Shown here piece by piece: positions 1 to 54,955 of a stretch of DNA of 54,955 bases (positions within the stretch are counted from its first letter, which is position 1; each line of letters begins with the position of its first letter). The notes below the pieces were generated by a model. It had not been told where the DNA came from, did not search any database, and saw only the letters and a program-made list of their open reading frames with translations. The DNA is from Acidaminococcus intestini DSM 21505. Its GTDB lineage: Bacteria > Bacillota > Negativicutes > Acidaminococcales > Acidaminococcaceae. Location of the stretch: the NCBI RefSeq assembly GCF_000425045.1, contig NZ_AULA01000012.1, positions 1 to 54,955 of the forward strand. The letters run 5' to 3'. Made by a program: the position numbers and the translations under genes.

Positions 1-1
1 A

Positions 2-304
2 GTATTGAGGCAGAAGACTGAATTGGCTGCGAAGCGGGAGCTAAACAAATGGTTAGCTATGGTAATGGGCTACAACTTAGATGCTTTTAAAGGGATTTTA
101 AGATCTTTTAAAGATTGGGAGGCTGCAATTATTCAAGCAATTATCCAGCCATACTCCAATGGATTCACAGAAGGCTGTAACAACCTGATTAAGACGGTTA
201 AGAGAGTTGCATTTGGAATGCGTGATTTCAACAGATTTAGGAACCGGATTCTCTATGTGAATTGGCAAAAAAGGAACTCGGCAAATGCCTTGCCGAGTTC
301 CTAA
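2..304 (+). CDS. ISL3-family transposase, C-terminal fragment (runs off left edge)
   Basis: This is the C-terminal 100 residues of a DDE transposase; the reading frame is open through the left edge, so the N-terminus lies outside the window. The motif YSNGFTEGCNNLIKTVKR followed by FNRFRNRILY is the conserved ISL3-family C-terminus and carries the last catalytic acidic residue. The protein would cut and paste the insertion sequence. The ORF ends shortly before a sequence that behaves as the element's right inverted repeat (321-348). A matching N-terminal fragment in the same orientation lies at the right edge, so both could be copies of one IS. It is not truncated biologically as far as can be seen, only by the window. 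Confidence 0.88.
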   Translation, partial: VLRQKTELAAKRELNKWLAMVMGYNLDAFKGILRSFKDWEAAIIQAIIQPYSNGFTEGCNNLIKTVKRVAFGMRDFNRFRNRILYVNWQKRNSANALPSS

Positions 305-320
305 AAGGCGATTTAGTTGT

Positions 321-348
321 GGGGCACCCCAACATTTGACAAAGAACC
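321..348. repeat. Candidate right terminal inverted repeat of the left ISL3 element
   Basis: Read on the minus strand this begins GGTTCTTTGTC and contains TTGGGGTGCC. The candidate left end of the right-edge IS (54622-54646) begins GGTTCT and contains TTGGGGCGC at the same offset. The two agree at roughly two-thirds of positions, as expected for imperfect IS ends. The outer boundary near 348 is inferred, because no target duplication can be checked. Confidence 0.5.
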
Positions 349-408
349 AATTTTTTAACGTACTTGTACGTCGCCAGTAATATGATGGCTATGCCCGAAA
401 ATGAAAAA

Positions 409-427
409 CCACCCGCTATGCGGGTGG
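409..427 (-). terminator. Rho-independent terminator of the TerB-like gene
   Basis: A perfect hairpin (CCACCCG/CGGGTGG, 5-base loop) is followed on the minus strand by a T-rich stretch. It lies just downstream of the stop codon of the 440-844 gene. Confidence 0.75.
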
Positions 428-439
428 ATAGTTATTTCC

Positions 440-844
440 TTACCCAAAAATGACTTCATCAATCTCTTTCTGCACGGCCATATACTCCCGAATGGAGGCT
501 TCACACCGCTCCGTGAAGGTGGGGCGCAGGTCGAGTTTTTCGCCAAGAAGCTTGAAGAAGGCCTTTTCTTCATCGGCATAGGTTCCATCCACAAGGGCAA
601 GCCCCATCAGTTCGAAGACAACAATACGTTTTTGAATGCGGTCCGTTGCGGCATTGAGGTTCGTCGCTAGGGCTTCCAGGGATTTCTGAGGCGCGTCAAG
701 GGAAATGGTCATCTGCAGTTCCTCGCCATAGGCTGCGAGCAGTTTTTCTTCCCGCTTATCGACAATTCCATCGGCATTGCACAAATATTTGGCAATATCA
801 ATAAAAACTTCCTTTGCAGGTTGAGATAATCTCCGTAAATACAT
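440..844 (-). CDS. TerB-like (tellurite-resistance fold) protein
   Basis: A 134-residue, mostly helical acidic protein. The stretch LCNADGIVDKREEKLLAAY resembles the TerB/DjlA-like metal-binding helical domain (DG-x-VD-x-xE pattern), repeated later as LVDGTYADEEKAFF. Members of this fold occur in stress and membrane-associated systems, but no specific function is known here. The start at 844 (MYLRRLSQ) is preferred because GAGGGGG lies five bases upstream; a TTG six codons earlier would overlap that ribosome site. The gene stands alone, transcribed towards the IS end, with its own terminator. No ter operon is nearby, so a role in tellurite resistance should not be assumed. Confidence 0.6.
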   Translation of the reverse strand: MYLRRLSQPAKEVFIDIAKYLCNADGIVDKREEKLLAAYGEELQMTISLDAPQKSLEALATNLNAATDRIQKRIVVFELMGLALVDGTYADEEKAFFKLLGEKLDLRPTFTERCEASIREYMAVQKEIDEVIFG

Positions 845-1180
845 AAGGACCCCCTCGTTCAAGTTTGCTCCACGGAAATCTTAAGAAAATTCTATGGGTG
901 CTTCCTTGCTTTTTATTATAGCAAAGCGCGTAGGGAGACACAATGACAAAAGGGAGAGCTCAAGAGATAAAAGTAAAATATGTAATAAATTTGACAATTG
1001 AACTCGTTGAAAAAAGGCGTTTCTTCGACCTTTTTAGCTATGCGTGAACAAGGAAATCGAAAAAAATGAATCTTGATGAAGATGCTGTGTTTTCCAGTGT
1101 TCTTCATGATATAATGAAGAGCAAGAATGTGCTGTCAGATTCCATGGACTTGCTTCATGATACGTAAAGGAGGTCCTTTC
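845..1180. other. Intergenic region with candidate ggt promoter
   Basis: The 336 bases between two divergent genes are AT-rich and hold no credible gene. A perfect TATAAT at 1110-1115 faces the ggt pseudogene, but the matching -35 (TGTGTT near 1086) is weak. The ggt ribosome site AAAGGAGGT is at 1166-1173. Confidence 0.4.
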
Positions 1181-2792
1181 ATGGACTTTTCGCAAATAAG
1201 GCATCCTTATCCTTCGCGCCGCAGCGTGACCTACGGCAGACGCGGCATGGTGGCTACCAGCCAAACCCTTGCGGCGCAGGCGGGTCTTGCCATGCTGAAA
1301 CAGGGCGGGAACGCGGCCGATGCCATTATCGCCACGGCGATTGCCATGACCGTTCTTGAACCAACGAGTAACGGCCTGGGAAGTGACGCTTTTGCTCTTT
1401 ATTGGAGCGCAAAAGATCATCAGCTTTTTGGCCTTAATGGCAGCGGATGGGCGCCCCAGGCACTGACGCTTGAGGCCATGCGCGAAAAAGGCGTTGCTGC
1501 TATGCCGGAGCGGGGCTGGGCTTCCGTGACCGTTCCAGGTGCTGTTTCAGCATGGTCCGTCCTACATCGTCGTTTTGGCAGGCTGCCCTTCAAGCGTCTT
1601 TTCGAGCCGGCGCTGTCTTACGCCGAAGAAGGGTATCCTGTCCAGCCTGTGACAAGTCTCCTCTGGAACCGGAGCGTCCAAACCTTTGCGCCTTTAAAGA
1701 AGGACGAAGTGTTTGCCCCGCTGTTTGAAACTTTCTTCAAGAACGGGGCCCCTGGCCCTGGCGATTTGGTCCGTCTTCAAGATCACGCAAAGACCCTGCG
1801 CCTTCTTGCTGAAAGCCACTGCGAAAGCTATTACCGCGGTGAGATTGCTCGGGCTATCGATGACTTTTCCAAAAAGACGGGCGGCTATCTTCGCGCAGAA
1901 GACCTGGCTACCTATGAAGCGGAATGGGTGACGCCTGTATCCCGTTCTTATCACGGCTTTGAAATCTGCGAAATCCCGCCCAATGGGCATGGCATTGTGG
2001 CCCTCATGGCCCTTGCCCTTGCAAGCCGTCTTCCCATCAAGAACCGAGCGGAGCCGCGGAGCGTTCATTATGCCATTGAAGCCATGAAGCGTGCTTTTGT
2101 GGACGGTATGGAATATATTACCGATCCCCGTTACATGAAAGTGGACGTGAACGATCTTTTAAGCGATGCTTATGCTGATCGTCGTGCCCAAGGTCTTACG
2201 GAAGACGCCGAAATGCCGCGCGCCATCGATCCGGACTGCGGCGGTACAGTCTATCTCTGCGCGGCCGATGGGGAAGGTAATATGGTTGTCCTTTATTCAG
2301 AGCAACTTCCGTGGCTTTGGCAGCGGAATCGTCATTCCTGGGTATGGCATTTCCTTTAACGATCGTGCAAGTTCCTTCCGTCTTGATGAGAAGGCGGCCA
2401 ATGTCCTCGTACCGGGTAAAAAGCCTTACCACACCATTATCCCTGGTTTCCTCATGAAACAGGGAGAACCCCTTGGCCCTTTCGGCGTCATGGGCGGCTA
2501 TATGCAGCCCCAGGGTCATCTCCAGGTCATGATGAACTATATCGATTTTGGCCTTAATGAGCAGGAAGCCCTTGATGCACCGCGCTGGCAGTGGATGGGC
2601 GGCAAAAAGATTGAAATTGAGCCGGGCTTTGGCCCTGCTGTGATTGAAGACCTGAGACGCCGCGGCCATGAAGTGACGGTCAAAGAGGATTTTACCAGCT
2701 TTGGCCGAGGTCAAATGATCATGCGTCAAAAAAACGGGTCCCTTGCTGGAGCCACAGAACCCCGGGCGGACGGCACTGTCGCCGCTTGGTAA
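1181..2792 (+). pseudogene. ggt: Gamma-glutamyltransferase family protein, frameshifted
   Basis: The two halves of a gamma-glutamyltransferase (Ntn hydrolase that cleaves glutathione or gamma-glutamyl amides) lie in different frames. The first half runs from ATG 1181 (AAAGGAGGT at 1166-1173) through GGTVYLCAADGEGNMV, which contains the predicted nucleophilic Thr of the autoprocessed small subunit. It then goes out of frame and stops at 2359. The second half, beginning SFIQSNFRGFGSG, continues to 2792. Removing one base from ATGGTTGTCC near 2282-2291 restores a continuous 536-residue protein, a normal length for the YwrD-like branch without a signal peptide. One extra base is either a real inactivating mutation or a sequencing error; the rest of the gene shows no decay, so the event is recent at most. 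The next gene follows in the same direction after 14 bases. Confidence 0.8.
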
Positions 2793-2806
2793 AAGGAGGA
2801 ATTTCC

Positions 2807-3085
2807 ATGAAAAAAGTAACAATGATCGTCATGCCGGGCTGTCCCTACTGTGCTAATGCCAAAAAGGCATTGGCAGCCCTTCAGAAAGAGGCAGCCTATC
2901 GAGATGTCCAGGTGGAACTTGTCGATGAAACAAGTGAAGCCGACAAAGTAAAACCTTATGCCGGTGCGTATTACTATGTACCGACCCTTTTTGTGAATCA
3001 CGATAAGAGTTACGAGGCGCATCCCGGCGATACGTATGAAGTCATCTGCGAAGCTGTGGAAAAAGCGCTGGCTGCTGCCAAATAA
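2807..3085 (+). CDS. Glutaredoxin/thioredoxin-like protein with CPYC motif
   Basis: A 92-residue thioredoxin-fold protein with a redox motif GCPYC at residues 10-14 and a cis-proline segment YVPTLFV near residue 64. Such proteins reduce disulfides using glutathione or a thioredoxin-reductase-type partner in the cytoplasm. ATG 2807 is preceded by AAAGGAGGA. It lies 14 bases after the ggt pseudogene, so the two probably formed one thiol-related transcript, and is followed by a strong terminator. The substrate cannot be told from sequence. Confidence 0.8.
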   Translation: MKKVTMIVMPGCPYCANAKKALAALQKEAAYRDVQVELVDETSEADKVKPYAGAYYYVPTLFVNHDKSYEAHPGDTYEVICEAVEKALAAAK

Positions 3086-3101
3086 TTTCCCCGCAAATAG
3101 A

Positions 3102-3147
3102 AAACCTGCAGCAAGAGGAGTCCTCCTTTTCTGCAGGTTTCTTTTTT
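3102..3147. terminator. Bidirectional terminator between convergent genes
   Basis: Arms AAACCTGCAG (3102-3111) and CTGCAGGTTT (3131-3140) are followed by a run of T. It ends the glutaredoxin transcript and overlaps the stop codon of the convergent HAD gene. Confidence 0.8.
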
Positions 3148-3935
3148 CATTTTTTGGGGACGATGTCCCCAATTCCATTAAGGACATAATGGGGCTGGTA
3201 GGAGTAGTGCTTCATTGTGCTCCGCGTTGTCACGCCTGAAAGGACGAGTGCCGTTTCCATCCCTGTTTCTACACCGGCGATGATGTCCGTATCCATGCGG
3301 TCACCAATCATGACGGCATCTCCGGAATGGACCCCCAATTTTTTTAGACCTGTCCGCATCATAAGAGGATTTGGCTTGCCGATGAAGTAGGCAGCTACCC
3401 CGGTTGCTAGTTCAATCGGGGCAACGAGGGCGCGGCAGGCGGGGATGATGCCTCGGTCGCTGGGCCCCGTAAGATCGGAGTTTGTGGCAATGAGTTTAGC
3501 TCCTTGATTGATGAGCTGCGTTGCCTTAATGATCATTTCATAATTATACCCTGTCGTTTCACCCACAACGACATAATCAGGGTTCACATCATTAAAGGGG
3601 ATCCCTGCATCGTAGAGCGCGTTCATGAGTCCGTGGGCACCGATGATATAAGCGCTGGAACCGGGTGCCTGTGTCTTTAGGAATTGAGCTGTTGCCAGGG
3701 CGCTTGTGTAAAAGTGGGATTCGTCGATGTCAATCCCCATGGCAAGGAGCTTTTTGTGGAGTTCAAGAGGTGTGCGTTCGCTGGAGTTGGTGAGGAAGAG
3801 AAACTGCTTTTTTTCCTTCCTGAGCCAGTCCACAAATTCCTTGACACCAGGAAGAAGCTGGGAACCTTGGTAAATGACACCATCCATATCGCTGATAAAG
3901 CCATGTTTGGAACGAATGATTTCAAGATCTCTCAT
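3147..3935 (-). CDS. HAD-superfamily hydrolase, NagD-like (subfamily IIA)
   Basis: A 262-residue cytoplasmic phosphatase of the HAD-IIA group. Motif I DMDGVIY near residue 16 carries the nucleophilic Asp, motif II is FLTNSS, and motifs III/IV are GKPNP and MIGDRMDTDI. The cap segment between motifs II and III is of the NagD/AraL type. Family members dephosphorylate nucleotides, 4-nitrophenyl phosphate or sugar phosphates; the natural substrate is unknown. The start at 3935 is chosen because AAAGGAGGG lies seven bases upstream on the minus strand; an upstream ATG at 3971 lacks such a site. Single-gene unit convergent with the glutaredoxin gene. Confidence 0.85.
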   Translation of the reverse strand: MRDLEIIRSKHGFISDMDGVIYQGSQLLPGVKEFVDWLRKEKKQFLFLTNSSERTPLELHKKLLAMGIDIDESHFYTSALATAQFLKTQAPGSSAYIIGAHGLMNALYDAGIPFNDVNPDYVVVGETTGYNYEMIIKATQLINQGAKLIATNSDLTGPSDRGIIPACRALVAPIELATGVAAYFIGKPNPLMMRTGLKKLGVHSGDAVMIGDRMDTDIIAGVETGMETALVLSGVTTRSTMKHYSYQPHYVLNGIGDIVPKK

Positions 3936-4081
3936 ATTGACCCTCCTTTGTGATTTTGTTTTTATTATCATTCACAGCAAAATAAATAGCAAGCGATTTA
4001 CCGTGATTTTACAGTTTTCTCACGTCTTTTACGAAAACGGTTCAAATGGGGCGGAACGGACTCCCAAAAAACGGAAAAGTT

Positions 4082-4110
4082 TTGCTTTCTCCCGTACAAT
4101 CCGTTATACT
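4082..4110 (+). promoter_or_regulatory. Promoter of the SNF transporter gene
   Basis: TTGCTT at 4082-4087 and TATACT at 4105-4110 are separated by 17 bases, 70 bases upstream of the start codon. Confidence 0.55.
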
Positions 4111-4179
4111 TGAAAGCATGATTGTGGAAAAAATTGCACTAAGAGACTGATTCAGCAGTATTGTAGGAGGGCAGCAGTT

Positions 4180-5550
4180 ATGAAGGAAAGAGAAACTCTT
4201 GGATCACGGCTTGGCTTTATTTTACTGAGTGCAGGATGCGCCATTGGCGTTGGCAATGTGTGGCGTTTCCCTTACATTACAGGACAGTATGGAGGCGGCT
4301 TCTTCGTTCTCGTCTATGTGCTTTTCCTTGCCATCTTGGGAATTCCCATCATGACCATGGAATACGCCATGGGGCGGGCCACAAAGCGCAGTATCCTGCC
4401 GGCGTACCGCCTGCTTGAACCGAAAGGCAGTCACTGGCACCTCATGGGATATCTATCCATGGCAGGCAACTATGTCCTGCTCATGTATTATTCCGTGGTT
4501 TCGGCGTGGATCTTTTACTACGCTTATCTCATGATGAAAGGCACCTTCCTGGGACTTGATACGGCTCAGGTTGAGGCCATCTACGGCGGGATGATGGGGT
4601 CCCCGCGGATTCTCGTATCGGTCATGCTCGTCGTGGTTGTCCTCACGGCCGTCATCTGCAGTATGGGACTCAAAAAAGGCGTTGAAAGCATAACCAAGTT
4701 CATGATGATGGCCCTTCTGGCTCTTATGGTCATTCTGGGTATCCGGAGCCTGCTCCTTCCCGGTGCCATGGAAGGCATTTCCTTCTATCTCAAACCCAAT
4801 CTTGCTAATATGGAAAAGGACGGCATCTGGAACGCGGTCTATGCAGCCCTCAACCAGAGCTTCTTTACCCTCAGCATCGGCATGGGCGGAATGGAAATTT
4901 TTGGCAGCTACATTGATAAAGATAAGCGCCTTATGGGAGAAGCCGTCACCGTGACGGCCCTTGATACCTTTGTTGCCATTACAGCAGGCCTCATTATTTT
5001 CCCTGCCTGTTTTGCCTACGGCATTGCACCAGACGCAGGTCCCAAGCTGATTTTCCTTACTTTGCCGCGAGTTTTTAGTTCCATGGCCGGCGGTGTGGTC
5101 TGGGGATCGCTCTTTTTCATCTTCCTGTCCTTTGCCGCCCTTTCGACCATGATTGGCGTTTTCGAAAATCTTCAGGCCTTTGCCATTGACCTTAAAGGTG
5201 CGAGCCGGAAGGCGGCGGGGCTTGTAAATGGAATTATCATTGCCATCGGTTCCATTCCCTGCGCCCTGGGCTTTAACCTATGGGCTTCTTTCCAGCCCCT
5301 GCGGCCTGGCAATACGGTCATGGACATGGAAGACTTCTTTGTCAGCAATATTTGTCTTCCTGTAGGTTCCTTTATCATCACCCTTTTCTGTACTTGGAAG
5401 TTGGGGTGGGGGTTCGACCGCTTTATCGAAGAAGCAAACGAAGGGCAGGGACTTTCTGTAGCTAGAAAATTCCAATGGTACTTTAAATATATCCTGCCCT
5501 GTATCGTCGGGTTCCTTGTCGTTTATGGCATTGTGACCTATTTTAGATGA
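4180..5550 (+). CDS. Sodium-dependent transporter, neurotransmitter:sodium symporter (SNF) family
   Basis: A 456-residue inner-membrane protein of the LeuT-fold NSS family, which couples uptake of amino acids or related compounds to sodium. The N-terminal signature GSRLGFILLSAGCAIGVG followed by NVWRFPY is the unwound first helix that binds substrate and sodium. About twelve hydrophobic segments are visible and the length is typical of bacterial members (TnaT/MhsT group). ATG 4180 follows a GGAGG site. The gene has its own promoter and terminator. Substrate is not evident; for an amino-acid-fermenting anaerobe an amino acid is likely, which is inference. Confidence 0.9.
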   Translation: MKERETLGSRLGFILLSAGCAIGVGNVWRFPYITGQYGGGFFVLVYVLFLAILGIPIMTMEYAMGRATKRSILPAYRLLEPKGSHWHLMGYLSMAGNYVLLMYYSVVSAWIFYYAYLMMKGTFLGLDTAQVEAIYGGMMGSPRILVSVMLVVVVLTAVICSMGLKKGVESITKFMMMALLALMVILGIRSLLLPGAMEGISFYLKPNLANMEKDGIWNAVYAALNQSFFTLSIGMGGMEIFGSYIDKDKRLMGEAVTVTALDTFVAITAGLIIFPACFAYGIAPDAGPKLIFLTLPRVFSSMAGGVVWGSLFFIFLSFAALSTMIGVFENLQAFAIDLKGASRKAAGLVNGIIIAIGSIPCALGFNLWASFQPLRPGNTVMDMEDFFVSNICLPVGSFIITLFCTWKLGWGFDRFIEEANEGQGLSVARKFQWYFKYILPCIVGFLVVYGIVTYFR

Positions 5551-5561
5551 GCATCTGTTCC

Positions 5562-5594
5562 AGCTCTTTTCATGAAGAAAGGGGCTGTTTTTTT
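5562..5594 (+). terminator. Terminator of the SNF transporter gene
   Basis: Stem 5562-5571 pairs with 5577-5586 (AGCTCTTTTC/GAAAGGGGCT, with G-T pairs) and is followed by seven or more T. Confidence 0.7.
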
Positions 5595-5622
5595 CTGCCC
5601 GGACGCGAATCCAGGGGAAAAG

Positions 5623-5663
5623 TTGACAAATCATCTAACTAGAGTATAATATAACTAACTAGA
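5623..5663 (+). promoter_or_regulatory. Strong promoter with overlapping MarR-type operator
   Basis: TTGACA (5623-5628) and TATAAT (5645-5650) are 16 bases apart. The 9-mer CTAACTAGA occurs twice, at 5635-5643 and 5655-5663, flanking the -10 exactly 20 bases apart. The outer bases CATCTA/TAGATG also form an imperfect palindrome. This is a likely autoregulatory operator of the MarR protein encoded just downstream. Confidence 0.7.
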
Positions 5664-5683
5664 TGTAAAAGCGGGGGAGCCCT

Positions 5684-6094
5684 ATGAAAAAACAAGTGGA
5701 ACTGATTGCCATGCATCGAATTGTCAATGAATTGGATAGGCGGACGGCGGCCATTGCCCGTAAATACGGGCTAACCTTACCTCAGTTTGCCGTGCTCGAG
5801 GCTCTTTACCATAAAGGGGACCTATCCGTGGGAGAACTGAAAGAAAGCGTTCTGTCAACAGATGGGACCATTCCCGTGGTGACACGGCATCTCAAGCAGC
5901 AGGGGCTTATAGTAGGGACAACAGACTCCAAGGATAGGCGCCGGACCATTATGACGCTGACCGATAAGGGCCGCGCTCTCATTGCCAAAGTCTATCCAGA
6001 AAATGAAGCGATGCTCGACGCGATTTTTGGAAAATGGAACCATGAGGAAAGAAAAGCCGTGCTTCGGCTCCTTTCCCTGCTGGAACTGGATTAA
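5684..6094 (+). CDS. MarR-family transcriptional regulator
   Basis: A 136-residue winged-helix repressor. Residues 25-95 contain the MarR core: LPQFAVLEALYHKGDLSVGE, then the recognition helix region and the wing SKDRRRTIMTLTDKGRALI. MarR dimers bind short palindromes and release DNA on binding small phenolic ligands or on oxidation. The promoter immediately upstream overlaps a repeated CTAACTAGA site, so autorepression is likely. The pirin gene starts 13 bases downstream and is almost certainly in the same transcript, making it the probable target. No cysteine pair typical of OhrR is visible. Confidence 0.87.
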   Translation: MKKQVELIAMHRIVNELDRRTAAIARKYGLTLPQFAVLEALYHKGDLSVGELKESVLSTDGTIPVVTRHLKQQGLIVGTTDSKDRRRTIMTLTDKGRALIAKVYPENEAMLDAIFGKWNHEERKAVLRLLSLLELD

Positions 6095-6107
6095 GGAGGA
6101 ATGAATA

Positions 6108-6953
6108 ATGGAAAGAAAAATAGAAACACAGGTTAAAGGATTCCACGCCATTGATGGGGGCGGCGTTCATCTCGTGCGGGTGCTCGGCAATACGACGGTA
6201 AAGGCATTCAATCCTTTCCTCATGCTGGACTCGTTTGACTCAACAAACCCCGAGGATTATGTGGCTGGCTTTCCCATGCATCCCCACCGCGGCATCGAGA
6301 CCATCACCTTCGTGGCTCATGGGAACATGCGGCACAAGGACAGCATGGGCTTTGAAGATATCGTTCAGGATGGGGAAGTGCAGTACATGTCCGCTGGATC
6401 GGGCATCCTTCACGAAGAAACCATCCCCGCGTCACCGCGGATGTGCGGCCTTCAGCTTTGGCTGAACCTTCCGGCCAAGGATAAAATGACAAAGCCGAGT
6501 TACAAGGCCATCAAAAAGAATGAAATCCCGGAAGTCCCTCTTATTCATGGCAAAGTCCGCGTCCTCATGGGAAACTACGAGGGAACCCAGGGCTATCAAT
6601 CACATCATCTGCCTCTTGACTACTACGATATCCATCTGGACCCAGGGGCATCTTTGACTTGGAAAGTTGACAGGGAGCGGGCAGCAATGGGCTTTACCCT
6701 TCAAGGTGAAGTCATTGTAGCCGGAAATGTTATTCCTGAAAAGACTGCCGTTCGCTTTACGGAAGGCGATACAGTCACCATCACGGCTGGGAAGGATCCT
6801 GTGGAATTCATGTTCATGAGTTCCCTGGAACTTGATGACCCCATCCATTGGGGCGGCCCCATTGTCATGGATACTCGTGAAGGCCTGCTCACTGCTTTTC
6901 AGGAACTTGAAACAGGTACTTTTCTCAAAGACAAAATGGACGTGGAAAAATAA
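6108..6953 (+). CDS. Pirin family protein (bicupin)
   Basis: A 281-residue cupin protein. The N-terminal cupin holds FPMHPHRGIETITFVAHG and the downstream QYMSAGSGILHEE, which give the metal-binding His and Glu residues of pirins. Bacterial pirins include quercetin 2,3-dioxygenases and redox-sensing regulators of central metabolism. ATG 6108 follows AAGGAGG at 6093-6099. Cotranscribed with a MarR regulator, an arrangement often seen with enzymes dealing with aromatic or electrophilic compounds. The actual substrate is unknown. Confidence 0.88.
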   Translation: MERKIETQVKGFHAIDGGGVHLVRVLGNTTVKAFNPFLMLDSFDSTNPEDYVAGFPMHPHRGIETITFVAHGNMRHKDSMGFEDIVQDGEVQYMSAGSGILHEETIPASPRMCGLQLWLNLPAKDKMTKPSYKAIKKNEIPEVPLIHGKVRVLMGNYEGTQGYQSHHLPLDYYDIHLDPGASLTWKVDRERAAMGFTLQGEVIVAGNVIPEKTAVRFTEGDTVTITAGKDPVEFMFMSSLELDDPIHWGGPIVMDTREGLLTAFQELETGTFLKDKMDVEK

Positions 6954-7470
6954 AGCGGCATATAGGGCTGTTATGATAACAACCTGTTTGATTGAGAATG
7001 TGAGCCCTTTGCTCTAGAAAAGATTGGAGTGCACAAGGGGCTCATGGTCTATCAGAATGATGCGTTTTATCGAGCACAAAAGGAAATACGAATATTCCAG
7101 AAGACTGCCCTTTTACAGAAACCGAATATAAGATGATAGCTCTAAACCGAACCTGCGCTTACGTTCGGTTTAGGGCTTGCTTTGTTGTCTTATCTCTTCC
7201 GGTCTTTCTTCTATTTGCTTTTTGCGAATTTGGCGCAGATGGGTTCAGTTGCCAGGAACTTCCGCTTCCACCAACGACGATGAAATTGTGTACCGCAATA
7301 TGTTACGATGCAGCATACCTTTATTGCCATCCCTTCCAATCCATAGATTTTCCTCAAAGGCACTTTTTCATTCATGAAATCCTTGCATAGTCCTTTCCTC
7401 CCTATTTCGTGATATAATGAAAAAACTTAATATGAACATTTTGTAAAATTCATAAAGGGAAGGATGATTG
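6954..7470. other. Intergenic region with dispersed repeat, no credible gene
   Basis: The 517 bases hold repeat copy 7142-7285 and a candidate -10 (TATAAT, 7413-7418) for the next transporter gene, without a clear -35. Small open frames here show no recognisable domain or ribosome site. Confidence 0.5.
7142..7285. repeat. Dispersed intergenic repeat, hairpin family, copy 1
   Basis: It starts with a perfect 11-bp stem, CTAAACCGAAC/GTTCGGTTTAG, with a 10-base loop (7142-7173). About 110 bases follow that recur at 8941-9078 with only scattered substitutions. The hairpin alone recurs inverted at 32023-32060. Confidence 0.8.
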
Positions 7471-8676
7471 ATGATGTGGAAAAAATACCAGTCCATTCCG
7501 CTCATCTATAAGATGATTGCGGGGATGCTTGCAGGGATTTTTGCTGGCTGGCTCATGGGGGCGGGGACAGAACTTTTTGCTCCCCTTGGCAAGTTTTTCC
7601 TGACCTGTCTCAAATGTATTGCCATGCCGCTTGTCATCGTAAACCTCATTGCGGGAATCTCAAACCTAGATAACCCGGAATCCTTTGGCCGGATTGGCAT
7701 ACGGATCATCCTCTACTATATCCTTACAAGTGCCGCCGCCATGATCGTTGGTTTTGGCGTTGCGACCCTCATCAAACCGGGAATAAATCTACCTTTGACG
7801 GGCACCTACAAAGGCGTCGTTGGGGAAATCCCCACCATTGGTTCAACGCTCCTTGCCCTCGTGCCAAGCAACATTTTTAAAGCCATGATGGAAGGCCGAT
7901 TTGACCAGGTTGTTATTGTCAGTGCAGTTACGGGCGTGTCCCTTCTTATGATGCCTGACGCTCCAAGAAAACGCCTGACAACGCTCTTTCAAGACCTGTC
8001 GGATCTGATGAACCAGCTTGTCCATATCATCATGATCCTTGCGCCTTACGGAATTTTTGCCCTTGTTGCCCAATCTGTGGGTAAATACGGCAGTGCTATC
8101 TTTGGAACACTTGCCAAATACATTGGCAGCGTCTATTTGGGAATCTTCATCATGTGCTGCCTCTATGCCCTCATGGTCTTTGTTTTTACGGGCATTCGGC
8201 CAGGTGAATTTTTCCGCAAGGCCTCACGTATCATGGTTACGGCTTTCAGCACCTGTTCGAGCACCAGTTCCATTCCAATCAACATGGAATGCGCCGAAAG
8301 CTTGGGCGCCCCGAAAAAGGTCTACTCCTTTACTATTCCGCTGGGTGCCCAAATCAATAAAGACGGGACCTGCGTGTGTCTGACCACGGTTTTCATTATG
8401 ACTGCTCAGGCTATTGGTGTATCGGTCGACGTTGGTCTGATGCTCAAAGTCCTTGTAATTGGCCTGATCCTAACAACGGGGAGCGGTGCAGTACCGAGCG
8501 GCATGCTCGTCATCCTGGCGATTTTATTGGAGAGCCTGGGCTTTCCGCTTGAAATCGTAGGCCTTGTTGCTGGCGTCCATGCTTTTAATGACATGGGCAT
8601 GACCATGATCAATTGCTTAGGTGACCTGTCCGGTACCATCATCGTTGGTCATAAAGAAAAGCAGCATGCTGTCTAG
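7471..8676 (+). CDS. DAACS-family sodium:amino-acid symporter with altered binding site
   Basis: A 401-residue membrane protein of the dicarboxylate/amino acid:cation symporter family (GltP/GltPh fold). Hairpin HP1 is the serine-rich STCSSTSSIPINME, helix 7 has the LGAQINKDGT form of the NMDGT motif, HP2 is TGSGAVPSGML, and helix 8 reads DMGMTMINCLGDLSGT. In GltPh the helix-8 equivalent is DMGRTMVN, whose Arg397 holds the side-chain carboxylate of aspartate; here the position is Met377. The protein therefore probably carries a neutral or unusual substrate rather than glutamate or aspartate. ATG 7471 follows AAAGGGAAGG; ATG 7474 is an alternative. Monocistronic as far as can be seen. Confidence 0.85.
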   Translation: MMWKKYQSIPLIYKMIAGMLAGIFAGWLMGAGTELFAPLGKFFLTCLKCIAMPLVIVNLIAGISNLDNPESFGRIGIRIILYYILTSAAAMIVGFGVATLIKPGINLPLTGTYKGVVGEIPTIGSTLLALVPSNIFKAMMEGRFDQVVIVSAVTGVSLLMMPDAPRKRLTTLFQDLSDLMNQLVHIIMILAPYGIFALVAQSVGKYGSAIFGTLAKYIGSVYLGIFIMCCLYALMVFVFTGIRPGEFFRKASRIMVTAFSTCSSTSSIPINMECAESLGAPKKVYSFTIPLGAQINKDGTCVCLTTVFIMTAQAIGVSVDVGLMLKVLVIGLILTTGSGAVPSGMLVILAILLESLGFPLEIVGLVAGVHAFNDMGMTMINCLGDLSGTIIVGHKEKQHAV

Positions 8677-8807
8677 AAAGAGCTGCGAAGCCAGGGCCTA
8701 TTTATTGGTCGTGGACAAGCCAGCCGTAATCGATAGCACTCTTAAACAAGGTTTTTGCCATCCTTTTTCAGCTTGCCTTACCATCCCTTTGCCTTGTGGT
8801 TTTATGC

Positions 8808-8842
8808 CCTCTGAGCTCGACTCGTAGAGTCGAGCTCAGAGG
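8808..8842. repeat. Perfect 16-bp palindrome
   Basis: Arms 8808-8823 and 8827-8842 pair perfectly around GTA. The centre GACTCGTAGAGTC also occurs at 28292-28304 beside another hairpin repeat. No T-run follows on the + strand, so it is not a standard terminator for the transporter gene. Confidence 0.7.
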
Positions 8843-8940
8843 AAAAAAGCGAACACAGGTTGTTCCGGGAGGTATCGTGTTCTTTCTAATCAAAAGATTA
8901 ACCACTCGCAAAAGCCAAATAGACACTAAGAGTCCTCACT

Positions 8941-9078
8941 CGAACCTGCGCTTACCTTCGGTTTAGGTCATGCTCTGTTGTCTTATCCCTTCCGGTCTTT
9001 CTTCTATTTGTTTTTTGCGAATTTAGCTCAGATGGGTTCAGTTGCCAGGAGCCTCCGCTTCTACCGACGACGGCGGAA
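8941..9078. repeat. Dispersed intergenic repeat, hairpin family, copy 2
   Basis: Matches 7148-7285 over about 138 bases, including CTTCCGGTCTTTCTTCTATT and CAGATGGGTTCAGTTGCCAG. The left hairpin arm is degenerate here. Confidence 0.8.
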
Positions 9079-9179
9079 TTTCCCGTTATTACGTCTTTTA
9101 GACAACGCAGATGGGGACGATATGGGCCTCAGGCGAATCATGTTTCCTCTAAAAACCGAAAAAATTCCAAGAAGTGGCT

Positions 9180-9228
9180 CGCCCGCCGAAAGCATTTTTC
9201 GGACATCTTAAAAATGAGATTGTGGTAC
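9180..9228 (+). pseudogene. Scrap of an IS3-family transposase (OrfB C-terminal motif)
   Basis: Reading across one frameshift gives PAES-F followed by FGHLKNEI, matching the conserved ENFFGxLKxE motif of IS3-group OrfB around the third catalytic acid. Nothing else of the transposase is recognisable, so this is a small decayed remnant. Confidence 0.4.
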
Positions 9229-9360
9229 GCACCTTCTTGCGGCGGAGCATGCCATCATTGGCATCAAATCAATCTTTTAAAGGCCAATGATGACGCGTAG
9301 CTCCATCGAAGCGGAGCGATTTTTGCTCCGAGTAAAAATAAAAGGGGCCCGACGTCTCAT

Positions 9361-9507
9361 TACGAGCGAGAGCAAGGAACATTTTTCGATGGGCCAAAAC
9401 GGCTGCGCAGGAAGCAGCTTGTTTCCTAGCTGCTTGCAGGACCGTGTAATCGAAAAATCAATTCGGCGTCCATGGCCGATAGGCAGACGGTTTGGCGCCA
9501 TGCGCCA
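9361..9507 (+). repeat. TCGAAAAATCAATTCGG repeat, copy A (long form)
   Basis: Shares its full length with 31758-31893 on the minus strand. Both copies contain ACATTTTTCGATGGG, a diverged middle, GGACCGT then TAATCGAAAAATCAATTCGG, and GGTTTG near the end. In one frame both encode ARNIFRW and end Thr-Val-stop, so the repeat may derive from the tail of a gene. Confidence 0.75.
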
Positions 9508-9619
9508 CGGTCAAATCCCTTTCAACCTAGAAACGTCCAAAACCGTTTGTTTCCTATTCCTCCGTCCATTTTTCTACCGCACAAAAACAAAAATGTTCCC
9601 CATCTTCTTCACAATATGG

Positions 9620-9625
9620 TATAAT
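9620..9625 (+). promoter_or_regulatory. -10 element of the cggR-glycolysis promoter
   Basis: Perfect TATAAT 68 bases before the cggR start; the -35 region (around 9596-9601) is poor, as is common for regulated promoters. Confidence 0.5.
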
Positions 9626-9661
9626 ACGAGTAGCCATCGTTGCTATTTTTTTACGAGGAGG

Positions 9662-9689
9662 GTGGGACGCAAAACGTACCACGTGGGAC
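9662..9689 (+). promoter_or_regulatory. Candidate CggR operator
   Basis: GTGGGAC occurs at 9662-9668 and again at 9683-9689, a 21-base period, between the promoter and the cggR start codon. In Bacillus subtilis CggR binds two CGGGAC-type direct repeats about 20 bases apart, downstream of the promoter. The resemblance in half-site and spacing supports autoregulation, but the TGTC halves are not evident. Confidence 0.45.
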
Positions 9690-9692
9690 AAA

Positions 9693-10745
9693 ATGGAAAG
9701 CATTGATTTGGGTAAGGTAATCAACCTACAAAACAAACTTGTTCCAGAAATGGTCCAGCTGCTCACGGAACGCTATAGCATCCTGCGTCAGATCAGTCAT
9801 GATCAGCCCATTGGACGGAGGAGCCTCGCACGCAAACTCTCGCTGAGCGAGCGGGTACTGCGAAGCCATGTCGATTTCCTGAAAGAAGCTGGGCTCTTGG
9901 AGTTTGGCCTGACGGGCATGACGCTCACCGAAGAAGGCAACCATCTTTTGCAGGAACTGCGGGACTATGTCAATCGTCTCCAGAATCTATCTTCCTTGGA
10001 AGCAATCCTCGTCCAGAAACTGAAGCTCCGAAAGGTTTACGTGATCCCTGGCAATGCGGATGATAATCCCGTTGTTGTCCAGGAGATTGGCCGCGTAGCC
10101 GCCGGAATCCTGCTTCGTCTCCTCGCGGATAAGAAACCTCATACGGTGGCAGTGACAGGCGGCACGACCGTGGCGGCCATGGCAGAAAACATCTATGGCA
10201 AGGAACCGGAAGCGACCATTGTCCCGGCCCGTGGTGGGCTGGGGGATCGCATCGAGCTCCAGGCCAATACGATTGCTACGGTTCTTGCACGCAGACTGAA
10301 GACCAAGTACCTTCAGCTCTACGTGCCCGATAGTGTGAGTGAATCCGTCTTGGACCGCATTCTTGAAGAGGACGCCGGTGTCAAGCATGTCATCAACACC
10401 ATCAAAAGTGCTGATATCCTGATTCATGGTATGGGTGAGGCCTTTGTCATGGCCAAAAAGCGCGGTGTTTCGGAGACGCTGATCCAAAAGCTCAAGGAAG
10501 CCGGTGCTGAAGGGGAAGCCCTGGGACAATACTTCGACCTTGACGGGAAGGTTGTCTACAGTACAGATTCCCTAGGCCTTATGGCCAATGACCTTGCGAC
10601 AATCCCTACGGTCATGGGGATTGCCGGCGGTGCTTCCAAAGGCCGCGCCATCTTGTCCGTCCTGCGCAGCGGTCATGACCAGATCCTGGTTACGGACGAG
10701 GCCGCTGCCCGCGAAATCTTAACGTTGCTTGCAAAATCAAAATGA
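9693..10745 (+). CDS. cggR: Central glycolytic genes regulator CggR (SorC family)
   Basis: A 350-residue repressor. Residues 1-85 form a winged helix ([20 protein letters not shown]), and from about residue 105 comes the SorC effector domain with [12 protein letters not shown] and the glycine-rich PARGGLGDR. In B. subtilis, CggR represses the gap operon and is released by fructose-1,6-bisphosphate. Here it heads gap, pgk-tpi, gpmI and eno, all on one strand with short gaps, which strongly supports the same role. ATG 9693 is used; a better GGAGG at 9657-9661 is 30 bases upstream, so a different start cannot be excluded. Confidence 0.9.
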
Positions 10746-10776
10746 TTTTCTAATGGTATCTTTGGGAGGTAGTAAA

Positions 10777-11781
10777 ATGGTAAAAGTTGGTATCAATGGT
10801 TTTGGTCGTATCGGTCGCTGTGCACTCCGCATTGCTGTGAAGAATCCGGAAGTCGAAGTTGTTGCAGTAAACGCCCGTTCCGGCATCGACACCTATGCTC
10901 ATCTGCTCAAATACGATACCCTTCATGGGACGTTTGATGAGGATGTCCGCGTTGACGGCGATGTCATGATTGTTGGCGATCGCCGCATCAAGTTTACCCG
11001 CTTCACCGAACCGAAGGAAATTCCTTGGGGTGAACTGGGTGTTGATGTTGTCCTTGAAACGACGGGGAAGTTCAAGAACCGTGAACAGGTCCAGCCGCAT
11101 CTGGATAACGGGGCCAAAAAGGTCCTTATCGCGGCTCCGGCTAAAGGCGAAGACCTGACCATCGTGCTTGGTGTCAATGATGATATGTACGATCCAAAGA
11201 AACACAATATCATTTCCAATGCTTCCTGCACGACAAACTGCCTGGCTCCTTTCACTAAAGTCCTTCTGGACAACTTCGGGATTGAAACGGGCCTCATGAC
11301 GACGGTTCATTCCTACACGAATGACCAGAAGATCCTTGATGCTGCCCATAAAGACCTGAGACGCGCTCGTGCCGGTGCCTGCTCCATCATTCCGACCACG
11401 ACTGGTGCAGCCAAGGCTACGGGTCTTGTCCTTCCGGAACTTGCCGGTAAACTGAACGGCATGAGTGTCCGCGTCCCGACTCCGGATGTTTCTTTGACCG
11501 ATCTTGTGGTTACCCTCAAGAAAGAAACAACGAAGGAAGAAATCAACGAAGCTATGCGCGTTGCTTCCGAAACGACCATGAAAGGCATCCTCGGTTACAG
11601 CGAACTGCCCCTTGTTTCCAGCGACTATAAAGGCTGCCCGCTGAGCTCCATTGTTGATGGCCTTTCCACCATGATGGTTGGCCCGAAGATGGCTAAAGTC
11701 GTTGCTTGGTATGATAACGAATGGGGTTATTCCAACCGCCTTGTTGAACTGGCCCTCTTTGTTGCTGAAAAAGGCCTCTAA
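10777..11781 (+). CDS. gap: Glyceraldehyde-3-phosphate dehydrogenase, type I
   Basis: A 334-residue cytoplasmic enzyme converting glyceraldehyde-3-phosphate, phosphate and NAD to 1,3-bisphosphoglycerate. The Rossmann segment [11 protein letters not shown] is at the N-terminus. The catalytic cysteine is in [12 protein letters not shown] near residue 150, with the conserved HSYTNDQ following, and the C-terminal [11 protein letters not shown] is present. ATG 10777 follows GGGAGGT. Second gene of the CggR-led operon, 31 bases after cggR and 20 bases before pgk-tpi. Glycolytic (NAD) rather than biosynthetic use is expected from its neighbours. Confidence 0.97.
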
Positions 11782-11801
11782 GATCAAAGGAGCATGCCTT
11801 C

Positions 11802-13727
11802 ATGGAAAAGAAAACCGTAAGAGATATCAATGTCAAAGGGAAAAAGGTCCTCGTCCGCGTGGACTATAACGTCCCTATGAATGACAAGGGGGAAATCACC
11901 GATACCATTCGCATCGATGCTACCCTGCCGACGCTGAACTACCTCCTAGACCAAGGGGCCGCCATCATCTTGATGGCGCACCTGGGCCGTCCAAAAGGGA
12001 AGGTTGTTCCGTCCATGAGCCTCAAACCCTGCGCGGAATACCTGTCCCAGGTCATGAAAAAAGAAGTGAAGTTTGCTCCGGACTGCATTGGTCCCGAAGC
12101 AACCGAAGCTGCCCGTGAACTGCAGCCCGGCGAAATCCTCATGCTGGAAAACCTGCGGTTCCATCCGGAAGAAGAAAAGAACGATATGGCTTTTGCCGCA
12201 TCCCTGGCTTCCTTAGCCGACATTTATGTCAACAACGGCTTTGGTGTGTCCCACCGGGCCCACGCTTCCGTAGAAGGGGTTGCCCACTATTTGCCGGCTG
12301 TATCGGGTTTCCTTCTGGAAAAAGAAATCAAGTACCTCGGCAATGCCGTCGATCATCCGGTCCGTCCTTTTGCCGCCATCGTCGGCGGTGCTAAGGTGGC
12401 AGATAAGATCGGTGTCATCCGCAGCCTTATTGAAAAAGCGGATATCATCCTTATTGGCGGCGGGATGGCCAATACCTTCCTGGCTGCCCAAGGGTACGAC
12501 TTGGGAAAATCCCTTGTCGAAAAAGAAAGCATTGACGTGGCCAAAGAGCTCATCGCCCTTGCCAAGGAAAAAAATAAGAAGATGCTGCTTCCGATTGACC
12601 TTGAAATGGCGGCTTCTTTCTCGGCCGACAGTGAACATGCTTCCCAGACCTTGGATCAGCTCAATCCGGAATGGATGGCCCTTGATATTGGACCCAAGAC
12701 AGCACAGCTGTATGCCGATACCTTGAAGAACTGCAAGACCATCGTCTGGAACGGACCGATGGGTGTCTTTGAAATGGCGCCTTTCGCTGCCGGTACGCGC
12801 CGTGTAGCCGAAGCTATGGCCGATAACGAAGGCATCACTATCGTCGGCGGCGGTGACAGTGCGGCTGCTGTCAAGCACATGGGTCTTGACAGCCGGATGA
12901 AGCATGTGTCGACAGGCGGCGGTGCTTCCCTTGAATATCTTGAAGGGAAGGTGCTTCCTGGCGTTGCTGCCTTGGATGATCTCCGGGACCCTATGGTGGC
13001 CGGAAACTGGAAATGTAATAAGACCGTGGAAGAGGCCATGGAATTGGCCCATACCTTGATGCATACCACGGAACAGGCAAATTGTGAAATCGTTCTTTTC
13101 CCGCCCTTTACGGCTCTTGAATCTGTAGCGGCAACGGTGGAAGGATCCCATCTGGGATATGGTTCCCAGGACCTGTTCTACATGGATCAAGGCGCTTTCA
13201 CTGGCGCAGTTTCCGGCCCGATGATTGCCGAAATTGGTTCCGAATATTCCATCGTAGGCCATTCCGAACGGAGAACTTACTTTGGGGATACAGATGCGAT
13301 TGTGGTCAAGAAGGTCCAGGCCTGCTATCGAAATGGTCTCGATCCTGTTCTCTGCGTTGGCGAGAACGAAGAGGAACGGACGGAAGGCCGTACGGAAAGT
13401 ACAATCTTAAGCCAGCTCCTACCGGTTCTTGCCGTCTTGACTGACGACGAGGCACGCCGACTCGTCGTTGCTTATGAACCGCTCTGGGCCATTGGCACGG
13501 GCAAGACGGCATCCGTAGAAGATGCTCTTGCTGTCAGTGCCATCATTCGCCGCGCCGTTGAAGAACGGTTCAATCATGAAACAAGCCGCCGTGTCCGTGT
13601 CCTTTATGGCGGTTCCGTAACGGCCGAAAATGCGCATGCCTTCCATCAGCCTGGTATTGATGGCGTTCTTGTTGGCGGGGCCAGCCTCTCGGCTGAATCC
13701 TTTGCCGCCATCTGCAATACGTTTTGA
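11802..13727 (+). CDS. pgk-tpi: Phosphoglycerate kinase / triosephosphate isomerase fusion
   Basis: A single 641-residue frame carries two glycolytic enzymes. Residues 1-393 are a complete phosphoglycerate kinase: [21 protein letters not shown], and the C-terminal [10 protein letters not shown] and [14 protein letters not shown] nucleotide site. Residues 395-641 are a complete triosephosphate isomerase: VAGNWKCNK with catalytic Asn and Lys, VGHSERR with His, [10 protein letters not shown] with Glu, and the phosphate loop YGGSV. There is no linker: PGK ends at AALDD and TIM begins at [16 protein letters not shown] fusion is known from Thermotoga maritima, where it forms a tetramer. All catalytic residues are present, so both activities are expected. 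Sits between gap and gpmI in the glycolytic operon. Confidence 0.96.
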
Positions 13728-13735
13728 GGCGCATC

Positions 13736-16580
<2,845 letters not shown>

Positions 16581-16597
16581 AACGGGACTTGAAACAG

Positions 16598-16639
16598 CAA
16601 GAGGCAGTGAAGATGAGAATTCATCTTCACTGCCTCTTG
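16598..16639 (+). terminator. Terminator of the glycolytic operon
   Basis: A perfect 19-bp stem (16598-16616 with 16621-16639) and a four-base loop begin 17 bases after the eno stop codon. The T-run is short, so it may also stabilise the transcript 3' end. Confidence 0.7.
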
Positions 16640-16679
16640 GTTTACGTAAAATGAGGAACCCTTTTTGATGGGTCTTCGG

Positions 16680-16731
16680 TCGAAAAATCAATTCGGTGCC
16701 TACGAGTGATGGGGAGGCGGTTTGGCTCCGG
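16680..16731 (+). repeat. TCGAAAAATCAATTCGG repeat, copy B (short form)
   Basis: Begins TCGAAAAATCAATTCGGTGC and ends GGCGGTTTGGC. Only the 3' half of the longer repeat (copies A and C) is present. Confidence 0.7.
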
Positions 16732-16790
16732 CTTCGCATTCTGCATCAATTCAGTTCGATTTTCGGGCTGAGTTATAGGAAAAGGGACGC

Positions 16791-16819
16791 TTGACGTCCC
16801 ACCCCAAACATAGTATGAT
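16791..16819 (+). promoter_or_regulatory. Promoter of the glmS ribozyme-glmS transcript
   Basis: TTGACG (16791-16796) and TATGAT (16814-16819) with a 17-base spacer. Transcription would start near 16826, about 83 bases before the ribozyme cleavage site. Confidence 0.7.
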
Positions 16820-16908
16820 TAGGGAGCTAAAGCAACAAGTGTTCCTGCGTGCCGAGCCGGGACACCAAAAGGGCAGGGAGGGCCCTTTAAAGGGATTGCA
16901 AGGCCTAG

Positions 16909-17050
16909 AGCGCAAGTGCCTATCCTGATAGGCAGACGAGGAAGAGGCTTATCGAACCGTCAGCGGATACCTCTCGGTGTGCTGCAACCGTAAACAGATG
17001 ACAAACCTTTCCGGTAACGGGAAGAACAGAGAGTCTGGGGCAGACGGCAA
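16909..17050 (+). ncRNA. glmS ribozyme (glucosamine-6-phosphate-activated)
   Basis: The 5' leader of glmS contains the ribozyme core. AGCGC at 16909-16913 is the cleavage site (before G 16910) and a P2-type hairpin GTGCCTATC..GATAGGC follows. The conserved strings are AGACGAGG, CTTATCGA, GCGGATACCTCTCGG, then a pseudoknot-type tail ending CAGAGAGTCT. These match the known consensus closely. The known mechanism is glucosamine-6-phosphate binding as cofactor, self-cleavage, and degradation of the downstream glmS mRNA, giving feedback control of cell-wall precursor synthesis. The 3' boundary is approximate. Confidence 0.93.
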
Positions 17051-17075
17051 ATCACTTCATGAGGAGGCACAAGCT

Positions 17076-18905
17076 ATGTGCGGAATTGTTGGATATATTG
17101 GGCGCCATCAGGCTGCCCCGTTTTTGATTGATGGACTGAGTAAATTGGAATATCGCGGGTATGATTCCAGCGGTATCGCCGTTTATCATGACGGTAAGAT
17201 CGATGTGGAAAAATGTGTGGGCCGTCTTGATGCCCTGCGTCAAAAACTCATCGGCCATGAACCGGAAGGAGTGGTCGGCATTGGCCATACGCGCTGGGCC
17301 ACTCACGGAAAACCGTCCGACGTCAATGCCCATCCCCATACGGATGACAGCGGTGAATTTGCGGTTGTCCATAATGGCATCATCGAAAATTACATGCCCC
17401 TCAAACTGGATCTTTTGAAGAAGGGCCATCAATTCAAATCCGAAACTGACACAGAAGTGGTCGCCCATCTTATGGCGGACCAGTATAATGGCAACTTTGA
17501 AGAGACCGTGCGCAAGGTCCTTCATATCATCCAAGGTTCCTACTCCTTGGTCTTCCTGTGCGCCAAGGAACCGGACGAGATTATCTGTGCCAAAAAGAAC
17601 AATCCCCTTGTTATTGGCCTTGGTAAAGGGGAAAACTATATTGCCTCCGATATTCCGGCCATCATCAGCAAGACGCGGGATACGTATATCCTCTCCGATG
17701 GGGAAATGGCTATCGTCAAAGCTGACAGCGTGGTTGTCAAGGATCTTGAAGGTCACCCTATTGATAAAAAGGTCTTCCGTGTTACTTGGGACGCCGAAGC
17801 TGCAGAAAAGGGCGGGTTTGAGCACTTCATGCTGAAGGAAATCTATGAACAGCCCAAATCTGTCCAGGATACCCTGCGGGGCCGCATCAGCGAAGATGGA
17901 ACAAAGATTGTCCTGCCGGAACTTTCCTGGACGCCGGAAGAATTCAAGAAGTTTAAGAAAATCTTCATCGTCGCCTGCGGAACGGCTTATCACGCCGGTC
18001 TGGTCGGTAAGTACTACATCGAAAAGATGGCTCGCATTCCTGTGGAAGTCGACATTGCCAGCGAGTTCCGCTATCGTGACCCTATCATCGGGGAAGACTG
18101 CCTGCTCATTGTCGTCAGTCAGTCCGGTGAAACCAGCGATACTCTGGAAGCCCTCAAAGAAGCCAAACGGCGCGGGGCCAAGACCATGGCCGTTACGAAC
18201 GTAGTAGGTTCTTCTATTGCCCGCGAAGCAGATCAGGTCGTCTATACCTATGCCGGTCCGGAAATCGCCGTGGCTTCAACGAAAGCCTATACGACGCAGC
18301 TTATTGTCATGCTGCTCCTTTCCCTGTATATTTCCCAGCTTACGGGAACTTTGACGCCGGAACGCATCAAAGAACTCATCGATGGGGTACGGACCATTCC
18401 GGAACAGATGCATGTGATCTTGGATCACGTGGATCCCATCAAGGTTTTTGCCACTAACTATGGCAACTGTGAAGACGCGTTCTTCTTGGGCCGCTCCCTT
18501 GATTATGCCGTCGCCCTTGAAGGCGCCCTGAAACTCAAGGAGATTTCCTATATCCATGCAGAAGCCTATGCGGCAGGTGAACTAAAGCACGGGACCCTTG
18601 CCCTGATTGAAGAGGGGGTACCTGTTATTGTTCTTGCTACCCAGGCGCATGTCTACGAAAAGACCATCAGCAACCTGCAGGAAGTCAAGAGCCGCGGTGC
18701 TATCGTCATCGGCATTGGCATGGATGGTGATACGGAGCTGGCAAAGCACGCCAACAGCGTGATTACCATCCCAAGAGCAGATCAGGAACTGGCGCCGATC
18801 CTCGCCGTCATCCCCCTGCAGCTCCTTGCTTACTATGCAGCTCTTGCCCGTGGATGCGATGTGGATAAACCGAGAAATTTGGCAAAATCCGTTACAGTTG
18901 AATGA
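17076..18905 (+). CDS. glmS: Glutamine--fructose-6-phosphate aminotransferase (isomerizing)
   Basis: A 609-residue enzyme making glucosamine-6-phosphate from fructose-6-phosphate and glutamine, the first step to UDP-N-acetylglucosamine. Cys2 after the initiator Met (MCGIVGYIG) is the glutaminase nucleophile. GHTRWATHG and HNGIIENY follow in the N-terminal amidotransferase domain. The isomerase half has two SIS domains, with ACGTAYHAG and SQSGETSDT. ATG 17076 follows GAGGAGG; the frame is open further upstream through the ribozyme, but those codons are RNA structure. Controlled by the glmS ribozyme and ended by a strong terminator. Confidence 0.98.
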   Translation: MCGIVGYIGRHQAAPFLIDGLSKLEYRGYDSSGIAVYHDGKIDVEKCVGRLDALRQKLIGHEPEGVVGIGHTRWATHGKPSDVNAHPHTDDSGEFAVVHNGIIENYMPLKLDLLKKGHQFKSETDTEVVAHLMADQYNGNFEETVRKVLHIIQGSYSLVFLCAKEPDEIICAKKNNPLVIGLGKGENYIASDIPAIISKTRDTYILSDGEMAIVKADSVVVKDLEGHPIDKKVFRVTWDAEAAEKGGFEHFMLKEIYEQPKSVQDTLRGRISEDGTKIVLPELSWTPEEFKKFKKIFIVACGTAYHAGLVGKYYIEKMARIPVEVDIASEFRYRDPIIGEDCLLIVVSQSGETSDTLEALKEAKRRGAKTMAVTNVVGSSIAREADQVVYTYAGPEIAVASTKAYTTQLIVMLLLSLYISQLTGTLTPERIKELIDGVRTIPEQMHVILDHVDPIKVFATNYGNCEDAFFLGRSLDYAVALEGALKLKEISYIHAEAYAAGELKHGTLALIEEGVPVIVLATQAHVYEKTISNLQEVKSRGAIVIGIGMDGDTELAKHANSVITIPRADQELAPILAVIPLQLLAYYAALARGCDVDKPRNLAKSVTVE

Positions 18906-18918
18906 TGCCTTGACTGAA

Positions 18919-18950
18919 AGAAGCTGCGACAACCTCGCAGCTTCTTTTTT
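18919..18950 (+). terminator. Terminator of glmS
   Basis: Stem AGAAGCTGCGA/TCGCAGCTTCT with a five-base loop, followed by a run of T. Confidence 0.88.
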
Positions 18951-18992
18951 CGATGCTGTTGCCCTATCTTCATAGCAGGAATCTCTACTTGT

Positions 18993-19021
18993 TTGCATCC
19001 CTTGAGGATTTGTAGTAAAAT
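18993..19021 (+). promoter_or_regulatory. Promoter of the DtxR-type regulator gene
   Basis: TTGCAT (18993-18998) and TAAAAT (19016-19021) with a 17-base spacer, 55 bases before the start codon. Confidence 0.5.
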
Positions 19022-19076
19022 AAGGTACATATGATTATTAAATGCCGTAAATGCGGCCGAAAAAAGGTGAAAGCTT

Positions 19077-19454
19077 ATGGAATTACACGAATCAGGTGAA
19101 ATGTACCTGGAGACCATCCTGGTCCTCAAAAATCGCCTCGGTCTTGTGCGCTCCATCGATATTGCCAATGAAATGGGGTTTTCCAAACCCACCATCAGCG
19201 TTGCCATGAAAAAGTACCGCGAAGATGGGCTGGTCTCCATGGACGATCAAGGCTTCATCAATCTGACGGAAGAAGGTCGGGATATTGCCGAAAAGATTTA
19301 TGAACGGCATCAAGTCATCTCCCATGTCCTGATGGCACTCGGTGTTTCTGAAAAACACGCGACCGAGGACGCCTGTAAGATGGAGCATGATATCAGTGAT
19401 GAAACCTTCGCCGTCCTCAAAAAGGAATACGCAAGGCTTCTTCAAAAAAGATAA
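19077..19454 (+). CDS. Metal-dependent transcriptional regulator (DtxR/MntR family)
   Basis: A 125-residue regulator. The N-terminal winged helix reads MYLETILVLKNRLGLVRSID then FSKPTISVAMKKY, followed by the dimerisation helices ending MEHDISDETF. The residue set ERHQVISHVL and EDACKMEHDIS contains the His/Glu/Cys positions that bind iron or manganese in DtxR and MntR. There is no SH3-like third domain, as in MntR. Single-gene unit with its own promoter; no metal transporter is adjacent, so its regulon lies elsewhere. Whether it senses iron or manganese cannot be decided. Confidence 0.85.
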   Translation: MELHESGEMYLETILVLKNRLGLVRSIDIANEMGFSKPTISVAMKKYREDGLVSMDDQGFINLTEEGRDIAEKIYERHQVISHVLMALGVSEKHATEDACKMEHDISDETFAVLKKEYARLLQKR

Positions 19455-19516
19455 GAATCAGCAAGATCGGTCAGGATATGAAGTCCGGGCCGATTTTTTG
19501 CGTGCCTTTCCTGTTA

Positions 19517-19545
19517 TTGGAAGCGGCTGAAAACTATGATAAAAT
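19517..19545 (+). promoter_or_regulatory. Promoter of the ylbF-murB transcript
   Basis: TTGGAA (19517-19522) and TAAAAT (19540-19545) with a 17-base spacer; a TATGAT overlaps at 19535-19540. Confidence 0.4.
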
Positions 19546-19579
19546 GATAAGATGAGCATATAGTAGGGAGGAATCATCC

Positions 19580-19915
19580 ATGAACGTATACGATGAAATG
19601 AATAAACTTTGTGAAGGCATCAAAGAAACCCACGAATTCACCAAGATCCAGGAAGCCAAAAAGAAACTATCCGCCGATAAAGACGCAGAAGCCATGGTCA
19701 AGGATTTCCTGCAGCAAAAGTCCCAACTTGAACTGCTCCAGTACCAGGGCAAGAAACCGGACGAAGAAGCGGTGAAAAAGATGCAGAAACTTTATGAAGT
19801 CCTTCAGCTGAACCCTGTAGCCAATGAGTATATCCAAAACTATATCCGGTTTCAGATGATGATCGGGGATTTGTCCAAGACTTTGGGGGATACCATTAAG
19901 GAAGCCGTGGAATGA
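19580..19915 (+). CDS. YlbF/YmcA family protein
   Basis: A 111-residue, almost entirely helical protein of the YlbF (Com_YlbF) family. In B. subtilis YlbF and YmcA form a complex with YaaT that affects RNase Y and developmental phosphorelay, but this homologue has not been assigned a role. Visible features are charged helices such as EAKKKLSADKDAEAMVKDF and a hydrophobic tail helix. ATG 19580 follows GGGAGG. Its stop overlaps the murB start by four bases, indicating translational coupling. Confidence 0.75.
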   Translation: MNVYDEMNKLCEGIKETHEFTKIQEAKKKLSADKDAEAMVKDFLQQKSQLELLQYQGKKPDEEAVKKMQKLYEVLQLNPVANEYIQNYIRFQMMIGDLSKTLGDTIKEAVE

Positions 19916-20829
19916 TGAACATCGAAGCGCTCCTAGCCTATGTACGGGAACACTTCCCAAATCGCTATGGGGAAAAGGTCCCCATGGCCCAGTATACTTC
20001 CTTTCACATTGGCGGCCCTGCCGATTTGTTGGTGGCGCCGGAAAGCGTGGACGAGCTCCAAGGGCTCCTCAAGGAAGCAAAAAAATACGCTGTTCCGACC
20101 TTTATCTTGGGAAACGGCTCCAATCTCCTTGTCCGGGATGGCGGGATTCGGGGTCTTGTCATCAAGCTCGGCAATCACTTGAACGGACTGTCTGCCTGCG
20201 GCGTCACGATGGAAGCCGGTGCCGGCGTATCCCTTGCCCAAGCCGCCCGCTTTGCCGCGGAATCAGGCCTTTCTGGCCTTGAATTTGCTGTTGGCATCCC
20301 CGGCAGTCTCGGCGGTGCCGTCATCATGAATGCCGGCGCCTATGATGGTGATATGGGGCATGTCGTCAAAAGCGTGACGGCTCTCAATGGAACCGGGGAA
20401 ATCGTAAGGCTTACCCAAAAGGACCTTGATTTCTCCTACCGTCATAGTGCGCTGCAGTATCAGGATCTAGTCGTCCTGTCCGTTTCCTTTGTCCTAAAGC
20501 CAGAAGAGCAGCAGATCATTGAAGCGAAGATGGCGGACTTTTCCCGGCGGCGCCGTACCAAACAGCCTCTTGACTACCCCAGTGCCGGTAGCACCTTCAA
20601 AAGGCCCTTTGGACACTATGCAGCGGCCCTTATCGACGAGGCAGGACTCAAGGGTATGCGTGTGGGGGATGCCATGGTTTCCCCAAAGCACGCTGGCTTT
20701 GTCATCAATTGCGGGAAGGCAACGGCCCGCGATACCTTGCTGCTCATGAGATCCATAGAGGACAAGGTCTTTGCCAAAAGCGGCGTCCGCCTCGAACCGG
20801 AAGTCATGATCATCGGCGAAGACGTATAG
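19912..20829 (+). CDS. murB: UDP-N-acetylmuramate dehydrogenase
   Basis: A 305-residue FAD- and NADPH-dependent reductase that makes UDP-N-acetylmuramic acid for peptidoglycan. The FAD-binding segment is ILGNGSNLLVRDGGIRG, then GIPGSLGGAVIMNAGAYDG. The catalytic Ser is in PSAGSTFKRP and the C-terminal Glu in LEPEVMIIGE. It lacks the extra Tyr loop, as in type II enzymes. ATG 19912 overlaps the ylbF stop; ATG 19915 is an equally possible start. It shares the cell-wall pathway with glmS upstream. Confidence 0.96.
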   Translation: MMNIEALLAYVREHFPNRYGEKVPMAQYTSFHIGGPADLLVAPESVDELQGLLKEAKKYAVPTFILGNGSNLLVRDGGIRGLVIKLGNHLNGLSACGVTMEAGAGVSLAQAARFAAESGLSGLEFAVGIPGSLGGAVIMNAGAYDGDMGHVVKSVTALNGTGEIVRLTQKDLDFSYRHSALQYQDLVVLSVSFVLKPEEQQIIEAKMADFSRRRRTKQPLDYPSAGSTFKRPFGHYAAALIDEAGLKGMRVGDAMVSPKHAGFVINCGKATARDTLLLMRSIEDKVFAKSGVRLEPEVMIIGEDV

Positions 20830-20844
20830 AAAGGGGAGGCCATC

Positions 20845-21771
20845 GTGAACAAAGGATATCTCTTCATCCTTACCACGGCTTTTTTGTTTGGAACTATGGA
20901 GACGGCCCTGAAATTTTTTGGCAGCCTTTTCCATCCCATCCAAATCACCGTGCTGCGCTTTTTCATTGGCGGCTTCATGCTCCTGCCCCTTGCCCGGGCA
21001 GCCCTAAAAACGCACGGTGCCGTGCTTACCAAAAAGGATTACCTTTTCTTTGCCAAAGCCGGCTTTATTGGTGTTTTTGTGAGTATGATCTTTTATCAGC
21101 TGGCCGTGGTTTATGGAAAAGCCACTGTCAGCGGGGTCCTTTTTAGCTGCAACCCTATTTTTGTGGCCGTGTGGGCCCATTTTCTTCTCCACGAGACCAT
21201 TGACCGCTATGTCATATCATCCCTTGTCCTCAGTGCCGTGGGTATCCTTTCCATCGTCAATCCCTTTCACTTTCGTGGGACTTATCTCAGCGTCATCCTC
21301 ATCATGCTCGCCGCTGTCACCTTTGGCCTCTACAGCGTAATGGGGCGGCCGGCCTGCCAGCGACTGGGCGGAGTGACGGTAACGAGCTATTCCTTTATCT
21401 TTGGCGCGGCAGAACTGCTTGTCCTTGTCCTTTTGGGACGTACTGCGCCTATAGGCCATCTATTGACTTCTGCCGGTCTTTCCGTCTTTGCTGACGTCCC
21501 GCTTCTTGAAACGCTTACTCCGTCACACCTTCCTGCCCTTTGCTACATTGCCTTTGCTGTCACTGGGGCAGGCTACGCTTCGTATTTTATGGCCATCGAG
21601 CTGACGAATCCCTTGACGGCTTCTTTGGCCTTTTTCATCAAACCGATTCTTGCGACTTTCTTTGCTGCCATGTTCCTAGGGGAAACTGTGATGCCCAATA
21701 TGCTTGTTGGCGTAGGGCTGATTCTTATTGGTTCCCTGACGAACCTCTATCCTAAATTGAAGGCAAAATAA
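20845..21771 (+). CDS. EamA/DMT-family transporter
   Basis: A 308-residue integral membrane protein with about ten hydrophobic helices in two EamA repeats (starting near residues 5 and 150). The first repeat begins LFILTTAFLFGTMETALKFF, the second VILIMLAAVTFGLYSVMGR. Family members export or import amino acids, nucleosides and other metabolites. GTG 20845 is the start, with AAAGGGGAGG 15 bases after murB, so it is probably cotranscribed. No substrate can be inferred. Confidence 0.85.
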   Translation: MNKGYLFILTTAFLFGTMETALKFFGSLFHPIQITVLRFFIGGFMLLPLARAALKTHGAVLTKKDYLFFAKAGFIGVFVSMIFYQLAVVYGKATVSGVLFSCNPIFVAVWAHFLLHETIDRYVISSLVLSAVGILSIVNPFHFRGTYLSVILIMLAAVTFGLYSVMGRPACQRLGGVTVTSYSFIFGAAELLVLVLLGRTAPIGHLLTSAGLSVFADVPLLETLTPSHLPALCYIAFAVTGAGYASYFMAIELTNPLTASLAFFIKPILATFFAAMFLGETVMPNMLVGVGLILIGSLTNLYPKLKAK

Positions 21772-21783
21772 GGAGTGACTTCC

Positions 21784-22149
21784 ATGAAAGCAAAATTTCT
21801 GCATAATAACTTTAACGTCCTTGATCTTGATAAGAGCCTTGCTTTTTACAAGGAGGCCCTGGGTCTTACGGAAAAACGCCGCCTTGAAACGCCGGGCTTC
21901 ATCCTTGTTTACCTGACAGATGGACAAACGAGCCATGAATTGGAACTGACGTATCTCAAGGACCGCAAAGAACCCTATAATCTGGGAGATAATGAATTCC
22001 ATCTCGCCTTTGGCGTGGATGATTTTGAAGCCTTCCACAAGAAACATGAGGAAATGGGCTGCATCTGTTTCGAAAACCCGCAGATGGGCATCTATTTTAT
22101 CGAAGACCCCGACCATTATTGGCTGGAAATCATCCCCAACAACCGCTGA
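21784..22149 (+). CDS. VOC-family protein, glyoxalase I-like
   Basis: A 121-residue vicinal oxygen chelate protein. His at NNFNV-type strand start, Glu in HELELTYLKD, and His/Glu in EFHLAFGVDD and WLEIIPNN are consistent with the metal site of lactoylglutathione lyase (GloA). It may detoxify methylglyoxal, a by-product of triose phosphates; this is inference. ATG 21784 follows AGGAG. It lies 12 bases after the EamA gene and 32 bases before the ArsR gene, probably in one transcript. Confidence 0.8.
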   Translation: MKAKFLHNNFNVLDLDKSLAFYKEALGLTEKRRLETPGFILVYLTDGQTSHELELTYLKDRKEPYNLGDNEFHLAFGVDDFEAFHKKHEEMGCICFENPQMGIYFIEDPDHYWLEIIPNNR

Positions 22150-22181
22150 TTTATGTGTGAACATCGAAAGGAGCGATGCTG

Positions 22182-22544
22182 ATGGTCCAACTGCCGCATC
22201 AGCATGGGAAGAACCCAAGCTATGTTCTTGAAGATATGCCCAAGGACGGCGACTTTTCCGCTGTATCGGAAATCTTTCACAGTGTGTCGGATCCCAAAAG
22301 GCTGAAACTCTTTTGGCTTCTTTGCCACTATGAAGAATGTGTCATCAACCTGTCTGCCCTGATGGGGATGAGCAGTCCGGCCCTTTCCCATCATTTAAAA
22401 GTCCTTAAAGCGCAGGGGCTCATCAAAAGCCGTCGCGTCGGTAAGGAAATGTATTATACGGCGGCAGACGGAGAGGCTTCCCGTCTTCTTCACCATATGA
22501 TTGAAATGCTCGTCGATATTTCCTGTCCCCGTGAAAAAAAGTGA
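22182..22544 (+). CDS. ArsR/SmtB-family transcriptional regulator
   Basis: A 120-residue winged-helix repressor. The helix alpha-3 region reads LLCHYEECVINLSALMGMSS, with two Cys residues around the place where ArsR/CadC proteins bind soft metals, and the recognition helix is PALSHHLKVLKAQGL. The N-terminus is His-rich (QLPHQHGKN). These suggest a metal or metalloid sensor, but no efflux or reductase gene is adjacent. ATG 22182 is preferred over ATG 22176 because AAAGGAG at 22167-22173 is then eight bases away. Ends with a strong terminator. Confidence 0.83.
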   Translation: MVQLPHQHGKNPSYVLEDMPKDGDFSAVSEIFHSVSDPKRLKLFWLLCHYEECVINLSALMGMSSPALSHHLKVLKAQGLIKSRRVGKEMYYTAADGEASRLLHHMIEMLVDISCPREKK

Positions 22545-22561
22545 GCCCTTTACGAAAAAAG

Positions 22562-22603
22562 AAACAGCCCATTGCCAGATCATCCTGGTGTGGGCTGTTT
22601 TTT
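22562..22603. terminator. Terminator between convergent arsR and lysR genes
   Basis: AAACAGCCCA (22562-22571) pairs with TGGGCTGTTT (22591-22600), with an inner CCAG/CTGG pair and flanking T and A runs on either strand. Confidence 0.8.
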
Positions 22604-22653
22604 AAATTGGGAAAACGAGAAAACCGCGAGGATTTTTCCCTTTCCCACGGCTT

Positions 22654-23547
22654 TTAAAAGGTGGCCGGGTTTGTGATGAATTCGATGGCTTTTAAGGCGG
22701 CAAGACCCCGAACCCGTTGCGGGTGATAGACAAGATGCGTTTTACGCAGGATGGGGGATAGGTCAAGCGGAACCTTGACAATCCGGCCGGCATCAATGAA
22801 TTCCTGCGCCGCAGAGGCCGGGAAAAAGCCAACGCCCAGATTATGTTCCACAAGGGACAGAACCTGGTCGGCCGTTTCTGTTTCAATCATGGGTTGGTAT
22901 TTCAGTTGCTCTTTAAAGAAATAGGACACATAAAATTCATAGCTGCTGCTGTTTCTTGGCAGAGAAATGAGGGGGAGCGCGGCAAGATCCTTGAGGGAAT
23001 GAATGTTCTTTACAACCGGCAGCGCCTCAGCGCTTGCAATCAGGATATCCTCAAACTGATAGATGGTCTCATCGTGGTATTCCTTCCCAATCTTGAAAGG
23101 AGCGGAAATGATCGCCATTTCCACTTGTCCGCACTCAAGGGCTTCAAGGGTATCGGGCGTTTGGCTGTTGCGGATCTTGAGATGGACGCCGGGATAGGCC
23201 TTGTGGAATGATACGATGCGGTCCAAGAGAAAAAGGCGCAGGGCCGTTTCACTGGCTCCGATGGAAACGATGCCCGTCTTGAGTCCTCGCATTTCAGAAA
23301 TGACTTCTCTTCCCAGGTCAAGCTGTTCACAGGCAATGGCTACATGCTTGAAGAGGGCTTCTCCTTCTGGCGTCAGTGTGACCCCGCGATGGGAGCGGAT
23401 GAAGAGTTTGCAGCTCAGTTCACTTTCCAGGCGGGTAATGGTTCGGGCAATATTGGGTTGATTGCTGGTAAGGACTTCCGCCGCTTTGGAAAAACTTTTG
23501 AAAAGGGCGGCGTAATAGAAGATGCGGTAATAATCATAGGTCACCAT
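22654..23547 (-). CDS. mleR: LysR-family regulator, probable activator of the malolactic genes
   Basis: A 297-residue LysR regulator. The N-terminal winged helix reads YYAALFKSFSKAAEVLTSNQ with ARTITRLESEL; the inducer-binding domain starts near residue 90 (GIVSIGASETALR). It is divergent from the malolactic-type enzyme gene with a 360-base gap, the classic LysR arrangement. In lactic bacteria MleR activates mleA/mleP in response to malate, and the same role is inferred here from position. ATG 23547 follows AGGAGG on the minus strand; a longer frame to 23571 would cover that site. Confidence 0.82.
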   Translation of the reverse strand: MVTYDYYRIFYYAALFKSFSKAAEVLTSNQPNIARTITRLESELSCKLFIRSHRGVTLTPEGEALFKHVAIACEQLDLGREVISEMRGLKTGIVSIGASETALRLFLLDRIVSFHKAYPGVHLKIRNSQTPDTLEALECGQVEMAIISAPFKIGKEYHDETIYQFEDILIASAEALPVVKNIHSLKDLAALPLISLPRNSSSYEFYVSYFFKEQLKYQPMIETETADQVLSLVEHNLGVGFFPASAAQEFIDAGRIVKVPLDLSPILRKTHLVYHPQRVRGLAALKAIEFITNPATF

Positions 23548-23671
23548 AGGGCTTTCCTCCTGATCGGTCAATAAAGCGAATCTGATTGTGATCAGACTAC
23601 TTCCAACTATATCATAGATTGAAAGCTAGAGGATATGTCAATTTGAAAGAGAAGAGGTGTCAGAATGAGAC

Positions 23672-23700
23672 TTCATCAAAAAAGTTTCTTTTGATATAAT
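23672..23700 (+). promoter_or_regulatory. Candidate promoter of the malolactic transcript
   Basis: A perfect TATAAT (23695-23700) with a weak TTCATC -35 (23672-23677) 17 bases upstream, as expected for an activated promoter. Transcription would begin near 23707, leaving a 200-base leader that includes the 23-bp hairpin. Confidence 0.5.
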
Positions 23701-23735
23701 ATAAAAATAAGGAAAGGATCTCATCCCCATAAGGG

Positions 23736-23796
23736 AAGAGCTTCCGCCATGAGGGAAACATCCTGAAAGGCGTTTTCCCTCATGGCGGAAGCTCTT
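23736..23796 (+). promoter_or_regulatory. Perfect 23-bp hairpin in the malolactic leader
   Basis: Arms 23736-23758 and 23774-23796 are perfectly complementary with a 15-base loop. No T-run follows, so it is not a simple terminator. It lies 112 bases upstream of the start codon in the predicted 5' untranslated region. Confidence 0.75.
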
Positions 23797-23907
23797 GGAA
23801 GATAGGCCCGCCTTGGACTTACTTTCCCGTATATGAGTTTTGGTATGGGTCATTTTCTTTATTGAAGTAGTTTAAAAGAGAAGGGAAACGGAAAAGGAGA
23901 GGATAAC

Positions 23908-25536
23908 ATGAAAAAAGGATATGCCTTATTAAACGATCCATTTCTTAACAAAGGAACGGCCTTTACAGAAACCGAACGCGAGCAGTACGGGCTGGTAGGT
24001 ATCCTCCCTCCAACCGTCCAGTCCCTGGAAGAACAGGCTAGTCAGGTGTATGCCAATGTCGAAAAAAAGCCGAATGTGACGGAAAAACGGCATTATCTGA
24101 TGAATATATTCAGCCGTAATCGGACCTTGTTCTTCCGTGTCTTTAAAGAGCATATTGCGGAATTCATGCCCATTGTCTATGATCCGGGCATTGCTGAAAG
24201 CATCCGCGGATACAGTGAATTTTTTGTAACGCCGCAAAACGCGGCCTATCTTTCCATTGTCCATCCAGAACAGATGGAAACGGCAATCCGAAATGCCGCG
24301 GAAGGCCGTGACATTGACCTTATTGTCGTCACGGACGCGGAAGCCATCCTCGGTATTGGGGACTGGGGCACCAATGGCGTGAGTATTTCCGTGGGAAAGC
24401 TCATGGTCTATACAGCCGCGGCCGGTCTTGATCCAGCCCGCGTCCTGCCCGTTGTCCTCGATGCCGGAACCAATCGGGAAAGCCTCCTTCAAGATCCACT
24501 CTACCTAGGACTTCACGAAAAACGCGTCACCGGCACCGCCTATGATGATTTTGTTGATCGCTTTGTTGCCCTTGTGGAAGGGATGTTCCCGCACCTTTAT
24601 CTGCACTTTGAAGATTTTGGACGGTCACATGCTGCCAAGATCCTGAACCGATATGTGGATCGCTATCCCGTCTTTAATGACGACATTGAAGGAACCGGCA
24701 TTATTTCCCTTGCCGGTATCTTGGGCGCCCTCCGGATTTCCGGTGAGGCCCTCAAGGACCAGACCTATCTGTGCTTTGGCGCTGGGACGGCCGGCTGCGG
24801 CATTGCCCATCGGATTTACCAGGAAATGCTCGACCAGGGTCTTACGGAAAAGGAAGCCCGTCAGAAATTCTACCTTGTTGATCGGCAGGGCCTGCTTTTT
24901 GAAGATATGGATGACCTGACACCAGAGCAAAAGCCCTTTGCCCGGAAACGCAGTGAATTTGCCGATGCGTCTCATCTGACGACCTTAGAAGCCGCAGTAA
25001 AAGTCATTCATCCGACTATCCTTGTTGGGACATCGACACAATCAGGGGCCTTTACAGAAACGATTGTCAAGGAAATGGCTTCCCATACGAAGCGGCCCAT
25101 CATCTTTCCGCTTAGCAACCCGACGGAACTTGCCGAAGCTAGGGCCAGTGACCTCATTGCCTGGACCGAAGGCCGTGCCCTTGTCGCTACGGGGATTCCT
25201 TCCAAGCCGGTGGAATATAAGGGCGTGACGTACGAAATCGGGCAGGCTAATAACGCCCTCATCTATCCGGGCCTTGGTCTTGGCGTCATTGCGTCCGGGG
25301 CAAAGCTTTTGACAGACCGCATGATTTCTGTTGCAGCCCATTCCATTGGCGGCATTGTCGATCCGACCAAACCGGGTGCAGCCGTCCTTCCGCCGGTGAC
25401 CCAATTGGACCGTTTTTCTGAAACCGTGGCGGCCGCTGTGGCGGCGGAAGCTAAAAAGGAAGGCCTCAACCGGAATGAAGTCAATGATCCTGACGCGTGC
25501 ATTAAGGCCTATAAATGGGAACCGCAATATAAATAA
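23908..25536 (+). CDS. mleA: Malolactic enzyme / NAD-dependent malic enzyme
   Basis: A 542-residue malic-enzyme-family protein. The N-terminus ([20 protein letters not shown]) and total length match malolactic enzymes of lactic acid bacteria (about 540 residues) better than short bacterial malic enzymes. Active-site strings are [25 protein letters not shown] with the metal region, [20 protein letters not shown] and the NAD-binding [13 protein letters not shown]. Malolactic enzyme turns L-malate into L-lactate and CO2; malic enzyme makes pyruvate and NADH. The two cannot be separated with certainty by sequence, but the LysR regulator upstream and AEC permease downstream reproduce the mleR-mleA-mleP set. 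Confidence 0.85.
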
Positions 25537-25556
25537 TCAGAAAAGAGGTGGGGAAA

Positions 25557-26534
25557 ATGCTGCAAATTTTCATGGAAGTCCTACTAGGTATATTCCCCAT
25601 CTTTGCCATCATCGGGATTGGCTACAAGCTCCAAGGCGCTCATTGGTTCAGCACCTCCTTTTCGGCGGAGCTTTCAAGGCTTATCATGAAGATTGCCCTG
25701 CCAGCATCCATCTTTACCTCCGTCATCCGTCAGCTTGACGCGTCAAAACTTGCTTCTTTTGGCGGCGGTCTGGTGCTCGGCGGAGCCGCGATCCTCCTCA
25801 GTTACGCGGCGGGATTCCTTTTGTGCCGGCTCTTTAAGGTGCGGCATGGCAGGCGGGGCACCTTCATCAATACCTTTGCTAATGCCAATACCATTTTCAT
25901 TGGTATGCCCCTGAACCTTGCTTTATTTGGCCCTCAAGGGGAAAGCGCCTTTCTTGCGTATTACGTCCTTAATACCTTATCGACATGGGCCTTTGGCTCC
26001 TTCCTCATTACAGGAGACCCCACGGAGGCAGGAAGCCTTCAGGAGAGGAATCCTAAAAGCACCTTGAAACAGGTCCTATCTCCGCCACTATTGGCGTTTT
26101 TTGCAGCCCTTTTGCTCATCCTTGGGAATGTTGGGATACCTGTTGCGGTGCTGACGACCACCCAGTATCTGGGCAGTCTTGTGACGCCCTTGGCGCTTCT
26201 TTATATCGGCATCGTCCTTTATCATGCAGGACTTGCTTCCCTGCGGATGGATCGGGATACGGCCCTTGCCCTTGTGGGAAAGTTTGCCGTTGCGCCCTTT
26301 GCCATGATTCTTGTCCTGATGGCTGCCGCACAGGGCGGTGTGACCCTTGACGCGACAGAAAAAGGCACCTTTATCATGCAGTCCGCCGTTCCCGCACTTA
26401 CGGTCCTGCCCGTCCTTGCCCATGAAGGGAAGGGCGACGTTCATTATGCAACCAGTCTCGTTGCCTTTAGTACCCTCCTTTTTGCCGGCGTGGCGCCCGT
26501 CATGATGCTCATCATTGATCACCTTCCCGGCTGA
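25557..26534 (+). CDS. mleP: AEC-family permease, probable malate carrier
   Basis: A 325-residue membrane protein of the auxin efflux carrier family, with about ten hydrophobic helices in two halves. It opens EVLLGIFPIFAIIGIGYK and has the conserved NANTIFIGMPLN in the first half and the conserved FIMQSAVPALT near the C-terminus. Malate permeases MleP of lactic bacteria belong to this family. It starts 20 bases after the malolactic enzyme gene, so the product probably imports malate or exchanges it for lactate; this is inference from context. ATG 25557 follows AAGAGGTGGGG. Terminated by a hairpin 16 bases later. Confidence 0.82.
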   Translation: MLQIFMEVLLGIFPIFAIIGIGYKLQGAHWFSTSFSAELSRLIMKIALPASIFTSVIRQLDASKLASFGGGLVLGGAAILLSYAAGFLLCRLFKVRHGRRGTFINTFANANTIFIGMPLNLALFGPQGESAFLAYYVLNTLSTWAFGSFLITGDPTEAGSLQERNPKSTLKQVLSPPLLAFFAALLLILGNVGIPVAVLTTTQYLGSLVTPLALLYIGIVLYHAGLASLRMDRDTALALVGKFAVAPFAMILVLMAAAQGGVTLDATEKGTFIMQSAVPALTVLPVLAHEGKGDVHYATSLVAFSTLLFAGVAPVMMLIIDHLPG

Positions 26535-26549
26535 TTACGCAATTCCTCC

Positions 26550-26580
26550 AGAGCCCTAACTGCTTTGGGGGTTCTTTTTT
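26550..26580 (+). terminator. Terminator of the malolactic transcript
   Basis: AGAGCCC pairs with GGGTTCT, followed by TTTTT. Confidence 0.7.
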
Positions 26581-26607
26581 GCTCAAATCCATGAAAACGG
26601 GTATACT
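26579..26607 (+). promoter_or_regulatory. Promoter of the HD-domain gene
   Basis: TTGCTC (26579-26584) and TATACT (26602-26607), spacer 17. Confidence 0.5.
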
Positions 26608-26648
26608 ACGAGAGTGGGGGCGTGCCCCAACCTAATAGGAGTATGACG

Positions 26649-27410
26649 ATGGAAATCTTAAGAAAAAACATCCTGGATACCTTTAAATCCTATGTGGATG
26701 GATTTTGCGGCATTGGGCCGGGGGTGAACCTCAAATATGCCCATTCCCTGCGCGTGGCAGCGCTTTCTGAACGGATTGCCCAAAGCCTTTCCATGGAAAA
26801 AGAGGACATTGATTTGGCCTGGCTCATTGGCATCCTTCATGATATTGGCCGCTTTGAACAGCTGCGGCGCTACCAGACATTTTTCGATTATCGTTCCATG
26901 GATCATGCGAAATACGGCGTCCATGTTCTTTTTGAGGAAGGCCATATCAAGGATTTTATTGCGTCCTCTGAGGAAAATGACGTCATCCGGGCTGCCATTG
27001 GGGAACATAACGTCTATGAAGTGAGAGGGGATTTATCCAAACGGGAACTTCATTTTGCCCGCCTCATCCGGGACGCCGACAAGCTTGATATCTTTCGCGT
27101 CTATGTCATGTACAGGGAAAAGAACATCAACGTTTGGAACGTCGACTGGTCGGACCTTGAAAAGCAGTCCATCTCCGACTCCGTCATGGCGCAGGCGAGG
27201 GCAAGGCGCCTTGTCAAGACGCAAAGCAAAGCGACTTTTATGGACTTTTACGTCGGGGCCCTGTGTTTTTATTTTGACCTGAACTTTCCCATCAGCCGGA
27301 AGATTGCCTGGGAGGAAGGAAACTATGCCAAGCTCCTGGACTTTCATTCCCAAAATCCCGAGAGCGAACAAAAACTTGATGAAATCCGTGAACTCGTACA
27401 TGCAATCTGA
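26649..27410 (+). CDS. HD-domain phosphohydrolase
   Basis: A 253-residue cytoplasmic metal-dependent hydrolase. The metal motif is HSLRVAALS near residue 32, then WLIGILHDIGRFEQL with the HD pair, H in FDYRSMDHAKYGVHVL, and RLIRDADKLDIFRVY with the final Asp. HD proteins of this type hydrolyse nucleotides or cyclic nucleotides; the substrate is unknown. ATG 26649 is seven bases from GGAG, while ATG 26643 would be too close. Followed after 19 bases by the LURP-one gene. Confidence 0.83.
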   Translation: MEILRKNILDTFKSYVDGFCGIGPGVNLKYAHSLRVAALSERIAQSLSMEKEDIDLAWLIGILHDIGRFEQLRRYQTFFDYRSMDHAKYGVHVLFEEGHIKDFIASSEENDVIRAAIGEHNVYEVRGDLSKRELHFARLIRDADKLDIFRVYVMYREKNINVWNVDWSDLEKQSISDSVMAQARARRLVKTQSKATFMDFYVGALCFYFDLNFPISRKIAWEEGNYAKLLDFHSQNPESEQKLDEIRELVHAI

Positions 27411-27429
27411 TTATTAGAAGGAGAACCCC

Positions 27430-27900
27430 ATGAAACTACTGTTCCGTCAGCGCATCTTTTCCTGGCTCGATAGCTATGACATCTATAACGAAAAGGGAGA
27501 AACCCTTTTTGTCGTAAGGGGCCAGTTATCCTGGGGTCACTGTCTTAAGATTTACGACGCCTTTGGAGAAGAAGTGGGTAAAGTCAAAGAAAAGATAGTC
27601 ACATTCCTGCCCAAATTTGAACTATTTGCAGACGGTCGCCACTTGGGCAGCGTTAAAAAGAACTTCAGCCTCTTTTCGCCAAGCTACTCCCTTGATTTTT
27701 TGGGCTGGAAAGCAAAAGGCAATATCTTTGAATGGGACTACACCATTCGCGATAGAAAAGGGAACCGTATTGCAAGCATCAGTAAAGAACTGCTCAATTT
27801 CACCGATGCCTATGTCCTTGATGTAGCAACCCCTGCTGACGCCCTCTACGTCCTCATGTTTGTCCTTGCCGTGGACGCCGAAAAATGCAGCAGGGACTAG
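27430..27900 (+). CDS. LURP-one-related (tubby-like fold) protein
   Basis: A 156-residue beta-rich protein of the LURP-one family. The pattern LFRQRIFSWLDSYDIYNEKG, then VRGQLSWGHCLKIYDAFGEE with I-KEK and a late DYTIRDRKGNRIASISKE, matches the YxjI-type bacterial members. Their function is unknown; the fold resembles tubby and phospholipid scramblase, hinting at membrane contact. AGGAG precedes ATG 27430, and it is probably cotranscribed with the HD protein. Confidence 0.75.
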   Translation: MKLLFRQRIFSWLDSYDIYNEKGETLFVVRGQLSWGHCLKIYDAFGEEVGKVKEKIVTFLPKFELFADGRHLGSVKKNFSLFSPSYSLDFLGWKAKGNIFEWDYTIRDRKGNRIASISKELLNFTDAYVLDVATPADALYVLMFVLAVDAEKCSRD

Positions 27901-28885
27901 AAAAAAAGAAAAACGCACCTAGCTGGCGCCTGATTGCCATTTACCTTCAAACAAAAAAGCAAAAGTATCCGTTATGACCGTATCATCTCAGCCAACTGGA
28001 GGTACTTTTTCCCTTATCATGCCGACGCAAGCGCAGCATAAGGCAAGGTTTCCTTATGGAATTTTGGATTATTGTGTTTTTAGATCTTTTCCCCAGGCGT
28101 TTCGTCTAAGGATTCGACAAGCAGCATCGATTCCAATAACTTCATAGGTAAGACTCCTAACTAAAAACGCTGCTTACCGATAAGCTGAAGGTGCATGCGT
28201 CAAATGGACGCAATCTAACTGCCGCAGCCTGAACTCGTACTTAAGTTTAGGCTGTGGTAATCTTTTCCCTTACGGTCTTTTTTCTTAGAACTTGACTCGT
28301 AGAGTCAATTTTTCTTACCAAGGCGGTACGTTCATCGCCAAATGATTCGTAAGCTCCCTGTACCTTGGAATAGAAAAGTGAAAGATCGTGATTGGACGCT
28401 TAAAAAAGTCGCCGAAAATTTCACGATAAATGAGGCAATCAAATCTTTTGATTTCAGGTCTTCTGCCTTCTTCGTTACGCCTTAGAGCCGGCAAAGCATT
28501 GAGCCCTAAGGAAAAAGAGCTGGTGGGTTGCCTTCTCCTTGCAGATTGCTCGTTTTGGCTTTTAAGGACAAATCTTTTTTCTACTACCAAGGATTTTGTG
28601 CTGCTGGTGTTATTTTTTTCCTTCGTTTCTTTAGATTCAAGCCTCTGCATCAACCCTATCCAACCGCATATAAATCAAGCTTTAACCTGAATCAATTCGC
28701 AAATTCGGGTTAAGGTTTTTCCTCATTTTTCCATATTATCTTTTAGTCATATTCTTATCAGATCTGGGTCTAGAAATAAATGATTTTGGCAGAAACGGCC
28801 GTATGTCTTACTCAAAATTCATAACCGCCTCAGCGATGCGCTTTGAGACTAGTTTTGCAGCCTCAAAGCGTCCCACCTTCAGCCT
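27901..28885. other. Intergenic, repeat-bearing region without an intact gene
   Basis: Nearly 1 kb between two convergent transcripts. A weak hairpin (AAAAGTA at 27961 with TACTTTT at 28003-28009, then T) may end the LURP-one transcript. A diverged hairpin-repeat copy lies at 28228-28305 and another small hairpin (TTCGCAAATTCGGG region) near 28683-28713. Frames of 86-112 codons at 28315-28690 on both strands show no domain, no ribosome site and opposite-strand overlap, so they are not called. Confidence 0.5.
28228..28305. repeat. Dispersed intergenic repeat, hairpin family, diverged copy 3
   Basis: A GCCTGAACT..AGTTTAGGC hairpin is followed about 20 bases later by CCCTTACGGTCTTTTTTCT. These correspond to the hairpin and the CTTCCGGTCTTTCTTCT segment of copies 1 and 2. 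GACTCGTAGAGTC at 28292-28304 repeats the centre of the 8808-8842 palindrome. Confidence 0.5.
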
Positions 28886-31421
28886 TTAAAACTCATATCT
28901 CAATCCCACTTTCACGCGGTATTTTGATTTGAAGTCGGCACCAAAGTTCTTTTCTGCGTCGAAGTAGAAGGCATATTTGTCGTCAGAATGGACGTTCGTA
29001 CCGATCCCCACGGTGTACCACGTATCTCTAAAGTCGTTGCTGTCATAGTAGGACATGCCGTTTTGCTGGAGATGCTGGCTTCTGCCTCCCAGAAAGTCGT
29101 GCTGGACAGAGGCTTTGACGTAGAAGCGTTTCGGATTCTTTGTTTCTTTGTCGTATTCCTTGGTAAGGACGGCACCGAGGCGGCCAACGAGGTTATCCGT
29201 GTTGTCTTGGTTTACGGTGGCGCCGTTTTTCGTCGTATAGTTGTCGCCTTTGAGGAAGTAGTAGGTGAGCTGGGCCTGAGGTTCGACGAACCATTCATTT
29301 CCCAGGGCTTTCTTGCGGCCATATTCAGCACCGGCACTGAAAGCCCAGTTGTCAAAGTCAGCGCTGTCGCCGTAGGTCGTCTGATAGTTGGAGCTGAGGT
29401 AGCCTACTTTGGTGACAAGGTCAAGGTAGTGTCCTTTATTACCAATCTGTGTTGCGTAAAAGGCCATGTTGGTGAGGTGCTGATTGCCGTCCCCGTTGCC
29501 TGCGTATTCACTGCTGCCTCAGGTGTGCTCAATGGCACCGCCGTAGTACCAGTCGCATTTCGTGCCCGTGTCTTTTTTATCATATCCCACTTGCAGGGTC
29601 TTCATGGTCGTATCAAAGTTATTTTTCCGTCCCAAGTAAGCTTGCTATTGATGTAGCGTGCCCAGAGGCCTTGGTCTTCCTGGTTGTAGCGGAGCTCGCC
29701 CAAGCGTTTCAAAAGCGTATCTGATTCACGCCAAATGGAGATGGCGGCATGGTGGGCGGAACCGGGCGTAAAGGCGTTCGAGTTCGGCGTCTTGCCGTCA
29801 CCGACAGGGGTGATGAACCAGTCTTCATAGTCGGCCTTTTCTGTATCCCTTTCTTTATTGATGGAAAGGGTGTTGTCAAAGAGGCTGTTTTTGTTTTGGA
29901 GCTTGATGTCATGATCTACTTTGAAAGCGGCAGCCCTTTCTTTTACCTGAGCAAAGTAGAGCTTATCACCGAATTTCATGGCGTCGACGGAGGCAATGTC
30001 CGTGGGCTGGACTATAAAGGAACTCCCGGTGCCGTCGTGGCGTCTTCCGTCGTTGTAGCTTTGCCTTTCCAGAGACCCTGATTTTGTAAGGGCGATATTG
30101 GCTTTGCTCGTACCGGCCGAGGCAAGGTCGCCAGTAAAAGAAGCGCCAAGGCCCGAAAAACTGGCCGTAACAGTACTATGATTGGGGGAATCAATATAAT
30201 TTCCCCAGGTACCGGTTCTAGACGTTTGTGTCGTATCAATATTTCCTGCAAAGGAAGCGTTCTTGCCGGAGAAGGTGACCGTTACGGTCGACCGGTTAGG
30301 CACATAGCCATATCCCCACTGATAACTTGTTTCCATCGTATTGATATTGCCTGTTAAGACGGCATTTTCACCGGAGAATGTGGCATCGATGGCTGCTGTA
30401 CTGCTTGTCTTCATATCCCCGGTCATCTGGGAATCAGCGTCCTTGAAGTCTGCCAAGATTTTTCCCTTTTCACCAGAAGACGTCATGTTGCCTTTAAGGA
30501 AGGATGGGTCCCCGGCAAAATCAATATCGGCCGTACCGTTGCTGGCAGTGACAGCACCTGTGATTTCAACGACGCCAGAGGTCTTTTTATTAATTTCAAT
30601 GAGACCTTTTCCTTCCCCTGACGCCTGGGCGCTAACAGCGGTCCCGCCATCTTTTTCATTTGTGATGATTGTTTTATCGATGCCGTTGATTTCAATCTGG
30701 CCGCCTGTAAAGGAATGGTGCGCTTTCGTCTGTACAATAGCGTAAGAAGAAGCATTGGCATGAAGATGGATGGCGTTTGCTGTGGGGGTCGTTTTCGTGG
30801 ACCTCGCTGTACTGCTGTTATCGGCAATAACGGCTCTTTGCCCCGTGTTGGTCATTTCAATTTCGCTATTTTCACTGCCAATGATATTGAGGTAGTTATC
30901 GATTCCATTGTTCATGATGGCGTAACCGGAACTGCCTTTAAGCGGCGTTCCTGTCGATTTGAAAATGAGCTTTTTGAAGCCTGTAATATCTACTGTGTGG
31001 GCGGGAGAGTTCATGTAGATGCAGTCATCATAGGTTTCAACGAAAATGATTCCCGCTGCAGTGATTTTGCCGTGTGAAACATCTTTCTGGTCATAAATGA
31101 TGCCTTTATCGTTCCACTGGTTTCCTTTTTGGTTGGCAATGACCGTAATTTTTTTAGCTGTGATTTCCGGTGTGTTAAAAATTAGTGAAATACCGGTAGG
31201 GCGAGGAAGCCCTGTATCTGTTCCCCGATTGGACCAATCCAAGGTAATGCTGCTTTCCGGCTCAGAAAAGCTCTTCCTGTCGGTGCTGCCTTTTTCCCTG
31301 TAGCGTGGCATGACGCCGTTGATGGCGGTATGGCTGTCATAGAAATGACGGGCCGCGCTAACGCTGAAGACATTAAGGCTAAGGTGACGAGTAAAGTAGT
31401 GCGTTTAAGTGAGTTTTTCAT
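28886..31421 (-). pseudogene. Autotransporter (type V secretion) with three inactivating lesions
   Basis: Reconstructed, this is an 845-residue surface autotransporter: signal peptide MKNSLKRTTLLVTLALMSSA, a Ser/Thr/Gly-rich passenger with repeated sheet-like segments (residues about 25-530), and a C-terminal outer-membrane beta-barrel ending in YEF. It is broken by a one-base deletion at the signal cleavage region (about 31350-31358), a second one-base deletion where the barrel domain begins (about 29627-29634), and an in-frame TGA at 29519-29521. Passenger repeats such as FSGKNASFAGNIDTTQTS suggest an adhesin. The strong ribosome site GAGGAG before 31421 remains. Three independent lesions make sequencing error an unlikely full explanation. 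The gene implies an organism with an outer membrane. Confidence 0.85.
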
Positions 31422-31527
31422 GGTTTTCTCCTCTTTCTCACCAGAGTGATATAGATCATTGTATTTTATGGTAAGTACTGTTATCTACAATTTTTATATA
31501 TTATTATAAACAGTCATCTACCTATAT

Positions 31528-31543
31528 ATGATAAGTTTATCAT
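31528..31543. promoter_or_regulatory. Perfect palindrome upstream of the autotransporter gene
   Basis: ATGATAAGTTTATCAT has two 7-base arms around GT, 107 bases upstream of the signal-peptide start. Its position fits an operator for an unknown regulator. Confidence 0.4.
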
Positions 31544-31757
31544 AATAAAATTAAATAAAATATAAGAATATTCAGCGAAGAATAAGAGGAGGCATGAAGG
31601 CGCCTAGACGATAGCTATTCCCAATCAGGAACGAAACATCGTACGAACAGACGTCCCTCCATGGCATCCGAAAAAAAAATAAGGCAATGGAGGGAAGTTG
31701 TGGTGGAAAATAGGTGCGCCTTACAGCTGCCTATGAAGGTCTTAAGAGGCTGAACGC

Positions 31758-31893
31758 ACGGCGTCAAACCGCCCTACGGGAGGGCGCCGAATTGATTTTT
31801 CGATTAAACGGTCCAGCAGATGAATCGCTTTGACAGCATCTTATGATTAGAGGCTTTGACCCATCGAAAAATGTTTCTCGCACTCGCTGATTC
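31758..31893 (-). repeat. TCGAAAAATCAATTCGG repeat, copy C (long form, inverted)
   Basis: Minus-strand reading matches copy A at 9361-9507: GCGAG, ACATTTTTCGATGGG, GGACCGT, TAATCGAAAAATCAATTCGG, then GGCGGTTTG. Confidence 0.75.
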
Positions 31894-32022
31894 GAAGACG
31901 CCTGACAAAAAACACCCCTCCTCATCTACCACCCACCAGGCCTGCTTGGTGGATATCCCCGCTTTGGTAAGGCTGGTCGATATCAAAGAAATCGAGCTCC
32001 AGGGCAAAAAATCATAAGAGAA

Positions 32023-32060
32023 GCCCTAACCCGAACGTAGACGCAGGTTCGGGTTAGGGC
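32023..32060. repeat. Hairpin-family repeat, copy 4 (hairpin only, inverted)
   Basis: A perfect 14-bp stem GCCCTAACCCGAAC/GTTCGGGTTAGGGC with a 10-base loop. In reverse complement its loop, CTGCGTCTAC, resembles the copy 1 loop CTGCGCTTAC. Confidence 0.75.
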
Positions 32061-32227
32061 CTTTAAATTTTAGCGGAAGGGCGCAGGAACATGTTTTCTG
32101 GCGAATCATTTTGGATCAGTTCCCCGCAGGGGGCGGTTTGGGCGGCATTACAGGTTTTAGCATCAAAGCGTCACAGTTTTTTTGCTCACAACCGCTTTAC
32201 CGGAGCGATTATGCGCTGAGCAATAAC

Positions 32228-32893
32228 CTACAAGTCTACTCTAGTGCCACAAGGAACAATTAATACCTTCGAACTTGTCTCCTTCTCCACAACGTTCTTG
32301 AATTCTTCTGGATCCTGATCGATGAGGGGCCACGTGTTGTAGTGGATGGGGATGACGGTCTTGGCCTTAAGGAGCCCGGCGGCATAGGCGGCGTCATCAG
32401 GGCCCATGGTGAAGTTATCGCCAATGGGGAGGAAGGCGTAGTCGATGGCATTGCGTTTGCCGATGAGTTCCATATCCGCAAAAAGCCCTGTGTCACCGGC
32501 AAAATAAAAGACGCTGCCGTCAAAGTGGACGATGAAGCCGCAGGCGTGGCCGCCTGCAATGCCGCTGCCATGGAAGGCCAAGGTGAGTTTGACTTTGCCA
32601 AAAGGGAATTCATGGCTGCCGCCGATATGCATGGCGTGGGCGTTAAGGCCATGGGCTTTGGCGTCGTTTGCGATTTCAGCAGTCGTGATGATTAGCGCCT
32701 CCGTTCTTTTGGCAATGGCATAGGCTTCTCCTACGTGGTCGCCGTGGAAGTGGCTGATAAAGATATAATCGGCTTTGAGGTCACCAGACGATAAGCCTTC
32801 GGGATTATTTTCAAGATAGGGGTCAAAAAGCAATGTTGTCTTGCCATCGTTGAGGCTAAAGGCCGCATGATGGATATAATGCAGGACGGTCAT
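32228..32893 (-). CDS. UPF0173-type metallo-beta-lactamase-fold hydrolase
   Basis: A 221-residue metal-dependent hydrolase. HFHGDHVGEA is the HxHxDH zinc motif; AGDTGLF and IPIHYNTWP supply the later ligands. Members of this group (YtkL/UPF0173) resemble UlaG and have no settled substrate. The start at 32893 is chosen because AAAGGAGGAG lies just upstream on the minus strand; the longer frame to 32947 reads through it. Single gene, divergent from the SSS symporter. Confidence 0.85.
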   Translation of the reverse strand: MTVLHYIHHAAFSLNDGKTTLLFDPYLENNPEGLSSGDLKADYIFISHFHGDHVGEAYAIAKRTEALIITTAEIANDAKAHGLNAHAMHIGGSHEFPFGKVKLTLAFHGSGIAGGHACGFIVHFDGSVFYFAGDTGLFADMELIGKRNAIDYAFLPIGDNFTMGPDDAAYAAGLLKAKTVIPIHYNTWPLIDQDPEEFKNVVEKETSSKVLIVPCGTRVDL

Positions 32894-33094
32894 GGAAACT
32901 CCTCCTTTAGGGCATGAAACCCAGGTATTTTCTCTATTGTAGCGCATCTTCGGCGAAAGGAAAAGGGACGGGTTGGGATGGGTAAGGGGAAGGTTAAGCC
33001 GTTTCAGGCGCTAAAAGGACAACCTAACTTTACAAGTTGCAGTAAGTACAGTAAAATTGTATGCAGTATGAATTTACCTCGGGAAGGTGACGTT

Positions 33095-34516
33095 GTGAAC
33101 TCCTATCTTGTTGTCATTGTTGGTTATGCTCTTTTCTTGATTCTGCTCGGCTACGGTATTGGAAAGCACGTCAAGGGGGCATCGGACTTTTTTGTCGGCG
33201 GCCGGAGCTTTTCCTGGAAGCTGCTCTTTACGACACTCATTGCGGCCAACATCGGCGCTGGTTCGACGGTGGGCGTGACGGGGCTTGCCTACCGGCATGG
33301 TGTATCGAGCTGGTGGTGGATTGGCTGCAGCGGGTTGGGGTCCCTCATCCTTGCTTATGTGGTCGGCCCTGCCGTGTGGCGCGTGGCGAAAAGATATGAT
33401 CTTTTTACCATGGGCGACTATTTGGATCATCGCTATTCCCATGCTTTTCGCGGCGTGACATCGACCATGATGGCCATCGGGACCTTGGCCCTTTTTTCGG
33501 GGCAGCTGTTGGGCATTGCTTGGATCCTTAATGTGGTCGCAGGTATGCCGAAACTTTATGGCATCATGATGGCGGCGATTGTGGTGACCCTTTATTTTTC
33601 ATCGGGGGGCCTGAAATCGGCTGCTGTGGTGAACATCATTGAACTTGCCGTGATCCTCGTGGGCTTTATTGTGGCTGCACCTTATGCGTTAAACTATGTC
33701 GGCGGCTGGAACGGTCTGGAGACAAAAATTGCGGCAAACCTAGGCAATACGGCAAAAACGGCTTCTTATTTTTCCTGGAACGGGATGGGAAATTCAACGA
33801 TCTTGGGCTATTTCCTTATGCTGACGCCGGCCTTTTGCATTTCCCCCGGTCTTATTGGCAAGGTTTACAGTGCCAAGGATGAACCGGCCATCCGCAAGGG
33901 GACGCTCCTTAACGGAATTGTGCAGCTCTTTTTTGCTTTTTTCCCGATGCTCATCGGCATGTGCGCTTTTGCGGCGTTTCCGGATCTTTCCAACCAGGAA
34001 CTGGCTCTGCCCAAGGCGATGAAGGAAATGATGCCCTTTGGCATTTCGGCACTGGCTCTTTCCGCTATTTTTGCAGCTGAGGTCAGCACTTGTGACACGG
34101 TGCTTTATATGCTGGCAACGAGCCTGTCAAAGGATCTCTACCAGACCTTTATCAAACCGGACGCAACGGACGCGGAGCTCCTTTCCATGACGCGAAAGAT
34201 TACGGCTGTTTGCGGCGCATTGGGCATCATCATTGCCTATTATCTTGCAAGCATCATTTCGGCCATGGCTATTTTTTATTCCCTCATGACAGTGTCCCTT
34301 GCGGCACCATTCCTTTTTGGCCTTTTTACCAAGAAGGCTTCGACGAAGGGAGCTTTCCTTTCGGCCGTTTTGGGCGTTGCCGTAGTCATGGGCCTGCGCC
34401 TTTTCAATGGGGGAATGGGCATCGGCATCCTCAACGCGACAAGCTGTGGGATTCTTGTGGCGGCCCTTGTCATGGCCTTGAGTCTATTCGTATTTTCTCC
34501 TAATAAAGAGGCATAA
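33095..34516 (+). CDS. Sodium:solute symporter (SSS family)
   Basis: A 473-residue inner-membrane transporter of the SSS family (LeuT fold), with about thirteen hydrophobic segments. Family marks are the DFFVGGRSFSW segment near residue 30, AANIGAGSTVGVTGLAYRHG in the first core helix, and the WWWIGCSGLGSLI helix. It couples solute uptake to sodium; the subgroup and substrate are not clear. GTG 33095 with GGGAAGGTGA is preferred; the frame is open upstream to 32978 but those residues lack membrane or family features. Its stop is three bases before the glucosaminidase gene. Confidence 0.85.
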   Translation: MNSYLVVIVGYALFLILLGYGIGKHVKGASDFFVGGRSFSWKLLFTTLIAANIGAGSTVGVTGLAYRHGVSSWWWIGCSGLGSLILAYVVGPAVWRVAKRYDLFTMGDYLDHRYSHAFRGVTSTMMAIGTLALFSGQLLGIAWILNVVAGMPKLYGIMMAAIVVTLYFSSGGLKSAAVVNIIELAVILVGFIVAAPYALNYVGGWNGLETKIAANLGNTAKTASYFSWNGMGNSTILGYFLMLTPAFCISPGLIGKVYSAKDEPAIRKGTLLNGIVQLFFAFFPMLIGMCAFAAFPDLSNQELALPKAMKEMMPFGISALALSAIFAAEVSTCDTVLYMLATSLSKDLYQTFIKPDATDAELLSMTRKITAVCGALGIIIAYYLASIISAMAIFYSLMTVSLAAPFLFGLFTKKASTKGAFLSAVLGVAVVMGLRLFNGGMGIGILNATSCGILVAALVMALSLFVFSPNKEA

Positions 34517-34519
34517 ATC

Positions 34520-35401
34520 GTGAAATCATATCATTTGAAACGATGGGTCCTGCCCCTTGCCATGGTGACGCTCCTTTCGGGAATCCAATCCTCGGAGGCG
34601 GGTTCCTTCAAGGAACGCATCATGGGGGAACGGACCCAGAAAGAAAAGCGTCCTGCCCAGACAGCGGTGCTCAAAAAGGAAACCGCCATGAAGCCGCCCA
34701 AAGGGGCCGTGGTCTTTATTTATGGGGCGCCTATGGACATTCCCCAGACGGAGCCGCCCCTGGTGCGCCGCCAGCGGGCCATGGCGCACCGCGTCGTCAC
34801 GGACCCGAACCTCCTTGTCATTTCAAAGCGGCTCATGACGCAGGGACAGATTTGGAAGATCCCTGAAAACTACGACAAGGTGAGCATCTTTGGTGAGCCC
34901 GAAGTGCGGCGCTCCCAGGCCATTGCACTCCTGACGCTCTATAATCCGCAGCTTCCCATCAAGGCGACGCCGGAAGAAATCGTGGATGCTTACTACGAAG
35001 AAGCGAGCCGGGAAGGCATTCGCTGGGATCTTGCCTTTTCGCAGGCCCTCCTTGAAACGGGGTTCTTTGCCTTTGGCGGTACGGTGGTACCGGAACAGAA
35101 CAATTTCTGCGGCTTGGGCACAACCAGTGCGACTGTGCGCGGTGCTTATTTTCCTACGCCAAAGGACGGCGTGAGGGCCCATATCCAGCATCTGATGGCC
35201 TATACGACGGATCGGCTTCCCAAGACCGCCATCATCGATCCCCGCTATGATTTGGTGCATCGCATCAAAAAGGAGACGGGATACGCGACAACGTGGAAGC
35301 AGCTTAACGGAAAATGGGCGACAGGCAGCTACTATGCTGAAAAAATCATGAATATCCATGAACAGATGAAGGGCATGATTGCCATCATGGGTACGGATTA
35401 G
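34520..35401 (+). CDS. Secreted glucosaminidase-domain protein (GH73-like)
   Basis: A 293-residue exported protein: signal peptide VLPLAMVTLLSGIQSSEAG, a charged linker of about 100 residues, and a C-terminal glucosaminidase domain from about residue 150. The domain has DLAFSQALLETGFFAFGG with the catalytic Glu, NNFCGLGTT, and YFPTPKDGVRAHIQHLMAY. Such enzymes cut the GlcNAc-MurNAc bond of peptidoglycan, in this organism from the periplasm. GTG 34520 is the start. It follows the symporter by three bases and precedes trmL, an operon of mixed functions. Confidence 0.85.
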   Translation: MKSYHLKRWVLPLAMVTLLSGIQSSEAGSFKERIMGERTQKEKRPAQTAVLKKETAMKPPKGAVVFIYGAPMDIPQTEPPLVRRQRAMAHRVVTDPNLLVISKRLMTQGQIWKIPENYDKVSIFGEPEVRRSQAIALLTLYNPQLPIKATPEEIVDAYYEEASREGIRWDLAFSQALLETGFFAFGGTVVPEQNNFCGLGTTSATVRGAYFPTPKDGVRAHIQHLMAYTTDRLPKTAIIDPRYDLVHRIKKETGYATTWKQLNGKWATGSYYAEKIMNIHEQMKGMIAIMGTD

Positions 35402-35417
35402 AAAGAAGGCAGCCATT

Positions 35418-35885
35418 TTGCATATTGTTCTTGTTGAACCGGAAATCCCAGGCAATACGGGAAATATTGCCCGCTTGTGTGCGGCAACGGGGGCTTCCCT
35501 TCATTTGGTGCGCCCCCTGGGCTTTTCTGTCGATGACCGCTATTTGAAGCGTGCTGGTCTTGATTACTGGCATCTAGTCGATATTCATTACTATGACAGT
35601 GTGGAGGAAGTTCTTGCGGCCTATCCTGACGCACCGCGTTTTCTTCTGACGACCCACGCGCATCGTTCGTATACGCGTGTGGAGTATACCAAGGATTCCC
35701 TGCTGATTTTTGGCAAAGAATCGGCTGGTCTTCCCGAAGCCTTTCGGATGGCCCATGAAGATGAATGTATCCGTATTCCCATGGTGCCTGAAGCCCGCAG
35801 TCTCAACCTTGCCAATTCTGTCTCAATCGTGCTTTACGAAGCACTCCGCCAAGTACATTTTGATTTAGAGGAGGGTACCATATGA
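35418..35885 (+). CDS. trmL: tRNA (cytidine/uridine-34-2'-O)-methyltransferase TrmL
   Basis: A 155-residue SPOUT methyltransferase that methylates the wobble ribose of tRNA-Leu. Motif 1 IVLVEPEIPGNTGNIAR is at the N-terminus, then LIFGKESAGLP and the knot-forming IPMVPEARSLNLANSVSIVL, which bind S-adenosylmethionine. TTG 35418 is the likely start, giving the compact form of the family; upstream in-frame codons overlap the previous gene. Stop overlaps the next start (ATGA), so it is translationally coupled to the folate genes. Confidence 0.9.
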   Translation: MHIVLVEPEIPGNTGNIARLCAATGASLHLVRPLGFSVDDRYLKRAGLDYWHLVDIHYYDSVEEVLAAYPDAPRFLLTTHAHRSYTRVEYTKDSLLIFGKESAGLPEAFRMAHEDECIRIPMVPEARSLNLANSVSIVLYEALRQVHFDLEEGTI

Positions 35886-36244
35886 TCTGCTTAAAGGAAT
35901 TTGATTTTGACGCCGCCCATTTTCTCCCCAATTACAACGGAAAATGTGAACATCTCCACGGCCATACGTATAAACTTGTTGTCAAAGTTGAGGGCACGCC
36001 TGACCATGAGGGCATGGTTCTTGATTTCGTGCGCTTCAAGAACCTCGTGAAGGAACTTGTTGTAAGTAAGCTGGACCACGCCTTCATCAACGACATCCTG
36101 CCTCAGCCGTCGGCGGAAAATATTGCCGTCTGGGTCTGGCAACAGCTGGAAACGCCGCTTCATGGGCCGAACTACCATCTTTTTGAAGTGGAAGTCTGGG
36201 AAACGAAGACGAGCGGGATTATCTATCGAGGTGAAACATGCTAA
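35882..36244 (+). CDS. COG0720 PTPS/QueD-like synthase with CExxHGH motif
   Basis: A 120-residue tunnelling-fold enzyme acting on 7,8-dihydroneopterin triphosphate. Zinc ligands are His13, His26 and His28. The active-site string is Cys22-Glu23-His-Leu-His26-Gly-His28. QueD enzymes use Cys (CxxxHGH) to make the queuosine precursor; PTPS-III enzymes use Glu (ExxHGH) to make the folate pterin and so bypass FolB. Having both residues is the pattern reported for dual-function PTPS-I/III proteins. It overlaps folE2 by seven bases, and folP and folK follow with no folB among them, so it probably supplies 6-hydroxymethyl-dihydropterin. The queD name would be misleading if this is its main job. Confidence 0.87.
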   Translation: MICLKEFDFDAAHFLPNYNGKCEHLHGHTYKLVVKVEGTPDHEGMVLDFVRFKNLVKELVVSKLDHAFINDILPQPSAENIAVWVWQQLETPLHGPNYHLFEVEVWETKTSGIIYRGETC

Positions 36245-37005
36245 AAGACGTACAAGGCCAAGTCGACCAGCGCCATATTGCACTGAAACAAGTGGGCATC
36301 CGCGACATCCGCTGGCCCATTACCTTAAAGGATCCCCATAAGGGCGTCCAGCATTCAGTGGCGGTGATTTCTCTCGGCGTGAACCTCCCCCATGAGCAGC
36401 GGGGAACCCATATGAGCCGATTTGTGGAGTGTCTCAAGGAAATGGGACCCATTCATCCTCATGATCTGGAAATCGTCCTTGATGGGCTCAAGGAAAAGCT
36501 AGGCGCCAAGAAGGCCATGTTGGATATGCGTTTCCCTTACTTTATTGAAAAAAAGGCACCTGTATCGGGGAAAACAGGTTATCTTGATATTTCCTGCCAT
36601 TACCATGCGGAAAAAGGGGAGACCTTCCATCTGGATGTGGGCGTCAATGTCCCCATCCACACCCTTTGCCCCTGCTCCAAGGAAATCAGCAAATATGGTG
36701 CGCACAATCAGCGGGCCCGTGCCAAGATTACGATCCGTAGCACGAAACCTGTATGGATCGAAGAACTGGTGGAAATGGCCGAGGCTTCTGCTTCGTCTCC
36801 TATCTTTTCGTTGCTTAAGCGTCCTGATGAAAAGTTTGTCACCGAGGAAGCCTATGAAAATCCTCGTTTTGTTGAGGACGCGGCCCGGGAAATCGCCCTG
36901 CGGCTCAATCAAGATGAGCGGATTGATTGGTACCGCGTGACCGTAGAAAGTGAGGAAAGCATCCATAACCACAATGCCTTTGCTTGTGTGGAAAAGGAGG
37001 ACTAG
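36238..37005 (+). CDS. folE2: GTP cyclohydrolase FolE2 (type IB)
   Basis: A 255-residue enzyme of the COG1469 type that converts GTP to dihydroneopterin triphosphate, the first step of folate synthesis and queuosine. Family marks are VSLGVNLPHEQRGTHMSRF, the metal/catalytic Cys in HTLCPCSKEIS, and GAHNQRA. Unlike zinc-dependent FolE this form can use other metals. It makes the substrate for the PTPS-like enzyme whose gene it overlaps. ATG 36238 is used. A Zur box was looked for upstream but none is obvious. Confidence 0.94.
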   Translation: MLKDVQGQVDQRHIALKQVGIRDIRWPITLKDPHKGVQHSVAVISLGVNLPHEQRGTHMSRFVECLKEMGPIHPHDLEIVLDGLKEKLGAKKAMLDMRFPYFIEKKAPVSGKTGYLDISCHYHAEKGETFHLDVGVNVPIHTLCPCSKEISKYGAHNQRARAKITIRSTKPVWIEELVEMAEASASSPIFSLLKRPDEKFVTEEAYENPRFVEDAAREIALRLNQDERIDWYRVTVESEESIHNHNAFACVEKED

Positions 37006-37008
37006 GCC

Positions 37009-38205
37009 TTGTATATCAAGATTCCCTGCGATCAAGTCAGCTTTGAACTAAAAAAAATGGGGGTCCATCCGACTGGGATTGCCCTCATGGCACCCAAGGC
37101 GGTTGTGGAACCGCTGCGTCTTGTCGGGGTACGGGCTCCCGGCGCCAATATCATCAAACAGGAAATGCTCGCCATGGGGGCGGACGCTGCTAATGCCAAA
37201 GGAACCATCAACTGCAGTATAGAACGGACGGATGTGATTTTACTTGGAAGCCGTACCCAGTACCGGCACCTTGCTCACAAACTCAGGGCCAATCAGGGAT
37301 GGTTCGGTCTTGATGAAGTCATAAGGGATATCGAGGACTATCTTACAGACCATGAGCTCGCGACGATCCTTGCGGACGGACGGACCCTTACGTATGAAAA
37401 GATGCGGATCATGGGAATCCTTAATGTAACACCCGATTCCTTTTATTCAGGATCCCGTGTCACAGCCGGTTCCCTGATCTTGAAGCGGGCCGGAAAGATG
37501 CTGGATGACGGTGCCGATGTCCTTGATATTGGCGGTGAATCGGTCCGCCCTGGCAGTGATCCCGTACCGGCAGAAGAAGAAATCCGCCGTGTCGTCGGGG
37601 CTATTTCGGAAATCCGCCGGGCTTATCCTGAGGCCATCCTTTCCGTTGATACGTACCACGCTGCGACGGCCCGCGCCGCCCTTGACGCGGGAGCCGATAT
37701 CATCAACGATGTTACGGCGGGAACGGGTGATCCCGACATGCTTTCCGTTGCCAAAGAAAAAGACGCGCCGCTCATCCTCATGCATATGCGTGGTACGCCC
37801 AAGACCATGATGAGCGCCGACATGAAGGCCTATCATAACGTAGTCGGCGATGTCATGGAATATCTTTTAACGCGGACAGAGGCTTGTGAAGCGATGGGAA
37901 TTGGTCGCACTAAACTCATGCTTGATCCGGGTCTTGGCTTTGCCAAGGATGTCAGCGGCAACCTGGAACTGTCCCGCGGTCTTGCGGAACTTACGGGACA
38001 CGGGATTCCAGTCCTTGTTGCAGGGTCCCGCAAGGGCTATATCGGTAAGGTCCTGGGAGACCTTCCGCCGGAAGAGCGCCTTGAAGGGACCATGGCCCTT
38101 TCCGCAGCAGCTGTTTTTGCTGGCACCCAAATGGTTCGCGTCCACGATGTCAAGGAAAATGTACGGCTCATCCGTATGTTGGAGGCGATTCTATCATGCC
38201 GGTAG
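37009..38205 (+). CDS. folP: Dihydropteroate synthase with N-terminal extension
   Basis: A 398-residue protein; the TIM-barrel dihydropteroate synthase occupies residues about 131-398, with MGILNVTPDSFYSGS, DIGGESVRPGSDPV, DVTAGTGDP, and the C-terminal VAGSRKGYIG. It joins pterin pyrophosphate to p-aminobenzoate and is the sulfonamide target. Residues 1-130 are an extra domain absent from the usual 270-280-residue enzyme, containing MAPKAVVEPLRLVG and NCSIERTDVILLGSRTQY; similar long forms occur in other anaerobic Firmicutes (from memory) but its role is unknown. TTG 37009 follows AAAAGGAGG. Its end overlaps folK by ten bases. Confidence 0.93.
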   Translation: MYIKIPCDQVSFELKKMGVHPTGIALMAPKAVVEPLRLVGVRAPGANIIKQEMLAMGADAANAKGTINCSIERTDVILLGSRTQYRHLAHKLRANQGWFGLDEVIRDIEDYLTDHELATILADGRTLTYEKMRIMGILNVTPDSFYSGSRVTAGSLILKRAGKMLDDGADVLDIGGESVRPGSDPVPAEEEIRRVVGAISEIRRAYPEAILSVDTYHAATARAALDAGADIINDVTAGTGDPDMLSVAKEKDAPLILMHMRGTPKTMMSADMKAYHNVVGDVMEYLLTRTEACEAMGIGRTKLMLDPGLGFAKDVSGNLELSRGLAELTGHGIPVLVAGSRKGYIGKVLGDLPPEERLEGTMALSAAAVFAGTQMVRVHDVKENVRLIRMLEAILSCR

Positions 38206-38663
38206 CCTATGTGGCCCTTGGCAGCAACCTAGGGGATAAAAAAGCTTATTTGGAAGACGCTCTGAGCCGGATGAAGGTACATGGCATCAAGGTCCAGAAA
38301 GTTTCCACATGGATCCAAACAGCGCCATATGGCGTAACGGACCAGCCGGAGTTCCTGAATGGGGCGGCTGAAGTGATATGGGACCAGGATGCACAGAGCC
38401 TTCTTATGGAGCTTCTTGCCATTGAAAAGGAAATGGGGCGGGAGCGCAAGCGCCATTGGGGCGAACGGAACATCGACCTTGATTTGATTTTATTTGAGGA
38501 TGAGATCATGGAGACTGAATTTTTGACGCTGCCCCATCCGGACATGCAAAACCGGGATTTTGTCCTCCGCCCCTTGGCGGAGATTGCCCCCCAAAAGGAA
38601 CATCCTGTCCTGAAACGCAGCATGCTGGAACTCTGGCATGAGCTTCAGAAAAAAGGAAAGTAA
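38196..38663 (+). CDS. folK: 2-amino-4-hydroxy-6-hydroxymethyldihydropteridine pyrophosphokinase
   Basis: A 155-residue HPPK that pyrophosphorylates hydroxymethyl-dihydropterin using ATP. AYVALGSNLGDK is at the N-terminus, then LLAIEKEMGRERKRHWGERN with the IDLDLILF metal-binding Asp pair, and LPHPDMQNRDFVLRPL. Starts inside the end of folP, so coupled. In many bacteria folK is fused or adjacent to folB; here there is no folB, consistent with the PTPS bypass upstream. Confidence 0.95.
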   Translation: MPVAYVALGSNLGDKKAYLEDALSRMKVHGIKVQKVSTWIQTAPYGVTDQPEFLNGAAEVIWDQDAQSLLMELLAIEKEMGRERKRHWGERNIDLDLILFEDEIMETEFLTLPHPDMQNRDFVLRPLAEIAPQKEHPVLKRSMLELWHELQKKGK

Positions 38664-38701
38664 GGCTTTTTTGCCAATCTCAATGAAAGCTGGTCGATGC
38701 A

Positions 38702-39427
38702 ATGCTTCAACGTGTAAAAACGGCGGTTCTTTTGGTTCTGGTCTATAGCGCCGTCACTTATCTTGGCATGCGGGTCATGATGGTGCCCAGTGTCTCCGGT
38801 CTCTGTTTGGGTGCACTTTTCGCACTGACCTTTGGCCTTCTTTTTGGCCGTCTGGGGGCTTTTTCCGCAGGAATTGGCGCGGTGATCGGTTGCTCTTTTG
38901 GCGGACTTCATACGATGCTTCTGCCCATTCACTTTTTGGCCGTCTTTTTGTCTAGCTACGTTCCTTTCCGCATTTGGCAGGGAATGAGAAGCGAAAATGA
39001 ACCGGTCCTTCTTGTCTATGATCAGCGGACTCGTATGATGGCCCTTGTCCTTTCACTGGCATCGTCAGCGCCCTTGGGGCTCACACTTGCCTTTGCTGGT
39101 GATCTTTTCCAGATTATCCCTTTTGAGCTGACCTATTTTCCCATCATGCTCCCTGCACTGGGCTTATCCATTTTGGGCGGGCAGACCGTCCTATCTTGGA
39201 GCGGCCGCTATTTTTGCCGCGGCGGCGGGATAAAATGGTGGGAAGCTGTGCGGGATGATAAATGGACCAGTCATCTCCTTTCGGTTGCCCTTTTGCGGAT
39301 TTCCCTGACGGCCCTTGCAGTCGGTGCAGGGTTCTGCCTGATTTTTCCACCCCAATTGGGGGAACCTGTGGTCCTATACGTTTCAGGAGGACTTGCCGCC
39401 GTGCTTCTTATCCTGAGCGGAATGTGA
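38702..39427 (+). CDS. Uncharacterised multi-pass membrane protein
   Basis: I do not recognise this 241-residue protein. It has about seven hydrophobic segments, the first at residues 8-26, a glycine-rich pair LGALFALTFGLLFGRLGAF and GIGAVIGCSFGG, and a charged loop near residues 95-110 (MRSENEPVLLVYDQRTRM). The first half loosely resembles ECF S-components or MASE1-like sensors, but no binding signature is clear. It lies 38 bases after folK and ten bases before the glycosyltransferase, so it may be cotranscribed with either. If an S-component, a folate-pathway substrate would be a guess only. Confidence 0.6.
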   Translation: MLQRVKTAVLLVLVYSAVTYLGMRVMMVPSVSGLCLGALFALTFGLLFGRLGAFSAGIGAVIGCSFGGLHTMLLPIHFLAVFLSSYVPFRIWQGMRSENEPVLLVYDQRTRMMALVLSLASSAPLGLTLAFAGDLFQIIPFELTYFPIMLPALGLSILGGQTVLSWSGRYFCRGGGIKWWEAVRDDKWTSHLLSVALLRISLTALAVGAGFCLIFPPQLGEPVVLYVSGGLAAVLLILSGM

Positions 39428-39437
39428 GGGTCTTTTC

Positions 39438-40649
39438 ATGTATTTTTTCACCCTTGCCGTGCAAGTCGTATTGCTTCTTGTTTTCTTATGGGGCGTCAGC
39501 ACGATTTTCGTGGGTTTCATAACAAAAAAAAGGATCTTGCCGCCTGCCGGACATTCCCATACCATGGCGGTCCTCATTTGCGCCCACAATGAAGGACGGG
39601 TTGTAGGAAAATTGCTCGAAAGCCTTGTGCAGCAGGACTATCCACACTCGTCCTACCATATCTTCCTTTGTGCCGATCACTGCACGGATGATACGGCTGC
39701 CATTGGGGAAGCGTTTCCCAATATCACGGTCTGGAAACGAGACGAAGGCCCTCGAACGGGAAAGGGGGCGGTCCTTTCCTGGGGGCTTCAAAAGATAAGG
39801 CAGGAGTGGCCGGAGTCTTTTGAGTATGCCGTGATCTTTGACGCCGATAACGTGGCAGATCCTTACTTTCTCAAGGCCATGAACCGCTCTTTTGACAGCG
39901 GCGCCCGCCTTGTCATGGGAAACCGGCTCCCACTCAATCCTTATGATTCCCTGATTTCGCAGTGGTATTCGATGTACTGGCTCAGCGTGGACGTGCTATT
40001 TTCCAAACCCCGTTTTAATGTCCACATGCCGAGCATTATCTCCGGAACGGGTTTTGGTTTTGACCTTTCCCTCATTGAGCCTGATGGGTGGCAGACGGTT
40101 ACGGTTACGGAAGATATGGAATTTTCCATGCAGATGAATTTTAAGGATGTTTTTTCGGAATTTCAGGAAGACGCGCGCTTTTATGATGAACAGCCCATCC
40201 ATTTCATGACCTTGGTCCATCAGTTCCGGCGCTGGTTTACGGGAAACTACCAGATTGCCCGGGTCTATGGAAAAATCTGGCTGCCCCATTTTAAAGTGCA
40301 TCGGGATGGACGCCTCATCGATAATTTTATTCCCTACTTGATGAGTGTTGTGTTTGGCCTTTATTTTATCTTGAATGTGTTCTGGCTCTGTTATAATGCT
40401 CTTTGCGGGCTGCCGCTTTTCCACATCAAGGATATTGTTTGGTGGATCTTTTTGTACCTTTTGAGCCTTTACGTAGGTCATGCCGCCATTGCGGGAGCAG
40501 GCTACAAAAGCCGCCATTTTGCTAAGGGCATCCTGACGGGCGGTTTTTTCTGTATCCTCATTTCCCTGTTAAGTGTGTACTCGCTTTTCCGGCCCAATGC
40601 CCAGTGGATTCCCATCGAGCATGTGCACACGAAAGGTCCTGAAGGATAA
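39438..40649 (+). CDS. Membrane-bound family 2 glycosyltransferase
   Basis: A 403-residue GT-A glycosyltransferase. An N-terminal membrane helix (residues 2-28) is followed by AVLICAHNEGRVVGKLLESL. Then come ADHCTDDTAAI, FDADNVADPYF as the DxD metal site, TVTEDMEFSMQM as the acceptor-base region, and the QFRRW motif found in processive enzymes. Two or three helices close the C-terminus. This set resembles cellulose/hyaluronan-synthase-like enzymes that polymerise or transfer sugars at the inner membrane. Product unknown. Followed by a terminator. Confidence 0.88.
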   Translation: MYFFTLAVQVVLLLVFLWGVSTIFVGFITKKRILPPAGHSHTMAVLICAHNEGRVVGKLLESLVQQDYPHSSYHIFLCADHCTDDTAAIGEAFPNITVWKRDEGPRTGKGAVLSWGLQKIRQEWPESFEYAVIFDADNVADPYFLKAMNRSFDSGARLVMGNRLPLNPYDSLISQWYSMYWLSVDVLFSKPRFNVHMPSIISGTGFGFDLSLIEPDGWQTVTVTEDMEFSMQMNFKDVFSEFQEDARFYDEQPIHFMTLVHQFRRWFTGNYQIARVYGKIWLPHFKVHRDGRLIDNFIPYLMSVVFGLYFILNVFWLCYNALCGLPLFHIKDIVWWIFLYLLSLYVGHAAIAGAGYKSRHFAKGILTGGFFCILISLLSVYSLFRPNAQWIPIEHVHTKGPEG

Positions 40650-40662
40650 GTTGTTGCGCACT

Positions 40663-40696
40663 GTCCTTGCTGGCTTTGCTGGCAGGGACTTTTTTT
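40663..40696 (+). terminator. Terminator of the glycosyltransferase transcript
   Basis: GTCC-TTGC arms around GCTTTGC pair with GCA-GGGAC and are followed by seven T. Confidence 0.7.
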
Positions 40697-40712
40697 GTGG
40701 CTTTTTGCCTGC

Positions 40713-40718
40713 TATAAT
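40713..40718 (+). promoter_or_regulatory. -10 element of the DUF4127 gene
   Basis: Perfect TATAAT 31 bases before the GTG start; the -35 lies in the T-rich tail of the preceding terminator and is not well formed. Confidence 0.4.
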
Positions 40719-40748
40719 AGAGGAAAACATAAGAAGGAGGGGTCGCTT

Positions 40749-42350
40749 GTGTTTACTTGGGCCCGCAGGAAACTCATAGGGGCATTTTTCCTGTCCCTGC
40801 TTTTTGGGACCCTTACAAGGGGGGAGACAGTTTTGGCGGCAGAACGAATCTTATATATTCCCCTTGATGATCGCCCCGTTAACCTTGCTTATACGGTGGA
40901 TACTTTTAAAAAAGCGGGGGTCGATGTTGTAACGCCGCCATCTGAGCTTCTAAGTTCGGCCTCGCGCAAGGGCAATCCCGATGCCCTAGGAAAATGGCTC
41001 CAAGAAGAAGGCCCCTTTGCAGAGGCTGCTGTTGTTGCCGCCGATTCCCTCATTTATGGGGGCCTTACCACGAGCCGAACCCACGAACTCAGTGAGGCTG
41101 TGCTCAATGAACGGGTCAAGGTCTTGCTCGATTTCAAGGCCCGTCATATCGATATTCCCATCTACGCCTTTGCGACGATCATGCGTTCCCCCAAGTGGAG
41201 CAGCGCCCCTCAGGAGCCTCAGTACTATGCGCAGTGGGGGCCGAAGCTCTTTTTGTGGGGCGCTTTGCGGGATAAAAAGGCGATGGGGCAGCTTAGCCGG
41301 AAGGAAGATAAGAAACTTGCGGCCCTGCAAAAGGAAATCCCGGTCTCCATCCAAGAGGACCTGCTGCAGCGGCGGCAGAAAAACGCAGCCGTCCTTTCCC
41401 AGTTGTACGACGCGGCAGAAGCAGGAACCTTTGATTATTTTCTGATTGCACGGGACGACTCGGCGCCTTATTCCGAGGCCCACCATGATGCTCGCAGTCT
41501 GCTCCAGGGCCGGAAAAAGTCCTATACGATCCGCTCCTTTTCGGGCACCGATGAGATGGGAATGATTCTTTTGACGAGGGCCTATTACAAAGCGCGAGGC
41601 CTCACTCCCCTTGTGTATGGGTTCTATGCCCCCGGTGCGGGAAAAGAGACTGTCCCTGATTACGAAGATGGAACCATTGCCCATAGTTACCGGGAACATG
41701 TCTGGGCCCTTGGCGGATATCCAGCTAAACGGGCCAAGCGGGCGGATCTAGTGGCGGGAATCTATACGCCTCAGGACGGCGTGACGCGCGGAGCGGATGG
41801 GATGAGCAACACGGACGTTGTGACGCTGGGGATGACGGCTTTTCTTGATCAGGCGGAGGCCTATCTCAGGGCGGGCTATGCCGTGGGCATTGCAGATATT
41901 GCTTTTGGCAACGGCAGCAGCAAGGGCCTCATCAAGGGGCTTTTTGAACGTCGCCTGCCTCACAGCGATGAGCCGATGGCTTATGACCTGGCGTCCTATG
42001 CCGGCTGGAATACGGCAAGCAATTCCCTGGGCTACACCTTGGGACAGGGCCTTATGGCGCGGCATATGTTGTCACAGGAAAGAAAGGATCTTCTGAACGT
42101 GCGCTATCTTGACGATTGGGCCTATGAAGCCGTCGTGCGGCAGCGCCTGCGTGCTGAATACACCTATCCCAATAAATGGCAGGAAGGAAAGTTTACCCCA
42201 AAGGAAAAGGGCATCCTCCATACGGCCCTTCAAAAGGAAATGAAGGAACAGGCTTTTCCTTATTTGGGTCAGCGTGTGGATGACTACACCTTTGACCTGC
42301 CGTGGAACCGGACGTTTGAAGTCTCGGTGGTCAAAAAGACACTGAAATGA
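40749..42350 (+). CDS. DUF4127 family secreted protein
   Basis: A 533-residue exported protein with signal peptide LIGAFFLSLLFGTLTRGETV and the opening RILYIPLDDRPVNLAYTVDT that defines DUF4127. Other conserved strings are VVAADSLIYGGLTTSR, LIARDDSAPYSEAHHDA and YGFYAPGAGKETVPDYED. Family function is unknown; the conserved Asp, Arg and His residues suggest a hydrolase, which is inference. GTG 40749 with AAGGAGGGG is the start. 34 bases upstream of the M20 peptidase gene, possibly the same transcript. Confidence 0.82.
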   Translation: MFTWARRKLIGAFFLSLLFGTLTRGETVLAAERILYIPLDDRPVNLAYTVDTFKKAGVDVVTPPSELLSSASRKGNPDALGKWLQEEGPFAEAAVVAADSLIYGGLTTSRTHELSEAVLNERVKVLLDFKARHIDIPIYAFATIMRSPKWSSAPQEPQYYAQWGPKLFLWGALRDKKAMGQLSRKEDKKLAALQKEIPVSIQEDLLQRRQKNAAVLSQLYDAAEAGTFDYFLIARDDSAPYSEAHHDARSLLQGRKKSYTIRSFSGTDEMGMILLTRAYYKARGLTPLVYGFYAPGAGKETVPDYEDGTIAHSYREHVWALGGYPAKRAKRADLVAGIYTPQDGVTRGADGMSNTDVVTLGMTAFLDQAEAYLRAGYAVGIADIAFGNGSSKGLIKGLFERRLPHSDEPMAYDLASYAGWNTASNSLGYTLGQGLMARHMLSQERKDLLNVRYLDDWAYEAVVRQRLRAEYTYPNKWQEGKFTPKEKGILHTALQKEMKEQAFPYLGQRVDDYTFDLPWNRTFEVSVVKKTLK

Positions 42351-42384
42351 ATGGGCTGCCTTATGGCGGCGGAGGAGGAGAACC

Positions 42385-43683
42385 ATGACGATATATGATG
42401 AAGCCATGCAGATGAAAGAGGAGCTGGTGGCCTGCCGGCGTGATCTTCACGCCCACCCGGAACTTGCCTGGACGGAATTTCGCACCGCGTCTCATGTAGC
42501 AAAATCCCTCAAGGCCTTGGGCTATGAAGTGCTCATGGGGGATGCCTGCATGAAGGCAGATGAAATGATGGGCGTGCCTGATAAAGCGGAACTTTCCCGC
42601 GCCATGGGGCGGGCCATTAAAGAAGGGGCGGACCCGGAGCTTGTGAAAAAGATGGAAGGCGGCAAGACGGGCGTCGTGGGCATCATGCATTTTGCAAAAC
42701 CAGGGAAGACCGTGGGTCTGCGCTTTGACATGGACTGCCTTCTAGTTGAAGAAAACCCAACGGACGCCCATCGGCCGACCCGGGATGGTTTTGCGTCGAC
42801 CCATCCGGGTCTGATGCATGCTTGCGGGCACGATGGACATACAGCTATCGGTCTTGGCGTGGCGCGCCTTATTGCCGCTCACAAAGATGAAATGGCCGGC
42901 ACTGTAAAGCTCTGTTTCCAGCCCGGTGAAGAAGGGGTCATGGGAGCCCGCGGGATGGTGGCAAGCGGGATTGTCGATGATGTGGACTATTTCCTGAGCG
43001 GGCATATTGGTCTTGGCAATGGCGAAAATAACAGCCTAGTCTGTATGACCGAAGGGTTCCTTGCAACAAGCAAGATTGATGCGTTCTTTACGGGAAAACC
43101 GGCCCATGCCGGTGCCAATCCCCAAAATGGCCGCAACGCCCTTCTTGCAGCGGCCCAAGCTTCGCTGGCCCTCCATACCATTTCCCGTCACAGCGACGGC
43201 CCTTCCCGCATTAATGTGGGAATTCTCAAGGCAGGGACGGGACGAAACGTCATCCCCGACAACGCGGTCATCAAATTTGAGACCCGTGGCGGTTCGACGG
43301 CAATCAATGAATTTATGGAAGGAGAAGCCCGCCGCATGATCAAGGCCGCAGCTGATATGTACGGCGTCACCGTGAAGATGGTCGCCCGCGGGAGTGCGGC
43401 GTCAGGCAATTCTTCTCCTGACATGGGCGAAGAAGTCTATGAAGTCGTCAAGGGGCTTGGCGTCTACAGCGACATTGAAAAAAATCATACTGTCAGTGGC
43501 AGTGAGGACTGCTCGTACTTTATGAGCCGCGTCCAGGATCATGGCGGCAAGGCCGTTTACATGCTCTATGGGACGGAAGAAGCTTCGGGTCATCACACCA
43601 GTGAATTTGACTTCAACGAAGATGTCCTTCCCCTTAGCGTCTATACCGTGACGGAACTTGTGAAGCACTTCACGAACAAATAA
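42385..43683 (+). CDS. abgA: M20 amidohydrolase, p-aminobenzoyl-glutamate hydrolase (AbgA)-like
   Basis: A 432-residue dinuclear zinc peptidase. RRDLHAHPELAWTEFRTAS, RFDMDCL, MHACGHDGHTAIGLGVA with metal ligands, and QPGEEGVMGARGM with catalytic Glu are present, plus the lid domain GKPAHAGANPQNGRNALLAA. The inserted segment MGVPDKAELSRAMGRAIKEG near residue 55 is shared with E. coli AbgA, which with AbgB cleaves p-aminobenzoyl-glutamate, a folate breakdown product. No abgB or abgT is next to it, so substrate assignment is tentative. ATG 42385 follows GGAGGAGGAG. Confidence 0.8.
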   Translation: MTIYDEAMQMKEELVACRRDLHAHPELAWTEFRTASHVAKSLKALGYEVLMGDACMKADEMMGVPDKAELSRAMGRAIKEGADPELVKKMEGGKTGVVGIMHFAKPGKTVGLRFDMDCLLVEENPTDAHRPTRDGFASTHPGLMHACGHDGHTAIGLGVARLIAAHKDEMAGTVKLCFQPGEEGVMGARGMVASGIVDDVDYFLSGHIGLGNGENNSLVCMTEGFLATSKIDAFFTGKPAHAGANPQNGRNALLAAAQASLALHTISRHSDGPSRINVGILKAGTGRNVIPDNAVIKFETRGGSTAINEFMEGEARRMIKAAADMYGVTVKMVARGSAASGNSSPDMGEEVYEVVKGLGVYSDIEKNHTVSGSEDCSYFMSRVQDHGGKAVYMLYGTEEASGHHTSEFDFNEDVLPLSVYTVTELVKHFTNK

Positions 43684-43689
43684 CAAGCG

Positions 43690-43731
43690 TTCTCCCAGCA
43701 AAGCGGATCTTGTTTTGGTGGGAGAATTTTT
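43690..43731 (+). terminator. Terminator after the AbgA-like gene
   Basis: TTCTCCCA (43690-43697) pairs with TGGGAGAA (43719-43726), followed by TTTTT. Confidence 0.75.
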
Positions 43732-43861
43732 GCATCCTGTTTGGGATGGATAAGAGACACGAAGCTTTCAGAACACCTAAAAAATGACTGTACCACGGGG
43801 AATCCATTGTGATACACTAGTAGCGCAGTACCAACAAATTTGCTGAGGGGGATCAATCTTA

Positions 43862-45130
43862 ATGAAAGAAAGACGCATTATCGAAGTCGAAGAAAAGCTG
43901 CCTATTCTTCAGACGCTGCCGCTTAGCCTGCAGCATCTATTTGCGATGTTTGGCGCCACGGTCCTTGTACCTTTCCTGCTGAATGTCGACCCATCAACGG
44001 CACTTTTTATGAACGGGGTAGGCACCTTGCTGTATCTCAGCATTTGTAAATGGCGCCTGCCAAGCTACCTGGGTTCAAGCTTTGCCTTTATTTCTCCTGT
44101 CCTTGCCGTTACGCACACGGCGGGCCTTACGTACGGGGACGCGCAGGGAGGCTTCATTGCTTTTGGGCTCTGTTTCATCCTTGTGGGCCTTCTTGTGAAG
44201 AAAATCGGGACCAAGTGGATTGATGTACTCTTTCCGCCTGCTGCCATGGGGGCCATTGTCGCCATCATCGGCCTTGAACTTGCACCGATGGCCATGAACA
44301 TGGCAGGCTTTATGGATCCTGTAAAGGGCATGACGAACATCCAGGCCATGGAGATTTCGTCGGCAACGCTCATCATCACCATCCTTGCGACCCTCCTGGG
44401 GAAGGGCTTTATCGGCATCATTCCCATCCTCATCGGCGTGGTGAGCGGTTACGCCATTGCCTATGGTCTCGGCGTTGTCTCCTTTGAAAGCGTTGCGGCC
44501 GCGGCTTGGATTTCGGCTCCAACCTTTTATCGTCCCAGCTTCCATCTGAACGCCATCATGATGATCCTGCCGGCCGTCTTTGTCGTCCTTGCCGAACATT
44601 TGGGACACCTTTTTGTGACCAGCGACATTGTCGGCCGTGATCTCATCAAGGACCCAGGCCTTCACCGCTCACTCATTGCCGACGGACTTTCGAACGTGCT
44701 TTCCGGGCTTGCGGGCTCCACGCCGAACACGACTTATGGGGAAAACATGGGGGTTATGGCTATTACCGGCGTATACAGCACCTGGGTCATTGGCGGCGCT
44801 GCCATCCTCGCCATTGTCTTTTCCTTTGTAGGAAAGATTGCTGCCCTTATCCACAATATTCCCGGTCCTGTTATGGGTGGCGTCAGCATCCTACTTTTTG
44901 GTTTCATTGCTTCGTCGGGCCTGCGCATGATGGTCGATCGCAAGGTGGATTTCACTAAACCGAAGAATCTGATTCTTTCTGCCCTGACCCTCATTTCCGG
45001 TCTTAGCGGTGCCACCATCGTCATTGGTCCTGTTCAGCTTAAGGGAATGGGCCTTGCTACGGTCGTCGCCATCCTTGCCAGCCTTGCCTTCCTGATTTTT
45101 GAAAAAATCGGCTGGGTGGAACGGGAATAA
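43862..45130 (+). CDS. uraA: Nucleobase:cation symporter-2, uracil permease-like
   Basis: A 422-residue membrane protein of the NCS2 (UraA/UapA) family with about fourteen helices. SLQHLFAMFGATVLVPFLL is the typical first helix; FAFISPVLAV follows. The substrate-binding Glu of UraA corresponds to AEHLGHLFVTS, and the next conserved strand is GLAGSTPNTTYGENMGVMA. The closest functional match is uracil permease, though xanthine or other bases are possible. It lies 107 bases upstream of guaA, which has its own promoter, so the two may be only functionally linked through nucleotide metabolism. Confidence 0.87.
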   Translation: MKERRIIEVEEKLPILQTLPLSLQHLFAMFGATVLVPFLLNVDPSTALFMNGVGTLLYLSICKWRLPSYLGSSFAFISPVLAVTHTAGLTYGDAQGGFIAFGLCFILVGLLVKKIGTKWIDVLFPPAAMGAIVAIIGLELAPMAMNMAGFMDPVKGMTNIQAMEISSATLIITILATLLGKGFIGIIPILIGVVSGYAIAYGLGVVSFESVAAAAWISAPTFYRPSFHLNAIMMILPAVFVVLAEHLGHLFVTSDIVGRDLIKDPGLHRSLIADGLSNVLSGLAGSTPNTTYGENMGVMAITGVYSTWVIGGAAILAIVFSFVGKIAALIHNIPGPVMGGVSILLFGFIASSGLRMMVDRKVDFTKPKNLILSALTLISGLSGATIVIGPVQLKGMGLATVVAILASLAFLIFEKIGWVERE

Positions 45131-45177
45131 AGGACGAACTTTTTTCGCAAATGAGCGCAAAATGGGCGCATCTTTCA

Positions 45178-45206
45178 TTGAAAATATGATAGAATTATGA
45201 TATATT
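45178..45206 (+). promoter_or_regulatory. Promoter of guaA
   Basis: TTGAAA (45178-45183) and TATATT (45201-45206), spacer 17. The remaining leader is only about 25 bases, too short for a purine riboswitch. Confidence 0.6.
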
Positions 45207-45237
45207 GTTCTGAATATAACAAATAGGGAGGAAGAAC

Positions 45238-46785
45238 ATGGAAAACTTACAGCATGAACTTGTCCTGGTCGTTGACTTTGGCGCCCAGTATGCACAGCTG
45301 ATTGCGCGCCGTGTCCGTGAATGTGGCGTTTACTGCGAAATCATTCCTTATAGCTATACCATCAATCAAATCAAGGCCAAGAATCCAAAAGCCCTGATCT
45401 TCTCCGGTGGACCGAACAGTGTTTATGCTGAAAATACGCCGTCTATCGACGATGGTGTTTTCTCCTTGGGTATTCCTATCCTCGGTCTTTGCTATGGCCA
45501 TCAGCTCATGGCAAAGAAACTGGGCGGCGTCGTTGCCCATGCGGGTTCTGCCGGTGAATATGGAAAGACCGCGGTTTCCCTCGATAACGAAACGCGCCTT
45601 TTCTCCGGGATCGAAAAGAACAACATCTGCTGGATGAGTCATCAGGATTATGTCGAAACCGTACCGGAAGGCTTTGTTGTGGCGGGCCATACGGAAGAAT
45701 GCCCTGTTGCGGCCATGATGAACGAGGAAAAACGCTTCTACGGCGTCCAGTTTCATCCGGAAGTCATGCATACGCCCTTTGGCAAGAAAATGTTCAGCAA
45801 CTTCCTCTTTGATATTTGCGGCCTTTCCGGTGACTGGTCCATGTCGAGCTTTGCCCAGACCCAGATTGAAGCCATTCGTGAAAAAGTGGGGGATAAGAAT
45901 GTCCTGTGCGCCATGAGCGGCGGCGTTGATTCCTCGGTTGCTGCGGTTCTCGTCCACAAGGCCGTGGGTAAGCAGCTCACCTGCGTCTTTGTTGACCATG
46001 GCCTGCTTCGTAAGAACGAAGGCGACCAAGTGGAACAAGTCTTCAAACGAGACTTTGACATGAACCTCATCCGTGTTGACGCCAAGGAACGTTTCCTGTC
46101 GAAACTCAAGGGCGTCAGCGATCCGGAAAAGAAACGCAAGATTATCGGCGAAGAATTCATTCGCGTCTTTGAAGAAGAATCCAAGAAAATCGGTCATGTC
46201 GATTACCTCGTTCAGGGCACTATCTACCCGGACGTCGTTGAATCGGGCGGCACCGGCACCAGTGCCACTATCAAGAGCCACCATAACGTCGGCGGCCTGC
46301 CGGAAGACATGGACCTTGACCTCATCGAACCACTGCGTGCGCTCTTTAAGGATGAAGTCCGTGCCGTTGGGGAAGAACTCGGCATTCCAAGTGAACTTGT
46401 TTGGCGTCAGCCCTTCCCGGGACCGGGTCTTGCCATCCGCGTCCTTGGTGAAGTCACGGAAGAAAAACTTGCCATTGTCCGCGAAGCCGATGCCATCTTC
46501 CGCGAAGAAATTGCCAAAGCCGGTCTTGACCGCAGTATCTGGCAGTACTTTGCCTGCCTGCCGAACATCCGCAGTGTTGGGGTCATGGGTGACTTCAGAA
46601 CCTATACCAACACCATCGCTCTGCGCGCCGTCAACAGCACCGACGGCATGACAAGTGACTGGTCCCATATCCCCTACCATGTCCTTGATATCGTCTCCCG
46701 CCGCATCGTCAATGAAGTGCCTGGCGTCAACCGTGTCGTCTATGACATCACGAGCAAACCGCCTGCAACGATTGAGTGGGAATAA
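45238..46785 (+). CDS. guaA: GMP synthase (glutamine-hydrolysing)
   Basis: A 515-residue enzyme converting XMP, glutamine and ATP to GMP. The N-terminal class I amidotransferase has nucleophile Cys85 in [10 protein letters not shown] and QFHPEV for the His/Glu pair. The ATP-pyrophosphatase loop is [13 protein letters not shown], and the dimerisation domain ends KPPATIEWE. Full length and apparently intact. The last four codons (Glu-Trp-Glu-stop) form the core attachment site of the mobile element that begins here; integration left the protein C-terminus unchanged but separated the gene from its original terminator at 54581-54619. Confidence 0.98.
46774..46785 (+). other. attL core (12-bp direct repeat, end of guaA)
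   Basis: GAGTGGGAATAA, encoding Glu-Trp-Glu-stop, identical to 54551-54562. Flanking bases differ on both sides (ATT/CCG here, GTC/GAG there), so the shared core is exactly 12 bases. Confidence 0.88.
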
Positions 46786-46840
46786 CCGTCAAAACGGCTC
46801 AAACCCGCATGAATACAGGGTTTTTGACCTGTCACTTTGC

Positions 46841-46863
46841 CTTGTGATACTGGATTGATACTA
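46841..46863 (+). repeat. Left integrase arm-type repeat
   Basis: A 23-base sequence, CTTGTGATACT then GGA then TTGATACTA, matches 54426-54448 at 20 of 23 positions in the same orientation. Each copy contains two TGATACT units 11 bases apart. It lies 55 bases inside attL. Confidence 0.7.
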
Positions 46864-46902
46864 TTCGTTTCAACCCGGCCACACAAGAGAATGATTGCAA
46901 AG

Positions 46903-46956
46903 GGCAAGCAAGCCGCCCTGCTGAACGACAAATTCAGCAGGGCGGCTTTGCTTGTC
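46903..46956. terminator. Strong terminator at the left end of the element
   Basis: Arms around GCCGCCCTGCTGAA (46911-46924) and TTCAGCAGGGCGGC (46932-46945), extended by GGCAAGCAA/TTGCTTGTCC, followed by TATTTTTCTTTT on the + strand. It replaces the guaA terminator lost by insertion and also ends the minus-strand repressor gene. Confidence 0.8.
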
Positions 46957-47514
46957 CTATTTTTCTTTTCTCCAAGGAACATAGTAGTCAAACCGTTTGC
47001 TGTCATCGCAGGTACACGGCCAGTTGATTTTCCATTCAAAGTATTCCTCCCTGGTGATCTCCCCGGCGTGAAGTTCCTGCTGGCGCAAGAGCCATTCCCG
47101 CATGAACTCGTCTACCAGCCCATAGTTGAAGTAAATGCCCACGGGAGGTTGAGCGGGCCAGTCGTCCGTGTCGTTGTATCGGACGGCGGTATCATCGGAG
47201 GCCCCCGTCTTGCCGGGATTGCGGACAAGCTGAAACAGGCGGATGGAGCCGGGGCTGTCCTCGTCCAGCCAGAAGAATGTCCGCATGAAGTCCTCGGCGC
47301 AGCCAGGGCGAAGCGTGTAGAAGTTCTGGCTCTCTACCCGAAGTGCCTGGGCAATCTTGTCCAGCAGTTCCCTTTTCGGAACACGGTAGTTTGTTTCATA
47401 CTGGGCGATACGATTGTCCGCTCCCTTTTCCTCAAAACCGACAGCCAGCCCCAATTCCTTTTGCGTCATGCCTCGAAAAGTTCGGATTTTCTTGATTTTT
47501 TCTCCTACTGTCAT
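46957..47514 (-). CDS. XRE-family HTH regulator of the element
   Basis: A 185-residue protein. Residues 1-65 are a lambda-repressor-like helix-turn-helix: MTVGEKIKKIRTFRGMTQKE with LGLAVGFEEKG, NRIAQYE and YRVPKRELLDKIAQAL. The remainder is uncharacterised, rich in Trp and acidic residues (FFWLDEDSPGSIRLF), and similar to regulators on other gut integrative elements. It lacks a LexA-type peptidase site. Divergent from xis-int across a region with three copies of ATTAACAAnnnTGCGAA-type sites, so it is the likely repressor of excision. Start at 47514; the frame upstream to 47610 runs through promoter sequence. Confidence 0.8.
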   Translation of the reverse strand: MTVGEKIKKIRTFRGMTQKELGLAVGFEEKGADNRIAQYETNYRVPKRELLDKIAQALRVESQNFYTLRPGCAEDFMRTFFWLDEDSPGSIRLFQLVRNPGKTGASDDTAVRYNDTDDWPAQPPVGIYFNYGLVDEFMREWLLRQQELHAGEITREEYFEWKINWPCTCDDSKRFDYYVPWRKEK

Positions 47515-47536
47515 ATGTTCCACCGCCTTTGAACAT

Positions 47537-47565
47537 AGTATAGCGCAAATAAGCGAAATATGCAA
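47537..47565 (-). promoter_or_regulatory. Promoter of the element's HTH regulator
   Basis: On the minus strand TTGCAT (47565-47560) and TATACT (47542-47537) with a 17-base spacer, 23 bases before the start codon. Confidence 0.65.
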
Positions 47566-47572
47566 GAGAAAA

Positions 47573-47656
47573 ATTAACAAAATTGCGAAATTTCCTCTTG
47601 ACATTAACAACCATGCGAATGTATAATAAGAACGTGGGCATTAACAATTTTGCGAA
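47573..47656. promoter_or_regulatory. Three direct operator-like repeats between regulator and xis
   Basis: ATTAACAA followed by a variable 3-4 bases and TGCGAA occurs at 47573-47589, 47603-47619 and 47640-47656 in the same orientation, 30 and 37 bases apart. A fourth copy lies at 54482-54498 near attR. The middle copy fills the spacer of the xis promoter. Confidence 0.75.
47598..47627 (+). promoter_or_regulatory. Promoter of xis-int-mob genes
   Basis: Consensus TTGACA (47598-47603) and TATAAT (47622-47627) with an 18-base spacer occupied by an operator repeat. Confidence 0.75.
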
Positions 47657-47678
47657 CCAGAAGCAAGGAGGTGAAAAC

Positions 47679-47867
47679 ATGAGCAAGGAACTGTTTGTAC
47701 GGGCCGAGGAAGTGGCCGGGGTGCTGGGTATCTCCAAGCCCTACGCCTACAAGCTGGTGCGGGAGATGAACGAGGAACTGAAGCAGAAAGGTTTCCTCAC
47801 CATCCCCGGACGGGTGAGCAGGAACTACTTCGAGGAAAAGTTCTATGGACTGCGGGAAAATCAGTAA
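47679..47867 (+). CDS. xis: Excisionase / MerR-like DNA-binding protein
   Basis: A 62-residue basic protein with a winged-helix excisionase fold: FVRAEEVAGVLGISKPYAYK is the DNA-binding helix pair and GFLTIPGRVSRNYFEEKFY the wing and tail. Tn916-type Xis proteins of this size bend DNA at the element ends and direct integrase towards excision. ATG 47679 follows AAGGAGGTG. It lies 12 bases upstream of int, the usual order. Frames extending upstream cover operator repeats and are not used. Confidence 0.85.
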   Translation: MSKELFVRAEEVAGVLGISKPYAYKLVREMNEELKQKGFLTIPGRVSRNYFEEKFYGLRENQ

Positions 47868-47879
47868 GGAGGGAACAAA

Positions 47880-48956
47880 ATGCCAGCATACAAAGACAAG
47901 GCCAAAGGCACATGGTATGCGTCCTTTTACTTTGAGAACTGGACGGGGAAAAAGGAAAAGAAGATGAAACGGGGCTTCAAGACCAAGCGGGAGGCGCTGG
48001 AGTGGGAACGGACATTCCTGCAACAGCAGACCGCCGACCTGGACATGACCTTTGAGAGTTTCGTGGCCCTCTACGCTGCGGACGTGAAAGGCCGTATCAA
48101 GGAGAACACCTGGGGGACGAAAGAGCATATCCTCTACAAGAAGCTGGTGCCTTATTTCGGCAAGCGGAAAATGAGCGAGATTGGCTCGAAAGAGGTCATG
48201 GCATGGCAAAGCGAAATGCTCAACTACCGGGACAAGAACGGCAAGCCCTACTCGCCTGTCTACTTGAAAACGCTCCACAATCAGTTGAGCGCCGTTTTCA
48301 ACCATGCAGTCAGGCACTACAAGCTGAAAACCAACCCCGCCGCCCAGGTAGGCAATATGGGCAAGGCCAAGGGCCGGGAAATGCTGTTCTGGACGAAAGC
48401 GGAGTATCTGAAATTTGCTGACGCTATGATGGACAAGCCCCTATCCTACTATGCCTTTGAAATGCTCTACTGGTGCGGTATCCGGGAGGGGGAATTGCTG
48501 GCCCTCACCCCTGGGGACTTCGACTTTGAGAAGCAGACGGTTTCCATCTCAAAATCCTATCAGCGTATCAAGGGCCAGGATGTAGTCACCGACCCCAAGA
48601 CCGCCAAGAGCAACAGGATCATTCAAATGCCCGCTTTCCTCTGTGAAGAAATGGAGGACTACATCAAGAGCCTGTATGCCGCAGAGCCGACAGACCGTAT
48701 TTTCCCGGTGACGAAATCCTATCTTCACCGGGAGATGGACAGAGGAGCGAAAGCGGCGGGGGTCAAACGTATCAGGATTCACGACCTCCGACACAGCCAC
48801 ATTTCCCTGCTGATTGACATGGGCTTTACGGCTCTGGCAATCGCTGACCGGGTGGGGCATGAAAGTATCGACATCACCTACCGCTACGCTCACCTGTTCC
48901 CCACCCGGCAGGCGGAGATGGCGGACAAGCTGGACATGGAGCGAAAGGGGGCTTAA
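47880..48956 (+). CDS. int: Tyrosine recombinase (integrase) of the guaA element
   Basis: A 358-residue site-specific recombinase. Residues 1-60 are an arm-binding AP2-like domain (WYASFYFENWTGKKEKKMKR), 60-165 the core-binding SAM-like domain (MTFESFVALYAADVKGRIKE), and 180-350 the catalytic domain. Catalytic residues are Arg in WCGIREGELLAL, His and Arg in IHDLRHSHISLL, the second His in VGHESIDITY, and Tyr in RYAHLFP. All are present, so the enzyme should be active. It would recombine GAGTGGGAATAA cores, using the TGATACT arm sites. Together with Xis it defines a Tn916-like integration module. Confidence 0.93.
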   Translation: MPAYKDKAKGTWYASFYFENWTGKKEKKMKRGFKTKREALEWERTFLQQQTADLDMTFESFVALYAADVKGRIKENTWGTKEHILYKKLVPYFGKRKMSEIGSKEVMAWQSEMLNYRDKNGKPYSPVYLKTLHNQLSAVFNHAVRHYKLKTNPAAQVGNMGKAKGREMLFWTKAEYLKFADAMMDKPLSYYAFEMLYWCGIREGELLALTPGDFDFEKQTVSISKSYQRIKGQDVVTDPKTAKSNRIIQMPAFLCEEMEDYIKSLYAAEPTDRIFPVTKSYLHREMDRGAKAAGVKRIRIHDLRHSHISLLIDMGFTALAIADRVGHESIDITYRYAHLFPTRQAEMADKLDMERKGA

Positions 48957-48959
48957 ATC

Positions 48960-49280
48960 ATGTCTGTAAAGAACCTCGACAACCACAACCGATGGAGAAG
49001 CAAGACCATAGCGTTCCGGGTGTCCCCGGAGGAAAATGAACAGATTGAGATTGCCGTCCGCCTCTCCGGGCTGACCAAGCAGGACTACATCACCCGACGG
49101 CTCTTAGACCGGGCCGTGGTGGTGCAGGGCAATCCCAGGGTCTACAAGGCCCTGCGTGACCAACTCGCCGCCGTCCTGGAGGAACTGCGGCTCATTGAGG
49201 CCGGGGGCGGCGTGGGGGATGAACTTCTCTCCACCATTGACCTTATCTCGGTGACGCTGGGCGGCATGAAGGAGGATTGA
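48960..49280 (+). CDS. Mobilization accessory protein (MobC-like, ribbon-helix-helix)
   Basis: A 106-residue protein. The N-terminal half, RSKTIAFRVSPEENEQIEIA with VRLSGLTKQDYITRRLL, is a ribbon-helix-helix DNA-binding pattern typical of MobC/relaxosome proteins on mobilizable elements. The C-terminal half is a predicted helical tail. It probably binds near oriT and helps the MobV relaxase. It starts three bases after int and is followed eight bases later by the RepA-like gene, so one polycistronic transcript is expected. Confidence 0.72.
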   Translation: MSVKNLDNHNRWRSKTIAFRVSPEENEQIEIAVRLSGLTKQDYITRRLLDRAVVVQGNPRVYKALRDQLAAVLEELRLIEAGGGVGDELLSTIDLISVTLGGMKED

Positions 49281-49287
49281 TAGATTG

Positions 49288-50442
49288 ATGGATTCCAGAG
49301 AGACGAAAAGGACTGTCCCGATTCCGTCTGCGCCAACAGACGGGGAACAGCCCAATTCTCAAACAACTACCCAAAGTATAGCAGAGGGAACGGCTGAAAA
49401 CAACCCCCAAGAGGAAAGTTTGGAGGAAATGCTCCGGGATATGCGGCGCAAGAGCGACCCAGCCTATCTCCATACGGTTTCCATGAATGACCTTTACCAG
49501 AATGTGTATCTGAGCAGACCGCCTATTATTGACGGTCTGCTCTATCCGGGGACGTACCTCTTTGCGGGAGCGCCCAAGGTGGGCAAGTCGTTCCTGATGG
49601 CCCAGCTTGCCTACCATGTCAGCATGGGCCTCCCCCTGTGGGGCTACCCTGTCCACAAGGGGACTGTCCTCTATCTGGCGTTGGAGGACGACCACCGCCG
49701 CTTGCAGGGGCGGCTGTACCGAATGTTCGGCACAGAGGGCACCGACAATCTGCTCTTTGCGGTCTACGCAAAGCAGCTTGGCGTTGGCCTGGAAGAACAG
49801 CTAAAGAAGTTCGTCCGGGAACACCCGGACACCAAGCTGATTATCATTGACACCCTCCAGAAGATACGGGAGGCTGGCGGTGAGAAGTATAGCTACGCCA
49901 ACGATTACGAGGTAGTGGGCAAGCTGAAACGCCTTGCCGATGATTGCGGCGTCTGCCTCCTGCTGGTACACCACACTCGAAAGCAACAGGCAGATGACAA
50001 ATTCGATATGATCTCCGGCACCAACGGTCTGCTGGGAGCGGCGGACGGGGCCTTTCTTCTTCAAAAGGAGAAGCGGACAGATGGCAGTGCCGTTCTGGAC
50101 GTGGCCGGGCGTGACCAGCAAGACCAGCGATTCTATCTTACCAAGGACAAGGAACGGCTGATATGGACGCTGGAGCGTACGGAAACGGAGGCATGGACAG
50201 AGCCGCCCGACCCGGTGCTGGAGGCCGTAGCCGCCCTTGTGACGGCGGAAAGCCCCTCCTGGGGAGGGACGGCCACGGAACTGGCGGCGGCGCTCCAGAC
50301 CGACATGAAGCCCAACGCCTTGGCAATGCGGCTGAATGTCCGGGCCGGGAAGCTGCTGACAGACTACCACATCCGCTATGAGAACAGCAGGAGCCACGCC
50401 GGGAGAAGTATCAGCCTGACGCTGGAACCGTCCCAGGCGTGA
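49288..50442 (+). CDS. repA: RepA-like AAA ATPase (DnaB/RecA fold)
   Basis: A 384-residue ATPase of the RepA hexameric-helicase type. Walker A is GAPKVGKSFLMAQLA near residue 97, the next motif is VLYLALEDDHRRLQ, Walker B is KLIIIDTLQKI, and a conserved LLLVHHTRK follows. The C-terminal part (residues 300-384) is a winged-helix-like segment. Such proteins replicate IncQ-type plasmids or assist replication of excised integrative elements. Iteron-like repeats overlap its stop codon and continue downstream. ATG 49288 is chosen, with GGAGG at 49271-49275; TTG 49285 is possible. Confidence 0.8.
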   Translation: MDSRETKRTVPIPSAPTDGEQPNSQTTTQSIAEGTAENNPQEESLEEMLRDMRRKSDPAYLHTVSMNDLYQNVYLSRPPIIDGLLYPGTYLFAGAPKVGKSFLMAQLAYHVSMGLPLWGYPVHKGTVLYLALEDDHRRLQGRLYRMFGTEGTDNLLFAVYAKQLGVGLEEQLKKFVREHPDTKLIIIDTLQKIREAGGEKYSYANDYEVVGKLKRLADDCGVCLLLVHHTRKQQADDKFDMISGTNGLLGAADGAFLLQKEKRTDGSAVLDVAGRDQQDQRFYLTKDKERLIWTLERTETEAWTEPPDPVLEAVAALVTAESPSWGGTATELAAALQTDMKPNALAMRLNVRAGKLLTDYHIRYENSRSHAGRSISLTLEPSQA

Positions 50443-50520
50443 CGACCGTGACGGCTGTGACGGCTTTTTGAGGGCGGGGGCGGTGTCTGAAACATTGTCA
50501 CGGTCGTCACGGCCGTCACG
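50439..50520. repeat. Iteron-like GTGACGG repeats facing each other
   Basis: Three tandem units of the form cGTGACGrC (50439-50464) and three units of the opposite orientation, GTCACGG-type (50497-50520), flank a 32-base spacer that includes GGGCGGGGGCGG. The array begins at the repA stop. A role as replication origin of the excised element is inferred. Confidence 0.55.
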
Positions 50521-50531
50521 GGGAGCGGGGT

Positions 50532-50603
50532 CAAAAGTCAAGGGGGCATACCTGCGGGTGGAGATTGCCGCAAGGCAATACAACCCGTACCCCTTGACTT
50601 TTG
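50532..50603. repeat. Nested inverted repeats, candidate origin or oriT
   Basis: CAAAAGTCAAGGGG (50532-50545) pairs with CCCCTTGACTTTTG (50590-50603). Inside, ATTGCC/GGCAAT around GCAA (50564-50579) forms a second hairpin. No gene lies in 50443-50877. Confidence 0.55.
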
Positions 50604-50820
50604 GCCCACGGAGAACACTTGCCGGGTGGTGGGAAAGGCCGTGCCTTTCCCACCTGCCCAACGGCGAGTGGCAAAGTTTAGGCGGGGTGCAGGGTGACCT
50701 TTTCAAAGGGCGGCCCTGCTGGGGGAGCCGTCCGCAGACGGCGGGGGCAAAGCCCCCATTCCACCCCGTAGGGCGCAAATGCGCTTTTGATGGCCGACAG
50801 GCTGTCAAAAGTGCTTTTGC

Positions 50821-50841
50821 GTTACTTTCGCAGAAAGTAAC
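50821..50841. repeat. 9-bp inverted repeat upstream of the relaxase, candidate oriT
   Basis: GTTACTTTC-GCA-GAAAGTAAC lies 37 bases before the mob start, the usual position of a MobV oriT. The nick site cannot be assigned from sequence alone. Confidence 0.5.
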
Positions 50842-50877
50842 AAAGGCCGCCGCTGGCGCGGCGAAAGGAGTGTTGAT

Positions 50878-52065
50878 TTGAAAAGGACGATTAGTGCGAT
50901 GGTGGGGCAAGGCTCGGTGAACCACAACAGCAGGAAGTTCAACGCCAAGAACACCGACCCGGAACGCTCCCATTTGAATATAACCTACTGCCAGGAAAAT
51001 ATCAAGGCAGTTTTTCATGAGATGTTTGACGAGGCCCTCAAGCGGTACAACGACAAGCAGACCAGGGCAGACCGCAGGATTGAGAACTACTATGAGAAGA
51101 TACGCTCCAGTAAGCAGGAAAAGCCGTTCCACGAAATCATCCTGCAAGTGGGCAACAAGGACGACATGAGTGCTGGCAGCGAGGACGGCCAGCTTGCGGC
51201 GGCGGTGCTGGACGAGTACATGAGGGGCTTTCAAGAGCGCAACCCCCAGCTTCGGGTGTTCTCGGCTCACCTCCACATGGACGAGGCCACACCCCATCTG
51301 CACATTGATTTTGTGCCGTTCACCACCGGCAGCAAGCGGGGTCTGGACACCAGGGTATCACTTAAACAGGCGTTAGCGGCCCAGGGTTTCAAGGGCGGCA
51401 CCAGAGGGGACACAGAATGGAGCCAGTGGGTACGCTCTGAAAAGGAACAGCTTGCCGCCGTGATGGAGCGCCACGGGATAGAGTGGGAGGACAAGGGCAC
51501 CCACGACCAGCACCTGTCTGTGCTGGACTACAAAAAGGAGCAGAGGGCCAAGGAGATCGCCCAACTGGATAAGTTCAAGGCCAAGAAGCAAAAAGAGGTG
51601 GCGGGGCAGGAACAGCGGTTGAAGGAGTTGGCCCCGGCAGTAAAGAACATGGAACGGCTGGCGGCGGAGTTTTCGGCAGACCCAGAGGAAGTCTTACCAG
51701 AGCCGGGGCCGCTGGAGAGCGCCAAGTCCTACCGGGAGAAAAAGGCCAAGCCTCTTTGGGCGAAGATCGTCAAGGTGCTGCGCTCGGTCTACCGGGCCTA
51801 TCTCGACCTCAAATCCAAATTTGAGCGGCTACAAGCGGACTATGGCCGGGAGGTCAGCAAAAACAGTTCTTTGTCAGAAAGGATTTACGAGGTCTGCGCC
51901 GAGAGAGACAGTCTAAAGGGAAAGGTCAGGGACTACGAGCGGGTCAGGCGGGCCATTGGTCTGGAACAAGCGGACAGAATATTAGAGGCAGCTTACCAGC
52001 AGGAACAGGCCGAAAAGGAACGGAAACGGGCCGCAAGGCAAAAAACAAGGGTAGGCGCACGATAA
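50878..52065 (+). CDS. mobV: MobV-family relaxase (Mob/Pre)
   Basis: A 395-residue plasmid-recombination/mobilization relaxase. SAHLHMDEATPHLHIDFVPF is the HxDExxPHxH metal motif; the N-terminal HNSRKFN and a conserved NITYCQENI stretch match MobV proteins. The C-terminal half is a long coiled coil (about residues 220-380) rich in Lys, Glu and Arg. The enzyme nicks oriT to start transfer in trans using another element's secretion system. TTG 50878 is the start, seven bases after AAAGGAG. It is followed by a terminator and the tet leader. Confidence 0.9.
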   Translation: MKRTISAMVGQGSVNHNSRKFNAKNTDPERSHLNITYCQENIKAVFHEMFDEALKRYNDKQTRADRRIENYYEKIRSSKQEKPFHEIILQVGNKDDMSAGSEDGQLAAAVLDEYMRGFQERNPQLRVFSAHLHMDEATPHLHIDFVPFTTGSKRGLDTRVSLKQALAAQGFKGGTRGDTEWSQWVRSEKEQLAAVMERHGIEWEDKGTHDQHLSVLDYKKEQRAKEIAQLDKFKAKKQKEVAGQEQRLKELAPAVKNMERLAAEFSADPEEVLPEPGPLESAKSYREKKAKPLWAKIVKVLRSVYRAYLDLKSKFERLQADYGREVSKNSSLSERIYEVCAERDSLKGKVRDYERVRRAIGLEQADRILEAAYQQEQAEKERKRAARQKTRVGAR

Positions 52066-52074
52066 TCACCAAAA

Positions 52075-52110
52075 CCGGAAGGTATTTCAGTGAATACCCT
52101 CCGATTTTAT
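52075..52110 (+). terminator. Terminator after the relaxase gene
   Basis: GGAAGGTATT and AATACCCTCC form a hairpin followed by GATTTTATTT. Confidence 0.6.
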
Positions 52111-52135
52111 TTGTGGAATCGGGTAAAATAATTTC

Positions 52136-52164
52136 TTGCTTTTTAGAGCGTACTATGATATACT
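52136..52164 (+). promoter_or_regulatory. Promoter of the tet leader and gene
   Basis: TTGCTT (52136-52141) and TATACT (52159-52164) with a 17-base spacer. Confidence 0.6.
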
Positions 52165-52196
52165 GTTATTATCCTGATTTGAGGAGTCTACCAAAT

Positions 52197-52220
52197 ATGC
52201 GGCAAGGTATTCTTAAATAA
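52197..52220 (+). CDS. Seven-residue leader peptide of the tet gene
   Basis: ATG 52197 follows GAGGAG at 52181-52186 and encodes MRQGILK before TAA. Its last codons lie in the 5' arm of the long leader hairpin, so ribosome movement over this peptide can alter the RNA fold. This resembles attenuation in front of ribosomal-protection tet genes; the exact mechanism here is inferred. Confidence 0.55.
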   Translation: MRQGILK

Positions 52221-52404
52221 AATTTGATAATGGGCGCAAAAATGCTTGCCCCTTGCAGGGGCTTGGTTTTTGTACCCAATTTAAGAATACTTTTGCCTTT
52301 TAAGCAAATATCGTGACGGACAGCAGCTTATGTAAGCCGTGTGTGTTTTTGTGTGTCCGAAGTCATGATCCCCAGCGGTAAAAGTATTAGCCGCTGGGGA
52401 TTTT
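52207..52404 (+). promoter_or_regulatory. Attenuator leader of the tet gene
   Basis: GTATTCTTAAAT (52207-52218) pairs with ATTTAAGAATAC (52279-52290), enclosing GCCCC/GGGGC (52248-52262). Further on CCCCAGCGG (52370-52378) and CCGCTGGGG (52391-52399) followed by ATTTTT form a terminator just upstream of the tet ribosome site. The arrangement is that of tetracycline-responsive transcription attenuation. Confidence 0.7.
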
Positions 52405-52437
52405 TGCGCCCATTTGGGCCTTGCATGGAGGATAGAC

Positions 52438-54357
52438 ATGAACATTATCAATATTGGGATTCTTGCCCATGTAGACGCTGGAAAGACGACCTTGACAGAG
52501 AGCCTGCTATATGCCAGCGGAGCCATTTCAGAACCGGGGAGCGTCGAAAAAGGGACAACGAGGACGGACACCATGCTGCTGGAGCGGCAGCGTGGGATTA
52601 CCATTCAAGCGGCAGTCACTTCCTTCCAGTGGCACAGATGTAAAGTCAACATAGTGGATACGCCCGGCCACATGGATTTTTTGGCGGAGGTGTACCGCTC
52701 TTTGGCTGTTTTAGATGGGGCTATCTTGGTGATCTCCGCTAAAGATGGTGTGCAGGCCCAGACCCGTATTCTGTTCTATGCCCTGCGGAAAATGAACATT
52801 CCCACCGTTATCTTTATCAACAAAATCGACCAGGCTGGCGTTGATTTGCAGGGCGTGTATCAGTCTGTTCGGGATAAGCTCTCCGCCGATATTATCATCA
52901 AGCAGACGGTATCGCTGTCCCCGGAAATAGTCCTGGAGGAAAATACCGGCATAGAAGCATGGGATGCGGTCATCGAAAATAACGATGGATTATTGGAAAA
53001 GTATATCGCAGGAGAGCCAATCAGTCAGGAAGAACTTGCGCAGGAGGAACAGCGGCGGGTTCAAGCCGCTTCCCTGTTCCCAGTCTATCATGGCAGCGCC
53101 AAAAAGGGCCTTGGCATTCAACCGTTGATGGATGCAGTGACAGGGCTGTTCCAACCGATTGGGGAACAGGGGAGCGCCGCCCTATGCGGCAGCGTTTTTA
53201 AGGTGGAGTATACAGATTGTGGCCAGCGGCTCATCTATCTGCGGCTATACAGCGGAACGCTGTGCCTGCGGGATACGGTGGCCCTGGCCGGGAGAGAAAA
53301 GCTGAAAATCACAGAGATGCGTATTCCATCCAAAGGGGAAATTGTTCGGACAGACACCGCCCATAAGGGCGAAATTGTCATCTTTCCCAGCGACAGCGTG
53401 GGATTAAACGATGTATTGGGGGACCAAACCCGGCTCCCTCGTGAAAGGTGGCGTGATGCCCCCCTCCCCATGCTGCGGACGACGATTGCGCCGAAAACGG
53501 CAGCGCAAAGAGAACGGTTGCTGGACGCTCTTACGCAAATTGCGGATACTGACCCGCTTTTGCGCTACGAGGTGGATTCCATCACCCATGAGATCATTCT
53601 TTCTTTTTTGGGCCGGGTGCAGTTGGAGGTTGTTTCCGCTTTGCTGGCGGAAAAGTACAAGATTGAAACAGCGGTGAAGGAACCCACCGTCATTTATTTA
53701 GAGCGGCCGCTCAAAGCAGCCAACCACACTATCCATATTGAGGTGCCACCCAACCCGTTTTGGGCATCCATCGGACTGTCTGTTACGCCGCTCCCGCTTG
53801 GCTCCGGTGTACAATACGAAAGCCGGGTTTCCCTGGGATACTTGAACCAGAGTTTTCAAAACGCTGTCATGGATGGTATCCGTTACGGGCTGGAGCAAGG
53901 CTTGTGCGGCTGGAACGTAACGGACTGTAAGATTTGCTTTGAATACGGGCTTTATTATAGCCCGGTCAGCACGCCGGCGGATTTTCGCTCATTGGCCCCG
54001 ATTGTATTGGAACAGGCATTGAAGAAATCAGGAACGCAGTTGCTGGAACCTTATCTCTCCTTCACCCTCTATGCGCCCCAGGAATACCTTTCCAGGGCTT
54101 ATCACGATGCGCCAAAATACTGTGCCACCATCGAAACGGCCCAGGTAAAAAAGGATGAAGTTGTCTTTACTGGCGAAATTCCCGCCCGCTATATACAGGC
54201 ATACCGTACTGATCTGGCCTTTTACACCAACGGGCGGAGCGTATGTCTTACAGAACTGAAAGGGTATCAGGCCGCTGTCGGCGAGCCGGTCATCCAGCCC
54301 CGCCGTCCAAACAGCCGCCTGGACAAGGTGCGCCATATGTTCAGTAAGATTACTTGA
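52438..54357 (+). CDS. tet(W): Tetracycline resistance ribosomal protection protein, Tet(W)-type
   Basis: A 639-residue EF-G-like GTPase that removes tetracycline from the ribosome. G1 is [10 protein letters not shown], the switch region [19 protein letters not shown]3 DTPGHMDF, and G4 NKID. Then come domains II-V typical of Tet(M/O/W), ending [13 protein letters not shown]. Length equals Tet(W) and long stretches match it from memory. Several substitutions (for example in DLQGVYQS and the segment before LCGSVF) suggest a diverged or partly mosaic allele. ATG 52438 follows GGAGGA; the frame opens 24 bases upstream but that part is leader. Last gene of the element. Confidence 0.92.
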
Positions 54358-54378
54358 TACGCCACAGCAAAGAAGGTT

Positions 54379-54410
54379 ACAGAATTATGTAGAGCTCCAC
54401 ATAATTCTGT
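54379..54410. terminator. Hairpin after the tet gene
   Basis: A perfect 12-bp stem ACAGAATTATGT/ACATAATTCTGT with an 8-base loop, followed by TGCATTTT; a weak T-run makes it a probable rather than certain terminator. Confidence 0.6.
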
Positions 54411-54425
54411 TGCATTTTCCAGCCT

Positions 54426-54448
54426 CTTGTGATACTATTTTGATACTA
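54426..54448 (+). repeat. Right integrase arm-type repeat
   Basis: CTTGTGATACT then ATT then TTGATACTA, 20 of 23 bases identical to 46841-46863 and in the same orientation, 102 bases inside attR. Confidence 0.7.
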
Positions 54449-54481
54449 AGAAAATTGACAGCCGAAAATAGCAGGTAAAAT

Positions 54482-54498
54482 ATTAACAAATTTGCGAA
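54482..54498 (+). repeat. Fourth copy of the ATTAACAA..TTGCGAA repeat
   Basis: ATTAACAAATTTGCGAA, nearly identical to the first and third operator repeats near xis, placed 52 bases before attR and far from any promoter. Confidence 0.7.
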
Positions 54499-54550
54499 TA
54501 CTTTACCTGTAGATTCAAGAGAAATACTTCCTCATATACTTGAATTTGTC

Positions 54551-54562
54551 GAGTGGGAATAA
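54551..54562 (+). other. attR core (12-bp direct repeat)
   Basis: GAGTGGGAATAA, identical to the end of guaA at 46774-46785. Host sequence resumes to the right. Confidence 0.88.
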
Positions 54563-54580
54563 GAGAAACAAGAAGAGGAA

Positions 54581-54619
54581 ACACCCGGCAAGTCTTTGGA
54601 GACTTGCCGGGTGTTTTTT
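54581..54619 (+). terminator. Original guaA terminator, displaced by the element
   Basis: ACACCCGGCAAGTC (54581-54594) pairs with GACTTGCCGGGTGT (54601-54614), followed by TTTTT. It lies 18 bases after attR, the spacing expected of a terminator directly behind guaA before insertion. Confidence 0.85.
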
Positions 54620-54621
54620 GT

Positions 54622-54646
54622 GGTTCTATAATTTATTTTGGGGCGC
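54622..54646. repeat. Candidate left terminal inverted repeat of the right-edge ISL3 element
   Basis: Begins GGTTCT and contains TTTTGGGGCGC; agrees with the inverted end of the left-edge IS (321-348). Confidence 0.5.
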
Positions 54647-54679
54647 TAAAGTGACCGTCCAGATGCGTGTCCTCTCAGC

Positions 54680-54709
54680 GCCTACTTTTTTTTCAATAAA
54701 AAAATAGGC
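54680..54709. repeat. AT-rich hairpin inside the IS, upstream of its transposase
   Basis: GCCTACTTTTT and AAAAAATAGGC form an imperfect stem; such structures often shield IS transposase genes from read-through transcription. Confidence 0.45.
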
Positions 54710-54772
54710 ATATGCACTCAAATCCTCTACAATTAAAGTGATCAAACAATAAAGAAAGTGAGTTGAATACAT

Positions 54773-54955
54773 ATGCCTTCTCTAGATTATATCGAAAAAT
54801 TAACAGGAATTAAAGAGGAATGGATTCAAAATTTAAAGGAAACGGAATCAGCCTTGGTTTTAGCGGTTCAGCTGCCGCCTCAAGAACACATCTGCCCTCA
54901 TTGTAAGGCCACTACAAGACGCATAAAGGGCTACTATACGCGCCTCATCAAACAT
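54773..54955 (+). CDS. ISL3-family transposase, N-terminal fragment (runs off right edge)
   Basis: The first 61 residues of a transposase. ATG 54773 is preceded by a weak GTGAG site. HICPHCKATTRRIKGYYTR is the N-terminal zinc-ribbon start of ISL3-family transposases, where CPHC is the first metal pair. The rest lies outside the window. Orientation equals that of the left-edge fragment, which supplies the C-terminus of a similar protein. This is consistent with two copies of the same IS flanking the window. Confidence 0.82.
   Translation, partial: MPSLDYIEKLTGIKEEWIQNLKETESALVLAVQLPPQEHICPHCKATTRRIKGYYTRLIKH

Follow-up and report, generated by a model that had tools for sequence, protein, structure and literature searches.

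PTPS-III proteins are enzymes of COG0720 that bypass FolB, reportedly described by Pribat in 2009. In the excerpted text of PMC3223725 the replacement of FolB by PTPS-III is listed as validated in one eukaryote and eight prokaryotes, and in that of PMC4674097 it is applied to a Rickettsia. Proteins with the motif CExxHGH are presented in the excerpt of PMC5041015, citing Phillips 2012, as PTPS-I/III hybrids. The motifs are used in a neighbourhood network in the excerpt of PMC5445326; for gut bacteria that of PMC6593275 lists alternative folate enzymes and a QueC-only salvage phenotype, and that of PMC5372724 deals with salvage through QueT and YhhQ. Both the hybrid motif and the use of PTPS-III as a substitute for FolB are therefore already in print (excerpts of PMC5041015 and PMC3223725), and the union of Cys and Glu in one motif, singled out in the initial annotation of the DNA studied here, is not a novelty. 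No openly licensed paper was found that treats Acidaminococcus together with queuosine, with PTPS or folB, or with dihydroneopterin aldolase.

A CExxHGH enzyme in a folate operon

The window (the whole stretch of Acidaminococcus DNA analysed, 54,955 nucleotides) contains the following features around such a motif:

35882..36244, + strand: PTPS-III-type gene (CExxHGH), 120 amino acids; ORF translation, Pfam, NCBIfam, structure model
35945..35965, + strand: motif codons Cys22-Glu23-His-Leu-His26-Gly-His28; translation, alignment of relatives
35418..35885, + strand: trmL, TTG start inferred; TIGR00185 just below cut-off
36238..37005, + strand: folE2, GTP cyclohydrolase, proposed source of the substrate; NCBIfam, Pfam
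37009..38205, + strand: folP, dihydropteroate synthase domain at residues 135-379; NCBIfam, Pfam
38196..38663, + strand: folK, pyrophosphokinase, proposed consumer of the product; NCBIfam, Pfam

Translation of 35882-36244 (+) places CEHLHGH at residues 22-28 of the 120-residue protein, with Cys22 encoded at 35945-35947, Glu23 at 35948-35950, His26 at 35957-35959 and His28 at 35963-35965. Given that the protein matches the Pfam PTPS family PF01242 at 9.3e-38, this is not a chance frame, and the motif reported in the initial annotation is confirmed. An AGGAGG lies a few bases 5' of the start. The run trmL-PTPS-folE2-folP-folK is tightly packed: by the starts of the ORF caller, the PTPS gene shares 4 bases with trmL and 7 with folE2, folE2 and folP are 3 bases apart and folK overlaps folP by 10 bases (for trmL the ORF caller starts at 35379, and the TTG start at 35418 is inferred). 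The placing of the gene between trmL and folE2-folP-folK is borne out by NCBIfam, with FolE2 (NF010200), FolP (TIGR01496) and FolK (TIGR01498) above cut-off and TrmL just short of it (TIGR00185, 188 bits against 190.6). As had been remarked of dihydroneopterin aldolase, there is no folB among the genes of this run.

Two further observations concern the surrounding DNA. In FolP some 130 residues precede the synthase domain (window 37009-37400); the search of the full protein gave no Pfam domain for them, and the search of this N-terminal part alone no NCBIfam match. A tyrosine recombinase lies in a mobile-looking stretch at 47880-54357 together with a ribosomal protection gene of the TetM/TetW/TetO/TetS family, above cut-off, and a MobV relaxase is matched weakly there (52.7 bits against a cut-off of 100).

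The AlphaFold model of the CExxHGH protein (hereafter the CE enzyme) has a mean pLDDT of 95.0, and its best matches among solved structures are the Pseudomonas PTPS 2oba and E. coli QueD. Across 25 aligned relatives, 20 of CE type and 5 of QueD type, the invariant residues include His13, Cys22, His26, Gly27, His28, Asp65, His66 and Glu107, and Glu23 is invariant in the 20 CE-type rows. Fold and family are those of COG0720/PTPS, and the protein shares with PTPS-III the motif ExxHGH as given in the excerpt of PMC5041015 (Glu23-His-Leu-His26-Gly-His28), a genome without FolB and clustering with folate genes; it differs in an extra Cys one position ahead of the Glu, and folate activity is here a prediction from sequence. 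The PTPS-II motif of the same excerpt, CxxxxxHGH, is absent, since Gly20 stands six positions before His26. With the PTPS-I/III hybrids the motif is identical, whereas the Acidaminococcus genome has a separate QueD. E. coli QueD (4ntk/3qn0) has the same fold (TM-scores of about 0.9, 36-38% identity) and shares the QueD (PTPS-I) pattern CxxxHGH, but the CE enzyme has Glu after the Cys, sits in a folate operon and is flanked by trmL and folate genes, with none of the queC or queE neighbours typical of QueD. The Plasmodium PTPS structures (1y13, 2a0s; mutants 3m0n, 3lze) share the fold at only 20-27% identity; for the P. vivax enzyme the titles of the entries describe E37A and E37C as mutants of a catalytic residue, a Glu that may correspond to Glu23.

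These features suggest, very probably in our judgement, a PTPS-III enzyme that bypasses a missing FolB, the queuosine precursor coming from the separate QueD. FolE2, encoded by the next gene, would make dihydroneopterin triphosphate. The CE enzyme would bind a zinc ion through His13, His26 and His28, which we take from the family to be the ligands, and would use Glu23 for the side-chain cleavage of dihydroneopterin triphosphate to 6-hydroxymethyl-7,8-dihydropterin. FolK and FolP would then take this product, and the missing FolB would be bypassed.

Distribution of FolB and of the CE motif

A search with PF02152, which finds FolB in 10 of 14 control genomes, gave no match in the whole Acidaminococcus genome (2.28 Mb, 99.99% complete), so that the separate folB whose presence the initial annotation proposed to check was not found there; nor was there a match in any of the 59 genomes of the family. 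Among 160 genomes sampled from the class, each at least 95% complete, FolB is present in 128 and absent exactly in the 32 of this order, namely 29 family genomes and G110, G147 and G153. FolE2 is present in 119 of the 160 and is thus not special to the order. In one family genome (G042:C4:5012-5755) the folE2 frame has one TGA inside the match.

Within the family, 52 of the 59 genomes gave a PTPS match and each of the 52 has one CExLHGH enzyme (51 loci read and the window's own); the seven genomes where no PTPS match was found (G015, G023, G028, G044, G046, G047, G052) are 73-93% complete. As in the window, folE2 lies directly downstream of the CE gene at all 51 other loci, and trmL was found at 50 of these, the exception (L005) being just 2,018 bases long. 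The CE enzymes of G110, G147 and G153 likewise adjoin folE2, with no trmL found within the stretch examined. All 55 folate-operon enzymes read across the order (52 family, 3 outside) are therefore CExLHGH proteins beside folE2, and matches to QueE, QueC or QueF were found in the stretch examined at none of 54 loci (51 from the family, the window's own not counted, and 3 from outside it). Taken with the motif, the operon and the absence of FolB matches from genome, family and order sample, this leaves the FolB bypass proposed in the initial annotation well supported as a prediction.

For the FolB-bearing rest of the class, one PTPS locus was read from 56 of the 128 genomes, plus the second locus of G180; the second PTPS matches of G075, G076, G100, G122 and G134, and G110's, were left out of this survey. 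In 55 of the 56 genomes the position after the Cys is not a Glu. The exception, G180, has FolB, and its QueD-type protein carries KCENLHGH beside queE (L150); its second QueD, with KCQNLHGH, adjoins another queE (L236). This counts against the FolB-bypass reading: the Glu can arise in a que context, and because of G180 the Glu alone is no proof of folate function.

A scan of named genomes used two patterns, one of them containing CE, and the best 80 of 567 were kept; given that the pattern favoured CE, its presence in 80 of 80 is not independent evidence, and the scan overlaps the survey genomes (its L170 and the protein L096 of G147 are identical). Among these best 80 of 567, the closest named protein is 83% identical to the CE enzyme, folE2 lies on the same strand in the stretch examined at 64 of the 80 loci, and the loci beyond the class include many from Synergistota and Clostridia and some from Thermotogota. 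Another context for the same CE motif is seen in Athalassotoga saccharophila (L176), where the gene after the CE enzyme is QueF-like (42% identity) and is joined by one for a membrane protein which, named by eye, looks like a YhhQ transporter, with no folE2 in the stretch examined.

A third type of PTPS paralog, EA[QR]YLHGH, is without the Cys position of QueD and the Glu position of PTPS-III. Nine such proteins were read, at L066-L073 and L258:8181-8822 (G009, G010, G038, G036, G039, G021, G030, G031, G153); that of L258 begins with a rubredoxin-like, Cys-rich segment, and those of L069, L071 and L073 end in Cys-rich tails. This paralog does not track QueE.

Queuosine genes and the question of a second role

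The second PTPS of the window's genome carries CTRLHGH and belongs to a queF-queC-queD-queE series on contig C44, which answers in the affirmative whether the genome has a separate queD. The C44 QueD retains the conserved residues, and the QueE beside it is above the TIGR03963 cut-off. A separate QueD beside queC and queE occurs in 12 family genomes (G000-G008, G042, G057 and G058, G000 being the window's own), and QueE was matched at 1e-15 in 12 of the 59, the same 12. No QueE match was obtained in the other 40 family genomes with a CE enzyme, 25 of which reach 90% completeness or more with contamination of 5% or less, the others falling short on one count or the other; at 1e-15 TIGR03963 matches only 6 of 14 controls, and a very different QueE could escape it. 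TIGR03365 at 1e-9 matches 8 of the 14 controls and gives the same 12 family genomes and G029, a genome 63% complete, with a weak match of 8.2e-10. A candidate QueE in G020 (2.3e-13) was rejected as NrdG2, and a QueE-like frame at G161:C52:43219-43875 has one TGA inside the match.

A QueC match above 150 bits is found in 36 of the 59 family genomes, 24 of them without a QueE match. In the 20 of these 24 QueC neighbourhoods that were read (G030, G038, G044 and G046 were left out, and several are cut by contig ends), no QueE or QueD was found by match to the Acidaminococcus proteins at 1e-4, and QueF is present in 6. In G013 (L074:3947-5691), the one neighbourhood that was annotated, queC stands with queT and queF, with no queE or queD nearby, an arrangement in keeping with salvage of a precursor. 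Tgt, the enzyme that inserts the base, is present in 56 of the 59 genomes (55 above cut-off), and genomes without QueE therefore probably import a queuosine precursor. QueC without a separate QueD was also considered as proof of double duty and rejected, given those 24 of 36 QueC genomes and the G013 neighbourhood, which fits salvage.

The initial annotation also raised the possibility that the enzyme has a dual role. In this scenario the CE enzyme would be bifunctional in use, supplying 6-carboxytetrahydropterin for queuosine and sharing this task with the separate QueD. Proteins with CExxHGH are reported active in both pathways in the excerpt of PMC5041015, which counts against a purely folate-side reading, as does the score of the CE enzyme with the NCBI QueD model TIGR03367, 104.2 bits against a cut-off of 89.25 and higher than the 90.7 bits of the que-cluster QueD of the same genome. 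However, this scenario is improbable for three reasons: first, a separate QueD with its conserved residues stands in the que cluster of the Acidaminococcus genome. Second, within the family QueE was found in no genome beyond the 12 that have a QueD of their own besides the CE enzyme, and 40 genomes keep the CE enzyme with no QueE found. Third, the 54 CE loci checked in the order are free of matches to QueE, QueC and QueF in the stretch examined. Since a separate QueD exists, a queuosine function of the CE enzyme is not called for in Acidaminococcus, and the dual role is unsupported for this genome; on sequence grounds the separate QueD would make a second role unneeded. A capability for both pathways is quite possible, and its use for both in the Acidaminococcus genome is not indicated.

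The argument that the role is dual because the motif has both residues was likewise rejected, given the Cys in 40 family genomes without a QueE match and the organism's own QueD. As Cys and Glu are kept with or without the capacity to make the queuosine precursor, the Cys does not point to double duty in this lineage. All 52 family enzymes retain Cys22, 40 of them in genomes where QueE was not found. It may instead take part in, or be needed for, the folate-side reaction, and the clade might be drafted as QueD where QueD is missing, a suggestion made tentatively and with more doubt than conviction.

The place where such a substitution may have occurred is G153. Of the three order genomes outside the family, G147 has a CE enzyme, a separate QueD and QueE, and G110 has a CE enzyme with no QueE match. 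In G153 queC directly neighbours queE (L234, L256); no PTPS separates the two, and no dedicated QueD was found there or elsewhere in the contig parts read. Of its two PTPS matches one is the CE enzyme (L097) and the other, judged from sequence, is probably the EAQYLHGH paralog of L258, which is 57% identical to that group. This favours double duty, and it is possible that the CE enzyme of G153 acts both in folate synthesis and as QueD; it is also possible that a QueD has been lost, the genome being 95% complete.

The TIGR03367 score, together with the closest solved structures being Pseudomonas PTPS and E. coli QueD, also raises the possibility that the CE protein is a plain QueD that stands by chance beside folate genes, folate being made otherwise or taken up. 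This is very hard to credit: the QueD of the genome is located in its que cluster, folE2 still adjoins the CE gene in genomes where QueE was not found, FolB is absent throughout the order sample, and the Glu is missing from 55 of the 56 PTPS loci in the rest of the class. A division of labour, with the CE enzyme on the folate side and the que-cluster QueD supplying the queuosine precursor, would remain the better account of the Acidaminococcus genome.

Origin and meaning of the CE enzymes

A tree of 92 rows and 126 columns was made from 213 proteins and the window, with two proteins entered twice and the EA paralogs left out (support as bootstrap/SH-aLRT). The CE enzymes of the order form, with one from a Bacillota bin, a starred group of 24 rows (97/91), which lies with CE enzymes of Clostridia (91/97, unstarred). 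A separate starred group (99/98) holds 32 QueD rows, including the Acidaminococcus C44 QueD. A branch of 2.31 puts seven more QueD rows, those of the G042/G147 type, amid the CE enzymes of Thermotogota, and this placement is not trusted. The pattern could stem from an exchange of the folate gene or from an ancient duplication, and the 126 columns do not decide between them.

In summary, no new system is revealed at this locus. An annotation error is likely, given that the NCBI QueD model ranks the folate enzyme above the que-cluster QueD of the same genome. The order offers a natural contrast: in the sample it is without FolB and has a CExxHGH enzyme beside folE2, and synthesis of the queuosine precursor is either assigned to another gene or not found. 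The meaning of the extra Cys is therefore testable in this order.
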